From Thermoplasmatota archaeon (GTDB lineage Archaea > Thermoplasmatota > Thermoplasmata > UBA10834): DNA of 64,000 nucleotides. The notes below the pieces were generated by a model. It saw nothing but the letters and a program-made list of their open reading frames with translations. It was not told the origin of the DNA and ran no database searches. Made by a program: the position numbers and the translations under genes. This document shows positions 1 through 64,000 of the stretch, one piece after another (position 1 is the first letter of the stretch; every line of letters starts with the position of its first letter). Where the stretch lies: positions 62,001 through 126,000 of the forward strand of contig JAHIRF010000004.1 of assembly GCA_018818785.1 (NCBI GenBank). Direction: 5' to 3'.

Positions 1-1251
1 CCTCGCCTTGTTGTAGTTGAGCTCATGCTCAACTCCGTATGCCATGACATCCCTGTTGAACACGGTGACCTCGATCTTCTCGGACGGACCTAGCTTCACC
101 TCTTCGGCATCGCTCTCGCCCTCGGTTCCCCGGCCGCGTCTCCTGCGCCTACGCTCGAGGATCTCGTCCGTCGCCTTCTTCTCGACCGGGATCTTGTCGA
201 CCACGGTGCCCTGCTTCTCGGCCAGTCCTAGCATGTTCTCGTAGTTGTCGACGATATTGATCGCGTTCTTGATCGCCACATTGCAGCAGATCCTGGAGCA
301 GTAGCTGAGCTTCTGTCCCCTTGACCCGGCGCACTGCACGAACGCGACGCTCTTCAGCTTCGGGAGGGTCTTCTTCTTGCACAGTATCTCGAACTCTGTC
401 AGGGTGACCACGTTCGGGAACTGGTTGTAGCCGTACAACCCCTCGGGGACGTACTCGAGCGCGCCCGTCGCCACTATGATCGTACCGACCTTGATCTTCT
501 TGTCCTCGGCTCCCTTGTGGCCTATCGCGACCTCGTAGTTCCCTATGAATCCCTCGACGCTCTTCAGCATCGAGTTGGTGTATACTGTTATGTTCTTGTG
601 TTCGTTGACCTTCTTGATCAATGGGACGATCGTCTCCTCGGCTCCCTTGTCCGTGACATAAAGGTTGTTCAGGAGCTTGACGAACCCTCCGAGTTCGCCG
701 TCCCTCTCGACGAGGTGCACGGGGAATCCCATGTCCGCCATGGACAGGGCAGCGGACATCCCGCTGACTCCGCCACCAACGACCAGGGCGGTCGACTCCA
801 CATCGACCCTGACCTCTTCCTGGGGCACGAGCAACCTGGCCCGGGAAACGCCCATCCGTATGAGGTCCTTGGCCTTGACCGTCGCCTTGTCCTTCTCCTT
901 CATGTGGACCCAGGAGCAGTGTTCACGTATGTTCACGAATGTAAACAGGTACTTGTTCAATCCAGCGGACTCGCAGGTCGCCTGGAACAGCGGCGCGTGC
1001 GTCCTCGGAGTGCAGCTCGCGACGATGACCCTGTTCAGGTTGTGCTTCCTGATGGCCTCCCTTATGCTGCTGAGGCCGTCCTCGGCACAGGTGTACAGGT
1101 TGTCATTTGCATAGACCACGTCGGGCAAGGTCTTCGCGTACTCCGCGACGGTCGGAACATCGACGAACCCGCCTATGTTCGAACCGCAGTGGCAGACGAA
1201 CACGCCTATCCTCGGCTTATCACTCTGGATCGCTTCCTTGTTCTCGGCCAT
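1..1251 (-). CDS. HdrA-like flavoprotein, C-terminally cut by window edge
   Basis: The visible 417 residues begin with the HdrA N-terminal domain (VCHCG motif near residue 20, then YTC, ASCTPRTH and HCSWVH cysteine/histidine motifs) and continue into an FAD-binding Rossmann domain (VVGGGVSGMSAAL). The flavin domain lacks the inserted ferredoxin of canonical HdrA, as in the second half of the 1008-residue protein at 4799-7825. A strongly charged, Arg-rich insert of about 50 residues interrupts the region after the CSRICC motif. The ATG at 1251 lies 6 bases after the stop of the upstream HdrA-like gene, so the two are one transcription unit. It probably forms the second subunit of a split tandem HdrA. 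The C-terminus, where a ferredoxin or MvhD domain is expected, is outside the window. Confidence 0.85.
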   Translation of the reverse strand, partial: MAENKEAIQSDKPRIGVFVCHCGSNIGGFVDVPTVAEYAKTLPDVVYANDNLYTCAEDGLSSIREAIRKHNLNRVIVASCTPRTHAPLFQATCESAGLNKYLFTFVNIREHCSWVHMKEKDKATVKAKDLIRMGVSRARLLVPQEEVRVDVESTALVVGGGVSGMSAALSMADMGFPVHLVERDGELGGFVKLLNNLYVTDKGAEETIVPLIKKVNEHKNITVYTNSMLKSVEGFIGNYEVAIGHKGAEDKKIKVGTIIVATGALEYVPEGLYGYNQFPNVVTLTEFEILCKKKTLPKLKSVAFVQCAGSRGQKLSYCSRICCNVAIKNAINIVDNYENMLGLAEKQGTVVDKIPVEKKATDEILERRRRRRGRGTEGESDAEEVKLGPSEKIEVTVFNRDVMAYGVEHELNYNKAR

Positions 1252-1256
1252 CTGAA

Positions 1257-2555
1257 TCATCCCCCTCCTGCCTGCACGAGCGCTTCGATCGCCTTCGCCG
1301 CTGCGCTCGAGCCCTGAGCGACCGACTCGGGTATGTCCGCCGGGCCGGCGCAGTATCCTGCCAGGTATATCCCTGAGACCACGGTTCTGCCGGGTCCGAG
1401 GATCCTGTCAGAGGATTCCAGGAACCCGAACTCGTCCTGCTTCAGGCCAAGTACCTTGGCGAGCTCGGCGGTCTCCTTCTTCGGCACGAGGGTGGTCGCG
1501 AGGACGACTAGGTCGAACTCCTCGGACTGCTGTCTCCCACCGACATCGTACACCACCAATGGGTTATGGGTGTCAGGGTTCTCCTGGACCGTGGCGTCGG
1601 AGTTGATGTATCTGACGCTGTAGTCCCTCTTCGCCCGCTCGACGTATTCGTAGAATCCCTTCGAGCAGGCCCTCATATCCTTGTAGAATATCGTGGATTC
1701 GATATCGTCATAATGCTCCTTGGCGAGCATGGCCTCCTTGGTGGAGTGCATGCAACACACGGAACAGCAGTAGGGATGCCCTACCTGCGGGTTGCGTGAG
1801 CCGACGCACTGTATGAATCCGATCTTCTTCGGCCTCTCCCCGTCAGACCGCCTCTGTATATGTCCATGTGTCGGGCCGGCCGCGTTGATCATCCTCTCAT
1901 ATTCCATCGCGGTGAACACGTTGGGGTATCGGCCGTACCCGTACTCTGAGGACGGCGTCGGGTCCCAGACATCGAAACCGGTCGCGACTATTATCGAACC
2001 GACCTCGAACTCGAGTATCTGGTCCTTCATCTCATAGTTGATGGCCTCTCTCTTGCAGACCTTCATGCAGTTACCGCACTTGCCCTTGGTCAGCATGAGA
2101 CAGTTGTCCTTGTCGATGGTCATCACTCTGGGAACGGCCTGCATGAAGGGGACGTAGATCGCCTTCCTCTTCGTCAGCCCCATCTCCCAGTCGCTCACGA
2201 CCTTGCTCGGGCACTTCTCGAGGCATTCTCCACAGCCAGTACACTTGGACTCGTCCACGAACCTGGCCTTCTTGAGCACCTTCACCTTGAAGTCGCCCAC
2301 GCTTCCTTCCACCCCGATCACTTCAGCGTAAGTTATCACGTTGGTGTTCGGGTGGCTGAAGCAGTCAGCCATCTTCGGTGCAAGGATGCAGATCGAGCAG
2401 TCGTTCGTCGGGAATGTCTTGTCCAGTTGTGCCATTCTTCCGCCTATGCTGGGCGTCTTCTCAACCAGATGAACAATTATTCCCTTGTCCGCGAGGTCCA
2501 GAGCCGCCTGTATTCCAGCGACTCCTCCTCCAATCACCATAACAGCCTTTTCCAT
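1257..2555 (-). CDS. HdrA-like flavoprotein, short form (432 aa)
   Basis: This protein starts directly with the FAD motif (VIGGGVAGIQAAL, residues 7-19) and the HdrA signature TFPTNDCSICILAPK. It carries an inserted ferredoxin domain (CTGCGECLEKCP, then CGNCMKVC) and the CVGSRN / CCSVCC region. It lacks the N-terminal CHCG domain and the C-terminal ferredoxin of canonical HdrA, so it equals the first ~440 residues of the tandem HdrA at 4799-7825. QmoA of sulfate reducers is also a short HdrA homologue, but the active-site sequence here is HdrA-like. The start is supported by a GGAGGT Shine-Dalgarno site 7 bases upstream. A 211-base gap separates it from the rest of the Hdr cluster, so it may have its own promoter. 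Electron transfer through FAD and 4Fe-4S clusters is inferred. Confidence 0.85.
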   Translation of the reverse strand: MEKAVMVIGGGVAGIQAALDLADKGIIVHLVEKTPSIGGRMAQLDKTFPTNDCSICILAPKMADCFSHPNTNVITYAEVIGVEGSVGDFKVKVLKKARFVDESKCTGCGECLEKCPSKVVSDWEMGLTKRKAIYVPFMQAVPRVMTIDKDNCLMLTKGKCGNCMKVCKREAINYEMKDQILEFEVGSIIVATGFDVWDPTPSSEYGYGRYPNVFTAMEYERMINAAGPTHGHIQRRSDGERPKKIGFIQCVGSRNPQVGHPYCCSVCCMHSTKEAMLAKEHYDDIESTIFYKDMRACSKGFYEYVERAKRDYSVRYINSDATVQENPDTHNPLVVYDVGGRQQSEEFDLVVLATTLVPKKETAELAKVLGLKQDEFGFLESSDRILGPGRTVVSGIYLAGYCAGPADIPESVAQGSSAAAKAIEALVQAGGG

Positions 2556-2766
2556 TCAAAGACCTCCGAGAGTTTTCTAATACAAATTTCCGTCAACGGG
2601 TTCCACCCATCTTCAGCGATTCTTATGCTCCTGAACCTGATTTCGGTATCCGGGCTTTCATCCATACTCCCTTCTCAATCTTATCTGTTTCGTTGAATGC
2701 GCGACGATTGCGGGTCATACTACTCTTGCATTCGTCCCTTTTTCGTCTCGCACTCGCCGATGTGCG

Positions 2767-3180
2767 CTACTTCGCAATCACCTTCTTGACGTCCGCGCCC
2801 TTCTCAATCTCGGTCACCTTGACCTTGAACGGGACTTTCTTCTTCGTCTGCGCGTCGGCTCTGACGAACCTCTGGCAGTTCGGATACGTGCACGGGGAGC
2901 ACTTCTCATCCTTGCACGAGAGCTCCACGAGCAACATCCTCTCCCTGGTGTCCTCCGGCTTCGTAACGGGCTTCCGGATCTCGAACATCTTGGACATCTT
3001 CGTCTCATATGGCTTCTTCTTGGGTTCGTACCTGGCGAACCTCTGGCAGTTCGGGTACGTGCACGGAGAACACTTGGTGTCCTTGCAGGACAGTTCTATC
3101 AGCACGAACCTGTCGCCTACGTTCTTCGGCGGGTTCTCTCCCTTGGCATCTGCCTTCTTGGTCGTGGTTTTTGGAGTCAT
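2767..3180 (-). CDS. twin-repeat cysteine protein in Hdr cluster
   Basis: I do not recognise this 137-residue protein. It consists of two copies of a ~57-residue repeat, each holding the motif CKDxKCSPCTYPNC (C-x4-C-x2-C-x4-C; Cys 32, 37, 40, 45 and 89, 94, 97, 102) preceded by a hydrophobic ...(V/I)ELS strand and followed by QRF. The remainder is Lys-rich and hydrophilic, with no signal peptide or membrane segment. Eight cysteines in two identical sets suggest two metal sites (Fe-S cluster or zinc). The gene lies 26 bases after the MvhD-Hdr fusion gene on the same strand, so it is probably co-transcribed with the Hdr genes. A small electron carrier or assembly subunit is possible but unproven. 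Confidence 0.8.
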   Translation of the reverse strand: MTPKTTTKKADAKGENPPKNVGDRFVLIELSCKDTKCSPCTYPNCQRFARYEPKKKPYETKMSKMFEIRKPVTKPEDTRERMLLVELSCKDEKCSPCTYPNCQRFVRADAQTKKKVPFKVKVTEIEKGADVKKVIAK

Positions 3181-3206
3181 CTTAACATTCCTTGAGATTA
3201 AGACCG

Positions 3207-4802
3207 CTACTCGAGCGAGTCAGCGATCGCGACAGTCAGGTCCTTTATCTTTATATCTATCTGCTCCTTGGGCACCAGGGTCTTGTTCTCCTGGGCGCAC
3301 TTCAGGTGGATGAGGCACTTGTAGCAGCCGGTCACGAGGCACTCGGCCCCCGTCTTCTTCGCCTCCTTCAGCCTCTCTACCTGCAACCTACGCGAAGTCT
3401 CGTCACAGGTGGCCCACGCGCTCACGCCACAGCATAGTGCTTTGTCGCGGGTGTTCTCCATCTCGACGATCTCGGTGCCCTCCGAGGCTTTCAGGGCGTT
3501 CCTGGGCTGGTCGTAGATGTCCATGTGCCTTCCGAGCCTGCATGAGTCCTGGAAGGTCAGCTTCCGGGCGTTCTTCTTCAGTTTGAGCTTGCCTTCCTTG
3601 ATCAGGTCGTCTATCAGCTGCGAGATGTGCACCATCTCGAAGTCCGCATCCCCCATCAGCTCTTGGTAGTCGAGGTCGAAGGTGCGCAGGCATTCCGGGC
3701 ACGAGAAAACGACCTTCTTGGCCCCAGAGGCCTTTATGACCTCGAGGTTCTTCTTCATCAGCTTCTGCATGGCCGTCTCGTCCCCGGTCCAGTTGAGGTC
3801 GTGCCCGCAGCAGACCTCATCGTTACTGACGACCGGGATAATACCCCCCTTATTCATTATCTTTACTGCAGCCTGGGGTATGCCGGAGAGATCCAATTCC
3901 CGGTCCTTGAATATCGAGTCGAAGTATACCGCGCATCCGGTGAAGAAGAACACGTCACCCTTCTCGGCGATCTTGACATCATCCGTGACCCATCCCAGCC
4001 GGTTCTGCTTGAAGTCTCCGTGGGCCATGACCCGCATGACCCCTTGCATCAATCCGCCCTGGGAGCATACAGGCACGTTATCCAGCGAGCTCGCCTCGGT
4101 CCTCAAGCCCCTGATGAATCCCGAATAATCGACCTTGTACGGGCACATCGAATTGCATTGCTCACAGGTGATGCAGGTCCAGATGTCCTTGTCCGTCGAG
4201 AGCGTCTGCATCTGCCCCTCCGTAGCCTTAAGGACTATGGTCCTGGGCGCGAACTCCGTATTGTACTTGGCGACCGGGCATACGGTCGTACACTTGCCGC
4301 ACTCTACACAGTCGAACGCGCCAGTATCCTCGATCAGAGTGTCTATCCTCTGCTTCAGAGTGATCGGGTCCTTGGTCGCCTTAGGGACCTTCGGCATCGG
4401 GTTCGGCCCGAGCTTCCTGATCTGTTCTGTGAACTCCTTCATGGTCGCGGCGAACTTCTGCCCTTCTGACGCGGATATCCATTCCAACCGCATCCTGTCC
4501 TTGCCGATCCCGAGCCTGTCGAGGAGTTCCTTGACCGATTCCATGCGCTTCTCGGCCTCGACGTTCCCGGAGATGTAATGACAATCGCCGATGTGGCATC
4601 CCGCGATCAGGATACCATCCGCGCCCATTTCCAGTGCCCTGAGTATGAAGTATGGTTCAACCCTCCCTGAGCACATGACCCTGATGATCCTGGCGTTGGG
4701 GGGATACTGCATCCTGCTCACGCCTGCCAGGTCCGCTCCTGCGTACGAGCACCAGTTGCAGCAGAAGGCCACTATGTTCGGCTCGAACTCCTTGCCGCTC
4801 AA
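3207..4802 (-). CDS. MvhD-HdrC-HdrB fusion protein
   Basis: Residues 1-140 are an MvhD/FlpD-like 2Fe-2S domain (VAFCCNWCSYAGADLAG, VMCSGRV, AGCHIGDCHY). Residues ~160-250 are an HdrC-like ferredoxin with two 4Fe-4S motifs (CVECGKCTTVCP, CITCEQCNSMCP). Residues ~280-531 are an HdrB/HdrD-type domain with two CCG motifs (VCCGHDL and LCCGVSA) plus CPEC and CYKC. MvhD normally passes electrons from a hydrogenase to HdrA; here it is joined to disulfide-reductase-type modules. The TTG start overlaps the stop of the tandem HdrA gene (TTGA) and is preceded by GGAGGTGAAGG. The coupling suggests it forms a complex with that tandem HdrA. Confidence 0.88.
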   Translation of the reverse strand: MSGKEFEPNIVAFCCNWCSYAGADLAGVSRMQYPPNARIIRVMCSGRVEPYFILRALEMGADGILIAGCHIGDCHYISGNVEAEKRMESVKELLDRLGIGKDRMRLEWISASEGQKFAATMKEFTEQIRKLGPNPMPKVPKATKDPITLKQRIDTLIEDTGAFDCVECGKCTTVCPVAKYNTEFAPRTIVLKATEGQMQTLSTDKDIWTCITCEQCNSMCPYKVDYSGFIRGLRTEASSLDNVPVCSQGGLMQGVMRVMAHGDFKQNRLGWVTDDVKIAEKGDVFFFTGCAVYFDSIFKDRELDLSGIPQAAVKIMNKGGIIPVVSNDEVCCGHDLNWTGDETAMQKLMKKNLEVIKASGAKKVVFSCPECLRTFDLDYQELMGDADFEMVHISQLIDDLIKEGKLKLKKNARKLTFQDSCRLGRHMDIYDQPRNALKASEGTEIVEMENTRDKALCCGVSAWATCDETSRRLQVERLKEAKKTGAECLVTGCYKCLIHLKCAQENKTLVPKEQIDIKIKDLTVAIADSLE

Positions 4803-7800
4803 ACCTTCACCTCCTCGTCCTTGTCAGCCAGGAGGGCCTCGAGCATGGTCATTATCTGTTCGGACTTGAAGTGCTTGGGGCTGATCGCCCGCGCACAGCA
4901 TGCGACCGCGCAGGAGCCACAGCCCTTGCAGAGAGCCTCGTTTATCCTGGATTTGATGACTCCTGGGGATATCTCCTCGAGTCTCGGGGCGCCGTATTCG
5001 CACACATCCTCGCATCTGCCGCAGGCTATGCACCTCTCCTCGCTGACGACGCTCACGACCCCTTCGGCCTCTATGAACGGTTTGGACAGGACGGTGTTCA
5101 CCCTTGCAGCTGCGGCCAGCGCCTGCGATATGCTCTCGTCGATCAATCTCGGTGAATGCGCGAGCCCGCAGAGGAAGATCCCGTCCGTCGCGAAATCGAC
5201 CGGTCTCAGCTTCATGTGTGCCTCCAGGAAGAACCCCTCCTTGGTCAACGGCACCTTCAGCAGCTGGGCAAGGTCCTTGTTGTCTGGGTTCGGCCGGACC
5301 GCGGCGTTTAGAACGAGATAGTCCGGTTTGATCGTCACGGTCTGCTCTATGAACTGTTCGTCGATCTCCACGACGATGTCCCCATTCGTCGCAACGACTC
5401 TGGGTGGAGATGCGGGATCGTATCTGAGGAAGATGACGCCCAGCCTGGCCGCCTCGTTGTAATTCTCCTCTGCGAAACCGTAGGTCCTGATGTCTCTGTA
5501 GAGCACGAAGACATTCGTCTCAGGGTGCTCCTTCTTGATCTTCATCGCGTTCGCCATGGCGGTCGAACAGCATATCCTGGAACAGTTCGGATACTCGTCG
5601 TTCCTCGAACCGACGCACTGGATTATCACGACATTGTCCGCCTTGAAATCCTTCTCAGCGAGCAGCTCTCCCAGGTCCGTCTGCCGGACGACCTTCGGGT
5701 TCTTCCCGAACATGTACTCCACTGGTTCGTACTCCACACCACCGGTGGCCACGACGATGGCGCCGTGCTTGAGCTTCTCGCCGCTCTTGAGAGTGGTCTC
5801 GAAATTGCCGATATATCCCTTTATCTCCGAGGCGGTCTCGTTGAGGTGGGTCTTGATGTTCTTGTGTTCTGCTATCTCCTTCTCGAGCTGTTCGAAAGTC
5901 TCCTGGGGGTCGACTCCCGAGAGTGTATGATGTATCCGTCTCAGATGCCCACCCAGCTGCTTCTCCTTTTCCACCAGGTGCACCTCGAAGCCGGACTTCG
6001 CTATTTCCAGGGCCGCGGTCATGCCGCTCAGGCCTCCGCCGATGATCAACGCTGCCGGGGTGACGGGTATCTTGGGTTGAGGTAGAGACTCAAGCGTTGC
6101 CGCTTTCGCTACCGCCATGCGCACAAGGTCCTTCGCTTTCTCGGTCGCTTTCACCGGTTCCAACCGGTGAACCCAAGAGCATTGGTCCCTTATGTTGGCC
6201 ATCTCGAAAAGGTACTTGTTCAGCCCCGCCTCCTTGACCGTGTTCTGGAACAGCGGTTCGTGAGTCCTCGGCGTACAGCTCGCGACGACCACCCTGTTCA
6301 GGTCGTGTTTCTCGACGACCTCCTTGATCTTCTTCTGAGTGTCCTGCGAGCATGTGTAAAGGTTACGTTCGACGTATACCACGCCAGGCAAGGTCGCTGC
6401 ATATTCGACTACCTCTGGGACGTTCACCACAGAACCGATGTTTATGCCGCAATGGCAGACGAACACGCCTATCCTGGGTTCCTTTCCGGAGACATCCCTC
6501 TCCTGTGGATACTCCTTCTTGGTGACCAGCTTGCCCCGCTCCTCCGACAGTAACGCTGCCACCTTCCCCGCAGCGCCGCTGGCTTGAGCGATCGAGTCAG
6601 GAATGTCCTTCGGGCCAGAGAACGCGCCGCACACGAATACCCCAGGGACGGATGTCGACACTGGGGTCAGATCGTCAGTCTCGCAGAACCCGAACTTGTT
6701 CAGGTCGAGTCCGAAAACCTTCGCCATGTTGCCCGTGGATTCCGGGGGCCTCGCGCCCGCAGAGAGCACGACCAGGTCGAACACCTCCTCTCGAATGTCC
6801 GGACCCTCGAGATAGCTAAGCATGAGGTTGTTCGTCTCCGGGTCCTCCTCGACCTTTGATATACGGTTGTTCCTCAGGACCCTCACGCCGTATTCGTTCT
6901 CCGCTCTCATCAGGTATTCCTCGAACTCCTTGCCGAAAGCCCGAGTGTCCATGAAGAATATCGCAGTGTCCAGCCCCTGGACATGCTCCTTGCCTATGAC
7001 CGCCTGCTTCAGGGCGGCCATGCAACAGTATGATGAACAATAGGTATTGGATGTCTGCGCGTCCCTCGAGCCGACACACTGTATGAACGCGATCTTCTTG
7101 GGCACATCCCCATCCGAAGGCCGGATAACGTGTCCCTCCGTCGGACCGGACGCGCTGAGCATCCTCTCGAACTCGATGTTCGAGAGCACATTATGGAATA
7201 CGCCATGCCCGTACTCGATCTTCTTCGACGAATCGTAGACGTCGTATCCAGGGCTCAGGATGATGGCACCCACCTCGATCACCTCTTCCTTGTCCGGCTC
7301 ATCGGAGTAATTGATCGCCTTCGCCTCGCAGAATTTGTCACAGACCCCGCATCCGATGCACAGTCCCTTGTCTATAGTGTATACTAGAGGCACAGCCTGC
7401 GGGAACGGGACATAGATCGCCTTTGCCGGTGCCAAGTCCCTGTCGAAGGCGTTGGCCCCTTCGATCGGGCAGTGTTCGGCGCACACTCCGCAGCCAGTGC
7501 ACTTCTCTTCGATTATGAACCTGGACCTACGCGATAGCTTGACCTTGAAATCACCCGTTTTGCCCTCGATACCCTTGAGCTCCGCGTTGGTGATCATCGT
7601 GATGTTCTCATGCCTCCCTGTCGCCACCAGCTTCGGGGAGATGATGCACATCGAGCAATCGTTCGTGGGGAAGGTCTTGTCCAACTGTGCCATCGTGCCG
7701 CCTATGCTGAGCCCGGATTCGAGTATGTACACCTTGAACCCGGAATCGGCCAGATCCAGCGCCGCCTGCATCCCTGCGGGACCGCCTCCGACCACGAGCA

Positions 7801-7825
7801 CAGCTCCAACTTTTCTATCTGCCAT
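4799..7825 (-). CDS. tandem HdrA-like flavoprotein (1008 aa)
   Basis: Two HdrA units are fused. Residues 1-440 form an FAD domain with inserted ferredoxin (VVGGGPAGMQAAL, TFPTNDCSMCIISPK, CTGCGVCAEHCP, CIGCGVCDKFC) but no N-terminal CHCG domain. Residues ~455-600 are an HdrA N-domain (VCHCG, YTCS, ASCTPRTHEP, QCSWVH). Residues ~605-900 form a second FAD domain (IIGGGLSGMTAAL) without an inserted ferredoxin, and the C-terminus has a two-cluster ferredoxin (CIACGRCEDVC, CKGCGSCAVAC). Canonical HdrA is about 650-700 residues. Double-HdrA proteins are known from some anaerobes (for example BamE-type proteins). The gene follows mvhD by one base and overlaps the MvhD-Hdr fusion gene by 4 bases. Flavin-based electron bifurcation or confurcation is inferred. 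Confidence 0.9.
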   Translation of the reverse strand: MADRKVGAVLVVGGGPAGMQAALDLADSGFKVYILESGLSIGGTMAQLDKTFPTNDCSMCIISPKLVATGRHENITMITNAELKGIEGKTGDFKVKLSRRSRFIIEEKCTGCGVCAEHCPIEGANAFDRDLAPAKAIYVPFPQAVPLVYTIDKGLCIGCGVCDKFCEAKAINYSDEPDKEEVIEVGAIILSPGYDVYDSSKKIEYGHGVFHNVLSNIEFERMLSASGPTEGHVIRPSDGDVPKKIAFIQCVGSRDAQTSNTYCSSYCCMAALKQAVIGKEHVQGLDTAIFFMDTRAFGKEFEEYLMRAENEYGVRVLRNNRISKVEEDPETNNLMLSYLEGPDIREEVFDLVVLSAGARPPESTGNMAKVFGLDLNKFGFCETDDLTPVSTSVPGVFVCGAFSGPKDIPDSIAQASGAAGKVAALLSEERGKLVTKKEYPQERDVSGKEPRIGVFVCHCGINIGSVVNVPEVVEYAATLPGVVYVERNLYTCSQDTQKKIKEVVEKHDLNRVVVASCTPRTHEPLFQNTVKEAGLNKYLFEMANIRDQCSWVHRLEPVKATEKAKDLVRMAVAKAATLESLPQPKIPVTPAALIIGGGLSGMTAALEIAKSGFEVHLVEKEKQLGGHLRRIHHTLSGVDPQETFEQLEKEIAEHKNIKTHLNETASEIKGYIGNFETTLKSGEKLKHGAIVVATGGVEYEPVEYMFGKNPKVVRQTDLGELLAEKDFKADNVVIIQCVGSRNDEYPNCSRICCSTAMANAMKIKKEHPETNVFVLYRDIRTYGFAEENYNEAARLGVIFLRYDPASPPRVVATNGDIVVEIDEQFIEQTVTIKPDYLVLNAAVRPNPDNKDLAQLLKVPLTKEGFFLEAHMKLRPVDFATDGIFLCGLAHSPRLIDESISQALAAAARVNTVLSKPFIEAEGVVSVVSEERCIACGRCEDVCEYGAPRLEEISPGVIKSRINEALCKGCGSCAVACCARAISPKHFKSEQIMTMLEALLADKDEEVKV

Positions 7826-7826
7826 G

Positions 7827-8276
7827 TCAAACGTCCTCCTCGCACAACGGTCCGAGCCTCTCCAGCTCTGCCACCATCTTCTTTACGACGTCTGCGAATT
7901 TCTGCCCCTCTGAGCCCGCAATCCATTCCATCCGGAATCTCTGATCCTCTATGCCCGCGTCTTCGAGGAATTCTGACAGGAAGTCCCCTCTCATCGCCGC
8001 CTTCTCGTTGCCGTTTATGTAATGGCAATCCGCTGGATGACATCCTGCGACGATCACACCGTCAGCACCCAGCTCGAATGCCTTCAGCACGAAGGCCGGA
8101 TCGACTCTTCCCGAGCACATGACTCTGATGACCCTGACATTTGACGGATACTGCAATCTGCTAACGCCCGCTAGATCTGCTCCCGCATACGAGCACCAGT
8201 TGCAGCAGAATGCGACGATTTTTGGTTCGTGAGTCTTCTCTGTGCTCCGAGCATCCTTGGTGACTGGTCCGCTCAC
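7827..8276 (-). CDS. mvhD: MvhD/FlpD-like 2Fe-2S subunit
   Basis: This small iron-sulfur protein passes electrons between a hydrogenase or formate dehydrogenase and HdrA. It shows the family motifs VAFCCNWCSYAGADLAG, VMCSGRVDP and AGCHPADCHYINGN and has the usual size (149 residues). I chose the GTG at 8276, seven bases after a GGGGGG Shine-Dalgarno run; a GTG at 8282, overlapping the hdrB stop, would add two residues. Its first 130 residues closely match the N-terminal domain of the fusion at 3207-4802. It sits between hdrB and the tandem hdrA with almost no spacing. No hydrogenase structural gene is in the window, so its partner must be elsewhere. Confidence 0.9.
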   Translation of the reverse strand: MSGPVTKDARSTEKTHEPKIVAFCCNWCSYAGADLAGVSRLQYPSNVRVIRVMCSGRVDPAFVLKAFELGADGVIVAGCHPADCHYINGNEKAAMRGDFLSEFLEDAGIEDQRFRMEWIAGSEGQKFADVVKKMVAELERLGPLCEEDV

Positions 8277-8278
8277 GT

Positions 8279-9196
8279 TCACGCCCCCCTGAGCTTCCTC
8301 AGCAACGAATGGGCGGACACATGGTGCGTGTCGAAGCCCAGCGAGATCGGGTCTATGCCCATCGAGAGTGCCTGGAGCTGTGATACATGCATGACTGGGA
8401 TGCCATCCTTCGAGAAGGTCTTCTGCGCGTTGTCGAACTGAAGGAGGCAGAACGGACATCCGGTGACGATGCAGTCCGCACCGACCGCTGAGATGTTCTT
8501 GCACTTGTCCTCCGTGAGCGAGTTGGCGAGATCGACCACATGGGACCTCACACCCCCTCCAGCGCCACAGCAGTCCAGCTTGTCCTCGTAATCCACCGGT
8601 GTCGCGCCGCACGCCTCGACGATCTGGTCTATGAGTACTGGATTGTTTGGATCATCTATCGTTTGATTCTCTGTCGGCCTCAGATAATGACATCCATAAT
8701 GCACGGCCACGGTGATGTTCTTCAGAGGTCTCTTGACCTTGCTGGCAATGGTTTCCAAACCCATGTCCCTGGCCATCACATCGATGTAATGGCGTACTTT
8801 GACTGGCTCGAAGACCTTCCTCCTGCCTTCAGTCTTCCTGGGGACGCCAGTGTACTTCTTGCCTATCTGGGCGAGCACCCTGTTCACTCTGCCCATGGCC
8901 TTCGGGTCCTGTAGATATTCTGTGGCCTTCAGGAGGGATGTGAGGCAGCCGTTGCACACGGTCATGATGTCCCTTCGTTCTTCCTGGGCGAGCACGAGAT
9001 TCCTCGCGGCCAGCAGGAGCCATGTGTTCTTATCGGTGGAGTAGAAGATTCCAGGGACCGGGCAACAGGAGAACTCCGGCATGTCCATGACGTCGAGGTC
9101 AAAGCCCTCTTTCCCACAGACCCATCTGACTGCATATTCTATTCCTGGGTATCTGTTCGGTATCACGCAACCGAAGAAGTATGCATAAGAGGTCAT
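8279..9196 (-). CDS. hdrB: heterodisulfide reductase subunit B
   Basis: HdrB carries the noncubane 4Fe-4S clusters at which heterodisulfide (or a related disulfide) is reduced. The 305-residue protein has both CCG-type motifs: FSCCPVPG near residue 45 with partner cysteines in TVCNGC, and LDCCGAGGG near residue 210 with GCPFC. A YGCHYLRP segment also fits the family. Length is normal. The ATG overlaps the hdrC stop (ATGA) and has GGAGGT upstream. It is translated with hdrC and mvhD. Whether the substrate is CoM-S-S-CoB cannot be told, since no mcr genes are present. Confidence 0.93.
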   Translation of the reverse strand: MTSYAYFFGCVIPNRYPGIEYAVRWVCGKEGFDLDVMDMPEFSCCPVPGIFYSTDKNTWLLLAARNLVLAQEERRDIMTVCNGCLTSLLKATEYLQDPKAMGRVNRVLAQIGKKYTGVPRKTEGRRKVFEPVKVRHYIDVMARDMGLETIASKVKRPLKNITVAVHYGCHYLRPTENQTIDDPNNPVLIDQIVEACGATPVDYEDKLDCCGAGGGVRSHVVDLANSLTEDKCKNISAVGADCIVTGCPFCLLQFDNAQKTFSKDGIPVMHVSQLQALSMGIDPISLGFDTHHVSAHSLLRKLRGA

Positions 9197-9771
9197 ATCT
9201 TGACCTCCTCTTCGATTCCTATGAGCTTGTCGTACTTCGATGCATGTATCAGGACGCCAATCTCCCGCAGTACCTTCTTGTAACTAGGCTCGCTCGAATG
9301 CACCTGCTCCAGACCAAGCTCGTTCCGGATCTTGTTGATCTCCTCGTCCGGTTTGACACTCTGCCCGTACCTCACGAGGTTGGTTGCGGCCACCTTGATG
9401 AACGGAGGTATTACCCCTTCCCTGACGGCTATATGCCTCAGGGCTATCATCACCTCGGCCGGATTGATGTCGGCCGGGCAGTGCTCGTAGCATCTGTAAC
9501 AGGTCGCGCAAACCCATCTGGTGCCGAGGGTGTAGCTCTTGAGTCCGAACTGGCAGTACTTGATGATGCTCCTCGTCTTGTAATCTATCTTGAGGCTTAT
9601 CGGGCATACACCAGTGCAGTTCCCGCACTGGAGGCAGGTCATGACGTCCTTGCCGCCGTACTTCGTGATCTCCTTCGCGAAATCTCGATCCAGCTGGCTC
9701 TCGTCGATGACCTTCTCCTCGACGAGTTTCTCCTTGAGTCCACTAATGAAGGTCTTCTCGACTTCTCCCAT
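9193..9771 (-). CDS. hdrC: heterodisulfide reductase subunit C
   Basis: HdrC is a ferredoxin-type subunit linking HdrA to HdrB. The protein has two 4Fe-4S motifs, CLQCGNCTGVCP (near residue 47) and CATCYRCYEHCP (near residue 90), in a mainly helical background with the usual size of about 190 residues. I chose the ATG at 9771, placed six bases after a GGAGGTG site, over the GTG at 9777 that overlaps the hdrA stop. It overlaps hdrB by four bases, and its position between hdrA and hdrB is the classical arrangement. Confidence 0.93.
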   Translation of the reverse strand: MGEVEKTFISGLKEKLVEEKVIDESQLDRDFAKEITKYGGKDVMTCLQCGNCTGVCPISLKIDYKTRSIIKYCQFGLKSYTLGTRWVCATCYRCYEHCPADINPAEVMIALRHIAVREGVIPPFIKVAATNLVRYGQSVKPDEEINKIRNELGLEQVHSSEPSYKKVLREIGVLIHASKYDKLIGIEEEVKI

Positions 9772-9773
9772 AA

Positions 9774-11867
9774 TCACACCTCCGTCTCAGCGTTCTTCTT
9801 CTGAGGTGGTTTCTGCGCCCCACATATTGGCGTCAATGCCGCCACGATCTCGGAATTGATCTGTTCATCAGTGAATTGCTTCGCAGTCAAGGCTTTCTGG
9901 GGACATGATGCGGCGCAAGTACCACATCCATGGCACAGGGCTTCTATGATGCGTGCCTTCGTGCCGCCCTTCTCTGATTCGTAGAGTTCGGGAGCGCCAT
10001 ATGGGCAGAGTTCTGCACAAAGGCCACAGCCGACGCATAGGTCTTCGTCTATCGCTACCGTCAGCGGTTCTATCCTCACCTTTCCAGTCAGCATGAGCGC
10101 TGCGGCGGACGAGGCCGCGGCTTTGGCCTGGGCGACGGAGTCCGGGATATCCTTCGGAGCCTGCGCGCAACCTGCGACGAAGACACCATCGGCAGCCGTG
10201 TCGACCGGTCTCAGCTTCGGATGCGCTTCCATGAAGAACCCATCGGGACTCGTGGTGATGCTCAGTATCTTCCCTATGCGCTTGCTGCCCTCGGATGGTA
10301 CAAGACCTGTTGATAGAACCACTAGATCGAACTCTCTCTCTGTGATCTTGTTGAGCAGAGTCTCTTCTGCCCTGATGGTTATGCTCTTCGTCGCTGAGTC
10401 CTCACTCAACTTGGCTGGCCTGCCCCTGAAGAATTCGACTCCGTATTCTTCTCTCACGCGGTGATAGAGCTCTTCGAACCCCTTCCCGAAAGCTCGTATG
10501 TCATTGTAATACACCGCGATCTCGGTATCCGGTTCATGCTCCTTGATTATCTGCGCATTCTTTATCGCGTACATGCAGCAGACCCTTGAACAGTAGTTAT
10601 TGCCGATCTTCTTGTTCCTGGAGCCGACACATTGGATGAACGCCACACGTTTCGGTGTGGCCTTGTCCGAAGGCCTGATCAGATGCCCACCGGTCGGACC
10701 GGATGCGTTCAACAGCCGCTCGAGTTCGAGGGCCGATATCACATTCTCATATTCCCAGTACTTGTAGACGCCCTTCCTCATCGGCACATAGGTCTCGGAA
10801 CCAGTCGCGACGATTATCGTCCCGACCTTGAAGTCGAGCACCTCATCCTCCATCTTGTGGTCGATCGCCTTGTTGGTGCACGCCTTCACGCAGAGCTGGC
10901 ACTTGCCCTTCTTGAAATGCAGACAGTTCTCCTTGTCTACGGTGTATTTCAGCGGGACTGCCTGCGGGAACGGAACGTATATCGCCTTCCTCTTCGCGAA
11001 ACCCATATCGAACTCGTTGTCCACCTTGACTGGGCAGACATCAGTACATACGCCACATCCCACACACTTGTCTTCGTGAACGAAGCGCGCCTTCCGCCTT
11101 ACCTTCACATCATAATTGCCGATGTATCCCTTGACTTCCTCGACCTCTGAGTATGACAGCAGCTCGATGTTTGGATTTCGTGACAGCTCGACCATCTTTG
11201 GTGCGAGTATGCATATCGCACAGTCCCCTGTCGGGAATGTCTTATCAAGCTGTGCCATCACACCGCCGATGCTGGGTTTGCTCTCGACCAAGTACACTTT
11301 GAATCCCATGTTTGCCAGATCGAGTGCGGACTGTATGCCAGTAACCCCGCCGCCAACCACCAGCGCAGCCCTCTCGACAGGGACCTCCCTCGCCTCCAGC
11401 GGTTCAAGCCTGGCCGCCTTGGAGACCCCCATCCTCACGAGGTCGATCGCCTTCTGGGTCGCGTTTTCCTTCTCATGTGCATGGACCCACGAGCACTGCT
11501 CGCGTATGTTGACCATGTGTAACACGTATGGATTCAGCCCTGCTCTCTGTATGCATGCCCTGAATGTCGGTTCATGCAGTCTAGGAGAACACGAGGCGAT
11601 GACGACCCTGTTGACATCCCCCTCCTTGATCGCCTTCAGGATCTCTTCCTGACCCAGATCTGAGCAGGTGTACTTGTTGTCGCGGGCGACCACCACGCCC
11701 GGCAGCTTTTCAGCTGCATCTCGCACTTTGACGCAATCTACCACGCCCGCGATATTGCTACCGCAGTGGCATACGAAAACTCCTATACGTGGTTCGGTCG
11801 CGTCGCGTGTCCCTTGTGACGGCGTTCTTTCAACAGAGTCCTTTTCCAGAGGTTCGGGCGAGCCCAT
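9774..11867 (-). CDS. hdrA: heterodisulfide reductase subunit A
   Basis: This 697-residue protein has the complete canonical HdrA order: N-domain with VCHCG, YTCSD, ASCSPRLHEP and QCSWVH (residues ~30-140); FAD domain beginning VVGGGVTGIQSAL (~170) with TFPTGDCAICILAPK; inserted ferredoxin (CVGCGVCTDVCP, CQLCVKAC); CVGSRN and CCMYA region; and a C-terminal ferredoxin (CVGCGLCAELCP, CHGCGTCAASCP). HdrA is the bifurcating flavin subunit of HdrABC complexes. The ATG has a strong GGAGGGGGG site 4 bases upstream and a promoter about 130 bases upstream, so this is the first gene of the operon hdrA-hdrC-hdrB-mvhD-tandem hdrA-fusion-cysteine protein. Confidence 0.95.
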   Translation of the reverse strand: MGSPEPLEKDSVERTPSQGTRDATEPRIGVFVCHCGSNIAGVVDCVKVRDAAEKLPGVVVARDNKYTCSDLGQEEILKAIKEGDVNRVVIASCSPRLHEPTFRACIQRAGLNPYVLHMVNIREQCSWVHAHEKENATQKAIDLVRMGVSKAARLEPLEAREVPVERAALVVGGGVTGIQSALDLANMGFKVYLVESKPSIGGVMAQLDKTFPTGDCAICILAPKMVELSRNPNIELLSYSEVEEVKGYIGNYDVKVRRKARFVHEDKCVGCGVCTDVCPVKVDNEFDMGFAKRKAIYVPFPQAVPLKYTVDKENCLHFKKGKCQLCVKACTNKAIDHKMEDEVLDFKVGTIIVATGSETYVPMRKGVYKYWEYENVISALELERLLNASGPTGGHLIRPSDKATPKRVAFIQCVGSRNKKIGNNYCSRVCCMYAIKNAQIIKEHEPDTEIAVYYNDIRAFGKGFEELYHRVREEYGVEFFRGRPAKLSEDSATKSITIRAEETLLNKITEREFDLVVLSTGLVPSEGSKRIGKILSITTSPDGFFMEAHPKLRPVDTAADGVFVAGCAQAPKDIPDSVAQAKAAASSAAALMLTGKVRIEPLTVAIDEDLCVGCGLCAELCPYGAPELYESEKGGTKARIIEALCHGCGTCAASCPQKALTAKQFTDEQINSEIVAALTPICGAQKPPQKKNAETEV

Positions 11868-11996
11868 CGTCCCCCCTCCTCGACCTGAGCGTGTCGAAGT
11901 TATCCGGCCGAATGACCCCGCGAATGCGCCATTTCCTACAGACTGGCGCTTCCACTCGGCCCAAGTGTCTGACGGATTTGGATAACTGACAAGTGG

Positions 11997-12011
11997 TTAA
12001 TATAGATTTCG
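11997..12011 (-). promoter_or_regulatory. BRE/TATA promoter of the hdr operon
   Basis: On the minus strand the bases read CGAAATCTATATTAA, a good match to an archaeal BRE (CGAAA) followed by a TATA box. Transcription would start near 11972, giving a 5' leader of roughly 105 bases before hdrA. The leader length is unusual for genes in this window, many of which look nearly leaderless. Confidence 0.6.
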
Positions 12012-12336
12012 ACGGACCCATTTCGAAAAACGCAGGTGTCGAGACGACAATCGTCAAAGTGATTCCTCGGGATTGCAGTTTCTATTTCATAAATCGGGTG
12101 GCAAATTCGAAAATCGTTTAATTGATGGTTCTCGATACTATAGGTGGCTACGAACCAGCAGATTCCTGTCCGAACCGAATGCCCGTGAAGTCGAGATCAC
12201 GACGAACATACCGTCACGAGGAAGTCTCGTCTCGAGGTCCGTCGCACCCCCTCATCGTCTTGGTCCTATTTGCGGTGAGTCCTCATCATTTCGGTGCTCG
12301 AGAACACGATCATGAACGAGGTGACCCAGCGCATAT
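12012..12336. other. intergenic region between hypD and hdr promoter
   Basis: About 325 bases lie between the hypD stop and the hdr promoter. I see an AT-rich stretch (12084-12125) but no convincing gene, RNA or repeat. The open frame on the plus strand here lacks a ribosome-binding site and has protein composition typical of chance translation. Confidence 0.5.
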
Positions 12337-13425
12337 TCACCTAACCGCTTGCTTCTTTCTGTATCTATATGATATGTGGCAACTACCCTCTCTTGAGACC
12401 ATGCATGGGCCGAGAGGGTTCGCAGGTGTGCATCCGGTTGAGAACAATGGGCATTCCTCGCTGGTCAGGATGCCTCTCAACATCTCCCCACATCTGCATC
12501 CCTCGACCTCGGAGAACTCCTTCTCATGCACAGAGGCGAGGAGGTCAGAATATCTGCTTCTCGCGTCGTGAGTTTCAAATCTCTTCCTGATGGAGAGCCC
12601 GCTTCCATTGATCACAGGGAAACCTCTCCATAACACGTCGGATGGTTCGAACACATCCTCAAGCACCTTCATGGCGGTCAAGTTGCCCTCCCTGTGGACG
12701 ACTCTGGAGTATTCGTTCTCCACCTCGGCTCTTCCATCCCTCACTTGATTCGCCAGCATGTACACTCCCATCATCAGGTCGAGAGGTTCGAACCCCGCCA
12801 CGACCTGCGGCATCTTGTACTTCTCAGAGAGGAACTCGTACGGTCTGGTCCCAATCATGGTGCTGACATGGCCAGGCTGTATCATCCCATGGAGACGGAT
12901 CTCGCCCATCTCTGCTATGGCTGCCAGTGCTGGAGGTACCGTTCTATGGCAGCTGAGGACACTGAAGTTGGTGGGCGGGTCGCTCCGGATCGCAGCCGCT
13001 ATAGTGGGAGAGGTCGTCTCGAAGCCTATACCCATGAATACGACCTCCTTCTGATTGTTCTTGGCGAGGGCCACGGCATCATCGACCCCGAAGACGATTC
13101 TGACATCCGCTCCATCCGCCTTCGCGTCGTTCAGGGAACCTTTCTCGCCTGGGACCTTCATCATATCTCCGAAAACAGCCACGGTCACACCTGCACGCGC
13201 GATGGCCAAGATCTCCTCGATCTCTCCTGGTGGTGTGACACATACCGGGCATCCAGGTCCCTGCCGTATGTCTATCCCGATTCTTCTGAACTCGCTGTCC
13301 AAGCCGAACCTGACGAGGGTATCCTGATGGGTCCCGCAGACATGCATCAATGTGAGGTCGAGGCTCATGCGTTCGAGTTTATCGATTATCTTCCTCGACA
13401 TCTCCCTGTCTCTCAATCTAAACAT
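12337..13425 (-). CDS. hypD: hydrogenase maturation protein HypD
   Basis: HypD carries a 4Fe-4S cluster and works with HypC in building the Fe(CN)2CO centre of [NiFe] hydrogenases. Visible motifs are CGTHQDT near residue 35, GPGCPVCVTP near 60, GFETTSP, and the C-terminal cysteine set CRCGEMLRG and CPLFSTGCTPANPLGPC. The ATG at 13425 (MFRLRDREM...) gives 362 residues, the normal family size, and overlaps the hypA end by 8 bases; a longer open frame upstream is spurious because it lies inside hypA. It is the last gene of the hyp operon. Confidence 0.94.
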   Translation of the reverse strand: MFRLRDREMSRKIIDKLERMSLDLTLMHVCGTHQDTLVRFGLDSEFRRIGIDIRQGPGCPVCVTPPGEIEEILAIARAGVTVAVFGDMMKVPGEKGSLNDAKADGADVRIVFGVDDAVALAKNNQKEVVFMGIGFETTSPTIAAAIRSDPPTNFSVLSCHRTVPPALAAIAEMGEIRLHGMIQPGHVSTMIGTRPYEFLSEKYKMPQVVAGFEPLDLMMGVYMLANQVRDGRAEVENEYSRVVHREGNLTAMKVLEDVFEPSDVLWRGFPVINGSGLSIRKRFETHDARSRYSDLLASVHEKEFSEVEGCRCGEMLRGILTSEECPLFSTGCTPANPLGPCMVSREGSCHISYRYRKKQAVR

Positions 13426-13792
13426 CCGGGACCACCAACCGCAAGTTCTTGATAGTGCACTCTCGGCCACTGATGATCCTGGCAGGCCCTCTGCACTTGG
13501 GACACTCCAGAATCGGCACGATCCTGTGCGGGGAATCCTCGGACGGTGACATCTCTCCCTTGAATCCGCAATCGCACTCGATCGTGCCCTTGACATGGTT
13601 TATTGTCAGAGTGGAACCCTGAAGAATTGTGTCCTTCGAGAGGATCTCGTAGGAGAACTTCAATTGCTCCTCGCCGAGCATCGTGAAATCGCCGAGATCC
13701 AGGAACACCTCCTCCACCTTGACGGCACTCCATTTCTTGGACTCTTCCAGAAGTCCTTCAATGATCTGACTCATCACTGAGAATTCGTGCAT
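13418..13792 (-). CDS. hypA: hydrogenase nickel incorporation protein HypA
   Basis: HypA delivers nickel to the hydrogenase large subunit. The 124-residue protein begins MHEFSVM, giving the conserved His2 nickel ligand, and has a zinc site formed by two cysteine pairs (ECDCG near residue 73 and CPKC near 97). Length is normal. It lies 3 bases after hypC and overlaps hypD by 8 bases. Confidence 0.93.
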   Translation of the reverse strand: MHEFSVMSQIIEGLLEESKKWSAVKVEEVFLDLGDFTMLGEEQLKFSYEILSKDTILQGSTLTINHVKGTIECDCGFKGEMSPSEDSPHRIVPILECPKCRGPARIISGRECTIKNLRLVVPDV

Positions 13793-13795
13793 GGT

Positions 13796-14023
13796 CTATG
13801 CCCCAGCATTCTCCTGCTCTAGCATCTCGCGGAAGAGTTCGAGGGTCTTCTCTGCCTCTTCTTTATCGAGGAGTTGGATGGCATAACCCGCATGGACGAT
13901 GACATAGTCTCCTATCTTTGCATCGACAAGACTGATGTTGGCGGTCCTGGAGACTCCTCCGAAATCGACGGTGGCCATCATCCCGTCGATCGACTTGACC
14001 TCGGCTGGAACTGCTAAGCACAT
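13796..14023 (-). CDS. hypC: hydrogenase assembly chaperone HypC
   Basis: HypC binds the iron precursor together with HypD and chaperones the hydrogenase large subunit. The 75-residue protein starts MCLAVPAEV, with the essential Cys2, which fixes the ATG at 14023 even though the frame stays open further upstream into hypF. The conserved hydrophobic core (GDYVIVHAGYAIQ) and helical tail ending in Glu-rich residues fit the family. It follows hypF by 35 bases. Confidence 0.93.
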   Translation of the reverse strand: MCLAVPAEVKSIDGMMATVDFGGVSRTANISLVDAKIGDYVIVHAGYAIQLLDKEEAEKTLELFREMLEQENAGA

Positions 14024-14058
14024 CTGGCGGTCAGTATGCGGGGTCCGTTCATAAAGTT

Positions 14059-16269
14059 TTAGCCAAGTCTGGCTCCGACGATCGCGTTCTGCCCGGTCGA
14101 TATGCCCCCGTCTCCGTTGCAGATGCGTCTGTGACCAACGAATGTCAATCCTTTCGCCGTCGCGGTCTCCCTGACCCATGCGGTGATCGGGCCATTGTAC
14201 GAGACTCCTCCAGTGAGGCCGAGCTGTTTCAACCCCTTCTTCTCGGCTATCTCACACGCCCTCTCCGTCAGACCGACCACCAGGGTCTTTACGAATGAAG
14301 ATGCCGCATCTGCTCTCTCCTGATCTGATGCGATCTTCATGTCCAGGAGCGTATCGAACATTGGGACGGTCTTGGCGATTTCCAGCTTTCCTGATCTCTC
14401 GAACCCTAGGTCGAACTCGAATCGCGGTTCGCCGACCTCGAGCCATCTCTCGAGTTTTATCGCGGGTTCTCCTTCGTAGGTCCTTCTGCAGCTTATGTCG
14501 AGTATGCACGACACCGCATCCAGCACCCGTCCCATGCTGGACGCCTTCACGCTCTTAGCCATCATCTTCGAGAATAGATCGCTGGTCTTGCTGTCTACCA
14601 TGGTCGTCTCCCTCTCCCGCATGAGCTGTATGGCGGATACGACCCTCTTCGGATCGACGACCGCCTTGTCTCCTCCTAGAAGCGGTATGCCTTCCATCGT
14701 CCCGATCCTTTCATATCCTGAGTAATCCGCGAGGAGCGTCTCGCCTCCCCACGAAGTGCCATCATCGCCAAAGCCAGTCCCATCCCATGTCAGGCACACG
14801 AGTGGTCCATCGATCTTCCTATCTATCATCAACGACGCAGCGTGGGCGTGATAGTGCTGTGTCTCGACCATCTCACAATCGAACTCGTCCGCCAACCTCT
14901 TCGCCACGATCCTGGTCGAATATCTCGGATGTCTGTCTAGCCCTATCGCGTCGATCTCTTTCACTCCGAGAAGTTTCGCGAGGTGGTGTATTGCATCATC
15001 CAGGTATTGCAGGGTCGGATGCTGTTGCGATTCCCCCACATACTGCGTGAGGAACATCTCACCGTCCCTAGTGACAGACCCGGTGACGTCCCATTGGGCG
15101 CCGACACCTATCACTGCGTGCGTGTGGTTCGCTTCAACTGGTACAGGGACGAACCCTCTTGATTTTCTCAGGAAGTTCATCCCGTCCGAGTTGACCTTGA
15201 CCACACTGTCGTCGCATCGATGAATAATCCTCCTGTCGTGCATCAGATAAACGTCGAGCCCAAGGTCGAACGCCTTTTCGTTGTCGATGGCCATCGGTTC
15301 ACCTGGTGGGTTCGCGGAGGTCATGATCACGCCATCTTGCTTGAGATGTCTGAATAGAAGCAGGTGAGCTGCTGAATATGGAAGCATGACTCCAAGATTG
15401 TTCAGACCGGGTGACACTCCTTCGAGTTCTTCGAGATGCCTCTCAACCTTTTTCATCAGAACGATCGGTCTCTGAGGTGATGTCAGGAGTTCCCTTTCGT
15501 CATCATCCATCGACACGTATTTCATGGTCGTTTCTAGGTCACGCATCATGACCGCGTAGGGTTTCTCCCCCCGTCTGTAGATGCTACGAAGTCTCGACGC
15601 GTTCTCGAAGGAACAGACAATGTGCATCCCGCCCCAGCCTTTGAGAATGCCGACGGAATCCTCGTATATCCTCTTTGCGAATTCAGCGAAGGGATCACCG
15701 CCTATTTCCTTCCCTTCTCTTTCGAACAGGCGATATTTCGGACCACATTCTGGGCATGAGATCGTCTGTGCATGGAACCGTCTATCTTCCGGAGATGCAT
15801 ATTCATTGTTGCATGAGGGACACATCGGAAAATCCGACATGCTCGTTCTAGCCCGGTCGAACGGCAAATCCGCGATGACCGTGAACCTCGCTCCGCATTC
15901 GGTGCAGTTCGTGAATGGGAACATGTGCCTCTTGTTTCCTCTTGCTGAAAAATCATCCATACACTGCCCGCAAATAGCAGTGTCCGTTGGTATCAGAGAG
16001 ACTCTGACACCATCTGTGCTCTGGGATATCGCGAACTCTCCAAGCTCCTCGTCGGATTCGGATATGTCTGCTCGGTCTATCCTGGCAAGGGATGGCAGAG
16101 CCTCTTTGAGTCTCTTCAGGAACTCATCCGCGTTCCTATCTACATGAATGACGACATTGGAACCATTGTTCAGGACGTAGCCGCGCAGCCCCATCGCTTT
16201 CGCGACCCTGTACACCGTCGGTCTGAAACCGACGCCCTGGACTATGCCATAGACCGTTATCTTCATCAA
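14059..16269 (-). CDS. hypF: carbamoyltransferase HypF
   Basis: HypF uses carbamoyl phosphate and ATP to make the thiocarboxamide that becomes the cyanide ligands of the hydrogenase iron. Domains in order are an N-terminal acylphosphatase domain (VQGVGFRPTVYR, residues 10-21), two zinc-finger-like motifs (CGQCMDDF...CTECG and CPSCNNEY...CPECG, ~100-180), a YrdC-like domain (~190-370), and a Kae1-like carbamoyl-transfer domain (HYHAHAAS, TWDGTGFGDDGTSWGGE, ~400-736). The 736-residue length is normal. It follows hypB by 7 bases. Confidence 0.95.
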   Translation of the reverse strand: MMKITVYGIVQGVGFRPTVYRVAKAMGLRGYVLNNGSNVVIHVDRNADEFLKRLKEALPSLARIDRADISESDEELGEFAISQSTDGVRVSLIPTDTAICGQCMDDFSARGNKRHMFPFTNCTECGARFTVIADLPFDRARTSMSDFPMCPSCNNEYASPEDRRFHAQTISCPECGPKYRLFEREGKEIGGDPFAEFAKRIYEDSVGILKGWGGMHIVCSFENASRLRSIYRRGEKPYAVMMRDLETTMKYVSMDDDERELLTSPQRPIVLMKKVERHLEELEGVSPGLNNLGVMLPYSAAHLLLFRHLKQDGVIMTSANPPGEPMAIDNEKAFDLGLDVYLMHDRRIIHRCDDSVVKVNSDGMNFLRKSRGFVPVPVEANHTHAVIGVGAQWDVTGSVTRDGEMFLTQYVGESQQHPTLQYLDDAIHHLAKLLGVKEIDAIGLDRHPRYSTRIVAKRLADEFDCEMVETQHYHAHAASLMIDRKIDGPLVCLTWDGTGFGDDGTSWGGETLLADYSGYERIGTMEGIPLLGGDKAVVDPKRVVSAIQLMRERETTMVDSKTSDLFSKMMAKSVKASSMGRVLDAVSCILDISCRRTYEGEPAIKLERWLEVGEPRFEFDLGFERSGKLEIAKTVPMFDTLLDMKIASDQERADAASSFVKTLVVGLTERACEIAEKKGLKQLGLTGGVSYNGPITAWVRETATAKGLTFVGHRRICNGDGGISTGQNAIVGARLG

Positions 16270-16276
16270 GTATCCT

Positions 16277-16927
16277 CTAGAGTCCCAACGCGGAGATCAG
16301 GTCATCCAACCCGTTCCCGTGCCTTGCGTCCATCTTGACGATCTTCGCGCCTGGGTTTATTCTTCGGGCATCCCTCTCGAGTATCCTCGGATCGACCTGC
16401 ATGGCTTCGGCCAGGTCGATCTTATTTATCACTATGACATCCGAGAACGCGAATATCGCAGGATGCTTCCTGACCATGTCGTCACCTTCTGTGACGCTGA
16501 TCACGACCACTCGAACATGAGACCCGAGCGGGAAATCCACCGGGCATACGAGGTTCCCGACGTTCTCGATGAACAGATAGTCTATCTTATCTAGCGGCAG
16601 ATCCTCTAATGCGTGGTCGACCAGATGGGCATCCAAGTGACACTCCTTTCCGGTGCTTATGTTGGCTGCTGGTATGCCATGGGCCACTAGCCTCTGATAA
16701 TCGTCATCGCCGGAGACATCTCCCGCGATCGCGGCGCTCTCCTTGCCCTTGGACTTCAGATGGTCGACCAACTTCTCGATGATCAGGGTCTTCCCAGAAC
16801 CTATCGCACCGAGGAAGTCGAACGCCCTTATGTCATGCTCTTCCAGAAGGGCGCGGTTCTCGTCCGCCAACCGGCGATTCTCCGCGAGAATATCTTTCTC
16901 CATGTCCACGGTGACGACTTTGTGCAT
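16277..16927 (-). CDS. hypB: hydrogenase nickel insertion GTPase HypB
   Basis: HypB is a GTPase that with HypA loads nickel. The 216-residue protein has a P-loop (GAIGSGKT near residue 41), the metal-site segment GKECHLDAH, a switch/DxxG region (FIENVGNLVCP) and the guanine-specificity motif NKID. It has no His-rich tail and no N-terminal CxxCGC motif, so it is the short archaeal form. It is first in the operon hypB-F-C-A-D. An AT-rich TATA-like stretch lies about 25-35 bases upstream of the ATG. HypE is absent from the window. Confidence 0.94.
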   Translation of the reverse strand: MHKVVTVDMEKDILAENRRLADENRALLEEHDIRAFDFLGAIGSGKTLIIEKLVDHLKSKGKESAAIAGDVSGDDDYQRLVAHGIPAANISTGKECHLDAHLVDHALEDLPLDKIDYLFIENVGNLVCPVDFPLGSHVRVVVISVTEGDDMVRKHPAIFAFSDVIVINKIDLAEAMQVDPRILERDARRINPGAKIVKMDARHGNGLDDLISALGL

Positions 16928-17335
16928 GCTCGTGAATCCGAGCTTTCGCTTTAATATTTTGGCCCAGACAATGGCCGGATTCTAAGACCTCATTGCATAT
17001 TCTGGATTGAAACGGTCGATGATTGTAATCATAAAAAAGATGTGATTGGAGGGTAGCGCCTACTGCTTGCCCCTCCCTTCGGGGTCTACGGTTTCGGGCT
17101 CAGGTGCCGGCTCGTCACAACCACGTGAACATCATTGTTCATGGCATTTTTGATCGATCTTGTGATCTCCTCGGGCACTGGCGGGACTAGAGCTACCCGC
17201 CTCTTTTCGCATCCCTCGGATTTGCGAGCACCGCATTGTCAACCGCCGGCTTATTTATGGCTCGTCTATGCTCAAGATTGCTTCGGAACGGGTATTATTT
17301 AACTCTGATTATTTCCGCGAAGTCGGGTTCGTGCC
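16928..17335. other. intergenic region with possible decayed reading frame
   Basis: This 408-base gap contains, on the minus strand between about 17227 and 17086, a stretch whose translation reads RVALVPPVPEEITRSIK and ends in SRHLSPKP before a TAG stop. It has protein-like character but no start codon in frame, and an in-frame stop lies just upstream. It may be the remnant of a gene or chance. A TATA-like ATAAATAAG lies upstream at about 17251-17262 on the minus strand. A short GC hairpin (CCCCTCCC...GGGG) sits near 17070-17084. Confidence 0.3.
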
Positions 17336-17348
17336 GTGCATCACATTG

Positions 17349-17359
17349 TTATATATATT
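17349..17359 (+). promoter_or_regulatory. TATA box for the propeller protein gene
   Basis: The bases TTATATATATT form a strong TATA box. Transcription would begin near 17380, which rules out the in-frame start at 17336 and supports a start at 17384 or 17474 for the following gene. Confidence 0.6.
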
Positions 17360-17473
17360 CGATTTTCTATAAAGCCCTCTCTAATGCGTGAATTGTCTGG
17401 CGGTGGCATATCTGGGAACCGTATCCCCAAATCGAGTAGCTCTGGGCCCCAAAAACCAAGAATAACTCGTAAG

Positions 17474-18877
17474 ATGATTCCAGTCCGCACCCATAGGTTT
17501 GTCGTATCTGCACCGCTCTCGCTAATGATGGTCTTGGTCTGCACGGCATGTCTCGTTCTGACTCTTTCGATCGTCGGTGCACCAATCGGTGGTGAATGGC
17601 AGGCCAATGTCGTCACAGCTGCTGATCAGGACGCTCCTTCGATTTCCATGGCCTCCGGAGGTGAGTTCGCCGTCGCATGGGAAACATACGGCCAGGACGG
17701 GGATGGATATGGCATCTACGCGCGGCAGTACGGCAGCGCTGGAACGCCGATAGCGACTGAATTCGGTGTCAACACCAACACCACCGGCGATCAGAGATAT
17801 CCATGCGCAGACACGGACTCGGACAGCAACCTCATGATAGTGTGGCAGTCGCCCGGCGATTATTGGGACGGCGTGGGATATTCCACACTGGGCGTCTACA
17901 TCCAGAGATTCGATAGTTCTGGCACTCCGTGGGATGCTGCTGAGCAGCTAGTCAACGATCAGACGGCCGGTGACCAGTCCGACCCTGCCATTGCTGTCGC
18001 ACCTAATTCCAAGCACGTTGCGGTTTGGACCGATTCTGAACAGGATGGAAGTGGGAACGGAATCTTCGGCAAATTGCTCAATCAGATGGGCAAGAGGATT
18101 CTGAACTTCCAGGCCAACACATACACAACCGGGTCTCAATTCCAGCCAGCGATCGCCATGAGTGATTCCGGAGATTTCGTTGTCATGTGGAACTCATACA
18201 CTCAAGATGGCGACGAGGGCGGCATATACGGGCAGCGCTTCTCTGGCGGTGGAGCCATGCGAGGTTCGGAGTTCCGTGTGAACACATATGCTCCTGATGA
18301 TCAGAACTCTCCTTCTGTGGCGATTCACTCTTCTGGCACTTTCATGGCCGTATGGGCTTCTCATGATCAGGACGGAGATGGCTACGGGATATTTGGCCAA
18401 CGCTACGATGATTCTGGAATCACATTGGGATCAGAATTTCAGGTGAACTCCCATGTAATTGGCGATCAGGTGAAGCCCTGTGTTGCTCCTGGTTCGAACG
18501 GGTCCTTCCTAGTGACATGGAGCTCGCAGAGTCAGGATGGGAGCACTTTCGGTATCTATGCTCAACAGTTCGATTCGAATGGCTCTCCAATCGGTCCCGA
18601 GTTCAGGGTCAATTCGCACGCATCTGGAGAAAAGAAGGATGCGGTAATCTCCGCAGACTCATTGGGCAATTACGTGATTGCGTGGTCTTCGTATGGGCAG
18701 GACGGTGACGGCTTCGGAATCTTCTGTCAGAGATACGATACAGTTGCAATCCCCGAATTCGGAGAGGTGATCGTTCCCGTGACGGTGACCCTACTGGTAT
18801 TTGTCGTATTCATGAAGCGTCGTAGCAAGAAGGGGAAGACCGAATCACAGGACTCAGATCAATCTCCTATGCGATAG
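17474..18877 (+). CDS. secreted seven-repeat propeller protein with PEF-type C-terminus
   Basis: After a signal peptide (residues ~14-35), the protein consists of seven consecutive repeats of about 55 residues, each with the pattern F-x-V-N-(T/S)...D-Q-x-x-P...W...Q-D-G...G-I-(Y/F)...Q-R-(F/Y). Seven repeats of this size with conserved Trp and Asp-Gly positions predict a seven-bladed beta-propeller. The C-terminus has IPEFGE, a hydrophobic helix and a basic tail (MKRRSKKGK), which resembles PEF/PEFG-CTERM sorting signals recognised by archaeosortases. The ATG at 17474 was chosen because it starts at the signal peptide; ATG 17384 is an alternative. It converges on and overlaps the GNAT gene by 11 bases. 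Function beyond surface location is unknown. Confidence 0.8.
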   Translation: MIPVRTHRFVVSAPLSLMMVLVCTACLVLTLSIVGAPIGGEWQANVVTAADQDAPSISMASGGEFAVAWETYGQDGDGYGIYARQYGSAGTPIATEFGVNTNTTGDQRYPCADTDSDSNLMIVWQSPGDYWDGVGYSTLGVYIQRFDSSGTPWDAAEQLVNDQTAGDQSDPAIAVAPNSKHVAVWTDSEQDGSGNGIFGKLLNQMGKRILNFQANTYTTGSQFQPAIAMSDSGDFVVMWNSYTQDGDEGGIYGQRFSGGGAMRGSEFRVNTYAPDDQNSPSVAIHSSGTFMAVWASHDQDGDGYGIFGQRYDDSGITLGSEFQVNSHVIGDQVKPCVAPGSNGSFLVTWSSQSQDGSTFGIYAQQFDSNGSPIGPEFRVNSHASGEKKDAVISADSLGNYVIAWSSYGQDGDGFGIFCQRYDTVAIPEFGEVIVPVTVTLLVFVVFMKRRSKKGKTESQDSDQSPMR

Positions 18878-19889
18878 GTTTGCGATACCACGTGTAATGC
18901 TTGACGATCCCGAACCCCATGCCTTCATAGAGCCTCATAGGGTCGTGCGGATTCTCGACTTCCATGCCCAAAGTGGCATCATCCATCCCACGGTCTTTGA
19001 GGACCTGGAAGCTCCTCGCAAGAAGGGCACGTGCCAATCCTAGGCCCCTATACTGCTCTCTGACGAAGACGTGTTCCGTATGTCCGCGTTTTCTTTCGGC
19101 CTGCTTATTCTCCTCGTCCACAATATAGTTGAGAACCATCCCTGCCAGAGTATCCCCTTTCCATGCTACCTGCCACAAGTCTGGCTGGAAACCATGCGTC
19201 TTCTTGAATGCCCCGAAATGCTCGTCGTCCCATATATTCTCGGAGTAATCCCATTCCTTTTGCTTGGATTCCTTGCACGCCTCCCATATCTTGCGATGGT
19301 GCTCAGGGCTGACTGGGCGTATCTCGAAGCCATCGGGAAGCGGCATTTCCGGAATATCGTCTAGACTCCTGACCATGTCTATGACGTGTTGGACTTCTCC
19401 GTATCCGTTATTCAGAATGATGGACTTCCATTCGTTGTCTGCGTCGTTTGCCCACAGCTCTAGGTGTCCTGCTCCGCCTGTGTGGTCCATCTTCGCGATT
19501 CTCAGAATGTGTCTCTCATTGTGCAGGAACAGTGCCTCTCTGATGCCTTGGCCGCGCCATTCTCTCAGGAGCTCTGCTGAGTGGCGGTAACTCTTCTTGC
19601 CATCCGTTCTGTCCTCATATCCGACTCTCGCCAGGCCTATCATCTTCCCATCCGCCTCCGCAATAAGGATGTCGGTCCTTGGGTCGAAATCGAGAGGATT
19701 GCTGAAGTCTGCCGCGAGGTCCTCCTCGGTTGTGAGGAAGTCGACGCCGTCGGTTCGTCTGCTCTGATTTATCACTGAGGCCATCGCAGGGATGTCTTCA
19801 TTTCCAAGGTAACGGCGGAGTATCAGTCCACGAATTGCTGGGAAGTCTGCGATCTCGAAATCATCTGTCTGTCTCTCATTGCTCGTCAT
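18867..19889 (-). CDS. double-GNAT-domain acetyltransferase-like protein
   Basis: The 340-residue protein has two GNAT folds, arranged as in mycothiol-synthase-like proteins. The N-terminal half (to ~160) keeps only part of the acetyl-CoA motif (LREWRGQGIREALF). The C-terminal half has a full motif A (VREQYRGLGLARALLARSF near residue 285) and the terminal YEGMGF signature. The acceptor substrate cannot be predicted. The ATG at 19889 has GGTGG six bases upstream. It overlaps the convergent propeller gene by 11 bases. Confidence 0.85.
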   Translation of the reverse strand: MTSNERQTDDFEIADFPAIRGLILRRYLGNEDIPAMASVINQSRRTDGVDFLTTEEDLAADFSNPLDFDPRTDILIAEADGKMIGLARVGYEDRTDGKKSYRHSAELLREWRGQGIREALFLHNERHILRIAKMDHTGGAGHLELWANDADNEWKSIILNNGYGEVQHVIDMVRSLDDIPEMPLPDGFEIRPVSPEHHRKIWEACKESKQKEWDYSENIWDDEHFGAFKKTHGFQPDLWQVAWKGDTLAGMVLNYIVDEENKQAERKRGHTEHVFVREQYRGLGLARALLARSFQVLKDRGMDDATLGMEVENPHDPMRLYEGMGFGIVKHYTWYRKPIA

Positions 19890-20157
19890 CCACATCCACC
19901 TTCGCTGAACCAAATCTTGGATGGGGATTGACAATCCTTCCGATGCATATCAATCTTCGGGGGATCTTTTTATCACGCGTCCAGAGAAGACAAGTGGGTT
20001 CTTGTGCCGGTGACAAATCCTTTCCAGCTCGCTTCTTGGAAGACCGTCGCAAGCACCCGAATCTCTTCAATGGTTCGGTGCCCGCATTCGATTAGCATTA
20101 CCAGACTCTTGCGGTCGCATTCATGATGCGGGGTGGTGTGTCATTTACCGTATTGCC

Positions 20158-20844
20158 TCAGAACCTTCCTTTGGCCCCTCCACCACCAGACCTGCCCCCG
20201 CCGAATCTGCCTCTAGTGATGATCCCTCCTATCCAGAAGAACACCCTCCCCTTTGTTAACACACCGACCACGATGATCACGCTGATTGCCAGGGCCAACT
20301 GCCAGTAGTCGAGTCTGAAGAACTCGACATCGTATCCGTCCTCATTGATCCTATCGGGATCATTCGTGAGTTCGGTCACGAGAGCAGCGAGCGTATAGAA
20401 TATGCCTGGGTAGTAATCCCCATCGGCAAGGTATGGTTCGAGGTTCTCCCTGCCGATATCCCCGACCTTGGCGTCGTTCAGGATGCCCTCAAGCCCGTAG
20501 CCCACTTCTATCCTCCACAAACCCTCGTCCGTCGACACCAGGATGAGGACTCCATTGTCCAAATCCTCCTTCCCTATACCCGATTCCTCGAACAGCTCCA
20601 CCGCGAACAGGTTGATTCCCTCGGGTTGGGTTGTGTTCACGATCACGATGGCGATCTCGTCTGAAGTGACTTGGTCGAGCTCGTAGCATATCTCATCGAG
20701 CATCCCTATCTCATCATATGTCAGGACACCCACGAAGTCGTTCGCATAGAGGTATATCTCGGGCACCGCTTGGGCTCCCGAGACTACGGGACAGATTAGG
20801 AACGCGAGGGCAATGGTCGCTAGAAGTGGCCTCTTATCAATCAT
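20158..20844 (-). CDS. TPM-domain membrane protein (YgcG-like)
   Basis: The protein has an N-terminal signal peptide (residues ~5-25), a TPM domain (TLP18.3/Psb32/MOLO-1 family) at ~35-170 with VGYGLEGILND and FYTLAALVTEL, a single membrane helix near 190 and a Gly/Arg-rich tail (GGGRSGGGGAKGRF). Such tails are typical of TPM proteins paired with LemA. It begins 27 bases after lemA on the same strand. The start at 20844 has GAGG upstream; a TTG at 20868 is possible. The role is unknown; an envelope function with LemA is inferred. Confidence 0.85.
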   Translation of the reverse strand: MIDKRPLLATIALAFLICPVVSGAQAVPEIYLYANDFVGVLTYDEIGMLDEICYELDQVTSDEIAIVIVNTTQPEGINLFAVELFEESGIGKEDLDNGVLILVSTDEGLWRIEVGYGLEGILNDAKVGDIGRENLEPYLADGDYYPGIFYTLAALVTELTNDPDRINEDGYDVEFFRLDYWQLALAISVIIVVGVLTKGRVFFWIGGIITRGRFGGGRSGGGGAKGRF

Positions 20845-20871
20845 CTGCCATCCTCGGAGATTCCGCAATGC

Positions 20872-21429
20872 CTAGACGCCGCCGGGAATCGGGTCATAAT
20901 ATCGCTTCTCCTCGAACCCGAACATGCCCGCGAACAGTACTCCCGGGAAGCGCTTGATCTTGCTATTGTATTCCCTGACATCCTCGTTGTACCACATCCT
21001 CTCTGTGGCTATCCTGTTTTCAGTGCCAGCGATCTCGTCCATCAGATCGGCCACGAGCGGAATGGTGCTCAAGGTTGGGTAGTTTTCAGCAGCGAAATAT
21101 GCCAGGACGATCGTATTCACTTCGCCATCGAGTGCCATCGATGTGTTCAACCTGTCTTCGTCCGTGAGCGCGGAGAGCCACTGCGTCCTGAGATTGGTGA
21201 TGTTTATGAGCGTGCTGGCTTCGAACTGAGTGTATTGGCTGGTGATATCCACGAGATTAGGTATGAGGTCTATCTTCCTCTGGTACTGGTTCTCCACCTG
21301 AGCCCATTGAGAATCGACCTGTTGCTCGGAGTCGACGAGACCATTGTAGGTCACAATTATCAACGCGAGGACCACGACAATAGCTATGACCACGATGATA
21401 AGTGCCAGGAGTGGCTTCGAGAGCTTCAT
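20872..21429 (-). CDS. lemA: LemA family protein
   Basis: The 185-residue protein has an N-terminal membrane anchor (residues 7-28) followed by a long helical region with the LemA signatures VDSQWAQVENQYQRKIDLIPNL (split here only for description: the block runs from about residue 37 to 58) and a C-terminal FPGVLFAGMFGF motif. Length matches the family. It forms a two-gene unit with the downstream TPM protein. LemA proteins are envelope proteins without an established biochemical activity. Confidence 0.92.
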   Translation of the reverse strand: MKLSKPLLALIIVVIAIVVVLALIIVTYNGLVDSEQQVDSQWAQVENQYQRKIDLIPNLVDITSQYTQFEASTLINITNLRTQWLSALTDEDRLNTSMALDGEVNTIVLAYFAAENYPTLSTIPLVADLMDEIAGTENRIATERMWYNEDVREYNSKIKRFPGVLFAGMFGFEEKRYYDPIPGGV

Positions 21430-21687
21430 GAACGGCGTTACTGAACAGCTGATAGAAATAACCTCGCACCAACAGGATCAAAATGATGCCATCTGCGTGA
21501 GAGGTTGTACGGTTGAGAAGCACTTTCGATCGGTTGTTTCGAGTGTGCGCCGAACCATGCGTCAGGCATGCACTCTGCTGCTAGGCCTAAGAGTGTATGA
21601 GGGAGGATTTGAATCTCTGCCGAGTCATTATGTCGGACGTCCGTGAAAATCTGGCAGGGTTTCGTGCTGAGGGCGGTGTAGTGCAGA

Positions 21688-21996
21688 TCAGATATCCCTT
21701 TTCTTCCGCATTCTTAAGACGGCAATCGCTGTCATGATGACCCCTATAGCTACCATGAAGCATCCAACGACAATATTCAAAACGAAGAATCTGGCGGTAG
21801 AATCGAGCGATACGCCTGGGATTTCAGTCAATCCCATCTCTTCCGCCGCCTCACTGACTTCGTCGCGATCCTCAGGAACCATCCAGAAGTACCCATACAG
21901 ACTTCCAGCAAGGTATTGGAGACCCAGTATCAACACGATCAGACCGACAATGAGTACTGCATGGGTGACCCGTGTATGATCTGCATCATTCTGCAT
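21688..21996 (-). CDS. small two-helix membrane protein
   Basis: I do not recognise this 102-residue protein. It has two membrane helices (residues ~12-33 and ~70-93) joined by an acidic extracytoplasmic loop (EDRDEVSEAAEEMG) and ends in a basic tail (RMRKKRDI). It stands alone between lemA and the tRNA-Trp gene, about 260 bases upstream of lemA on the same strand. Confidence 0.65.
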   Translation of the reverse strand: MQNDADHTRVTHAVLIVGLIVLILGLQYLAGSLYGYFWMVPEDRDEVSEAAEEMGLTEIPGVSLDSTARFFVLNIVVGCFMVAIGVIMTAIAVLRMRKKRDI

Positions 21997-22318
21997 GTCC
22001 CAACCACCAATTCCTCCAGATCCTCGATCGTCTCAGCACCTTAAAATGCTGTGCCATGGCCCAGCATTCACTGATTGGTTCGGGGTATCACCTTGATCAG
22101 GACAGATGCCGCTCGACAGCGGGACTTCGATAGCGACAGCTTCGATAGCCCTTTGACACAGAAGTGTAAAGACCACGCAAGCGTACTATTGCCAAAAGAG
22201 TCTAAGACACGGTGAACTCCGAGGTATTAAGGGCCTTGGACGACGCCACGCCAGGCACCCCGGTACAGAAAAAGCCTTGATTCCTCGGATTGATGATTAT
22301 ACTGGCCATGCCTAGGAG
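21997..22318. other. intergenic region without recognised features
   Basis: This 322-base stretch lies between a small membrane protein gene and the tRNA-Trp gene. Imperfect repeats of the type TTCGATAGC occur twice near 22125-22150. I found no gene or RNA here. Confidence 0.5.
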
Positions 22319-22492
22319 TGGGGGCAGAGGGATTTGAACCCCCATCAACGGGTTTCCACCACGCGGAGAGCGACTCCGGGTGTTACGGACATCATGGGTC
22401 ATCGCTCCAGTTACTCATCACCGGTCAGCAACCCAATGGAAATCATTCCCATAACTGGAGCCCGTAAGGATACCAGGTTACCCCATACCCCC
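22319..22492 (-). tRNA. tRNA-Trp(CCA) with 101-base intron
   Basis: Exon 1 (22455-22492) has the acceptor strand GGGGGTA, D-arm and anticodon strand ACGGG with loop CTCCAG, so the anticodon is CCA with T33. Exon 2 (22319-22353) has A38, CCCGT, a 4-base variable loop, T-arm GGGGG-TTCAAAT-CCCTC, acceptor TGCCCCC and discriminator A; CCA is not encoded. All 7 acceptor pairs form (one G-T). The intron (22354-22454) is at the usual archaeal position 37/38. The bulge-helix-bulge at the splice sites is imperfect (the 4-base central helix CTCC/GTGG has one mismatch). The intron holds a box C/D guide RNA. Confidence 0.92.
22394..22452 (-). ncRNA. box C/D guide RNA inside the tRNA-Trp intron
   Basis: On the minus strand the order is terminal stem ATGGG (22448-22452), box C-like ATGATTT (22440-22446), guide 1, box D' CTGA (22425-22428), box C' GTGATGA (22415-22421), guide 2, box D-like ATGA (22399-22402) and closing stem CCCAT (22394-22398). 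Guide 2 (22404-22413) is perfectly complementary over 10 bases to the anticodon loop across the exon 1/intron junction, and the base five upstream of box D pairs with C34, the first anticodon base. Intron-encoded guides for tRNA-Trp C34 methylation are known in Euryarchaeota such as Haloferax. Guide 1 only partly matches exon 2 near position 40. Confidence 0.8.
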
Positions 22493-22516
22493 GTATGGTT
22501 TGGGACGTAGGCGAGC

Positions 22517-22624
22517 CTACTTCTTCCTAAGCCGCTGTGCTCGCTTTCTTCTTCTCATCTTCTTCTTGCGCCATTTCCAGCGCTGCTTGCCTTTCTTCTT
22601 CCAGGCGCGTGAGCTTCGTTTCAT
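22517..22624 (-). CDS. rpl41e: L41e-like ribosomal peptide (35 aa)
   Basis: The 35-residue peptide is almost entirely basic (Lys, Arg, Trp) and contains KWRKKKMRRRKRAQR, matching the L41e pattern of a single Arg/Lys-rich helix. A GGGAG site lies about 9 bases before the ATG, and a TATA box lies about 45 bases upstream. It sits between the tRNA-Arg and tRNA-Trp genes on the same strand. Short basic peptides can be matched by chance, but the promoter, ribosome-binding site and context support a real gene. Confidence 0.65.
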   Translation of the reverse strand: MKRSSRAWKKKGKQRWKWRKKKMRRRKRAQRLRKK

Positions 22625-22665
22625 GAGTTAGACTCCCTTACGTCGTTTGGGCGTACATCGCTCCC

Positions 22666-22675
22666 TTTTAATATG
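22666..22675 (-). promoter_or_regulatory. TATA box for L41e-like gene
   Basis: The minus strand reads CATATTAAAA, a TATA-like element between the tRNA-Arg gene and the L41e-like gene. It would start a transcript near 22643, about 20 bases before the ATG. Confidence 0.45.
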
Positions 22676-22692
22676 CCTTTTGGCGGGCCAAG

Positions 22693-22813
22693 CGGGCCGG
22701 TCGGGAATTTCGGGCGTTTTTGACGCCATTCGAACCCGAGACCACTGGCTCCCTCCGTCCCCCATGAGGGGACATAGAAGGCCAGTGCTATATCCTGACT
22801 AAGCCACCGGCCC
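22693..22813 (-). tRNA. tRNA-Arg(TCT) with two introns, one in the T-loop
   Basis: The acceptor strands GGGCCGG and CCGGCCC pair perfectly, discriminator G at 22693, no CCA. The anticodon stem CTGGC/GCCAG encloses loop CTTCTA...A, anticodon TCT. Intron 1 (22751-22774, 24 bases) lies at 37/38 in a bulge-helix-bulge: CTTC pairs with GGAG, bulges TAT and GGA, outer stem GTCCCC/GGGGAC. Intron 2 (22 bases, 22708-22729) interrupts the T-loop: T-stem TCGGG/CCCGA, central helix TTCG/CGAA, bulges AAT and ATT, intron stem GGCGT/ACGCC. Cutting each bulge after its second base gives the canonical T-loop TTCGAAT and a 75-base mature tRNA. Confidence 0.9.
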
Positions 22814-22842
22814 ATGCTGGCCAAAGTCCAGATAATTCGCTT

Positions 22843-22852
22843 ATGTATAAAA
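22843..22852 (-). promoter_or_regulatory. TATA box of tRNA-Arg
   Basis: The minus strand reads TTTTATACAT, 30 bases upstream of the first tRNA base, at the correct distance for an archaeal promoter starting at or just before the tRNA 5' end. Confidence 0.6.
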
Positions 22853-22946
22853 CCTTGGTTGTTGCACACCCTTACTCTTCCCGATCAATGGTCGGGGCGT
22901 TTAATGAGTTAATTTAAAAACACAGCACATCCCTCAGGGCTCTTGC

Positions 22947-23717
22947 ATGGGCAACATAAACATATTCGAATTGAAGAAGACCGATCTCAGAAATGCCGTC
23001 GTCATAGACGGTTTCCCCAGTGTCGGACTGGTCAGTTCGATAGTGGCTAGTTACATGATAGCTCTCCTGAAGATGGAATACATCGCGGTGATGGATTCAG
23101 ACATGTTCCCCACCGTCTCCTTGATAAAGAACTCCGAACCGCTGGGTCCTGCTAGGATATACGCTCGTCCGCACCTGAAGGAGGGCGAGCAGCAGATTGT
23201 CGTCTTCTCGACCGAGCTGCAGCCATCCGGAGCGTTGCTGAGGCCTCTCGGGACAGCGATGATAGATTTCGCAATCGAGCAGAAATGCAGGCTCGTGATA
23301 TCCGCGGGCGGACTGATCGTCGAACGGGGCGAGGAAGAGCCAGAAGACTCCTCAGGTGAGGTCGCGGTCTATGGAATTGGTAGCACGGAAGCCGCACAGG
23401 AGCTGCTTAAGTCGGCCGATGCCGAACCGTTCATAGAGGGCGTGATCTCGGGTACCGCAGGCGTTCTATTGAATGAAGGCACGAGGCGCGGGGTCGATGT
23501 CGTCACACTGCTCGCAGAAGCCCGTCCAGATGTGGCAGACGCTCGGGCCGCAGCACTCATACTCGCTGCGATAGACCAGATGGTCCTCCATCTCAACCTG
23601 AACGTCGAACCACTCTGCAAGGAGGCCGAACGCTTAGAAGCACAGCTGAAGGTCCTCCACAGGGATGCAGAGAAGAAGAGCGATGGTCAGAGGCCGGATC
23701 TCGCCGGTTACCATTGA
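22947..23717 (+). CDS. PAC2 family protein
   Basis: The 256-residue protein matches the archaeal PAC2 (proteasome assembly chaperone-like) family: IDGFPSVGLVSSIVASYMI near residue 20, a central VFSTELQPSG, VISAGGL, and GVLLNEGTRRGVDVVTLLAEARPD followed by a helical C-terminus with a conserved AAxxLxxID. A TATA-like TTAATTTAAAAA lies about 30-40 bases upstream, making the mRNA nearly leaderless. The archaeal role is not established; participation in proteasome assembly is by homology only. Confidence 0.9.
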   Translation: MGNINIFELKKTDLRNAVVIDGFPSVGLVSSIVASYMIALLKMEYIAVMDSDMFPTVSLIKNSEPLGPARIYARPHLKEGEQQIVVFSTELQPSGALLRPLGTAMIDFAIEQKCRLVISAGGLIVERGEEEPEDSSGEVAVYGIGSTEAAQELLKSADAEPFIEGVISGTAGVLLNEGTRRGVDVVTLLAEARPDVADARAAALILAAIDQMVLHLNLNVEPLCKEAERLEAQLKVLHRDAEKKSDGQRPDLAGYH

Positions 23718-23918
23718 CCGTTCGAACTTGCGAACCATCGTGCTTTCGATTGTCAGTACCGAGAGCGCGAGCTACCAAACTTTATTAGATATACTGATGA
23801 TTCTTCCCGTGATGCGGGCCAGCGGTTCCAAGTTCAGACATTCTCTGATTTCATCTAATCGCGAAGGAACTGGGACCGTTCATGATAAGCAACCTGCAAT
23901 GGATTGGCAGGTGGTGCG

Positions 23919-25091
23919 ATGCTAGATGTTCTCTACAATCTCCTCATCATCCTGATGGTCCTTTTTTGGCTTCTTAGCTTCAAGAAGACGAAGAGGCCAG
24001 GCAGGCTCAGGAGATTCGTATCGAAGAACGCATTGGTCGTGGGCCTTTCGCTATGGATATTGACATCAATCCTCGTGGCCGTATTCGTGGTCGAATTCGA
24101 CTACTTCGGGGATAGTCGTGATGTGGACGATGCGGTGGATGCCGCCGTCGTCAATTGGACGAACGGGATCAATCCTTACACGGAATTCGTCGTTCCGAGG
24201 TTCAGCGAGATGGGGCATTTTGCCATTTTTGGCGATAATTCGGACAGCATCGCCGTGTGGTCAAATGGTACATACAATTACCTGCCATTCGATCTGATGT
24301 TCTATTCAGCTGCCCACGCAGCTCTTGGAGAATTCGGAACCCCTGTCTGGTTCGTCATCACCAATATCATATGCGCATCCTTCGCGCTCTTCCTGTTTTA
24401 CAGGCTCCTCGATATCAAGAATCCCTATCTGTACTCTCCATTTGCCATAATGCTCGTGATATTCTATGCGTTCGATAACACCAGTCTGACCATGCTTTTA
24501 ATAATCGGAGCTTTATATTTAAAAGAACGGTCCCCGGTCATCCCCGAAACACTAGCCGTGATGGCAATGGGCTTGGCATGTCTAACCAAGATCTTTGCCG
24601 TGATCCCATTCATCGTTCTCGCACTCTTCATTCTTCAAAGGGAGATCAAGAATCGCGATCTCAGAAAAATCGTGGAGGCCGCTGTCGCAATCGCTGCCGC
24701 TTGCATAATTGCCATTCTTGTCATAGCACCGTTCGGGATGTCCGATGTGCTCGATTCCACGGTGTTCGTTTATTCGTCCGGTGAGGTCCGCGATGACATG
24801 CCGATCGGAGGGACGGTTCTGAGCGAACTCATCGGAGGCAATTCATACTACTCCTATATCTGCTTGGGAACGATGGCAGCAGCAGTCCTCATCGGCCTGC
24901 TCCTGCGCTCGTCGAACGATAGAGTCCTCTTGTTCCTCAGCGTTTTCCTGCTCGTCTCGGTCAAGAGCACGCTGGCGCCATTTTGCATCGCCTGGATATT
25001 CCTCGCCCTCAAGTACCGCGATGTGATCGTGCTGAGGGACAAAGAGTTCGAGACCACCAAGACCCCACCCTCTCAAGCACCGGATCCTTGA
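23919..25091 (+). CDS. polytopic membrane protein, GT-C-like
   Basis: The 390-residue protein has about 9-10 hydrophobic helices. After the first two helices, an extracytoplasmic loop contains YFGDSRDVDDAVDAAVVNWTNGINPYTEF, which I read as DxD-type acidic and INPY motifs (positions ~62-90) seen in GT-C glycosyltransferases of the GT87/DUF2029 type. Such enzymes use polyprenyl-linked sugars at the outer face of the membrane. The family assignment is tentative. The ATG at 23919 follows GGTGG. No glycosylation genes flank it. Confidence 0.6.
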   Translation: MLDVLYNLLIILMVLFWLLSFKKTKRPGRLRRFVSKNALVVGLSLWILTSILVAVFVVEFDYFGDSRDVDDAVDAAVVNWTNGINPYTEFVVPRFSEMGHFAIFGDNSDSIAVWSNGTYNYLPFDLMFYSAAHAALGEFGTPVWFVITNIICASFALFLFYRLLDIKNPYLYSPFAIMLVIFYAFDNTSLTMLLIIGALYLKERSPVIPETLAVMAMGLACLTKIFAVIPFIVLALFILQREIKNRDLRKIVEAAVAIAAACIIAILVIAPFGMSDVLDSTVFVYSSGEVRDDMPIGGTVLSELIGGNSYYSYICLGTMAAAVLIGLLLRSSNDRVLLFLSVFLLVSVKSTLAPFCIAWIFLALKYRDVIVLRDKEFETTKTPPSQAPDP

Positions 25092-25213
25092 GATCACCGT
25101 CTGGCCTGTTCGCGTCCCGTGTCAAGTGAGAGGCCCCCGGTGTTCCTAAAGAAATATCTATTGTTTCAACCATGCACAGATGGAGACGCTAGTTATCGCA
25201 CAAACTTCGAGGT

Positions 25214-26557
25214 ATGTTCATGACTGCGCAAAAAGCTTCAATCAAGACCGAGGTCCCCGGACCGAAGTCCAAGGAACTCGGAAGGCTTAGGGAGGAGTAC
25301 CTCTCAAAGGGGGTCGGGATTGTCGCGCCGATCTTCATTGAGACAGCCGAAGGATCATTGTTGAATGACGTGGACGGGAACGTGTTCATCGATATGGGCA
25401 GTGGGATCGGGGTCAATAATGTCGGAAACAGGCCCCCTGAGGTCGTAGCTGCCGTGAAGGGACAGGCGGACAAGTTCCTGCACCTCTGTTTCCAGGTGAC
25501 TCCGTACGAGAGCTACATCCGGCTTGCTGAGAAGCTCGCCAAGATTGCACCTGGTAAGGATCTGACCAAATCCGTTCTCTTCAACTCTGGCGCCGAAGCC
25601 GTCGAGAACTCCGTCAAGATCTCGAGGCATTTCACGAAGAAGTCTGCAGCGTTCTCGTTCGTCCACGCGTTCCATGGGAGGACGATGATGGCCATGGCCC
25701 TCACATCGAAGGAGATGCCCTACAAAGCAGGCTTCGGTCCCCTCCCTGAGACGTACAAGGTCGATTTCGCGTATTGTTACAGATGTCCTCTACAGATGAG
25801 CTATCCATCCTGTGGTATCGCATGCGCAGACAAGATCGATGAGATATGGTCCGCCCCACAGTTCGAGGGAAAGGTGGCATGTCTGATCGGTGAACCGATA
25901 TCCGGCGAAGGTGGATTCATAGTCCCGCCGAAGGAGTTCTACCCCAAGATCACCAAGATATGCCGGAATCACGGGGTCGTCTATATCGACGACGAGATCC
26001 AGACTGGCGCTGGCAGAACGGGGCGTATGTGGTGCGTGGAGCATTGGCCCGGGACCGAACCGGACATGCTCGTCAGCGGAAAGGGCATCGGAGGCGGATT
26101 CCCGGTCTCAGCGACCACGGGCAGACCAGAGATAATGGATGCTCCGCAGGTCGGCGGGTTGGGCGGGACCTTTGGCGGGAACCCGGTCGCATGCGTCGCT
26201 GCTCTCGCACAGATGGACCTCATCGAGAAAGCGCTGAAGAACGTCTCCAAGATCAACGTGTACATGACCCGAAGGTTGTTGGAATTACAGAAGAGATTCC
26301 CTATAATCGGAGATGTCCGTGGAATGGGTGCCATGATGGCCGTGGAATTGGTCGACGATGCAAAGACCAAGGCTCCCGCTGCAAAGGAGACGAAGGCGGT
26401 CAAAGTTGCTGCGCTTCAACGTGGCCTCCTCTTGTTGACCTGTGGCACCTACGACAACGTCATCAGGCTCCACCCTTCGATGGTGATGTCCCCGGAGACG
26501 CTCGAACAGGCGATGGACCTGCTAGAGCAGAGCTTCGAGGAAGTGATTAAGAAATAA
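25214..26557 (+). CDS. class III PLP aminotransferase (GabT/ArgD-like)
   Basis: This 447-residue enzyme belongs to the fold-type I class III aminotransferases. Visible motifs are the phosphate-binding FNSGAEAVENSVK (~115), HAFHGRTMMAMALTSK, the Asp motif VYIDDEIQTGAGRTG (~255) and the PLP lysine in SGKGIGGGFPVSA (~290), followed by GGTFGGNPVA. A GABA, ornithine or beta-amino-acid substrate is equally possible. An insert with YCYRCPLQMSYPSCGIAC (four cysteines, ~180-200) follows the HGRT region and is common in archaeal GabT-like proteins. It converges on cobY. Confidence 0.88.
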   Translation: MFMTAQKASIKTEVPGPKSKELGRLREEYLSKGVGIVAPIFIETAEGSLLNDVDGNVFIDMGSGIGVNNVGNRPPEVVAAVKGQADKFLHLCFQVTPYESYIRLAEKLAKIAPGKDLTKSVLFNSGAEAVENSVKISRHFTKKSAAFSFVHAFHGRTMMAMALTSKEMPYKAGFGPLPETYKVDFAYCYRCPLQMSYPSCGIACADKIDEIWSAPQFEGKVACLIGEPISGEGGFIVPPKEFYPKITKICRNHGVVYIDDEIQTGAGRTGRMWCVEHWPGTEPDMLVSGKGIGGGFPVSATTGRPEIMDAPQVGGLGGTFGGNPVACVAALAQMDLIEKALKNVSKINVYMTRRLLELQKRFPIIGDVRGMGAMMAVELVDDAKTKAPAAKETKAVKVAALQRGLLLLTCGTYDNVIRLHPSMVMSPETLEQAMDLLEQSFEEVIKK

Positions 26558-26622
26558 TCACATCATCTCGATCGGACGAGATTCCGAAACCATTTCCATT
26601 CATTCCAATTCCATTCTACTGG

Positions 26623-27210
26623 TCACAGGTTTCGCTTTGCGGCTATTCCATTTGCTTTGGCCAGATCCTCTTCTGTGTTGATGTTGATCGTGAGAAGGGG
26701 ATCATCGATCGTCATCAATCTCGTCTCTATCTCATTGGAGACGACATTCAATCCCGCCCAAACCATCTTTCTCCCATCCGGTGAGACCAAGACTGATTCG
26801 TGATCTATCTCTCCTATGGCAATCTCGACCGGGACGACTGCAGCGCAGCTGCCTTCCGTCGCATCCATGATCAATGTCTCTGTATGCCCGACGCGTGCGA
26901 ATGGAACATCCACGCTCAAGCTCACAAACCTCCCGAGTCGGTCGATGAGTTCCAGCGTGTCTTCGTGATACCCGATTCCGGAGGTGATGACAATCTCGAT
27001 CCCGATCCTATCGGCCAACTCTCTTGTTCCAACATTCTTGTTCGTGATAGCGACAAGCACACCATCGAGTGATTCGCATCGCAGAGCCTCAGCTGCACGA
27101 TGCAATAATGTCTTCCCATTGACTTCCAATAATGCTTTCTCGGTCGGTCTGCCGAATCTGGTCGCCTTGCCACCGGCCATCACTACGCCCTTCAAATCAC
27201 CAACACCCAT
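26623..27210 (-). CDS. cobY: adenosylcobinamide-phosphate guanylyltransferase CobY
   Basis: CobY is the archaeal enzyme that converts adenosylcobinamide phosphate to adenosylcobinamide-GDP, replacing bacterial CobU. The 195-residue protein shows the nucleotidyltransferase start VVMAGGKATRFGRPTEKALLEVNG (from residue 10), LSVDVPFA and the C-terminal NINTEEDLAKAN. It overlaps cobS by 19 bases, so cobZ-cobS-cobY is a translationally coupled operon for nucleotide-loop assembly. Confidence 0.92.
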   Translation of the reverse strand: MGVGDLKGVVMAGGKATRFGRPTEKALLEVNGKTLLHRAAEALRCESLDGVLVAITNKNVGTRELADRIGIEIVITSGIGYHEDTLELIDRLGRFVSLSVDVPFARVGHTETLIMDATEGSCAAVVPVEIAIGEIDHESVLVSPDGRKMVWAGLNVVSNEIETRLMTIDDPLLTININTEEDLAKANGIAAKRNL

Positions 27211-27962
27211 GCAAGGAGTGTCAGGAGCCGGCCTATCTCATTCGCTGCGCCAAAGGCATCTCCAGATACTCCTCCGAAGTTCTTTCTAGCCTTGAGGGCT
27301 ACCCAAAGCCCACCAAACATTCCGACGAATACGATCGGAAAGAATGATCCTGAGATCAAGAACGCCGCGGCTCCCGCGATCACGATCGCGACCAAAAGAC
27401 GTTTCAAACTGGCCTCCTCCACGAAAGTCCGCCCCATCCCAGGATGCGCGCTTGGACCGATGCGGATCGCTGTGAGCAACGCCAATTTCCCACCCATCTC
27501 TGCAATCGCGAATCCGACGACCACGGAAACGCCCCATGGTAGCCAGGGCAGAGCGAGTGTATCTTCAGCACTCATGCATAATCGGCTGGCGATGGCGAAC
27601 ATGAGGACCAGATAGATGACGACTGCAAATACTCCACCAACGCCACAGTGGACGTCTTTCATCGCGTTCGTCTTGCGGTCGTGATCCCCACTTGTCATCA
27701 ATCCGTCCGCGAAATCCGCCATTCCCTCAGTGTGCAGAATCCCGTTGATGTAGTACAGGAGTACGATGACCAGCCCACCGGATACTAGGTACATTCCTGA
27801 TCCCAATATCGAATGAAGAAACATCGCAGCGATGGCAGCCGAGAGACCGACCACAAAACCAACCAGAGGGAAATACTGCTGCTGCCTGGCCGCTTTCCCC
27901 AGATCCATCGTGGCTCCAGGTATCCTGATCCTTGTGAGCAAGGCGAACATCTCAAGCGTCAT
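27192..27962 (-). CDS. cobS: adenosylcobinamide-GDP ribazoletransferase CobS
   Basis: CobS is the membrane cobalamin-5'-phosphate synthase joining adenosylcobinamide-GDP and alpha-ribazole (phosphate). The 256-residue protein has about six membrane helices and the family motifs RIRIPG near residue 11, FPLVGFVVG, the catalytic acidic motif LHTEGMADFADGLM (~76) and DVHCGVGG (~103). It overlaps cobZ by 11 bases upstream and cobY downstream. Confidence 0.94.
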   Translation of the reverse strand: MTLEMFALLTRIRIPGATMDLGKAARQQQYFPLVGFVVGLSAAIAAMFLHSILGSGMYLVSGGLVIVLLYYINGILHTEGMADFADGLMTSGDHDRKTNAMKDVHCGVGGVFAVVIYLVLMFAIASRLCMSAEDTLALPWLPWGVSVVVGFAIAEMGGKLALLTAIRIGPSAHPGMGRTFVEEASLKRLLVAIVIAGAAAFLISGSFFPIVFVGMFGGLWVALKARKNFGGVSGDAFGAANEIGRLLTLLAWVLVI

Positions 27963-28398
27963 CGTGAACCTCGAACAATCTAGTCATGGTCGCCGCCACG
28001 AGGGCCCCAACTGCGTCATCCATGAATGGGGGTAATCTGCCTATCACTCCCGGCTTCTCTCGGTCATATCGGACATAGTTGAACAGGGCTTTCTTCCCAC
28101 CGATGTATTCGGCTATGGACATCCCGATCAACTCGTCCGCGACAAGGGAGGCGGGGTCGTCGGCACCATTGAAGATGCATTTCGAATCCGATGTCATGAT
28201 GTCGTCCAGATGGCTCGCGGCCTCGATGAGCAGAAATACGTTGGGATCTCGCAGGTTCCGTTCCAGAAGTTTCCGGTACCTATCCTTGAGCTTCTGGACA
28301 AGCGAATCCTCTGCATCTCCGGCATATAGCTCGAAGCCAGTCTCTATGAGGTCATCGATACTGGCCCCATTTTTTTCCAGAGTCCTGGTGACATTCAT
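27952..28398 (-). CDS. cobZ: alpha-ribazole phosphatase CobZ
   Basis: CobZ is the archaeal phosphatase that removes the 5' phosphate of the lower ligand during cobamide assembly. The 148-residue protein has the characteristic ADELIGMSIAEYIGG (~87) and FNYVRYDREKPGVIGRLPPFMDD (~105) segments, shared with PgpA-type phosphatases. It is first in the operon cobZ-cobS-cobY and is transcribed away from cobT across a 74-base intergenic region. Confidence 0.9.
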   Translation of the reverse strand: MNVTRTLEKNGASIDDLIETGFELYAGDAEDSLVQKLKDRYRKLLERNLRDPNVFLLIEAASHLDDIMTSDSKCIFNGADDPASLVADELIGMSIAEYIGGKKALFNYVRYDREKPGVIGRLPPFMDDAVGALVAATMTRLFEVHDDA

Positions 28399-28421
28399 CG
28401 ACGTTTACGCCCCCGTGGCGG

Positions 28422-28439
28422 CGAAAGAGTAAAATATAC
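28422..28439 (+). promoter_or_regulatory. BRE/TATA promoter of cobT-btu operon
   Basis: The sequence CGAAAGAGTAAAATATAC fits an archaeal BRE followed by a TATA box, with the start of transcription expected near 28463, about 10 bases before the cobT ATG. The same AT-rich core read on the other strand (GTATATTTTA) could serve cobZ, so the two cobalamin operons may share a divergent control region. Confidence 0.6.
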
Positions 28440-28472
28440 TTTCAATATTTCAAGTTTGCTTTAGGTGTGCCG

Positions 28473-29537
28473 ATGAAACCTCTGAATTCGTATATCGAAT
28501 CGACAATCGATCCAGACGTCTCGTCAATCACTGCGTCCAAGATCAGACAGGGTTGCCTTACAAAACCTCCTGGCAGTCTGGGAAAGGTAGAGGACCTATC
28601 CATCAGGTTGGCGGGGATATATCGGACGAGCACCCCGATGATCGGCAGGAAGATGATATTCACCATGGCTGCTGACCATGGGATCACGGAGGAGGGGGTC
28701 AGCGCATACCCCTCGGAAGTGACGGCCCAGATGGTGATGAATTTCGCCAATGGCGGCGCCGCGATCAATGTGCTTGCGAAACATGTCGATGCCGAGATCA
28801 AGGTCATAGATGTCGGAGTGAAATCCGAAACAGAGTGGCCGCCCAGCATAATCCGGAAGAAGGTCAAGCACGGGACGGACAACTTCGCGATTGGCCCAGC
28901 AATGACTCATGATGAAGCGAGGATGGTGATCGAAATCGGTGCCGAACTCGCAGAATCTGCTGTCGCTGATGGTGTGAATGCGATAGCCATCGGTGACATG
29001 GGAATCGGCAATACGACGGCAGCAAGCGCCATAACATCCGTGGTGACCGGTCGGTCAGTGTCGGATGTGACAGGTCGTGGAACAGGGATCGACGACACCA
29101 GGCTTGCAGCTAAGGTGGCCGTGGTCGAGAGGTCTCTGAGACTGAATTCTCCGGATCCATATGACGGTCTTGATGTGTTATCGAAGATCGGTGGATTGGA
29201 GATCGGGGGTCTGGCAGGGATAATAATAGGCGCCGCGGCCAGCCGTGTTCCGGTATTCTTGGACGGGTTCGTTTCGAGCTCAGCTGCACTGATCGCCGAT
29301 GTCATTTCTCCAAAGTGCCGTAGCTACATGATAGCTTCTCATCTTTCAGTCGAGCCTGGACATGCGATTCTTCTGAGACACCTCGATCTACTTCCTCTCC
29401 TGGACCTCAACATGAGGTTGGGTGAGGGCACAGGTGCCGCATTGGCGATGTCTATCGCTGAGGCGTCCTGTAAGATACTGAGGGATATGGCGACTTTCGA
29501 AGGCGCCAAGGTTTCGAAATCAATCAAGGAGGTATGA
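28473..29537 (+). CDS. cobT: nicotinate-nucleotide-dimethylbenzimidazole phosphoribosyltransferase CobT
   Basis: CobT activates the lower-ligand base by transferring it to ribose phosphate from nicotinate mononucleotide. The 354-residue protein looks like the bacterial type: KPPGSLGKVEDLS (~33), MAADHGITEEGVSAYPSEVT (~66), IGDMGIGNTTAASA (~170) and the catalytic glutamate in NMRLGEGTGAALAM (~310). The ATG at 28473 has AGGTG five bases upstream. It leads an operon with btuF, btuC and btuD, linking base activation to cobamide import. Confidence 0.93.
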   Translation: MKPLNSYIESTIDPDVSSITASKIRQGCLTKPPGSLGKVEDLSIRLAGIYRTSTPMIGRKMIFTMAADHGITEEGVSAYPSEVTAQMVMNFANGGAAINVLAKHVDAEIKVIDVGVKSETEWPPSIIRKKVKHGTDNFAIGPAMTHDEARMVIEIGAELAESAVADGVNAIAIGDMGIGNTTAASAITSVVTGRSVSDVTGRGTGIDDTRLAAKVAVVERSLRLNSPDPYDGLDVLSKIGGLEIGGLAGIIIGAAASRVPVFLDGFVSSSAALIADVISPKCRSYMIASHLSVEPGHAILLRHLDLLPLLDLNMRLGEGTGAALAMSIAEASCKILRDMATFEGAKVSKSIKEV

Positions 29538-29540
29538 GGG

Positions 29541-30536
29541 ATGAAAGAACGGAACGGTGTGATGATGACGAGCAGCATGATCATTGTTGTTGCAGTCGTC
29601 ATCTCTGCAGTAGCGTCCTTCTCTGGAGGATACTACTTGGGGACTATGAATGACGAGGAATTCATCGAGGAAGCGGATGGTCTGACATCTATCGAACTGG
29701 ATGATGTTGGAAATGTAGTGAGCCTGACGATTACCGATGATTACAACCGGACAATAACCCTGCCTGGTATTCCTCAGAGGATAGTGTCTATCGCACCCAC
29801 GACGACCGAGATACTCTTTGCAGTCGGCGCCGGCGATCAGGTGGTAGGGGTTGATGACTATAGCGATTATCCTGCAGAGGCGCTCACCAAGACCCGTGTC
29901 GGCAGCTTCCAGCTCAGTATCGAGACGATACTCTCGCTCGAACCTGACTTGATTGTCTGCGGCGATCTCGTTCCAGTCGATGACCTCGAACCTCTTGAGG
30001 TGCAAGGCATACCCTACTTCGTGTTCGCCACGCGCACTATCGACGCCGTATTGAAGGACATAGCTCTTGCAGGAATACTCACTGGACATGTGCAGGAGTC
30101 CGAGGCCCTGCTCGATGGTCTAAGGGCCAGGATCGATGCGATAACTGAGAAGACGCTCGACTCCAGCGTTGAGACGCCAAAGGTGTATGTCGAATATTAC
30201 CCTCTATGGACGTATGGCCCGGGATCCTTTGGTGATGACCTGATTCGCCTCGCGGGTGGCATCAATATCGCGGCAAACACAACTAGTGAGTATCCTGAGG
30301 TCACATCCGAATTCGTGATATCGTCTGACCCCGATGTCATAATATTCACCTTGGGGGCTATGACGACGACCACCGCCGATGAGATATCCGAGAGACCAGG
30401 ATGGGACCAGATAACCGCTATTGCTGATGATGCGATCTATTCGATCGATGACAATATCGTCAGCAGGTATGGTCCAAGGATCGTGGACGGTCTTGAGCAG
30501 TTGGCGGAGCTCATTCACCCCGAACTCTTCGAATGA
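29541..30536 (+). CDS. btuF: cobalamin ABC transporter substrate-binding protein BtuF
   Basis: The 331-residue protein has an N-terminal membrane anchor (residues 12-31) and a class III periplasmic-binding domain (PF01497 type): RIVSIAPTTTEILFAVGAGDQVVGVDDYSDYP (~80-110), LEPDLIV, YPLWTYGPGSFGDDLIRLAGG (~215). It is probably tethered outside the membrane and captures corrinoids. Cobamide as ligand is inferred from cobT upstream and btuCD downstream; iron chelates are bound by relatives. The start is 3 bases after the cobT stop. Confidence 0.9.
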   Translation: MKERNGVMMTSSMIIVVAVVISAVASFSGGYYLGTMNDEEFIEEADGLTSIELDDVGNVVSLTITDDYNRTITLPGIPQRIVSIAPTTTEILFAVGAGDQVVGVDDYSDYPAEALTKTRVGSFQLSIETILSLEPDLIVCGDLVPVDDLEPLEVQGIPYFVFATRTIDAVLKDIALAGILTGHVQESEALLDGLRARIDAITEKTLDSSVETPKVYVEYYPLWTYGPGSFGDDLIRLAGGINIAANTTSEYPEVTSEFVISSDPDVIIFTLGAMTTTTADEISERPGWDQITAIADDAIYSIDDNIVSRYGPRIVDGLEQLAELIHPELFE

Positions 30537-30548
30537 GGGCGTGATCAT

Positions 30549-31628
30549 TTGGTCGGCAGCACGGCGCAAGAACAATCAGGTCAGGACGGACAAAGCCTCA
30601 GGACGGGTAGAAGACGTCCAGTCCTCGTATTGTCAGGATTATGTGCCGTGCTTGCCGCGACCTTGTTTGTAGCCATACTGGTCGGGTATCGCGGGCCTAT
30701 CGGACCATCCGTGAGCGACCACATGTCATTTGGACAGGCAATCGATGGCATATTCGGAAGCACATCCGATTCATGGACATTCTGGGACGTCAGGATCCCG
30801 AGAGTGGCACTTGCTGGCCTGATTGGCGCAGGTCTTGCGTGTGCTGGAACAGCGATGCAAGCAGTATTCAGGAATTCTATGGCTGACCCGTTCATAATCG
30901 GAGTCTCATCGGGGGCAGCCGTCGGTGCTGCTAGCGCGGGTTTGATCGGCCTGACGGCTGTGTTCGGAGTGTATGCTTCGCCATTGCTCGCGTTCGTGTG
31001 CGCGATCATCACAGTGTTCGTTGTCTACAAGATGGGGACCGCTCATGGCCGAGTCTATGTGGATACATTGCTGCTATCCGGGGTAGCCATCGCATCCTTC
31101 CTAGGGGCAGTCGTCTCCTTCCTCATATTCATAGCTAGACAGCAGTTCGATCAGCTCATAGGTTGGCTCCTGGGAAGCCTTCCGCTCGTGACTTGGACTC
31201 AGGTGGGCATAGTCGCACTGCCCGTCATTATCGGTGTCTTCATAATATTCATCTACGGCAGGGAACTGAATGCCCTTCTACTCGGCGAGGAGACCGCCCA
31301 CAATCTTGGTGCGAATCCAGAATCGCTGAAACAGATGATGCTCGCCGTCTCTGCGCTCATGACCGCCGCTGCCGTGGCCTTCGTCGGCATCATCGGATTC
31401 GTAGGTCTGATTGTCCCACATATGATGAGGTTGATCGTGGGCGCGGATCATCGGATATTGGTCCCGGCATCAACGATCTTTGGTGCCATCTTCCTGATAG
31501 CGGCAGACACTGTTGCGCGAACCATAATAACTGGCCAAGAGTTGCCAGTGGGTATCATCACAGCTCTGTGCGGAGGACCGTTCTTCCTATACCTGTTGCG
31601 AAGAAGCAGAACCGGAGGCATATCATGA
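30549..31628 (+). CDS. btuC: cobalamin ABC transporter permease BtuC
   Basis: This FecCD-family permease of 359 residues has about 10 membrane helices and the signatures RIPRVALAGLIGAGLACAGTAMQAVFRNSMADPFIIGVSSGAAVGA (from ~84, in blocks) and FVGIIGFVGLIVPHMMRLIVGADHR (~275), the latter being the coupling region for the ATPase. The start is a TTG at 30549. Its stop overlaps the btuD start (ATGA). Confidence 0.93.
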   Translation: MVGSTAQEQSGQDGQSLRTGRRRPVLVLSGLCAVLAATLFVAILVGYRGPIGPSVSDHMSFGQAIDGIFGSTSDSWTFWDVRIPRVALAGLIGAGLACAGTAMQAVFRNSMADPFIIGVSSGAAVGAASAGLIGLTAVFGVYASPLLAFVCAIITVFVVYKMGTAHGRVYVDTLLLSGVAIASFLGAVVSFLIFIARQQFDQLIGWLLGSLPLVTWTQVGIVALPVIIGVFIIFIYGRELNALLLGEETAHNLGANPESLKQMMLAVSALMTAAAVAFVGIIGFVGLIVPHMMRLIVGADHRILVPASTIFGAIFLIAADTVARTIITGQELPVGIITALCGGPFFLYLLRRSRTGGIS

Positions 31629-32872
31629 ATCTCAAGATAGACGGACTCTCTTTCTCCTTCGGTCAACGCAGAGTGCTGAAGGATATCTCCCTGGAGGTAT
31701 CCGACGGAGAATTCGTGGGGCTCATGGGTCCCAACGGGTCAGGCAAAACGACCATGTTGCGATGCCTGACCAGATTTCTTCCATCTGAATCCCGTGCAGT
31801 GTTGGTCGACATGAAACCCTTGCACACCCTGACGGATCGCGAAGTCGCCAGCATCTTCGCCGTCGTTCCTCAGAGCTCCTCAACTGATTTCCCTTTCACT
31901 GGCAGGGACATTGTGTCCATGGGACGACTCCCCCATATGCGGAGCAGGCTCTCGGGGACAAGGAAGGGTGATCTAGATGCGGTGCAGAACGCTCTTGATA
32001 TCACAGGGGCTGCACATCTGGCGGATAGGGCTTTCTTCCAATTGAGTGGCGGTGAGCGCCAGAGGATCGTGATCGCCAGAGCTCTTGCACAGGAGCCTGC
32101 CGCGCTCCTGCTGGATGAGCCGACCGTTTACCTCGACATAAGCGGTCAATTGGACATGATGGACCTCATCAAGAGGCTGAACAAGGAAAAATCCCTGACC
32201 ATCTTCGCCGTCCTGCATGACATAAACCTCGCCGCCAGATATTGCGACCGGATCGCGCTACTGAACCAGGGGCGCCTCGAGATAATCGGGTCTCCGAGTG
32301 AGGTTCTGACGCCTGAGATGATACAGAGCGTATATGGTGTGGAGGTCGCGGTCAGACGCGATCCGTTCACTAGTTCGATTTACGTAATGCCAAGAACCAT
32401 CTCCACATCAGTCGCTCGGCACGGGACCAGGGTACATCTGCTATGCGGTGGCGGGTCCGGAGGTCCTCTCATGAAGACCCTATTCGACAACGGATATTCT
32501 GTCTCTACCGGAGTTCTGAACGTGCTGGACTCAGATTATGAAATCGCCAACGAGTTGCATATTCCAGTCGTCGCCGAGGTCCCGTTCGCCCAGATAAGCG
32601 ACGAGGCCCATATGGAGAACTTGAGATTGCTCAACGAAGCGTCATTTGTCATTGTGTCCCCGTTCCCGGTCGGCCCAGGGAACTTCAAAAACCTGGAAGC
32701 CGCGGAGAACGCATTGGTGATGGGGAAGCGTGTGGTCGTGATCATGCCGAGCGACGCCGGTGCGATAGATTTCGTGGGGGGCAAGGCGACGACCTTCGTG
32801 AAGAACTTGATAAGCCGAGGTGCATATAAGGTCAGCACCGTGGAAGAGGCCCTCGGCTCTATCCGTTCATAG
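31625..32872 (+). CDS. btuD: cobalamin ABC transporter ATPase BtuD with extra C-terminal domain
   Basis: Residues 1-255 form an ABC ATPase with Walker A GPNGSGKTT (~37), Q-loop VVPQSSS, signature LSGGERQR (~142), Walker B ALLLDEPT and switch His in VLHDINLAARYCD. Residues ~260-415 are a separate Rossmann-like domain beginning VHLLCGGGSGGPLM and containing VIVSPFPVGPGNFKNLEAAENALVMGKRVVVI (in blocks at ~345-375). Similar extensions occur on some archaeal BtuD proteins; the role is unknown. ATG 31625 overlaps the btuC stop; the upstream open frame is not part of the gene. Confidence 0.92.
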   Translation: MNLKIDGLSFSFGQRRVLKDISLEVSDGEFVGLMGPNGSGKTTMLRCLTRFLPSESRAVLVDMKPLHTLTDREVASIFAVVPQSSSTDFPFTGRDIVSMGRLPHMRSRLSGTRKGDLDAVQNALDITGAAHLADRAFFQLSGGERQRIVIARALAQEPAALLLDEPTVYLDISGQLDMMDLIKRLNKEKSLTIFAVLHDINLAARYCDRIALLNQGRLEIIGSPSEVLTPEMIQSVYGVEVAVRRDPFTSSIYVMPRTISTSVARHGTRVHLLCGGGSGGPLMKTLFDNGYSVSTGVLNVLDSDYEIANELHIPVVAEVPFAQISDEAHMENLRLLNEASFVIVSPFPVGPGNFKNLEAAENALVMGKRVVVIMPSDAGAIDFVGGKATTFVKNLISRGAYKVSTVEEALGSIRS

Positions 32873-32886
32873 GGTGGTATGATCCC

Positions 32887-33684
32887 TTGGAAGAACTTCC
32901 TTTGAGAGATCTGAAGAGAAACACCGAATTGCTCATACTCGTAGAGATGCTCCAGACTCCGTCAATCAAGCTCAAGGATATCGCCAGCAGGATGGGTATA
33001 ACAGTACAAGCGGTCAGCCAATACATCGCTGGAATGAGGAAGGAGGGGCTACTCAGAGAGCAGAAAGGGATTCTGAGGCCAACCAGGAAGAGCATGCAGA
33101 TACTGCAGGAGCATTTTGGTCGCATCAAACAGGATGTGGATTCCGTACTCAGGAAGATAAGCGTAGTAGACAGATGCGTTGCCGTCGCAGGGTGCAGCAT
33201 CGAGGCGGGGCAGCAGGTCGCCCTCACCATGGAAGATGGTATGCTCTTGGCATATTCTGGACGCGAAGGTCATTCTACGGGGGTCGCGCGTGAGTCCGCA
33301 TCCGAAGGTGATGATGTACTGGTCGGCAATCTCGAAGGCATCGTGGATCTGGAACTGGGGAGATTGCTGGTTCTTGAGGCGCCATCCGAACTAGACGGTG
33401 GATCGAAATCCGCCAACATTGAGACGGCTCGACAGAGGGTCGAAGAGTTCTCTCCGGGGATGCTCGCAGCGGGTGATACCGTCGGAGCGGCCTTGCTGAT
33501 GAAGGCAAGCGGGGAGATGCTCACCATTCACGCTCCTGTGGAATCTTCGATGAGCGCCCTGAGCAAAGGGGTGGATGTCGTCTTCTGTGGGACGAGGGAG
33601 TCAATAGATCTGATGATCGAGGCCGTTTCGAAACTCAAATCCGAGACGGGATACGAGATATCGTGGAATACATTTCATCTCTGA
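32887..33684 (+). CDS. winged-helix transcriptional regulator linked to cobalamin genes
   Basis: Residues ~8-60 form a winged helix (ASRMGITVQAVSQYIAGMRKEGLL is the recognition region at ~28-51). The remaining ~200 residues are an effector-type domain with VAVAGCSIEAGQQVALTMEDG and repeated Gly-Asp turns that I do not recognise. The start is a TTG at 32887 after GGTGG; a second TTG five codons on is possible. It lies 14 bases after btuD in the same direction, so it probably regulates the cobalamin genes, possibly by sensing a corrinoid; this is inferred from position only. Confidence 0.75.
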   Translation: MEELPLRDLKRNTELLILVEMLQTPSIKLKDIASRMGITVQAVSQYIAGMRKEGLLREQKGILRPTRKSMQILQEHFGRIKQDVDSVLRKISVVDRCVAVAGCSIEAGQQVALTMEDGMLLAYSGREGHSTGVARESASEGDDVLVGNLEGIVDLELGRLLVLEAPSELDGGSKSANIETARQRVEEFSPGMLAAGDTVGAALLMKASGEMLTIHAPVESSMSALSKGVDVVFCGTRESIDLMIEAVSKLKSETGYEISWNTFHL

Positions 33685-33730
33685 ATGTGCGGAACTAAGA
33701 CTAAATCCTGATTCGTAGATTTCATCACGG

Positions 33731-34309
33731 GTGAGGGCCGTGAATGTGGAGGATGCGATTCGGGCTAGGCGTGCGAAGCGCGTGTTTTCTGATAGACATG
33801 TTGGAGGCGACGAGATTGATGCACTCGTCGAATCGGTTAGATTATCAGCATCTTGTTTCAACAATCAGCCTTGGAGACTCGTGTTCTGTCGAGGTCCTGA
33901 GTCATTGGAGTCCGTGAGGACGTGTCTGGCCAAGGGGAACATATGGGCGACGAGCGCCCAGATGATTATCGTGGTGGCAGCCAGAGCATCGGACGATTGT
34001 GACCTGAGCGATAGACGAAGCTATTCGCTATTTGACTGCGGGTTGGCGATCGGACAGCTCCAACTTAGGGCGACTGAGCTGGGCATGATCGCGCATCCGA
34101 TCGCCGGATACGACCCAACACGTGTTAAACAGGCTCTTGAGATTCCGGAAGAATATGTGGTGATAACGCTGGTAATATGTGGGTATCCTGGCTCAGATGA
34201 TTCGATGCTCTCTGAGAAGCAGAGGACCGCGGAGCAGGAACGTCCAGTGCGCAAGCCAGAAGGCGAGAACATATTCTTCGATGCCTGGGGTAGATCGTCC
34301 GCTGATTGA
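33731..34309 (+). CDS. nitroreductase-family flavoprotein
   Basis: The 192-residue protein fits the nitroreductase fold: N-terminal IRARRAKRVFSDRHV (~10) with FMN-binding Arg residues, SASCFNNQPWRLVF (~40), LFDCGLAIGQLQLRATELGMIAHPIAGYD (~100-128) and VVITLVICGYP. It uses FMN and NAD(P)H in the family generally. BluB is a relative that makes dimethylbenzimidazole, but I see no BluB-specific feature that would prove this. Starts are GTG (33731 or 33740). The gene follows the regulator by 46 bases. Confidence 0.82.
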   Translation: MRAVNVEDAIRARRAKRVFSDRHVGGDEIDALVESVRLSASCFNNQPWRLVFCRGPESLESVRTCLAKGNIWATSAQMIIVVAARASDDCDLSDRRSYSLFDCGLAIGQLQLRATELGMIAHPIAGYDPTRVKQALEIPEEYVVITLVICGYPGSDDSMLSEKQRTAEQERPVRKPEGENIFFDAWGRSSAD

Positions 34310-34422
34310 GGTCGAATACGCCTAGCTCATCGATTCATCTCATTTGCCCTCTCCACTGGCCGTCGAGAAGACATATATCCTGCCTGTTACCATGGGGACT
34401 TGATCGAGGAGGTGTGTCGTTT

Positions 34423-35358
34423 ATGATGAGGCTCTACCGCACAGAGAAGGGTGAGTTGAAGGAAGTAGAGAAGACCGGATTCAAAGAAGTCCTCTGGATA
34501 GACCTCGTGGCCCCCTCTCCTGAAGAGGTAGAGACACTCCATAAGGAGTTCGACATTTCTCTCCAGGACCTAGCTGACTGTCTCGATCCTAACGAGCGAT
34601 CCAGGGTCGATATCGATGAGAAGTACGATCTGCTCGTGCTCAGGAGTCTTTTGACCGACGAGCGTTCCCCAGATCGTATTCAGACGATGCCTATCGGTAT
34701 CATAGTGACTCCTAAGCATGTCATAACGGTGAGGATTGGAGCATCTTTCCACGGTCACGAGATCACCTCCGACCTCAAGAAGAAACCACATTTCGACTGC
34801 AAGGAAGACCTGTTCCTTTCATTGATCCGCAAGGTCCATCGCGATATCGAACGCACTGTTCGTCCGATGGAGCGGAAGATCTCATCGATCCAGGATATGA
34901 ATCTCGGAGCCAACAGTGCGACAATGGCGAACAGCGCCTTCGCGTTGAGCAACGGACTCATCCTTCTGAACACATCATTGCTTTCGAATCTGAATGCGAT
35001 ATCCATGATATCTCGGATGCGGCAACTCAAGATGACGAAGGATAAATTGGATCTCGCAGAGGACATCGAGAACGATGTCGCCCAGCTTTACGAGATGACG
35101 ACGATCTACAGGGAGATAATGTCCAACATCCTGACCGCCTACGAATCCGCGATATCCAACAACCTGAGCTCCATCATGAAGACCCTGACGACGATCAGCT
35201 TGATCCTCATTCTCCCGACCCTCATAGCGAGCCTATTCGGGATGAACGTCGAGCTGCCGTTCAAAGATGATCCGAACGCATTCCTCTACGTAATCGGGAT
35301 CTCGTCAATATGCGTCATCGGTCTCTGGGTACTGTTCCGGATGAAGAAGATACTCTAA
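34423..35358 (+). CDS. corA: CorA-family divalent cation channel
   Basis: The 311-residue protein has the long cytoplasmic alpha/beta domain, a long pore helix and two C-terminal membrane helices (TTISLILILPTLIASLFGMNVELPF and the last ~20 residues before a basic end), with the diagnostic GMN motif between them. It transports Mg2+ or related ions. A GGAGGTG site 8 bases before the ATG at 34423 fixes the start; the open frame extends upstream without support. Confidence 0.93.
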   Translation: MMRLYRTEKGELKEVEKTGFKEVLWIDLVAPSPEEVETLHKEFDISLQDLADCLDPNERSRVDIDEKYDLLVLRSLLTDERSPDRIQTMPIGIIVTPKHVITVRIGASFHGHEITSDLKKKPHFDCKEDLFLSLIRKVHRDIERTVRPMERKISSIQDMNLGANSATMANSAFALSNGLILLNTSLLSNLNAISMISRMRQLKMTKDKLDLAEDIENDVAQLYEMTTIYREIMSNILTAYESAISNNLSSIMKTLTTISLILILPTLIASLFGMNVELPFKDDPNAFLYVIGISSICVIGLWVLFRMKKIL

Positions 35359-35514
35359 TCCGACGAGTCTCGAGGCATAGTTGCCTCTGATTGATCGTCC
35401 CTGACATCTCCATGACCTATTACCTGTCTGTGAGGCCCAGTTTTCAGACTATTCTGGTGGTGGTGCCAGCGTACTTATTATACACCGTGAAGACATATGG
35501 ATGTAAGGTGTGAC

Positions 35515-35805
35515 ATGGTATCCTCAGTGGACACAGTCATAGGACTGCTGTTGGGCATATCTGCATTCCTTTTCCTGCTCTCTTTTGTGGCCTACAGGAG
35601 GAGTGGAGTAAGACGCATGCTCTTGCTCTCCGAGGGGCTCATCATCCACATTTCCTTCTCTGTTATTGTCATTGTCTCATCATATGCGACTGATTGGCTG
35701 GAGAATGTCGAAGTGACGACTCTCGCAATCGCCGATATTGCGATTCTTGCTGCGGTTTTGGTCCTCGGCATAGTTGGAGGTAGGACTAATGCCGGATCCA
35801 CTTGA
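35515..35805 (+). CDS. small three-helix membrane protein paired with HTH gene
   Basis: I do not recognise this 96-residue protein. It has three membrane helices (residues ~6-28, ~38-58, ~68-90) with a basic loop (YRRSGVRRM) between the first two, a typical membrane sensor-like topology seen in archaeal proteins encoded with winged-helix partners. The ATG at 35515 follows AAGGTG; a TATA-like TATTATAC lies at about 35476-35483. The last 17 bases overlap the start of the winged-helix gene, so the two are translated together. Confidence 0.75.
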   Translation: MVSSVDTVIGLLLGISAFLFLLSFVAYRRSGVRRMLLLSEGLIIHISFSVIVIVSSYATDWLENVEVTTLAIADIAILAAVLVLGIVGGRTNAGST

Positions 35806-36364
35806 ACTTGAAAATCGCAAGAGGATCTTCGAATGTATTCGGAGCAGTCCTGGCATACATTTCCGAGAGATACAGAGACGAACCAATCAACCGATCGGAG
35901 TCCTGGAATATCATCTGAATTATCTCGTGCAGAAGGACATACTGACCCTCGATAAACAGGAGAGTTTTTCCAGATACTTCCCCGCAGGTCAGATGAGCGC
36001 TGACAAGCAGAGGATATTGTCTGCCCTGAGGCAGGAGATACCACGGGGAATCATTCTCTTCCTACTAAGGAATCCTGACTCTACGCACGGCGAACTCCTA
36101 AAGAATTTCACGATCTCCGGAGGCACCTTATCATATCATCTCAAGAAGATGGCCAACAAAAGTGTCATCAAGGTCGAGAAGATGGGTCGCGAATCAAAGT
36201 TGACGGTCATTGATCCAGAGAAGGTCGCGGATCTTCTCATCGTTTATAGGCGTACTTTCCTTGACAGATTGGTGGATGAGTTCGTCGCATTCTATGTCGA
36301 AAAGAAGGGTCATGTAGCGTCATTCCCTTCCGAGAAGGATGGACCGCCAGAAGGCCAAGAATGA
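35789..36364 (+). CDS. tandem winged-helix DNA-binding protein
   Basis: The 191-residue protein contains two winged-helix domains in series: residues ~5-65 (SSPGIHFREIQRRTNQPIGVLEYHLNYLVQ) and ~80-145 (PDSTHGELLKNFTISGGTLSYHLKKMANKSVIKVEK), each with the ArsR/MarR-like helix ending in (E/S)YHL. A C-terminal helix follows. The ATG at 35789 has GGAGGT seven bases upstream, located inside the membrane protein gene. Coupling to a small membrane protein suggests a one- or two-component membrane-linked regulator; this is inference. Confidence 0.82.
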   Translation: MPDPLELENRKRIFECIRSSPGIHFREIQRRTNQPIGVLEYHLNYLVQKDILTLDKQESFSRYFPAGQMSADKQRILSALRQEIPRGIILFLLRNPDSTHGELLKNFTISGGTLSYHLKKMANKSVIKVEKMGRESKLTVIDPEKVADLLIVYRRTFLDRLVDEFVAFYVEKKGHVASFPSEKDGPPEGQE

Positions 36365-36374
36365 TATGCGTCCA

Positions 36375-37619
36375 CTACTTCCTGTAGTATCGGTTCTTCT
36401 CGAGCGAGACGACATCTGCCGGATCTTCGTCTGAGCTCTTCTTTCTGACTGCCACGTAGACGCCCACTCCGCCAGCAGCAACGAAACCGATGAGAATTCC
36501 TACCATGCTTGACATGACCGATGTGCCCACCAAGCTGCCGTCGGGCAGAATAATGGGGTATACGTCGCCACCTCCAGGCGCTTCGAATAGGCCGAGGCTC
36601 GGATCGTGCAAGATACTGGCAGTCTCGTTGTCTATCGGCGTAGCGAGATACACCTTCAATGCAGTGCCGTCAGTTCTGTAGAATGCGGAGACATTCTCAA
36701 GTGATTCGTCCCCGTCTTCCCAGACCTGGAGCGCTTCGCTCGCCCAGCAGAAGAAGCTGTTCGTCTCTTCGATTGTCCCGTTCTCATCGACGAATGTGAA
36801 TATCTGCTTGAACTGACCCCTGTTCTGGAACGGGTGCATGATGAGCGTGGTGCCATCGGTCTCATTGACGAGTGGATCGCTTATACTGATCTCATCGCTC
36901 TGATACCCCTGGAACAGATACGGCTCATCCATCGACGTAGGGACGAATGTCTCGAAATCCATCTTCATCACGCCGATATCCAAGGCGATATGATCCGAAT
37001 CAATGGGCACATTGAAGTCAAGGCTGACATCGAATTTCAGCTCGCTCGAACCGTTGACGAGGTAATCTGGTGCGTCATCGACATCATAATTGGAGGAGTA
37101 GTTGCCAGATGTTATCGTGAATTCGACCGTCGCATATGCCCAGTTATCGATTATCTGGATACCTGGAGAACCTGGCTCTGGGTTTCCACCGTCGAATGAT
37201 AGTCTCTTATTCATTGCCACTGAGGAGTGCAGGGCGACGGTTATCACACTTCCCCGGTCATCTGTCTCTTGGACAGGGTCGTCAACGGTCCATGTGGCAT
37301 GCTCGAAAGATGCATGGTACGGGACATCTTCAAGCACCAGGAGGCCATCTTCGGTTTCGTTGTATCCCAATACAGATGATACAATCATGCCATATCCGGT
37401 CTCATTCGTGGAATTCTGCTCTCTGACGACGACCGCTGGAAGAGTCTTGTTGATTGCGATTTCCATGTCATCGGTCTGGATGATGATGATAAATCCGTTG
37501 TCGGAGTAAGTCAATCCGTCGATCGCCGTCGTAGCAGTCGAAGTGGTGCTCAGGCTGGTCAGAGCCCCGAAAAATAGCACGGTTGCTATGAAAACGGCTA
37601 CCAGGAAAGATTTACTCAT
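36375..37619 (-). CDS. membrane-anchored surface protein with YYxK tail
   Basis: The 414-residue protein has a signal peptide (residues 5-25), a ~340-residue extracytoplasmic region rich in Asp, Thr and N-glycosylation sequons (NST, NETG, NYSS, NGSS and others) and a C-terminal membrane helix (~372-393) followed by a charged cytoplasmic tail ending RYYRK. No known domain is evident. The tail ending resembles that of the surface protein at 42121-43590 (KYYNKK). A TATA-like AATTAATAAAG lies about 25-35 bases upstream of the ATG, so the mRNA is nearly leaderless. Confidence 0.75.
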   Translation of the reverse strand: MSKSFLVAVFIATVLFFGALTSLSTTSTATTAIDGLTYSDNGFIIIIQTDDMEIAINKTLPAVVVREQNSTNETGYGMIVSSVLGYNETEDGLLVLEDVPYHASFEHATWTVDDPVQETDDRGSVITVALHSSVAMNKRLSFDGGNPEPGSPGIQIIDNWAYATVEFTITSGNYSSNYDVDDAPDYLVNGSSELKFDVSLDFNVPIDSDHIALDIGVMKMDFETFVPTSMDEPYLFQGYQSDEISISDPLVNETDGTTLIMHPFQNRGQFKQIFTFVDENGTIEETNSFFCWASEALQVWEDGDESLENVSAFYRTDGTALKVYLATPIDNETASILHDPSLGLFEAPGGGDVYPIILPDGSLVGTSVMSSMVGILIGFVAAGGVGVYVAVRKKSSDEDPADVVSLEKNRYYRK

Positions 37620-37768
37620 TATGATAACAACATTACGCTTGGCTTTATTAATTCATTTGGTACACAGCTAGAACTTGATGGTATTTGGCGTCGAAAAGCG
37701 ACGTTTTCGGATGAATCTTTTTCATGCTTTTGAAGATGTGGATATCACATGTCGTATTCCGGGGTTTT

Positions 37769-37792
37769 ATGCTAAGTGTTGACATTTAGCAT
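37769..37792. promoter_or_regulatory. 24-base imperfect palindrome, possible operator
   Basis: The arms ATGCTAA and TTAGCAT are perfectly inverted and the inner TGT/ACA also pair, so 20 of 24 positions are symmetric. It lies in the 354-base AT-rich region (37620-37973) between two divergent genes for a surface protein and a secreted protein. This fits an operator for a dimeric regulator. The rest of the region shows TATA-like stretches but no gene. Confidence 0.45.
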
Positions 37793-37973
37793 TAGTATTC
37801 TATTTGAAGCGACTGATTTTATTGGGGTCAGTACCCCCTTGTACTCCAAGAATAAACGATGTTATTTCTATGAATGTACTAACGTTCTTTTCTACTATGA
37901 CCGTATTATCCTTTCCTCACGTCAGTATAACACCTGACGCAGGACAAAGAAAATTGGGGGAGTGATTGCAAAG

Positions 37974-38963
37974 ATGAGAAACACGAGAGTGACAGCTATC
38001 GCTGTGGCAGCTTTCATGCTGATTCTGCCATTGTCGATGGTGGTGAGTGCACACGAGGACGAGGGCACGCCAATAATGATTACCGTCCCTGACGGGGCGG
38101 ACGAAGGTGCGACGATGGACTGTGCCGTCTTCTTTGCTGACAACATGGTCTACGGACCACAGTGGCGGATCGGGAACTTCGTGCGCATAGAGATGCTTGT
38201 CATCGACATGACTGGCTATTCAGCGCCCGAAGAGATATGGACGTCTGATATTGAGTTGTTCGATGATTATCAGAAACAAGCTGTCGACGGAGACGGTAAC
38301 CTGATCTTCGATGAATTTGGCGTACCAGTAATGGTATACGATGGTCTGGCACAGCAGGCAGCCATAATGACGGACTCGATAAACATCCTTCCGAAGACAA
38401 GGATGGTATCGGTCTCTTACATCGAGGTCACCATGACCATGGATACGCTTGACGAACCTGAAGTGTTCAAAGCTGGCTGGGACCCTGAGACTGGGGACAA
38501 GGTCATTGGCGACGAACTGGGCCGAGAAGTCAACAAGGCTGGTCACGTGATCTACGGTATGTTGTGGGACACGACTGGACTTGATGAGGGCACATACACC
38601 GTCAGCGTCCGACTCGGCGCGGCCGTAGAGGATGAGTTCGGAGAATGGACTGGAGTCATAGGTCAGTGGTACAGCGTTGATTTCGCCATCGCCCACTTCT
38701 ACATTGGCGAGGGTCTTCTCAACGATCCTGACCATCCGTTCGTCAACCTAGTTTCTGACAAGTCGGATCCGGTATACGTCGATTATAAGATCGGTATCGG
38801 CAACGTGACCGACGATGGAGTTGCGTGGATCGAATTGGGTGATCTGATCCCACAGGGTTCTGGTGGCGGCAACAGCGAAGATAGCGGCGGCAGCCATGGC
38901 GAGAACGGTGGCGGGAACGGCGACCACGAACTCGGTCAGAACGGCAATGGTCGTAGAAGGTAG
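37974..38963 (+). CDS. secreted protein with Gly/Asn-rich C-terminus
   Basis: The 329-residue protein has a signal peptide ending in VVSA (residues ~4-26), an acidic mature domain without a recognised fold, and a C-terminal 40-residue tail rich in Gly, Asn and Ser that ends in Arg residues, without a membrane anchor. The ATG at 37974 is preceded by GGGGGAGTGAT. The protein starts HEDEGTP after the signal, so the mature N-terminus may bind metal, but this is speculative. It is divergent from the surface protein gene at 36375-37619. Confidence 0.72.
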   Translation: MRNTRVTAIAVAAFMLILPLSMVVSAHEDEGTPIMITVPDGADEGATMDCAVFFADNMVYGPQWRIGNFVRIEMLVIDMTGYSAPEEIWTSDIELFDDYQKQAVDGDGNLIFDEFGVPVMVYDGLAQQAAIMTDSINILPKTRMVSVSYIEVTMTMDTLDEPEVFKAGWDPETGDKVIGDELGREVNKAGHVIYGMLWDTTGLDEGTYTVSVRLGAAVEDEFGEWTGVIGQWYSVDFAIAHFYIGEGLLNDPDHPFVNLVSDKSDPVYVDYKIGIGNVTDDGVAWIELGDLIPQGSGGGNSEDSGGSHGENGGGNGDHELGQNGNGRRR

Positions 38964-39049
38964 GTCTCACGCGCGCGTGTGACCCCGAAATAAACCCTTT
39001 CTTTTATGATTTTTCATTATCTGGATTCATTAATAGAGACTTGTGCTAG

Positions 39050-39070
39050 CTTTTGATACTTGTACCATAA
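39050..39070 (+). repeat. 21-base motif upstream of a small secreted protein gene (copy 1)
   Basis: This copy contains the core TTTTGATACTTG and lies 75 bases before the ATG at 39146. It matches the second copy at 41012-41032 in 19 of 21 positions. A TATA-like TTTTATGAT lies about 45 bases further upstream, so the motif is probably in the 5' leader or is itself a promoter element. Confidence 0.5.
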
Positions 39071-39145
39071 ACCACTTATCAAGTGCCATTTGTTGCTCGT
39101 CTCAGAAGCGGTCGATACCGTTTCGAAAGAGAAGGTGAAGGAAAT

Positions 39146-39427
39146 ATGTTTGCGAAAACAATGCTCGCAATAGCACTGGGAGCAGTCTTTATGGTTGCCG
39201 GTGTTGCGACTGTTGCCGCGCTCGGCAACATGAACGGTGACTGCGATCAGTTGCAGCTCAAGGACGGAACGGGCGACAACTGTCAGGATGACTTGACCGA
39301 AGACGTACCAGACGAGATCGTCGATGAGGATTGCGACTCCTGCAACGACTATCTCTACGACTGGAACTTCCTCTACGGCGAAACTGAAGAAGAACCTCCG
39401 TACCAATCTGCATGTGGACAGGAATAA
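39146..39427 (+). CDS. small secreted acidic cysteine protein
   Basis: I do not recognise this 93-residue protein. It has a signal peptide or anchor (residues 5-27) and a very acidic mature part with six cysteines: GDCDQ, DNCQD, DEDCDSCND and a final ACGQE. Disulfide bonds or metal binding are possible. The ATG at 39146 follows AAGGAAAT. The 21-base motif upstream is shared with the gene at 41205-41939. Confidence 0.65.
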   Translation: MFAKTMLAIALGAVFMVAGVATVAALGNMNGDCDQLQLKDGTGDNCQDDLTEDVPDEIVDEDCDSCNDYLYDWNFLYGETEEEPPYQSACGQE

Positions 39428-39560
39428 CCGCACACACGACTCTCGTGCAAAGGGTCTCCCCCAAAGTCTCCTTTGTCTTTGAGCGGAATTCCTGCCCACC
39501 CAATTTTCTTAAAAACAGCTTATGCTGGTGAAATCCACACCAGCTCAATTTTTATCATCT

Positions 39561-40880
39561 ATGTCGACATATCCCATGCTCATGAAGATCGATTCCAGAT
39601 TCATCAAACAAGTTCGGAAGGAGTTCCCTGGTGCTGAGATCGACCCATACGGTCGCGAACGCGCATTCCTCGACAATGGCGCAGGTACACTTGTCGCGAT
39701 CAGAAGTGCCCAGCGAGAAGCCATTGCCAGAATAGACTGGAGCGCAAATGTCGGCAACATCTTCATCGAATCAAAGGGTGCCGAAGACACGATCCTGGAG
39801 GGCCGGCAGGCAGTCGCTGATTTGTTGAACGCGGAGAGCCCTGACACCATAATCTCCGGTGAGTCCGCAACCTCCCTCCTCTTCGGTCTCAGCTACGCAC
39901 TCGGCAAAGAATTCACTGGCCGAGAGAATGTAGTCACATCCGGGTTCGAGCATTACACGAATATCAATCCCTGGGTGGAATTGGGGACCAATGGGAAGAT
40001 CAAGGAATTGAGGTTTGCCGAATTCGACATGAACACAGGCGAGCTCGATTCGAAGAAGATCGAATCATTGATCGATTCGGATACAACGGTGGTCTCCGTA
40101 ACCGCGGCGTCGAACGTGCTGGGCTCTAGAACAGATCTAAAGAAGATAGCCAAGATCGCCAGAGATGCCGGCGCTTACTTCGTTGTCGATGCAGTCCATC
40201 ATATAGCCCATGGTCCGACGGATGTGCGATCCATCAAGTGCGATGCCCTCGTCTTCTCCGGTTATAAGCTATTCTCGAGGCATGGCAGCTTCATGTACAT
40301 GAAGCCGGACCTGATGGAGAAGTTGAGTCCATACAAGGTTCTACCCTCACCGAAACACGGTCCTGGCAAGTGGGAAATGGGCACGCGTGACCAAGCGATG
40401 TTCGCTGCCATAACCGGTGCGATTGATTACATATCCTGGATCGGCAACCCGTCAGCCAAATATCCCCCTAATCCTGGCAAGCAGAGGATGTCACGATTGG
40501 CCAAGGCGTTCAAATCGATCGAGGATTATGAGGAGAGCCTGTCGACGCTCGCACTGAATGGAAGAGGCCGTTTGAAGGGTCTGAACGACATTCCCGGACT
40601 CACGCTATTCGGACCAAAAGCAATCAATCCAAAGATCGGCAGGGATCCCACCTTCTCCTTCAAGCTGGATGGAAAAGATGACCGAGCTGTCTCCAAGATT
40701 CTATGGAACAAATATTCATTGGCCGTCGGTGCCGAGGATTATTACTCCAGAGTGCCAGCGTTGTACAAGGCAGATACTATGCTGAGAGCCACCTTCGTTC
40801 ATTATAATGCGGAGAAAGAAGTGATCGCGCTCTTGAAAGCCCTCAACGAGATTGCGTCAAAAGGCAAGAAGAAACGTTGA
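39561..40880 (+). CDS. class V aminotransferase-fold enzyme (cysteine desulfurase-like)
   Basis: The 439-residue PLP enzyme resembles the CsdA/SufS-like class V family: FLDNGAGTLV near the start, GESATSLLFGLSYALG (~95), VTSGFEHYTNINPWVEL (~125), VVSVTAASNVLGSRTDL (~180), VVDAVHHIAHGP (~210) and the PLP lysine in FSGYKLFSRHGSFMY (~237). The usual catalytic cysteine loop of cysteine desulfurases is not obvious, so desulfurase, selenocysteine lyase or amino-acid lyase activity cannot be separated. The start at 39561 was chosen; ATG 39522 would add 13 residues. Confidence 0.82.
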   Translation: MSTYPMLMKIDSRFIKQVRKEFPGAEIDPYGRERAFLDNGAGTLVAIRSAQREAIARIDWSANVGNIFIESKGAEDTILEGRQAVADLLNAESPDTIISGESATSLLFGLSYALGKEFTGRENVVTSGFEHYTNINPWVELGTNGKIKELRFAEFDMNTGELDSKKIESLIDSDTTVVSVTAASNVLGSRTDLKKIAKIARDAGAYFVVDAVHHIAHGPTDVRSIKCDALVFSGYKLFSRHGSFMYMKPDLMEKLSPYKVLPSPKHGPGKWEMGTRDQAMFAAITGAIDYISWIGNPSAKYPPNPGKQRMSRLAKAFKSIEDYEESLSTLALNGRGRLKGLNDIPGLTLFGPKAINPKIGRDPTFSFKLDGKDDRAVSKILWNKYSLAVGAEDYYSRVPALYKADTMLRATFVHYNAEKEVIALLKALNEIASKGKKKR

Positions 40881-40927
40881 GCGAAGAAGACGATTCGCGC
40901 ACTTGAAACCAAACCGATTTCCGCACC

Positions 40928-40936
40928 TTTTATATA
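40928..40936 (+). promoter_or_regulatory. strong TATA box upstream of 41205-41939
   Basis: The sequence TTTATATAG is a near-consensus TATA box. It lies about 270 bases before the next gene start, so a transcript from it would have a ~245-base leader that includes the second copy of the 21-base motif, or it may drive an unrecognised small RNA. The whole gap 40881-41204 contains no protein gene that I can support. Confidence 0.45.
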
Positions 40937-41011
40937 GCAACACATAGGCGATGCGTTGCGCCAGTATCTTCATAATCTGGCTTACCAAGAATCATTCTAC
41001 TTTCGTTCCAC

Positions 41012-41032
41012 CTTTTGATACTTGCACCACAA
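41012..41032 (+). repeat. 21-base motif upstream of a secreted protein gene (copy 2)
   Basis: This copy has the same TTTTGATACTTG core as 39050-39070 with two C/T differences downstream of the core. It lies 172 bases before the ATG at 41205. Conservation over 21 bases between two unrelated intergenic regions suggests a shared regulatory or RNA element. Confidence 0.5.
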
Positions 41033-41204
41033 CGAGTATAGCAGGTGTTTGCAGGTGACACCTCAGACACGCGAAGAGAGGTAGCGAGGGGACATCCGAG
41101 ACAACTCGGAACTGATTGAATACCTCCGCAGTTGCGTGGATTAGGCGAATCGGTTGCCCTGTCAAGCATGATGGGCAGTCATTTGCCAACCCAGGGGTGT
41201 AAGA

Positions 41205-41939
41205 ATGGAAAGGAAGTTCGAAAGTGAGCTGGCGGAGAAGGTATCTCTTCGGTCGAAGAGTGGCTTTTCCGGCAGGAAGGCTAGTGTATTTGTGCTGGCC
41301 ATTATCTCGAGCGCTATCATGATTGGGGCGACAGCCGTCACGCTCTCGATGAGTTCTAGCACAGCAGGATGTCCATGGATTGAATATACTAATCTCTTGG
41401 ACGAGACAGATTACCTGGTTTACGATTTGAGTGAGGGCACGACCTATACGGATCTCATCTACGCGGATGAAATTGGAGCCGAAGATGACTTCGTTGTTAA
41501 GAGGACATCCGAGGTTAGGACCGGGGAATTTGATACACCTGGCGATGGGACGGTATACACCAAACTCGTGTATTCAGTGAATGTCAAATTGCGCCACACC
41601 GCGCCGTTCGAAGGCCTGATTGCAGGATTGGAAGTCGCATCATTGAATGTATCTGGCTTCGGGCTTATTCCAGAGCTCATGACGCATACTATTTCCCTGA
41701 ATGGTACCGTGATTTCCGTCGATGGCATTACGGTTGTCACTGATTGTGCTGACGGTTCAATCACTATAGATCTCGTCATGCCCGATTTGACGGACACTGA
41801 ATATGCGTACGAGTCCTATGATATGGTCTCCTTCCTCGTCATGCTCAGAGTGCCTCTGACCGGCCTTATCCTGGACGCTGAGGAGATCGGATTCCCGTCA
41901 TACAACCCCGTCACGGATGAGGAGCTAGTTACTCTGTGA
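41205..41939 (+). CDS. secreted or membrane-anchored protein, unknown family
   Basis: The 244-residue protein has a ~25-residue charged cytoplasmic N-terminus, one membrane helix (residues ~28-50) and an extracytoplasmic domain rich in Thr, Asp and Tyr that is probably all beta-strand. The N-terminus (ERKFESELAEKVSLRSKSGFSGRKAS) precedes the hydrophobic segment as in archaeal pilin-type or type II anchored proteins, but no clear class III signal peptidase site is seen. The ATG follows GGGGTG. The 21-base motif lies upstream. Confidence 0.68.
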   Translation: MERKFESELAEKVSLRSKSGFSGRKASVFVLAIISSAIMIGATAVTLSMSSSTAGCPWIEYTNLLDETDYLVYDLSEGTTYTDLIYADEIGAEDDFVVKRTSEVRTGEFDTPGDGTVYTKLVYSVNVKLRHTAPFEGLIAGLEVASLNVSGFGLIPELMTHTISLNGTVISVDGITVVTDCADGSITIDLVMPDLTDTEYAYESYDMVSFLVMLRVPLTGLILDAEEIGFPSYNPVTDEELVTL

Positions 41940-42120
41940 TGATCGGCGATAGTCCGTAGGAAACCATTTCAAAGGCGCCTCCTGGTCGATTGGGCTGGGA
42001 CGGACGCCTCATTCATATTTCTATCAACGATTGATTCAATAGCATGACTGCCGATATGAAAAAATGGAGACTGGGAAAGGGTTTCTTGGACGCGCTGTTC
42101 TTTCAAGCGTTATCAGTCGG

Positions 42121-43590
42121 CTACTTCTTGTTGTAGTACTTGGACCAATCGCCCGGCTGGGAGCTCTTGCCCTTTTCGTAGCTCTCTCGTGATCCCTTGC
42201 GGGGCTTGTTCCCGCTGGTCGTCGCGACTGCAATAGCAGCTATGACAATCACGATTATCGCACCTGCAAGGAGCAACATGAATACCGGAAGCTGGGTTCC
42301 ACCATCATCCGAAGATATGTCCACAAGCGCTTCCGTTGTGAAGGTCGGATCGTGCATGATCATATCTCCACCTGGGAACACCATGCCTCCGAGGACTACG
42401 AAACCATCGAATGGCATCCATATGCCGGCGAGCTTCGCCATCGCCAATACTCTGTGACCCGCCATGATCTGGGCCATCACCTGTTCCGGCTCTCCATCGA
42501 CCGTCACATCATCGACCCATGCGAGGGCACCCACGCTGTTCCAATCCGTTCCGAACTCGAGGCTCGTTCTTATGAGCTGCTTCGGAGCGATGAACGTGCC
42601 AGTGGTTTCGTTCACTTCGAGCTCACCAGCAGTCGATTCGCAGTTCATCACACTGATCTGGTTCATGTAGGTATACATCTTCGTGTGCATCCACGCGGCC
42701 ATCAATGGTGATACGAAGTTGCCGACTATGCTTCGGAATTCGAGCAGCAATGCAGGGTTGGTGTTGTTGGAATCATAGTCCCACCCCTCAATCATCTGGT
42801 CCCACTTGACATCGTACTTGAACACCTTTCCGTTCACCTGCAAATCGTTGAGTCTGTCCGCGCTGATTATGGTCATCGGACCCTTGCTCACGGTAATCCT
42901 CCACTGTGGCATGTCCAGATTATCGACCTGGGTCAGGTTTGCCTCGAGATGGAATGTCAATGTGAAATTGTTCAGGACATTGTCCCCAACATACTCCGTT
43001 GCGTTCGCATCGACAAGTTCGTATGGCAAGTCATTGGCGGTCAGGCTGAACTCCCAGGTCTTGAGGTCATCCGTGGATTCCTCAATCACCTCGGATGCGT
43101 TCCATGAAGTCGTCAGATCCACCTTCTTGTAAATGGGCTCAAGAGACTGGTAATCTATGAAATCCTCTCCATCGTAGCTTCGGTTATACTGAAGCAAGCC
43201 GTTGTCATCTATGTCATTGAATTCTATGATCGAATCCAGTTTCACCGCGTACATAGAATAGACCTTGATCGTCCTGTTGTCCTCAACAAGCTCTCCCATA
43301 TTGTCATAAACCTGAGCCATGCCGAGGTATCTTGCCTTTATTGCGACGAAGTAGACATTGTTCTCATACTCGTCTGAACCCCATACTATTCCGAAAGCCG
43401 CATCTGTGCCGAACTTCACGAAGAAGTGGTCACCACCGCCTAGTATCTCGGTAGTTCCGTCTTCAACGGTGATCTGGTCCTCAAGCGCGACGGGTGCCGC
43501 GGATGTGGGAGCGGGTATGGCGATAGCACCCAACATCATCATGAGGGTGGCTGCCAATGCGACAGACATCTTCAATCCGGTTTTTTTCAT
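42121..43590 (-). CDS. membrane-anchored surface protein with KYYNKK tail
   Basis: The 489-residue protein has a signal peptide (residues 5-32), a long extracytoplasmic region with many N-glycosylation sequons and beta-strand-like composition, a C-terminal membrane helix (~435-460) and a basic cytoplasmic tail of ~30 residues that ends KYYNKK. No known domain is recognised. The ATG has GGAGGAAG eight bases upstream. It is transcribed divergently from the STAND regulator at 43770-46511. Its architecture and terminal Tyr-Tyr-x-Lys match the protein at 36375-37619. Confidence 0.78.
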   Translation of the reverse strand: MKKTGLKMSVALAATLMMMLGAIAIPAPTSAAPVALEDQITVEDGTTEILGGGDHFFVKFGTDAAFGIVWGSDEYENNVYFVAIKARYLGMAQVYDNMGELVEDNRTIKVYSMYAVKLDSIIEFNDIDDNGLLQYNRSYDGEDFIDYQSLEPIYKKVDLTTSWNASEVIEESTDDLKTWEFSLTANDLPYELVDANATEYVGDNVLNNFTLTFHLEANLTQVDNLDMPQWRITVSKGPMTIISADRLNDLQVNGKVFKYDVKWDQMIEGWDYDSNNTNPALLLEFRSIVGNFVSPLMAAWMHTKMYTYMNQISVMNCESTAGELEVNETTGTFIAPKQLIRTSLEFGTDWNSVGALAWVDDVTVDGEPEQVMAQIMAGHRVLAMAKLAGIWMPFDGFVVLGGMVFPGGDMIMHDPTFTTEALVDISSDDGGTQLPVFMLLLAGAIIVIVIAAIAVATTSGNKPRKGSRESYEKGKSSQPGDWSKYYNKK

Positions 43591-43729
43591 TATGTTCTTC
43601 CTCCGCTGTTATCGATTGCTTATCTTCGACGAGGTTCATTCGGGGTATATGAACTGTCACCGTGGTTTTGTACTAGTTTTGCAGTAGGCTCTTGGTCGTG
43701 CTGGGTGGACCGGCAACTGATATCTGTCC

Positions 43730-43745
43730 CGAAAGGAGTATTAAG
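43730..43745 (+). promoter_or_regulatory. BRE/TATA promoter of the STAND regulator
   Basis: The sequence CGAAAGGAGTATTAAG combines a BRE (CGAAA) with a TATA-like box, 25-30 bases before the ATG at 43770, so the mRNA would be almost leaderless. Confidence 0.55.
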
Positions 43746-43769
43746 TAACCAATCGGTTCCCTGTCCGCA

Positions 43770-46511
43770 ATGGCACGCTTGGTTGTGTCCCAGAACGAAA
43801 GGCTGCTTATTCATCTCATGGAGTTCGACGAACACCGTGACGAGCCAGAAGTCCCACTGGCGGTCTGTCAGGAAGGCATCGCTCAGAGGTTGCAGATACA
43901 GATCCACACCGTTTCGAGAGCTCTATCATCTTTTCAGGCAGAAGGTCTTGTCAATGGGCGCCTGGCCCATGTCAGAGGTGCGCCGAGACGACGGAAGACT
44001 TATTTTCTCACTGACAAAGGTCACAAGGCCGCCCATTCAATTCGCGACCAGCTTCTAAGAGGGCGGCTTATCTTTGAGGAGAACGGGAGGACCGTCGAGA
44101 TCAGTCTTTCAGAGATATCTGACCGCCTCTCGAAAGGACGAGGGGGCGCAATACCGTTCCTCTATCTGGTGGATCATGCTTGTGAAAACGAGATACTGCG
44201 TTCGGAAACGATTATAGCCATGTATGGAGTCGGAGAGAAGGTTCGTCAATATGTCGCAATCGGAATGGGTCGTCCGATTGCAGAAATGCTCTTTGGGAGA
44301 GATGCGGAGCTCGGTCATCTGCAGGAGTGGATCGGAGACGATTCGACGCATTCCATCCTGATATCTGGCATGGCTGGGATAGGGAAGACCTCACTAGCAT
44401 CCAGGGTTTTCGAGGACCTTTCAGGGAGAAGCCATGTCTTCTGGTATTCTTTGCACACCTGGGATACAGAGGAACGCATATTATCCGTCCTGACGAGTTT
44501 CTTGAGATCTCTTGGCCGGTCAGAGGCTAGCGAGTGCGTGAGCAGAGGCTACTCCCTCGGAGACCTTTTCACTCCTCTGGTATCAGACCTCAATGGGGCT
44601 GGAGCAGTCATCTTCCTGGACGACGTTCATAAGGCTTCTGACCCACTCCAATCGCTATTGGCCGTTCTTCAGGATGCTGTTGGGGCGTCGGGTTCATCGA
44701 AGCTCGTGCTGCTATCCCGTTCGCGCCCACAATTCTATTCAAAGGCATCCACTGGCAGCTGTGAGCTCGAACTCAAGGTCATTGATGATGCGTCCGCTCG
44801 GAAGTATGCGGAGAGCGCGAAGGCGGTCGATCCGTCTCTAGTAGTGAGCATGAGCAGAGGCCATCCGCTTCTGTTGAGCCTGATGTCGAGAGGTGGGATC
44901 ACAGCTGTCGCCAAGGATCTGGTCACCTTCATAGAGCATGAGGTCTGCGCCACCCTTTCGCCAGATGAACGGTCATTGCTGGAATTGCTCTCGATATATC
45001 GTCACCCTGTCGAGGCTATCGCGATCATCGACCAGGACGATCGTGCACTTGTGAGTCTCAAGAGCAAAGGATTGATCACCGAACAAGAAACGGGCTTATG
45101 GACTCACGATTTCCTCAGAGATTTTTTCCTTTCGAGGTTGAGTCTTCAGTCGAAGCTGCTGATGCACAAGAATGCAGTGTCCTATTGCAGTCAGAACTCC
45201 GGGATAGACTGGCAACTCGAGACCCTCTTTCATCATGTGGAAGCCCGTGATTGGGACTCTGCGCTGAAATACTCTCTGGAGCATGCAATCGATATCGCTC
45301 ATGAATTCCCCGGAGAGACTCTTTCGTTGGTGTCGAGGGTTCCACTTGATGGGCTAGATGATCGGACCCGAGCCGAGACGACATTCTTACGCGGCCAACT
45401 GAAGGAGATGAGTAATGACGACTCTAGAGCTGTCGACGATTACGTTTCAGCACTCGGATTCATAACAGATGACGACGAATTCAGAGCGAGCATACTAGAG
45501 AGCCTCGGCAATCTGAAATCGCAGTTTGAAGAATGGAATGAATCATTCAAGGCGCATGAATCTGCATTGAAACTCTACGAGAAATCTAACAACATAGGGG
45601 GACAGATTCGGGAATGGTTGAACCTCGGTGGGGATTTCAGAAAGCGGCGGGAGTTTGGGAATGCTCGAGATGCATATTCGCATGCTCTGACCCTCGCGAG
45701 CAAGAAGGAAGACCGTCCCGCCCAGGCGGCATGCTTGAACAATATCGCACTTTTGGATTGGGATGAAGGGCGAATGAAGGACGCCGAAAGAAGGTTGAAG
45801 GAGTCGGTCAGTCTGGCTCATGCGGTCAAAGATCACCGCGGAGAGGCGAAAGGGCTTGAGAATCTAGCAGAATTGCTCCGAGTTCAGCTCCGCCTGTCTG
45901 AGATGACATGCCTTCTCCATGAGTCGGCCGAGGCGTTCAGACGGGCCAATGAGATCGAGGACTACAAGAGACTCTTGGCGGCATGCGCAGAATCCCTTGG
46001 TATGCAGGGAATGATCGATGATGGCATTGACTTATGCGTCACCGCATTCTCGCGGCAAGAAATCAGGAAACGGAAAGGATTGATGGGCCGGACTGCATTC
46101 GATTATGGTGACGCAGCGCTTTCATTTGCATTGATGGGATTGTTCCGTAGCTCTAGTAGCGTCAAGCGTGGTCTTGAAGAGACTAATAGATTGATGGATA
46201 TCGCAGAGTCCTTGGATGACCATAGCCTGCGCGCAAGGGGAAGGATCGAAATCGCTCTCTTCAAAGAGGAATCTGGAGACATCGAATCTGCCATCAATGA
46301 ACTCAAAACAGCAGAAGGACTCCTGCTCGCAGCAGGAGACAAGGAAGGGCTCATAGCAGTCCGGATGATCCGTGGCCGAATTGATGAAGGGCGCGGTGAA
46401 ATCCAATCCGCCAGGGAGCATTATGTGAATGCCGCGAGGCACGCCGAGACATTGGGAAATTCTGATGCGCTTATGATTGCGAATAGGCGTCTCACGGATC
46501 TTGGCCGTTGA
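43770..46511 (+). CDS. HTH-STAND NTPase-TPR regulator
   Basis: The 913-residue protein begins with a winged helix (residues ~10-85; EGIAQRLQIQIHTVSRALSSFQAEGLV is the recognition region), followed by a linker and an AAA/STAND NTPase domain with Walker A GMAGIGKTS (~200) and Walker B VIFLDDVH (~290), an arginine-finger-like LLSRSRP, and a second helical/winged segment. From about residue 500 to the end are TPR-like helical repeats (for example ALGNLKSQFEEWNESFKAHESALKLYEK in blocks). STAND proteins act as ligand-triggered switches that oligomerise. The divergent surface protein gene is its nearest candidate target. Confidence 0.87.
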   Translation: MARLVVSQNERLLIHLMEFDEHRDEPEVPLAVCQEGIAQRLQIQIHTVSRALSSFQAEGLVNGRLAHVRGAPRRRKTYFLTDKGHKAAHSIRDQLLRGRLIFEENGRTVEISLSEISDRLSKGRGGAIPFLYLVDHACENEILRSETIIAMYGVGEKVRQYVAIGMGRPIAEMLFGRDAELGHLQEWIGDDSTHSILISGMAGIGKTSLASRVFEDLSGRSHVFWYSLHTWDTEERILSVLTSFLRSLGRSEASECVSRGYSLGDLFTPLVSDLNGAGAVIFLDDVHKASDPLQSLLAVLQDAVGASGSSKLVLLSRSRPQFYSKASTGSCELELKVIDDASARKYAESAKAVDPSLVVSMSRGHPLLLSLMSRGGITAVAKDLVTFIEHEVCATLSPDERSLLELLSIYRHPVEAIAIIDQDDRALVSLKSKGLITEQETGLWTHDFLRDFFLSRLSLQSKLLMHKNAVSYCSQNSGIDWQLETLFHHVEARDWDSALKYSLEHAIDIAHEFPGETLSLVSRVPLDGLDDRTRAETTFLRGQLKEMSNDDSRAVDDYVSALGFITDDDEFRASILESLGNLKSQFEEWNESFKAHESALKLYEKSNNIGGQIREWLNLGGDFRKRREFGNARDAYSHALTLASKKEDRPAQAACLNNIALLDWDEGRMKDAERRLKESVSLAHAVKDHRGEAKGLENLAELLRVQLRLSEMTCLLHESAEAFRRANEIEDYKRLLAACAESLGMQGMIDDGIDLCVTAFSRQEIRKRKGLMGRTAFDYGDAALSFALMGLFRSSSSVKRGLEETNRLMDIAESLDDHSLRARGRIEIALFKEESGDIESAINELKTAEGLLLAAGDKEGLIAVRMIRGRIDEGRGEIQSAREHYVNAARHAETLGNSDALMIANRRLTDLGR

Positions 46512-46540
46512 TGCTGTTGTGTTCTGTCATGCAGCACCGA

Positions 46541-47446
46541 TCATCTGAGCAGGTACTCCGACATTCCGTACCCCATCTTCTCTCCCATATCATACTTCGC
46601 AAGCGCCTCGAAAGTCTTCGATCCCTCCGCGTCATCAGCGTTCGCGGAGGGCAGCTCCAAGTTCTTCACGACTCTGCCGGTCACGATGAATATCTGTCCA
46701 TCCCTGCCATTCAGTGACAACCTGAATGATCGCGGCTTCCTCCCGATATGATAGTCAGTATCAATCTTGGCCGAAGTGATCGGGATGTTCTTTCCGTCAT
46801 CATACACGAACCCCGCATCGATTTCGGAATCGCCCATCGTCAGTTTGGATACATTCAGAGCGCATTCCTCCGAGAACTGACAATTGAGCCACTTCCAAGA
46901 CGTCAACTCGGTCGTGTCCCGGACCCCCCAAGTCTGATATCTTCCGCCAAGTGCAACGATGTCAAGTTCGTCGAGTCCGATGGAGAGTCTCCCCGTAATC
47001 TTGCCGAACTGTTCGGTGTGTCCGTCGGAGCGACTGTCTCTTCTCTCCGTGACCCCATCTAGAGCACATTCCCTGTAATCGAAGATATCATTCAGACCGT
47101 CGAATTTGAGGTTCATCTCGACCTGTGACTGTCTGAGTTTGCTGCCTGCAGTCCTCGTCATTGTTCCAGCATGCGTGAGGGTCCAATTCTTATCCGGTGT
47201 TATCTGCTCGAACCGTAGGTTCCTCGCCGCAAGCTCCTTTTTGTCAAAATCAAGCTTGTGCCTCGAGCTGACAACGGAACCATCTGGCATCGTGAAGAAA
47301 CAGGCCATCATCTTCTCTTTTCGATTCGGCAACAGCACTATTCTCATTAATCCGCAGATATCGTTCTTTCTGTCGTAGAAGTTGAAATAGTGAGTCTCAT
47401 TCCAGTCTGGATGATCCCCGAAAGCGTGTATGATATCTGTCCCCAT
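46541..47446 (-). CDS. DUF7064/7065-like (AttH-type) beta-rich protein
   Basis: The 301-residue protein has features of the AttH/CrtC-like double-lipocalin superfamily, as in the DUF7064/DUF7065 proteins: HYFNFYDRKNDICGLMRIVLLPNRKEKMMACFF near the start and a series of Trp-Gly and beta-strand motifs (TWGVRDTTELTSWKWLNCQFSE, ~195). It has no signal peptide or membrane helix. The function of this group is unknown. The ATG at 47446 has GGAG upstream. It converges on the STAND regulator, 29 bases apart. Confidence 0.6.
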   Translation of the reverse strand: MGTDIIHAFGDHPDWNETHYFNFYDRKNDICGLMRIVLLPNRKEKMMACFFTMPDGSVVSSRHKLDFDKKELAARNLRFEQITPDKNWTLTHAGTMTRTAGSKLRQSQVEMNLKFDGLNDIFDYRECALDGVTERRDSRSDGHTEQFGKITGRLSIGLDELDIVALGGRYQTWGVRDTTELTSWKWLNCQFSEECALNVSKLTMGDSEIDAGFVYDDGKNIPITSAKIDTDYHIGRKPRSFRLSLNGRDGQIFIVTGRVVKNLELPSANADDAEGSKTFEALAKYDMGEKMGYGMSEYLLR

Positions 47447-47516
47447 CTGATCGACTCCTCGCTGCACGTGCTGACTCTGTGTGATTACCTTACACGAGCT
47501 ATGGTATCGAGTTCGG

Positions 47517-47987
47517 TCATTCCCATTGCTCTGCGCTGAGTTTGAGGATATCAAGGCCGTTCAATTCTTGGACGAGTTTGTCCTGATTATCGACGACGGG
47601 CAGATCGTTGAGGTGGTTCTCCACCATGAGTTTGGTCACATTGACCAACAGTTCGTCCTTTCGCACTCTGATTGGCTTCGCCATGACGTCGTGTACCTTG
47701 TCGTTGGACATCTCCGCAAGCATCCTCAGGAACGAAGTCATGCCTGTCTCTCTGACCCCCATCCTATACCCCGCATGTCTCAGCAGCGTCTCGAGGGTTA
47801 TGGTTCCAACCAGCGTGTCCTTGTCGTCCACAACATACACTTTCCTTGTTTCGCTGTCCTTGACTATAGCCAGAACAGCGTCCCGCAGGCTCGCATCTGA
47901 ACGAACCTTTGCGGGCTCGACGACCTTCCCTGACTTATCCAGGACATCAGAGACTCTGATGTCTTTTATCGGCTTATCCAAAGACAT
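47517..47987 (-). CDS. two-CBS-domain protein
   Basis: The 156-residue protein is made of two CBS domains (residues ~10-75: VRSDASLRDAVLAIVKDSETRKVYVVDDKDTLVGTITLETLL; and ~95-155: VRKDELLVNVTKLMVENHLNDLPVVDN). CBS pairs usually bind adenine nucleotides and act as sensors. The ATG at 47987 lies 9 bases after GGAGG. It follows the MscS-like channel gene by 19 bases, so it may control or accompany that channel. Confidence 0.9.
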   Translation of the reverse strand: MSLDKPIKDIRVSDVLDKSGKVVEPAKVRSDASLRDAVLAIVKDSETRKVYVVDDKDTLVGTITLETLLRHAGYRMGVRETGMTSFLRMLAEMSNDKVHDVMAKPIRVRKDELLVNVTKLMVENHLNDLPVVDNQDKLVQELNGLDILKLSAEQWE

Positions 47988-48006
47988 TTGCACAATCCTC
48001 CAGCAT

Positions 48007-49557
48007 TCAGTTTTCCTCCTTCTTCAAATGAACCACTCTCTGCGGGAACGGGATCTCTATTCCAGCTTCATTCAGTTTGAGATATATCTCCTCGATCAAC
48101 CTATCCTTCGCTGCCATTCTCTTGCTGTTGTCGTTGATCCAACACAGGACCTTGAACACGAGAGCCGAATCACCCATGGAATCGAACAGGATCAATGGTT
48201 TCCTGTCATCTCTCGTGAGTAGCGAGTAGGGGCTGGCTTCTATGGCTTTCGTGATGGCCGTCCGGACTTCATTTGGATTGGATCCATAGCCGACTCCAAC
48301 ATCCACATTCACCCTCGCAGGATCGTTGACATTGCTGACTCTCACGATCTTCTCATTGACCAGCTTGTTATTCGGTATGCTGATCATGGTCGCATCGGAG
48401 AATCTGTACAGGCGCGTGGTGCGTAGCCCTATCCTCCTGACGTCGCACCAATCTCCATCGGACAGTATTATCATGTCCCCTTCTGCAAATGGTCTGTCCA
48501 GAAGGAGGAAGACGCCGCTGAAGAAGTTCGAAATGGTCTCCTGGGCTGCGTATGCCAACACCATGGATATGACGACACCGCCCGCTACGAACATCGTTAG
48601 GTCAACGCTCAGGACGTTGAGCGCGTAACCCAGAGCTGCGATGCCAATGACGACGACTCCGACCTTCTCTACTACTGGGATCAGGACATCGTCTATCTTG
48701 CTGGCAGTCTTTTTCGCGATCATCTTGCCATAGTATACGAGAATCTGTTTGAACAGCTTGTATGCCAGATAGAATATGACGAGGACTATGACGACTCCGT
48801 ACAGAGTAAGGACAAGGTCGCGTATACCGATCGGAATGTGCATGTGCAATGCGTCTAGGGACTGGACTACTCCATAAGCGAACACTAACAGCAGGGCGGG
48901 GGTCCTGATTATTCCGAGGATGATGTCATCCAACATCGATGCCGTCCTTCGGGTCATGGCCAGAGCGATACCGTCCATGGTATAGGCGATTCCGAAGGCG
49001 ATTGCAAGCCAGATGATCACATCGAGCAAGAAGACGCCCCATTCGTTATCCAGTGGGTCTGGGAGTGGATTCTCGAAATATCCGAGGACCTTGTTCGCGC
49101 TTGCGAACGCACCTATGATCTCAGTGTAGGCGTTATCTGACGAGATCTGAACGAGATACCCCTCCTCGTATACTCTGAACACCACTGTGAGATTCGAATC
49201 CAGATCTCCGCGCTCCAAAGGCGCGTGCACGGTGGCGGTGATTGTGGTCAGTTCATCTGTTTCGAGCAGAACTGAAGAGGTGCTCAGGTCTGCGGTCCAT
49301 CCTTCATTTGCTATGCTCGCTTCGATCTCTATCGTGAGATTGGCACCAGAATCGACGTTCCTTATCGTCCAGTTGTAGAGTACGCTCTCTCCTGCGTGGA
49401 CCTCTTTAGCGTAACTGTCGATTTCTATTATCTGCATGAATTCGGGCGTTTCCCCGGAACTGCTGCTAGACAATGGACCGGTCAATACTATTGCTGCGAA
49501 AACCAGGGCTACCCATGAAATCATCAATCGGTTATGTGCTTCTGCCAAGTGGTTCAT
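48007..49557 (-). CDS. MscS-family mechanosensitive channel with N-terminal extracellular domain
   Basis: The protein has a signal peptide or first helix (residues ~12-35), a ~120-residue extracytoplasmic beta-sandwich-like domain (NWTIRNVDSGANLTIEIEASIANEGW, similar to domains in other archaeal surface proteins), several membrane helices (~185-310), the MscS pore helix (FVAGGVVISMVLAYAAQETISNFFSG, ~325) and a cytoplasmic MscS beta/alpha domain. Start choice is uncertain: GTG 49566, ATG 49557 or TTG 49548 all lie near a GGAGG. It forms an operon with the CBS protein downstream. Confidence 0.9.
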   Translation of the reverse strand: MNHLAEAHNRLMISWVALVFAAIVLTGPLSSSSSGETPEFMQIIEIDSYAKEVHAGESVLYNWTIRNVDSGANLTIEIEASIANEGWTADLSTSSVLLETDELTTITATVHAPLERGDLDSNLTVVFRVYEEGYLVQISSDNAYTEIIGAFASANKVLGYFENPLPDPLDNEWGVFLLDVIIWLAIAFGIAYTMDGIALAMTRRTASMLDDIILGIIRTPALLLVFAYGVVQSLDALHMHIPIGIRDLVLTLYGVVIVLVIFYLAYKLFKQILVYYGKMIAKKTASKIDDVLIPVVEKVGVVVIGIAALGYALNVLSVDLTMFVAGGVVISMVLAYAAQETISNFFSGVFLLLDRPFAEGDMIILSDGDWCDVRRIGLRTTRLYRFSDATMISIPNNKLVNEKIVRVSNVNDPARVNVDVGVGYGSNPNEVRTAITKAIEASPYSLLTRDDRKPLILFDSMGDSALVFKVLCWINDNSKRMAAKDRLIEEIYLKLNEAGIEIPFPQRVVHLKKEEN

Positions 49558-49657
49558 CCTCCGCACTGGCTCTGTCTATGTAAAAGAGACAACACGGAAA
49601 GACCACTTAACGGTTTTGGATGACCATGCCATGCATGACTGACCAAATCGCGGCATC

Positions 49658-50413
49658 CTATGTGCTGAACTCCCTGAAAAGGGTGCATCTCGCCCTTCCG
49701 TCGCTTATGTTGCGCTTGTAATCCGAGCACATATGGCTGAAAGGACAGTTATCCGTGCAGTCCATCTCAGTGATGTCCTGAGCATCCTCATCATCCGTAT
49801 CCTTCGCCTCTTTCCAGGGACGAGAGGCCATCATCATGCCCTGGCTCGTAGGTATGTTGGCACTGACAATGGACCGTTCGAGGTGCGCAGATTCGATTGC
49901 CTTTGTGGCTTCCTGGGATGTTTCCAAACACATGGCGAGGACTCGCCCTATATGCACGCCCATGGCTCGGATCTCCCTTTCATGTCTCATCCTGACCTGG
50001 ACCGCTCGAGACAGATTCGGGCCACTCACAAGTACATCCTCAACGGACATGGTTCTGATCTCATCTCTGATCAGATCGGTCATGATGGATCGGATGCGAT
50101 TCCTGAGGCTGCTCATCGCACTGGATCTGTGCTTTCCCGTATGTGGGTCTAATTCGAAGTCGAAGGTCGAAGCGGCGATTCTTGGATATGCTATCCTGAA
50201 AATGACCTCAACCTCTGCGCTGACGGGTTGCATGTCTTTCGATCTCGCCTTGACCTTCGCCCTGATGTCAAACGATTTGATCGGGACGGATATCACGCTA
50301 GTGGACCTTGGACGATAATGAAAATCGATCCCTCTGCCCTCACCGACGAGTTTGCCTCTGACGAATCTCATGGTATGGCTCGCACTATCTGCCCTATGAT
50401 GTCTCAGTATCAT
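49658..50413 (-). CDS. SPFH-like protein with C-terminal cysteine cluster
   Basis: Residues ~25-180 resemble an SPFH/band-7 domain (STSVISVPIKSFDIRAKVKARSKDMQPVSAEVEVIFRI, then IRDEIRTMSVEDVLVSGPNLSRAVQVRM and IGRVLAMCLETSQEATKAIESAHLERS in blocks). No membrane anchor is present, unlike most SPFH proteins. The C-terminus (~215-251) contains a cysteine set of spacing C-x3-C-x5-C-x13-C (MDCTDNCPFSHMC...ARC), which could bind an Fe-S cluster or zinc. The ATG at 50413 has AAGGTG six bases upstream. This domain combination is unfamiliar to me. Confidence 0.65.
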   Translation of the reverse strand: MILRHHRADSASHTMRFVRGKLVGEGRGIDFHYRPRSTSVISVPIKSFDIRAKVKARSKDMQPVSAEVEVIFRIAYPRIAASTFDFELDPHTGKHRSSAMSSLRNRIRSIMTDLIRDEIRTMSVEDVLVSGPNLSRAVQVRMRHEREIRAMGVHIGRVLAMCLETSQEATKAIESAHLERSIVSANIPTSQGMMMASRPWKEAKDTDDEDAQDITEMDCTDNCPFSHMCSDYKRNISDGRARCTLFREFST

Positions 50414-50805
50414 GGAAAACACCTTGCTTGGAACGCTGACTCATGATACTGGCTCCGATCTCCTACTTGATTCCCGGCCGAGCTTGCGCTGCAGGAATCC
50501 CTCTGCAGGTTTGCTTGCGAATCCTTAGCTTCACTCATGGTGAAGACCCCTCCCCCGAAGTGGACCACGACTCGGAAGTCATGGTTCTCAAGAGTTCCCT
50601 AAGTCCACTCTCTGAGTCCTGGCCCGCTCCCGATATCTGTAGACTGACCCTTAAAACTTGGCGAGCCCTGATTCGCAATGCCGTCTCATATTGTCGGGTC
50701 AAATTCCCGATACGTACAAATCTGTGCGTCCGTCAAGACATTCACGGTCAGTAATGGACAAATGCGAACCACAAGGATATTAATAATACATTGCGCATCA
50801 TATAG
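50414..50805. other. intergenic region upstream of the trp operon
   Basis: These ~390 bases separate two divergent genes. The only element I can support is the trp promoter at its right end. Plus-strand open frames here have no ribosome-binding sites and chance-like composition. Confidence 0.5.
50778..50788 (+). promoter_or_regulatory. TATA box of the trp operon
   Basis: The sequence ATATTAATAAT is a good TATA box. Transcription would begin near 50808, immediately before the leader ATG at 50811 and 75 bases before the trpE start proposed here. Confidence 0.6.
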
Positions 50806-50810
50806 TTGCA

Positions 50811-50876
50811 ATGGCGCGCAGGGGAGATTTATTTTGGCGTATCGAACCCAGACGCTCAGCCTTCGCCAGTATCTGA
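50811..50876 (+). CDS. possible trp leader peptide (21 aa)
   Basis: A short open frame starts at or next to the predicted transcription start, so it could be read as a leaderless message. It encodes 21 residues (MARRGDLFW...) with one Trp at position 9 and ends in TGA at 50874-50876, seven bases before the TTG proposed as the trpE start. It could couple trpE translation to tryptophan supply, or be chance. If trpE instead starts at TTG 50806, this frame would simply overlap the trpE N-terminus out of frame. Confidence 0.3.
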   Translation: MARRGDLFWRIEPRRSAFASI

Positions 50877-50883
50877 TTCTCAC

Positions 50884-52263
50884 TTGACCACGAGCCTGTC
50901 AATCGAGAAGGAATGCAGTCTAGATGCGATATCTGTATTCTCGTCCCTCCGATCGAGCTTTGATGGCGAGTGTTTCCTGCTCGAGTCGGTGGAAGGCACA
51001 AGGAAGAGCGCACGCTATTCGTTTGTCGGAGTTGGGCAAGTATCACAATTCAAGTCGATAGGTAACAAGATCGAGATAGGTGACCAGACTGCCACCGTTC
51101 CCGACCCGTACGGTGCGCTCCGATCGTATTTCAAATCACTCAGATCGGGTGCTTCTGAGGTCGCGCCTTTCTCGGGTGGCATGGTCGGCTACCTGGGATA
51201 TGGGATGGTGAACCAATTCGATGGCATCCCCATGCCACCTACGGAAGGAGAAGCGTTGCCTGATATGCATTTCATGGTCCCAGAGCACTTGGTGTGTCTC
51301 GATCACCTGAACGCACGGACGTTCCTTGTATCTCACGGAAGGATGGCCGACCTCAAGGATGCTCTTTCGAAGGCTCGTCCGGTTCTGCCATCCAATCTGA
51401 AGATATCGTCCGGAAGGTCATCGGTGAGCCAGACACAATTTGAGAGGATGGTCTCAACTGCAAAGGACGAGATCCTCGATGGAGAGATCTTTCAGGTAGT
51501 CCTTTCCCGCAGCACAGACTTCACCGTGGATGGCGATCCTCTCGAGATGTACCGAACGCTCCGAGCACTCAATCCTTCGCCGTACATGTTCTACCTTGAT
51601 TTCGGGAAGGTGAAGCTCCTTGGCTCTTCGCCAGAGATGTTGGTCAGACTAGAGGGGAACAGATTGACCACCCGTCCACTGGCAGGCACCAGGCCAAGGT
51701 CTCCAGACATCGAGGACGATGAGAAACTCAAGAACGAACTACTCCTCGATGAGAAGGAGCGGGCGGAGCATTTGATGTTGGTCGATCTTCATAGGAACGA
51801 TATGGGACGAGTGTCCAAGTATGGTACCGTGAAAGTGACAGAACTGATGGAGATCGAGAAGTACTCCCATGTTCAGCACATCGTAAGCAACGTAGAAAGT
51901 GAGATCAGGCCAGATGCTGATGGCTTCTCCGCGCTCCGTTCTTGTTTTCCCGCAGGCACCGTTACTGGCGCTCCCAAGATCAGAGCCATGGAGATAATAT
52001 CCGATCTGGAGGGATCGCATCGAGGACTCTATGCCGGAACCGTTGGCTACTTCGATTTCACAGGGAACATGGATTTCGCAATCACCATCCGATCGATAGT
52101 GGTCAACGGTAATCACGCGAGGCTTCAGGCAGGTGCTGGAATAGTGGCCGATTCCGTACCTGAGCGCGAGTTCGCGGAGACTGAGCACAAGATGGGTGCC
52201 GCACTGGAGGCCCTCGAATCCGGGAATCCAAGGAGGGGCGGTCATGCGCATCTTACTCGTTGA
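50884..52263 (+). CDS. trpE: anthranilate synthase component I
   Basis: TrpE makes anthranilate from chorismate. From the TTG at 50884 the protein has 459 residues and places the tryptophan-feedback motif FLLES at residue 31, as in short archaeal TrpE proteins; a TTG at 50806 in the same frame would add 26 residues. Chorismate-binding signatures include GGMVGYLGYGMVNQFD, EIFQVVLSRS, PLAGTRPR (~280), VDLHRNDMGRV (~315), FPAGTVTGAPKIRAMEII (~380) and the C-terminal LQAGAGIVADS. It overlaps trpG by 20 bases and heads trpE-G-DC-F-B-A. Confidence 0.93.
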   Translation: MTTSLSIEKECSLDAISVFSSLRSSFDGECFLLESVEGTRKSARYSFVGVGQVSQFKSIGNKIEIGDQTATVPDPYGALRSYFKSLRSGASEVAPFSGGMVGYLGYGMVNQFDGIPMPPTEGEALPDMHFMVPEHLVCLDHLNARTFLVSHGRMADLKDALSKARPVLPSNLKISSGRSSVSQTQFERMVSTAKDEILDGEIFQVVLSRSTDFTVDGDPLEMYRTLRALNPSPYMFYLDFGKVKLLGSSPEMLVRLEGNRLTTRPLAGTRPRSPDIEDDEKLKNELLLDEKERAEHLMLVDLHRNDMGRVSKYGTVKVTELMEIEKYSHVQHIVSNVESEIRPDADGFSALRSCFPAGTVTGAPKIRAMEIISDLEGSHRGLYAGTVGYFDFTGNMDFAITIRSIVVNGNHARLQAGAGIVADSVPEREFAETEHKMGAALEALESGNPRRGGHAHLTR

Positions 52264-52816
52264 TAATTACGATTCATTCGTGTACAACATCGCGCAATAC
52301 CTTGGAGAGATGGGCGCTGATGTGGATGTGGAGAGGAACGACTCAGATCGCATCGATGAGTTGACTGATGCCGCGGATGGGTTCGTCATCTCGCCAGGCC
52401 CTGGCCACCCCAGATCCACAAGGAAAAGCCTCGATATCCTGAATCAAGACGGATTCGGAAGACCCATACTCGGTGTCTGTCTTGGTCATCAGGCGATTGC
52501 ACATGTGCACGGTGGATCCGTCATTCGCGCGGACCAGGTCGTGCATGGCAAGGTCAGCAGGATAACGCATATTGAAGATCCGCTTTTCGAGGGAATACCC
52601 CAATCGTTCACTGCGACCAGATATCATTCGCTGCTGGTCGATAGAGCCACGATGCCGGAATCCTTGGCGATCCTGGCAGAGACGGAACGAGGAGAGATCA
52701 TGAGCCTCAGGGTGAAGGGAAAGCCTGTCTACGGAGTCCAATTTCATCCGGAATCCATAATGACCTCTCATGGGAAGCGCCTGCTCCATAACTTCGCAAG
52801 GATGTGCGAACGATGA
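52244..52816 (+). CDS. trpG: anthranilate synthase component II (glutamine amidotransferase)
   Basis: TrpG supplies ammonia from glutamine to TrpE. The 190-residue class I amidotransferase starts MRILLVDNYDSFVYNIAQYL, has the oxyanion/nucleophile motif GVCLGHQAI (Cys ~78) and the His-Glu pair in VQFHPESIMTSHG (~168). The ATG at 52244 follows GGAGGGGCGG and lies inside the end of trpE. Its stop overlaps the start of trpDC (ATGA). Confidence 0.95.
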   Translation: MRILLVDNYDSFVYNIAQYLGEMGADVDVERNDSDRIDELTDAADGFVISPGPGHPRSTRKSLDILNQDGFGRPILGVCLGHQAIAHVHGGSVIRADQVVHGKVSRITHIEDPLFEGIPQSFTATRYHSLLVDRATMPESLAILAETERGEIMSLRVKGKPVYGVQFHPESIMTSHGKRLLHNFARMCER

Positions 52817-54774
52817 TACAGCATGCGATTCGGGAAGTCGTCGAAGGCAAAAACTTGAGCACAGGGTTGGCCCAGCAAGTAATGCGCGAGATGATGACCG
52901 GCGCATCCACCTCGAGTCAGATCGCGGCTTTCGTGACCGCGATGCGCATGAAGGGTGAAACTCAGGAAGAACTCCTTGGCTTTGCCAAGGCCATGCGAGA
53001 ACGTGCAACTCCGGTATCCTGTCCTCCGAATGCGGTCGATCTCTGCGGAACAGGTGGGGATGGGTCGAGCACATTCAACATCAGCACAGTCTCTTCATTC
53101 GTCGTTGCTGCCGCTGGAGTTCCGGTTGCCAAGCACGGCAACCGTGCAATCTCAAGCAGGTCCGGCTCGGCGGATCTCCTGACAGCGCTCGGCATCCCAG
53201 CTGACTTCGGTCCTGATCAGGTCGAGAAATGTGTAGAGGCAGTGGGGATTGGTTTCATGTTCGCCCCTAGATTCCACGAAGCGATGAGGAACGTCGCTGC
53301 CACGAGACGTGAGATCGGGTTCAGAACCTTCTTCAACATCCTTGGTCCAATCTCCAATCCCGCCGGCGTAAGGCACCAGCTGATAGGAATCTATGACCCG
53401 GGACTCGCCATGAATGTCGCAGGTGTCCTCAGGGATCTCGGGACTGAAAGGGCCCTCGTGGTCCACGGGGATGGATTGGACGAGATCACAGATACTGGTC
53501 CGACCAGTGTTGTCGAATTGAACGCGAGCAGAATAAGCCAGTATGAGGTTACGCCAGAATCGTTCGGATTCGATGTTCATGATGCTTCCACCCTTGTCGG
53601 TGGGAGTCCCGAAGAGAATGCCAGGATTGCCCTCTCCATATTGAAGGATAAAGACCATGCGAGGTCACCAATCGTCGCGATGAATGCCGGTGCTGCACTC
53701 TACGTATCCGGTCACTCAGCGACCATCGAGGATGGGATAGAGACTGCCCTCAAGATGATCCACGATGGTCACGCGTTTAGGAAACTGATGGAATTCTCAT
53801 CTCTCGCAAATGAACTCGAGAAGGCTCGCCAGATGTCCGAGGACGCATCCAATCTTCGAGGGTTTAGGATACACCCCGAGGTCCTGAGGTCTAGATGTTC
53901 CGATCTCACTGCCGATCTGCTATCGGTGATACGTGGGACTGATCAAGGCGATGATATCCTAGGTACTCTCGATCAGACGCTATTCTCGACCCCAAATGTC
54001 CTCTCTGTCATAGTGGCCAATAGAATATTGAGACTATCCCAAAGTCCAAGCGTCGAAGGGGTCCAACTCAATCATTCGAGGACGAAGATGTCCGAATCGA
54101 TTTGTTCGAAGGATGGGCTATCGTTGATAGCTGAATACAAACCGAGATCACCTTCGACCCCTCCATTGAGAGTCCCTCCGAATCCGATCTCTGCAGCTCG
54201 GATATTGGATGTATCTGGAGCTTCAGGCGTGTCTGTTCTGGTTGAACCGGACTTCTTTGGAGGCGGAGAAGACCTGTTTGCGAGCGTCCGCTCGAACACA
54301 TCTAAGCCGATGCTGTTCAAAGACTTTGTTGTGAAGGAAAGCCAAATCAGAATCGCCAGATCGCTCGGAGCTGATGCAATCCTCCTGATAGCGAAGGCGC
54401 TGACGAGCGAATCGTTGGATACTCTCATCAAAGCATGCGTATCAAACGGTGTCGAGCCTCTGGTCGAGACGCACGATTCTGATGATCTTGCTAAGCTATC
54501 CTCATGTCGGTGCAGAGATGCGGTGGACATGATCGGGGTAAACAGCAGGGACCTACGAACCCTGGATGTTGATCTTGCACAAGTGAATGAGTTGAGAAAG
54601 CAGGCCCCGCCCGGGAAATTGCTGATCGCCGAGAGCGGAGTACGTTCTCCTACGGATCTTCGCTTGCTCCGAGGATTCGACGCAGTTCTAATGGGCTCGA
54701 GCTTGATGGGTGCAGATGACCTACAAGCCCTGCTAAGTGACATGGTATCTGTCGGGCGGGGTGTGGTACGTTGA
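52813..54774 (+). CDS. trpDC: TrpD-TrpC fusion
   Basis: Residues 1-335 are anthranilate phosphoribosyltransferase (VDLCGTGGDGSSTFNIST ~72, KHGNRAISSRSGSADLL ~105, MRNVAATRREIGFRTFFNILGPISNPA in blocks ~160, NAGAALYVSG ~295). Residues ~395-653 are indole-3-glycerol-phosphate synthase with its catalytic set: Glu-Lys in AEYKPRSPS, Lys in LFKDFVV, Glu in LVETHD, Asn in GVNSRDL, Glu-Ser in IAESGV. The usual short N-terminal helix of TrpC is present in the linker. Two steps of tryptophan synthesis are thus on one chain; TrpD-TrpC is an uncommon order. The ATG at 52813 overlaps the trpG stop. Confidence 0.93.
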   Translation: MIQHAIREVVEGKNLSTGLAQQVMREMMTGASTSSQIAAFVTAMRMKGETQEELLGFAKAMRERATPVSCPPNAVDLCGTGGDGSSTFNISTVSSFVVAAAGVPVAKHGNRAISSRSGSADLLTALGIPADFGPDQVEKCVEAVGIGFMFAPRFHEAMRNVAATRREIGFRTFFNILGPISNPAGVRHQLIGIYDPGLAMNVAGVLRDLGTERALVVHGDGLDEITDTGPTSVVELNASRISQYEVTPESFGFDVHDASTLVGGSPEENARIALSILKDKDHARSPIVAMNAGAALYVSGHSATIEDGIETALKMIHDGHAFRKLMEFSSLANELEKARQMSEDASNLRGFRIHPEVLRSRCSDLTADLLSVIRGTDQGDDILGTLDQTLFSTPNVLSVIVANRILRLSQSPSVEGVQLNHSRTKMSESICSKDGLSLIAEYKPRSPSTPPLRVPPNPISAARILDVSGASGVSVLVEPDFFGGGEDLFASVRSNTSKPMLFKDFVVKESQIRIARSLGADAILLIAKALTSESLDTLIKACVSNGVEPLVETHDSDDLAKLSSCRCRDAVDMIGVNSRDLRTLDVDLAQVNELRKQAPPGKLLIAESGVRSPTDLRLLRGFDAVLMGSSLMGADDLQALLSDMVSVGRGVVR

Positions 54775-55358
54775 AGGTCAAGATATGTGGAATCACTAAT
54801 CTGTCCGATGCTGCCATGTGCGAGGAACTCGGAGCGGACATGCTCGGTTTCGTCCATGTTGATGGTCGGGCCAGGAGCGTATCATCAGAGTCGATATCTG
54901 AGATCGGATCATGCCTCGGTCAAGACCTGACCAAGATTCTTGTCTGCTATCCACAGTCCGCGTCACATGCCATCGATCTTGGCAGAAGGAGCGAGGTGGA
55001 TGCCATTCAATCGCACACACTCTCTCCAGAGGATTTGGTCGATATACGCGACGCGGGATTTATGGTGATAAGAGCCGTGAAGACGGATCGTTCCACCGCC
55101 CTCCCGTTCTCCGAAGCGGCCGATGCGCTTCTATTCGAGAATGGGATCCCCGGTTCTGGAAGCGCATACGACTACAGTTCCGTTCCAATGGATTGTCATC
55201 CTCGAACGATCATTGCGGGCGGACTCAAACCATCGAACGTCCACCTGGCCAAAGCCATGAATCCATATGCAGTGGATGTTTCATCTGGAGTCGAGAGGTC
55301 CATCGGTGTGAAGGATAGGGGACTATTATCAGAATTCATCAGGAGATGCAGAGAATGA
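54771..55358 (+). CDS. trpF: phosphoribosylanthranilate isomerase
   Basis: TrpF catalyses the Amadori rearrangement between TrpD and TrpC. The 195-residue TIM-barrel protein has the general base Cys in VKICGIT (residue 6) and the general acid Asp in AVDVSSGVE (~170). It begins with a TTG overlapping the trpDC stop (TTGA). Length is normal. Confidence 0.93.
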
Positions 55359-56533
55359 ACAAGAATGGTTACTTCGGAGATTTCGGCGGGTTCTTCGTTC
55401 CAGAGATACTTGTTAGTGCATTGAAGGAGCTTGATAGGGAGTATCGATCGTTGTCAACTGATATGGAATTCGCTGATGAACTGAGTCATCTTCTTGAGAC
55501 ATATGCGGGCAGACCGACCCCATTGTTCTCCGCAAAGAACCTGTCAAAAGAATGTGGAGGCGCGAAGATCTATCTCAAACGCGAGGACCTGTTGCACACT
55601 GGCTCTCACAAGATCAACAATGCGCTTGGCCAGGCTTTGCTGGCAAAACGGATCGGAAAGACACGTATAATCGCGGAGACGGGCGCCGGTCAACACGGAG
55701 TAGCAACCGCCACTGCATGTGCGCTTCTTGGCCTCAGATGCGAGATATTCATGGGTGAGGTGGATGTCGAGAGGCAGAAATCCAATTGTTATCGGATGAA
55801 TCTGTTGGGTGCGAAGTTGAACGTGGTCAAGGGCGGCTCGCGTACCCTCAAGGACGCCATCAACGAAGCTATGCGAGACTATGCCGCAACAAGTGATGAT
55901 ACACATTATCTCATCGGAAGCGTGGTCGGACCTCATCCATATCCAACCATGGTCCGAGATTTCCAATCGGTCATTGGTCGAGAGGCCAGGTCCCAGATAT
56001 TGTCCCTTGAGGGCAGACTGCCTGATGCACTTGTTGCCTGCGTGGGCGGAGGCAGTAATTCAATCGGACTCTTCCATCCTTTTGTGGCCGATGCTTCTGT
56101 CCGCATGTTCGGGGTGGAGGCAGGTGGGAAAGGGATCAACTCAGGAATGCATTCAGCGAGCGTTGTCAAGGGAACTGATGGTGTTTTGCATGGGGCCATG
56201 ACTCTGGTCCTTCAGGACGAAGATGGGCAGATAAATGAAACACACTCTGTAGCCGCTGGACTCGATTATCCTGCGGTCGGTCCTGAGCACGCATTCTTCA
56301 GCAGATCGAAACGAGTCGAATATAGGGCGATAAGCGATGACGAAGCGGTATCTGCATTCCATCATCTGTCGGAATCGGAAGGGATCGTTCCCGCACTAGA
56401 GAGCGCGCATGCGATCTCATTCGCATCCAAGTTGGCCAATGATATGAGTCGAGAGCAATCGATTATCGTATGCCTCTCCGGACGCGGTGATAAGGATGTC
56501 AATCAGATAGCTGCAATGGAGGGGAAATTGTGA
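55355..56533 (+). CDS. trpB: tryptophan synthase beta subunit
   Basis: TrpB condenses indole and serine using PLP. The 392-residue protein has the PLP lysine in [14 protein letters not shown] (~80), [14 protein letters not shown] (~105), the phosphate loop VGGGSNSIG (~228) and the C-terminal LSGRGDKDV. It is the TrpB1 type that works with TrpA (short N-terminal [13 protein letters not shown]). The ATG at 55355 overlaps the trpF stop. Confidence 0.96.
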
Positions 56534-57339
56534 GCAGGCTTGCCGAGACGTTCGCAGAACTCGAGCGTCGGGGATCGTGTGCTTACATCCCATACATATG
56601 TGCTGGCGACCCCGACTTGAACTTCACCGCTGAATTGGTGAGGACTCTCGATAAGAACGGAGCCGACATCTTTGAGATCGGTCTTCCCTTCTCCGATCCC
56701 ATCGCCGATGGTCCGGTCATTCAGGCTGCGATGAAGCGATCATTGGCAGCTGGATTCCGAACAGAGAAGGTCTTTGAGCTAATATCTGACATGAGGAAGT
56801 CCTCCGTGTCAAAGCCATTCGTTGTGATGAGCTATTTCAATCCGATTTTCAAATACGGCGTGAAGCGATTCTGCGAAGACCTATCATCTTCTGGCGGTGA
56901 CGCATTATTGGTGGTGGATTTGCCACCTGAAGAATCCCAGTATCTCCGGAACCATTGTCGAAACACTGGCCTTGACATAATCAGATTGGTTACCCCTACT
57001 ACGGAAGAGTCCCGTCTGGACTATCTTCTATCCGATGCGTCCGGATATGTCTATGCCGTATCAGTTGCTGGAACGACCGGTCAGAGGGACAATGTCCACA
57101 ACAATGTCCCATCACTGATACAGAAGACAAGGGGCAAGACTAGTCTGCCGATCGCCATTGGTTTCGGGATATCCCGCCCTGAGCATGTACGGTCGGCAGT
57201 ATCGATGGGATCGTCAGGAGTCATCGAGGGATCTCAACTCATCTCGATGTATTCTGCGAATTTGGATGACAGAGCTCATGCACTCAGGAATATTGCTGAG
57301 CATGCTGAATCCATGAAATCCTCCACGGGAACGAAGTAG
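56530..57339 (+). CDS. trpA: tryptophan synthase alpha subunit
   Basis: TrpA releases indole from indole-3-glycerol phosphate. The 269-residue TIM-barrel protein has the catalytic glutamate in [15 protein letters not shown] (~50) together with the catalytic aspartate, [19 protein letters not shown] (~177) and the phosphate site GFGISRPEH (~215). It starts with a GTG overlapping the trpB stop and ends the operon. Confidence 0.95.
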
Positions 57340-57551
57340 TCGTGAGAGATGCTGTCAAAGGTTGGTCCCGAATTGCTTTCGAATCATCAGACCCATTGCT
57401 TTTTCAATATTCTCGGATAGCGGGCCGCCTATCCCTCACCCGCATCCCAATCCCCGATTTGTCGGTTGACCTGACTTTAAATATGGGGTGGGTTGAGAGA
57501 ATCGCAAGCATAATGTAACAATTCACCCGCTACTGGATAGGGGAGAGGATC

Positions 57552-58580
57552 ATGAATTTCGGGAAACACGCAACGGCTGGGGTACTTGTGATATTCATGC
57601 TGTCATCGACCATGATGCTGTCGATACCGGCATCTGGTGGAAATGCTACATACGAGTACTATGTTGCCGGAGAATCGGACGATGTGGTGACACCGACCTC
57701 AGGAGGCTTGTTATTGGCCGGTGGGAGCAACGACATCGCCGCGGCAATGAAGTGGATGATCGACAAATCTGGTGGCGGTGATTTCGTCGTTATTCGCTGT
57801 GCTGGAACCGATGCTTACAATCCCTGGATCTATAAGCAGCTCGGTGGAGTTGATTCATGCGAGACCATAATCTTCCTGTCATCTGAAGCGTGCAACGATG
57901 CCTTCGTTCTTGAGAAGATACGGAACGCCGAGGCGCTATTCATTGCAGGTGGCGACCAATGGGATTATGTCCGCATGTGGAAGGGAACACCGGTCGAGGA
58001 CGCGATACATTATGTCGCTAACAAGCCAGCCCCTGTTGGCGGCACGAGCGCAGGCCTTGCCATATTGGGTGAGTTCGCGTTCACCGCTGAGAACGATACA
58101 ATCGACTCTGATGATGCTCTCAAGAATCCGTATAACCGTCGCGTTGCCATCGGCGACGACTTCCTGAGCTTGCCGAATATGGACAGCAAGATCACCGATA
58201 GTCATTTCGTTGCAAGGGATCGGATGGGGAGGCTCGTGACATTCTTGGCTCGCATCGTACAAGATGGATTGGCTGACGGGGCCATGGGTATCGGCATTGA
58301 TGAGAAGACGGCTCTTGGTGTCGAATTGAACGGGGATGTGACACTGTTCGATTTATGCACATGCGAGGGTGGAGTGGCATACTTCCTGAACACACCAGGT
58401 CCACCGGAAGTCTGCGAACCCAAGACCACGTTGGCCTATCACGGCATCTCCGTGTATCGTATGACGGGAACGGCAACATTCAACCTAGCGACTTGGGATG
58501 GAATCGGAGGAACTGCCTATACCCTATCCGTAGAGGATGGTGTACTTACTTCGACTCAGCCTGATGGAAGCATCTACTGA
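57552..58580 (+). CDS. secreted peptidase S51/cyanophycinase-like protein
   Basis: After a signal peptide (residues ~8-28) the 342-residue protein has a class I amidotransferase-like fold of the peptidase S51 group: LLLAGGSND (~52), FIAGGDQWDYVRMW (~130), the nucleophilic serine in PVGGTSAGLAILGE (~165) and the histidine region SHFVARDRMGRL (~215). Cyanophycinases and related exopeptidases share this layout, but the substrate here is unknown, and no cyanophycin synthetase is nearby. A TATA-like TTTAAATATG is at about 57476-57485. Secretion is inferred from the signal. Confidence 0.82.
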   Translation: MNFGKHATAGVLVIFMLSSTMMLSIPASGGNATYEYYVAGESDDVVTPTSGGLLLAGGSNDIAAAMKWMIDKSGGGDFVVIRCAGTDAYNPWIYKQLGGVDSCETIIFLSSEACNDAFVLEKIRNAEALFIAGGDQWDYVRMWKGTPVEDAIHYVANKPAPVGGTSAGLAILGEFAFTAENDTIDSDDALKNPYNRRVAIGDDFLSLPNMDSKITDSHFVARDRMGRLVTFLARIVQDGLADGAMGIGIDEKTALGVELNGDVTLFDLCTCEGGVAYFLNTPGPPEVCEPKTTLAYHGISVYRMTGTATFNLATWDGIGGTAYTLSVEDGVLTSTQPDGSIY

Positions 58581-58681
58581 ACGAAGATGGTCAGAATATC
58601 GCGAATCGCACAAGTCCTTAATCATGATTGCAGCCGAGACTGACCCGCGTCAATATGATCATCTTGGAAAACGCAAGGATG

Positions 58682-58753
58682 TGGACCGGGCGAGATTTGA
58701 ACTCGCGACCTCTCGCATGCCAAGCGAGCGATCTGCCGCTGATCTACCGGCCC
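58682..58753 (-). tRNA. tRNA-Ala(GGC)
   Basis: The 72-base intronless gene folds as acceptor GGGCCGG/CCGGTCC, D-arm GATC...GATC, anticodon stem CTCGC/GCGAG with loop TTGGCAT (anticodon GGC), T-arm GCGAG-TTCAAAT-CTCGC and discriminator A. It has the G3-U70 pair that marks tRNA-Ala. CCA is not encoded. A TATA-like ATATACATC lies about 15-22 bases upstream on the minus strand. It overlaps nothing and lies 58 bases after the purF stop. Confidence 0.95.
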
Positions 58754-58811
58754 ATTTGAGTGGCGATGTATATGGTAGGTGTAGTTAAATGTTGCCGAGA
58801 GCCAACCTCGG

Positions 58812-60233
58812 TCAGGTGAAAGAATCCAGCTTCCTCTGGTACCTGACCTTCTCTCCAGGAACCGGGATGGGATACTCCTCCGTGAGGCACCCGAGGCACA
58901 GGTCACTCGCGTTATGCCCGATGGCTCCTACAAGTCCTTCCACGGATAGGTATCCGAGGCTGTCTGCTGTCAGCATCTTGCCTATTTCCTCGACCGTTCG
59001 TCCCGTGGCCGCGAACTGGTCCCTGGTCTTCATGTCGATTCCGAAGTAACACGGAGCGATGATCGGGGGCGATCCTACCCTTACATGGACTTCCTTCGCC
59101 CCTGCATTCCTCACCAGTTGCACGATCTTCCTCATCGTCGTGCCCCTGACTATCGAATCGTCAACCAACACCACTCGTTTGTCCTTGAGAACGCTCTTTA
59201 TGGGGTTCAATTTGAGCATGACACCAGTCGTTCGATCCGCCTGGTCCGGCATGATGAATGTGCGTTCCACATACCTGTTCTTCATCAACCCTTCTGAATA
59301 CCTCATACCAGAAGCTTCGGCATAGCCCATCGCGTGCGATCTTCCAGAATCAGGGATCGGGACTACCACATCGGCGTCAACAGGCTGCTCCTTCGCCAGC
59401 TGCTCTCCTATCCTGCGTCTTGCCTCATACACGAGCGTTCCATCCATGAACGAATCCGCCCGGGCGATGTACACCCACTCGAACATGCAATGGGCCTGTC
59501 CTTTGGACAACCCTGTCTTGATGGATTTTATCTCGCCTGGCAGCAATTCGACGATCTCTCCTGGCTCGACGTCCCTTATCAGCTCTCCTCCAAGGGTGTC
59601 GAACACGACGCTCTCAGAGGCCGCTGCATAGCCTGTCTTCGTCCTGCCGACGCAGAGCGGTCGTATGCCATATGGGTCACGCACTGCGAACACACGGTTA
59701 TCGATCATTATTGCCAGGGAATATGCTCCCTGTATGGTAGACATCAGGTTCCTTATCGACCTGATTGGGTCGCCAGTGTTCGCTATGTCGTTGGCGAGCA
59801 ATCTGATGACGATCTCAGAATCCGAAGACGTGATGAACGCCCATCCTTTCTTCTTAAGGTCGTTCATAATCTTGTCTGCGTTTACTATCTCTCCATTGTG
59901 CGCCAGAGCAATGTCGCCATAGTTGGTCGAGACGACTATTGGCTGGGCATTCTCGATTGTCGACGAACCTACCGTTGAATACCTCACATGTCCTATGCCG
60001 AGGTCTCCTTTCAGATTCTGGATGTCATCAGCCTTCAATGCCTGATGTGCCAGACCCATTCCTTTGATTGATTTTATGCCGTTGTTGTAGACGGAGATCC
60101 CTGCGGACTCCTGACCCCTATGCTGGAGTATCCTGAGTGCATAGAAAATATCAATTGAAACACTGGAAACCGACGCTATGGCGAAAACACCGCACTCCTC
60201 ACGCGGGTGGTGCTCGGGCTCCGTTAACCTCAA
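58812..60233 (-). CDS. purF: amidophosphoribosyltransferase
   Basis: PurF catalyses the first step of purine synthesis. The protein has a 13-residue propeptide before the catalytic Cys (EECGVFAI), an Ntn glutaminase domain (LQHRGQESAGIS, GIGHVRYSTVG, AHNGEIVN) and a phosphoribosyltransferase domain with the PRPP site VVLVDDSIVRGTT (~353). Cysteines in HCMFE, PCYFG and LCLGCL suggest a Bacillus-type 4Fe-4S cluster. The start is a TTG at 60233, 30 bases after the rpl37e stop; the exact start is not well supported by a spaced Shine-Dalgarno site. Confidence 0.95.
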   Translation of the reverse strand: MRLTEPEHHPREECGVFAIASVSSVSIDIFYALRILQHRGQESAGISVYNNGIKSIKGMGLAHQALKADDIQNLKGDLGIGHVRYSTVGSSTIENAQPIVVSTNYGDIALAHNGEIVNADKIMNDLKKKGWAFITSSDSEIVIRLLANDIANTGDPIRSIRNLMSTIQGAYSLAIMIDNRVFAVRDPYGIRPLCVGRTKTGYAAASESVVFDTLGGELIRDVEPGEIVELLPGEIKSIKTGLSKGQAHCMFEWVYIARADSFMDGTLVYEARRRIGEQLAKEQPVDADVVVPIPDSGRSHAMGYAEASGMRYSEGLMKNRYVERTFIMPDQADRTTGVMLKLNPIKSVLKDKRVVLVDDSIVRGTTMRKIVQLVRNAGAKEVHVRVGSPPIIAPCYFGIDMKTRDQFAATGRTVEEIGKMLTADSLGYLSVEGLVGAIGHNASDLCLGCLTEEYPIPVPGEKVRYQRKLDSFT

Positions 60234-60263
60234 CCCCCCAAATCATAGGAATGAGTTTATCAT

Positions 60264-60431
60264 TCAATGCTGCTTGGCCCAGTTGTAATGCCTTATCTTT
60301 GCCGAAGCTCCGAAACCACAGGACGCACAGGTCTTGTGCCTGGCATGGTACGCTCTTCTGCCGCACCTTCTGCATACTATGTGCGTCTTCTTTGAGCTTC
60401 TCTTACCCATCGATGGAGTACCCTTTGTCAT
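60264..60431 (-). CDS. rpl37e: ribosomal protein L37e
   Basis: The 55-residue protein starts [17 protein letters not shown] and has a zinc ribbon formed by C20-x2-C23 and C35-x2-C38 (CRRCG ... CASCGFG), followed by the basic end RHYNWAKQH. Size and motifs match L37e. It lies 11 bases after the Sm-like gene and just before purF, the order seen in many Euryarchaeota. Confidence 0.95.
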
Positions 60432-60442
60432 CTGATCCTACC

Positions 60443-60655
60443 TCATGGGGATATGTAAATCACATTATCGCCGCGGACGATGATCGAGTCGACCTTACGG
60501 GTGACCTGACTGTCACGGATCTCCTCTGCGTTTTTCAGCACCAGGTTCATGTGAGGGTCGTATCCGTCGAGGATACCGCGGTATCCTCTCTTCCCCTTCA
60601 GCTCTACGATAACCTGCTGATTAATCGCTTTGTTCAGAACCGCCAGGGGTTTCAT
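60443..60655 (-). CDS. Sm-like (LSm) RNA-binding protein
   Basis: The 70-residue protein is a complete Sm fold: Sm1 motif ([26 protein letters not shown], in blocks, with the conserved DxxMN) and Sm2 ([11 protein letters not shown]). Archaeal Sm proteins form heptameric rings that bind U-rich RNA. The ATG at 60655 follows GGTGAT by 8 bases. It heads the lsm-rpl37e-purF operon. Confidence 0.95.
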
Positions 60656-60745
60656 CAAATTAAATCACCTGAATCCCGATAATCTGGTGCCATACTTAAA
60701 GCTTTCCGAGCTGCCAACACTGCAATCCACGACTCCTGGCACACG

Positions 60746-63700
60746 TCAAATCGTTTTAGATTGCCTCTTCGGGGGACCTGCCGGACGTCGTTTGACCTGC
60801 CTCCTCCTACGCTCTTCCTCAACTCTCTTCTGCTCCATGACCGCCTTCCGTCTGATCAGTAGGAATATGATTATCCCAGCCGCTGCCGCAGCTCCTGCGA
60901 TGGCTATTATAACGTATACGTTGAGCCAAGATGGGGCCTTCTCAACGATTATGACGATGTTCTCGCTAGTCGTCACTGTAGGGTCGATCAGGGATCCGAT
61001 ATCGATATAGAGTTCGTATACTCCAAGCGAGGCGTTACTCGTGATAGGGATGATGAGCATGATCGTAATCGAACCCCTCGGGTTCAAAGAGATCTGCGGG
61101 AGCTGATCGGATTCGAGGTTGTACTCCAGGTCATCGATCACCGCAACCGAGGTGTTGAATACGTCTAGATAGACATAGAGGTCTACAACATCCACTATGT
61201 TGCCTGTGTTCTCGATCGTAAGGTTGACGAATACTGTGTTTCCCTTGCGCGCGTGTATCTCCGCACGGTCGACGCTAGCGTGCAGGTCATAGTATGGTAG
61301 TACATTGACACCCATTTCCTGGGTGTCATATGCCTGAGGGTCGGCTTCCGAGACTGCACTGACATTGAATTCATAGAATCCCGAAAGGATGTCTATGCCG
61401 GGAACCATGGTCAATCGGAGGCTGCCGTTCTCTCCTGGCCCCAAGAACAGGTACGACGTGTTCAGGTACATCCAGAACGAGGAAGTTTCTGATAGACCGA
61501 TGCTGAATGTATCATTCGAGTTCCCAAGATTCTGCACCTGAAGCACATATACAATCTCCCTACTTTCTGGCACAGATAGGTTCGTGTATGCCTGCTGAGT
61601 TATTCGCAGGTCGACCTCTCTGTGATGCCCTTGGAGGCACAAGAGATTCGCTTCAGCCGTGTTCTCCGATAGATTGGTGGATTCGATACTGAATGTGATC
61701 ATATTTGTTGTTCCGGGCGGATCGTATCTCGCAGGGCTGACGGTCAGGGACATCTCCACTCTTTCCTCTGGCTGAAGATCTACTGACTCCTGGGAGAGTT
61801 CGAGGGTCCATCCCCTCTCATCCGTGGCTGATATCTCAAAACTGTCGTTCGAGTTCGCGGTATTCCACACAGTGAACGTGTAGGTGACTGGGATCGTAGG
61901 TTCCACATTCCCTCCTGCTGGGGATATGATCGACAGGGCCCCCGTCTTGGTCACGTCTATCATGAGTGACATGTTTGCGCTTACGGAACTCCTCTCAGTG
62001 CAGTTTACATCTATGTAGAATCGTCTCGGGCCTGGTAGAGTATCCTGTGGGACTGCTACGATTACCTGCGCGATTGTGCTGGTCGTAGTCGGAATTGTGT
62101 AATGATCTGCAGGACTGCCACCGAGATCGATCTTCCAACCGTCTTCGAGCGTCGAATTGGATAGAACGAAGCTGAATGTCGAGGACCCCTCGTTCATGAT
62201 AGTCAGGTTGAAGGCGACATCCTCTCCCGGATTCGCCTGTCTGCTCGTCGCATCGGATACCACGCTGACCCCAAGCGTCCTGACTGTGATGGTTGAAGTC
62301 ATATCGTTGTTATCGTCATCTATCTCTCTGACCTGCTGATACGGGTCGACCGCGATCCCGACACTCGTGTCCCCTTCCTGCGCCACGTAGCTGAAAGAGA
62401 CAGGGGTCGCTGACCCACTTGGCAGCGACGCCAGGGTCGTCTCCTGCACGATAACCGAATCTACCTTCAATGCTACGACCAGATCCGTGATAGTGTCACC
62501 TTCGAGATTCCGGACGGTAGCGTTGATCCAAATCGTCGAATCTACCAATGGTTGGACCGTGGAGACCCGCAAATCCGGAGCAAGGATGCATGGGTCAGGC
62601 CGATGAGTCCTCTGGAAGAAGAGTTCCTGATTCGGGGAGTCACCTCTGAACAACACAAAGGTGTTGTTGTCTCTGGCGCACATGACGATGGGTATAGTGG
62701 CATTTCCCACCAGATCCGTCGTGAGTGGCTGATCGTAAACCTCGATGGCCCCGATGTATGACATTGCTGAGTAATGGACGGTCCACGATCCTGTCGCGTT
62801 GTCCTGCCATACGACATCGACCGCATCGGAATCGCTCAGTGATATCCTCGGATATCTTGATTGATAGTCATCCTTTGGAGAGATGTTCCTATCGTCGACT
62901 AGTGTGTTTCCATCCGGATCCAACAATGTGTAGAATATGTCGAAGCTTGCATATCTGTCATCGTCGAAGACGACATGGACATTTCCATCAGTGTCGACTG
63001 CTATGTCCGGCCTTGATATTGGCGATGCGAAGGTGATTCTTGTTTCGTTCGTGACAGTGGTTCCGTCTTGGAGAGCCTTCCTATAGAAGACACCGTGATT
63101 GATCACGAGTCCGCTGCTCGAGTCTCTGAAATCATACCAAACGATGTGAATCATTCCATCGGGGCCAATATCGAGCTTCGGATGCTCTGATATGCCGACG
63201 TCGCCAGTAATCCTAGTGTCCGTGGTGAGCGATGTGCCCGTGGCTCTCAACCTCTTGTAGTATATCTCGAGGTTGCCGTCACCGATGTCGTTCCTCGCAT
63301 CTGTCCATACCATAGCTAGGTTCCCATCTGGACAGACGATCATATCTGGTTCAGTCGAGTTTGCCGGATTCGAGTCAGAGACTCTCAGCCCGTTCTCGAG
63401 GAACGTGATGTTGCTCGCGTAATACCACAGCTTCGCAAAATACAGTTCAGAGGTGTCATTGGTCACGCTCTCCCAGACGATATATACATGTCCGTAAGAA
63501 TCGACCGCGATGGTCGGGTGTATCGACCGAGCCGAATCGTTAGATATCTTGGCATCGTTGGTCAGTTTGTTCCCTTCGGCATCCAACTTGACATAGTATA
63601 TGTCGCCGTTGCCAGATCTATAGTCCTCCCATACGATGTGGATATCCCCGCTGGTATCCACGGCGGCTGAGATATTCGTCGTCACGTCCGGATTGAATGT

Positions 63701-63847
63701 AAGTCTGATACTATCTCCAAAATCATCTATGGGAAATGCGTGAGCGGACGGCGCAGTCGGTCCTTGGAGCAGGACCATCAGCGTCATCGGAAGAAGCAGG
63801 ACGCAGAGCAAACAGCTCGCTAGCGTCGTCCGGCTCACGGTGGCCAT
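60746..63847 (-). CDS. large cell-surface protein: propeller, CARDB/NEW3-type domains, C-terminal anchor
   Basis: The 1033-residue protein has a signal peptide (~8-35), an N-terminal region of repeats (~40-420) each with the pattern (H/D)-I-V-W-x-D and a D-x-x-G turn (IHIVWEDYRSGNGDIYY, VYIVWES, LAMVWTDARND, IHIVWYDFRD, VHVVFDDDR, VDVVWQD), predicting a beta-propeller of 6-7 blades, a CARDB-like domain (~430-530), three or four NEW3-like beta-sandwich domains (~540-960) and a C-terminal membrane helix (~975-1000) followed by an Arg/Lys-rich tail. Many N-glycosylation sequons are present. It is probably an S-layer-associated or adhesive surface protein. Confidence 0.82.
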   Translation of the reverse strand: MATVSRTTLASCLLCVLLLPMTLMVLLQGPTAPSAHAFPIDDFGDSIRLTFNPDVTTNISAAVDTSGDIHIVWEDYRSGNGDIYYVKLDAEGNKLTNDAKISNDSARSIHPTIAVDSYGHVYIVWESVTNDTSELYFAKLWYYASNITFLENGLRVSDSNPANSTEPDMIVCPDGNLAMVWTDARNDIGDGNLEIYYKRLRATGTSLTTDTRITGDVGISEHPKLDIGPDGMIHIVWYDFRDSSSGLVINHGVFYRKALQDGTTVTNETRITFASPISRPDIAVDTDGNVHVVFDDDRYASFDIFYTLLDPDGNTLVDDRNISPKDDYQSRYPRISLSDSDAVDVVWQDNATGSWTVHYSAMSYIGAIEVYDQPLTTDLVGNATIPIVMCARDNNTFVLFRGDSPNQELFFQRTHRPDPCILAPDLRVSTVQPLVDSTIWINATVRNLEGDTITDLVVALKVDSVIVQETTLASLPSGSATPVSFSYVAQEGDTSVGIAVDPYQQVREIDDDNNDMTSTITVRTLGVSVVSDATSRQANPGEDVAFNLTIMNEGSSTFSFVLSNSTLEDGWKIDLGGSPADHYTIPTTTSTIAQVIVAVPQDTLPGPRRFYIDVNCTERSSVSANMSLMIDVTKTGALSIISPAGGNVEPTIPVTYTFTVWNTANSNDSFEISATDERGWTLELSQESVDLQPEERVEMSLTVSPARYDPPGTTNMITFSIESTNLSENTAEANLLCLQGHHREVDLRITQQAYTNLSVPESREIVYVLQVQNLGNSNDTFSIGLSETSSFWMYLNTSYLFLGPGENGSLRLTMVPGIDILSGFYEFNVSAVSEADPQAYDTQEMGVNVLPYYDLHASVDRAEIHARKGNTVFVNLTIENTGNIVDVVDLYVYLDVFNTSVAVIDDLEYNLESDQLPQISLNPRGSITIMLIIPITSNASLGVYELYIDIGSLIDPTVTTSENIVIIVEKAPSWLNVYVIIAIAGAAAAAGIIIFLLIRRKAVMEQKRVEEERRRRQVKRRPAGPPKRQSKTI

Positions 63848-63965
63848 ATGGAAAAATCACGCTCCTATACTCATAAGGGTTAGCACTCAATTCTCGCTCC
63901 TGACTATCACCGAGGCCAAGCGGCACGAAATCTGGCCAGATATGCGTCATTAACATCGATGAAAG

Positions 63966-63979
63966 AATCTCGCGAGATT
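63966..63979. repeat. 14-base perfect palindrome
   Basis: AATCTCGCGAGATT is perfectly self-complementary, located 119 bases upstream of the surface protein gene near the window edge. It could be an operator or part of a terminator hairpin of a gene outside the window. Confidence 0.3.
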
Positions 63980-64000
63980 TTCATTCAAGATATTCCTGAA

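Follow-up and report, generated by a model that had tools for sequence, protein, structure and literature searches.

A T-loop intron in the two-intron tRNA-Arg(UCU) gene of a Thermoplasmatota archaeon and its predicted splicing by a single-chain endonuclease

The locus described here raises the question of whether a tRNA gene that is interrupted twice, once in the T-loop, can be a working gene in an archaeon of the Thermoplasmatota. The gene is found on the minus strand at positions 22693..22813 of the window (the whole stretch of 64,000 nucleotides that was analysed), and it specifies a pre-tRNA-Arg(UCU) of 121 nt with two introns and no encoded CCA. This twice-interrupted gene is the only arginine tRNA gene that we found for AGA codons. 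On the evidence of sequence, it is very probably the working tRNA-Arg(UCU) gene of the genome, whose two introns would be cut out by a single-chain EndA that recognises the strict motif, with the exons joined by RtcB.

The T-loop intron (22 nt, UGGCGUCAAAAACGCCCGAAAU, window 22707..22728, minus strand) is located at position 59/60, and the anticodon-loop intron (24 nt, window 22751..22774, minus strand) at position 37/38; both have the strict hBHBh' form. The precursor begins with GGGCCGG-UG-GCUU...AGC-A-CUGGC-CUUCUA[24-nt intron]A-GCCAG-UGGUC- and continues after UGGUC with UCGGG-UUCGAA[22-nt intron]U-CCCGA-CCGGCCC-G. In the T-arm, the T-stem TCGGG/CCCGA is the outer helix, TTCG (54-57) pairs with CGAA of the intron as the central helix, the bulges AAT and ATT (3 nt each) stand on opposite strands, and the inner stem of the intron has 5 bp (GGCGT/ACGCC) with the loop CAAAA. 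The systematic motif search gave outer 5, central 4 and inner 5 for an intron of 22 nt. The 37/38 intron is a strict 3-4-3 motif with the central helix CTTC/GGAG and the bulges TAT and GGA. A sequence-only reading of the window had described a 22-base insert between 59 and 60 as a second intron of this tRNA, in a perfect bulge-helix-bulge; the minus-strand sequence and the motif search confirmed the insert, and both motifs proved to be strict. Furthermore, only 34 of 1,000,000 base-shuffled 22-nt inserts formed the central and inner helices.

After removal of both introns, the product has 75 nt, ARAGORN reads it as tRNA-Arg(tct), and the acceptor, D, anticodon and T stems are all intact. Excision of the T-loop intron gives a standard tRNA with a 7-base T-loop, and the 75-nt product called by ARAGORN supports the earlier suggestion that a cut after the second base of each bulge restores this loop. 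The unspliced gene was not detected by ARAGORN in any mode tried (with and without intron options). Detection needs the T-loop intron to be removed, and removal of the anticodon intron alone is insufficient. In addition, the Rfam tRNA model gave the unspliced gene 15.4 bits against a threshold of 29, so these common finders do miss the gene, as had been thought possible. With a permissive threshold, Rfam produced no more than weak snoRNA and sRNA matches in this region. A split or permuted tRNA was also considered, and it was rejected because the exon order is linear and complete.

The source genome has 1.97 Mb in 12 contigs and is 94.5% complete. An Rfam tRNA search of it found 42 tRNAs above the threshold and two below, tRNA-Arg(UCU) being one of these two. 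Our tally by hand gave one gene for each of the 46 expected tRNA species, including the tRNA-Trp of the window and tRNA-Lys(UUU), which was located by a D-arm pattern. Another intact tRNA-Arg(TCT) gene, which the sequence-only reading had named as evidence against the locus, was not found in this 94.5% complete genome; because of that completeness, a second TCT gene is possible in the missing part. Meanwhile, AGA accounted for 52 of 3633 codons in the eleven neighbouring ORFs.

To see how far the T-loop intron is conserved, 60 relatives were searched at the DNA level, and their tRNA-Arg genes were then read one by one. Within the family, 13 complete homologues were read, and each has the intron at the corresponding site (G003, G004, G005, G006, G007, G008, G009, G010, G012, G014, G016, G017, and G018). 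Beyond the family, it was present in G019, which belongs to another family of the same order, and in G036 and G046, which belong to a third family of the same class. Such a survey had been proposed as a check of the insert. In families f4, f6, f9, f12, f13, and f20, ten tRNA-Arg(UCU) genes have no T-loop intron, and their uninterrupted T-loop UUCRAAUCC agrees with the inferred cut sites. Furthermore, each of the five inner-helix pairs was paired in 31-33 of 33 distinct tRNA-Arg(UCU) introns, the changes were compensatory (e.g. GC to CG, UA to GC), and the observed pairing was matched by 0 of 2000 shuffles per pair; this covariation is strong but is not a probability, since the shuffles ignore relatedness. 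The intron sequence outside the paired bases was poorly conserved. In G006, G008, and G017, the 37/38 intron is absent and the T-loop intron is kept; therefore, the two introns are independent. In one relative, a further copy resembling this tRNA-Arg gene (83% identity) was seen at G010:C75:310-445 on the minus strand.

Judged from this conservation and from the predicted fold, the T-loop insert is a real, conserved intron that is almost certainly spliced and functional. One might suppose instead that the gene has decayed, being broken by the insert, and that tRNA-Arg(UCU) is supplied by another gene. Such decay would fit the failure of ARAGORN and Rfam to accept the unspliced gene, but we consider it hardly credible: no other TCT gene was found in the 94.5% complete genome, the four stems are intact once the introns are removed, and the insert is conserved with compensatory changes. 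It is also quite improbable that the insert owes its retention to a second role, for example a delay of tRNA elbow folding or a function as a separate RNA, with splicing as a by-product. In the three genomes named above, the anticodon intron is gone but the T-loop intron remains, and the structure implies that UUCG is locked in the motif until splicing, so the elbow contacts must wait. However, the unpaired part of the intron shows little sequence conservation, and the intron is missing from genes of other families.

The same genome contains other non-canonical introns. tRNA-Arg(CCG) (L045, G000:C9 from 140979, minus strand) has a strict T-loop intron of 26 nt, and Rfam detects only a 58-nt fragment of the gene. 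The resemblance of this intron to that of Arg(UCU) suggests a shared origin or copying. tRNA-Lys(UUU) (L096, G000:C12 from about 195468, plus strand) has a D-loop intron of 40 nt and a T-loop intron of 30 nt, with no anticodon-loop intron. Its unspliced gene was missed by both ARAGORN and Rfam, and ARAGORN reads tRNA-Lys(ttt) when both introns are removed. The T-loop introns of Arg(CCG) and Lys(TTT) are located at a site identical to that in Arg(UCU). The D-loop motif of tRNA-Lys(UUU), read by eye, has a 2x3 internal loop instead of a clean bulge; a strictly narrow enzyme should cut it poorly, and this counts against a strict enzyme. In addition, tRNA-Thr(CGU) (L021 1501-1601, G000:C12:44356-44456) has a strict D-loop intron of 29 nt, and ARAGORN misnames it as Gly(gcc) with an 8-nt intron.

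To estimate the spread of T-loop introns, 300 genomes of the class were searched with the pattern GGTTCRAAN{12,42}YGRAANNCC, and the reversed pattern was used as control. There were 831 matches against 127 in the control, and family f10 had 4.4 matches per genome against 0.16. Most of the checked matches among those listed from named genomes sit in complete tRNA genes. Among the matches listed, the T-loop intron was found in Arg(UCU), Arg(CCG), Asp, Ala(UGC), Trp, Gly(UCC), and Glu(UUC). The main sources were Methanomassiliicoccales, Methanomethylophilaceae, and records with the name Thermoplasmata, and several Methanomassiliicoccus records also had the double-intron tRNA-Arg(UCU). The two-intron tRNA is thus not the isolated case that it had been taken for, and T-loop introns are spread over the class. 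With a stricter pattern applied to the whole phylum, T-loop introns were also accepted in f35 and f58, which lie outside the class; f18, f46, f47, and f55 had none. Matches in Stakelama, Erythrobacter, Tabrizicola, Lysobacter, Acidimicrobiia, Bipolaricaulota, and the Sva-07 Actinomycetota record were taken as chance because they had no flanking tRNA. tRNA-Ala(UGC) genes with T-loop introns (L152, L154, L182) were also seen in records named Nanoarchaeota, archaeon GW2011_AR20, and Woesearchaeota. Thermoplasmata-like tRNAs with T-loop introns occurred in records titled Atopobium sp. and bacterium (L147, L137), and these are probably mislabelled or contaminated bins.

Both a splicing endonuclease and an RtcB ligase are encoded in the genome, RtcB by one gene. 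There is likewise one EndA gene, which encodes 351 aa with two PF02778 (N-terminal) and two PF01974 (catalytic-fold) domains, and no second EndA gene was found in the genome. The C-terminal module aligns to M. jannaschii EndA nearly without gaps and contains the Tyr, His, and Lys, a triad that was read by eye from alignments to 1r0v and 1a79; read in the same way, the N-terminal module has no His at the matching position. Two fused modules with Tyr/His/Lys only in the C-terminal one is the layout of the alpha'2 type. The (alpha-beta)2 type has separate catalytic and structural genes and, in most cases, the crenarchaeal loop; here only one gene was found. The epsilon2 type has three units, an ARMAN-specific loop and about 390 aa, as against two modules and 351 aa; 4fz2 aligned to EndA as three separate pieces, and the ARMAN three-unit layout was not seen. 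The crenarchaeal loop was absent from the catalytic module in the alignment with A. pernix EndA, where the 3p1z insert was taken as the loop. The sequence-only reading had proposed to look for an (alpha-beta)2 or epsilon-type endonuclease; a need for such an enzyme was not supported, and what we found is a single two-module chain without either loop.

The alpha'2 enzymes are described as narrow in a review (PMC6379350), and this narrowness concerns the motif. Archaeal endonucleases recognise the motif irrespective of the tRNA mature domain, and the Ferroplasma EndA, a homodimer, also cleaves BHB motifs that lie outside tRNA, having been placed in mRNA (PMC8707768). Therefore, the strict motif in the T-arm should suit EndA as a substrate, and an enzyme of this kind most likely cuts a correct motif at whatever location. 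From the sequence, the predicted structure, the conservation, and the EndA and RtcB genes, we infer how cutting and ligation would proceed in the cell. In the precursor, the conserved T-loop UUCG would pair with CGAA near the 3′ end of the intron, and the intron would fold back on itself to give the strict bulge-helix-bulge in the T-arm. A homodimer of the two-module, single-chain EndA would then cut each bulge after the second base, and RtcB would join the exons so that the normal T-loop UUCGAAU could form.

A broad-specificity EndA, arising from an extra subunit that was not found or from a single chain with the behaviour of the Methanopyrus kandleri heterotetramer, is unlikely. The closest solved structure to EndA is 5x89 of M. 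kandleri, which is called constrained broad, and the relaxed D-loop motif in tRNA-Lys(TTT) points in the same direction. Furthermore, among 134 genomes covered by both searches, an accepted T-loop intron was found in 0 of 47 with one PF01974 module and in 25 of 87 with two, under a strict filter that undercounts introns. The Fisher test of this contrast (p 9e-6) overstates the case, because families move together by descent, and the contrast is confounded accordingly. Against a broad enzyme, no second EndA gene was found, nothing in the catalytic module corresponds to the crenarchaeal or the ARMAN loop, and the Arg motif is strict, so a broad enzyme is unnecessary. We also considered whether a two-module EndA is sufficient for T-loop introns, and this was rejected since no intron was accepted in f46, despite its two modules.

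Introns at 59/60 are known from Crenarchaeota, best of all from Thermoproteales (PMC4090602, PMC3218864), and share with the present case the position, the BHB principle and the occurrence of multiple introns per tRNA. In contrast, the introns here occur in Thermoplasmatota and alongside a single-chain EndA instead of (alpha-beta)2; each genome has few of them, and those of the Arg genes follow a strict 3-4-3 motif. Beyond Crenarchaeota, introns that are non-canonical or multiple are likewise known from Methanopyrus kandleri and Methanothermobacter (PMC4033280) and from Atabeyarchaeia and Freyarchaeia (PMC11291895). However, M. kandleri has an (alpha-beta)2 EndA, and the Asgard genomes have introns in >90% of tRNA genes (PMC11291895), whereas here the one site 59/60 recurs across the class. 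The surprise is tempered by these Asgard genomes, which are far richer in non-canonical introns. The alpha'2 EndA of Archaeoglobus, Thermoplasma, and Ferroplasma (PMC6379350, PMC8707768) likewise has two fused modules with C-terminal catalysis and neither the crenarchaeal nor the ARMAN loop. The EndA described here differs from it in its 351 aa with a complete N-terminal module, compared with 305 and 289 aa, and in having the M. kandleri pair as its nearest solved relative.

Euryarchaeota with alpha4 or alpha2 enzymes are described as having a single intron in each gene, at the canonical site (PMC4090602). Besides ARMAN, multiple-intron tRNAs of euryarchaea are listed only for Methanopyrus and Methanothermobacter (PMC4033280), and three thermophilic euryarchaeal methanogens are among the groups with non-canonical introns (PMC3218864). 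Two introns are thus as unexpected in a Thermoplasmatota-like genome as the sequence-only reading had held. No description of T-loop introns in Thermoplasmata was found in the literature searched, a scope outside which most subscription papers and GtRNAdb lay, and some of these introns may already be catalogued because tRNAscan-SE 2.0 includes BHB models (PMC8450103). The intron belongs to a known kind, in a lineage described as devoid of it.

Our tentative proposal, for which the odds are somewhat unfavourable, is that T-loop introns are lineage-wide in Thermoplasmatota and overlooked by annotation, that 59/60 is the favoured site, and that they persist only with a complete two-module EndA and are missing where the enzyme is shortened. 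The preference would come from the UUCRA that almost all tRNAs already have at this site: an intron with YGAA and two further bases at its end could be copied into any tRNA gene. The interest of the locus lies in this class-wide pattern and in the enzyme question. Reviews associate broad-specificity endonucleases with introns located elsewhere than in the anticodon loop. A strict motif that lies at a non-canonical site, in genomes whose EndA is a single chain, suggests that intron position and strictness of the motif should be considered separately. In addition, some seemingly missing or truncated tRNA genes in such genomes are interrupted genes, and the Methanomassiliicoccales include enrichment cultures, which offer a testing route.

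Directly downstream of the tRNA-Arg(UCU) gene lies a gene for ribosomal protein L39e, named from its sequence (MKRSSRAWKKKGKQRWKWRKKKMRRRKRAQRLRKK, window 22517..22624, minus strand), and some relatives have the same neighbour. At window 1106-1197 on the plus strand, ARAGORN reported a tRNA-Ser(act) that has no Rfam support and matches no expected anticodon; it is probably spurious. The tRNA-Trp(CCA) gene (window 22318..22492, minus strand) has a 101-nt intron with box C/D-like motifs, which is of the known guide-RNA type, and this gene is a neighbour outside the splicing unit of tRNA-Arg.
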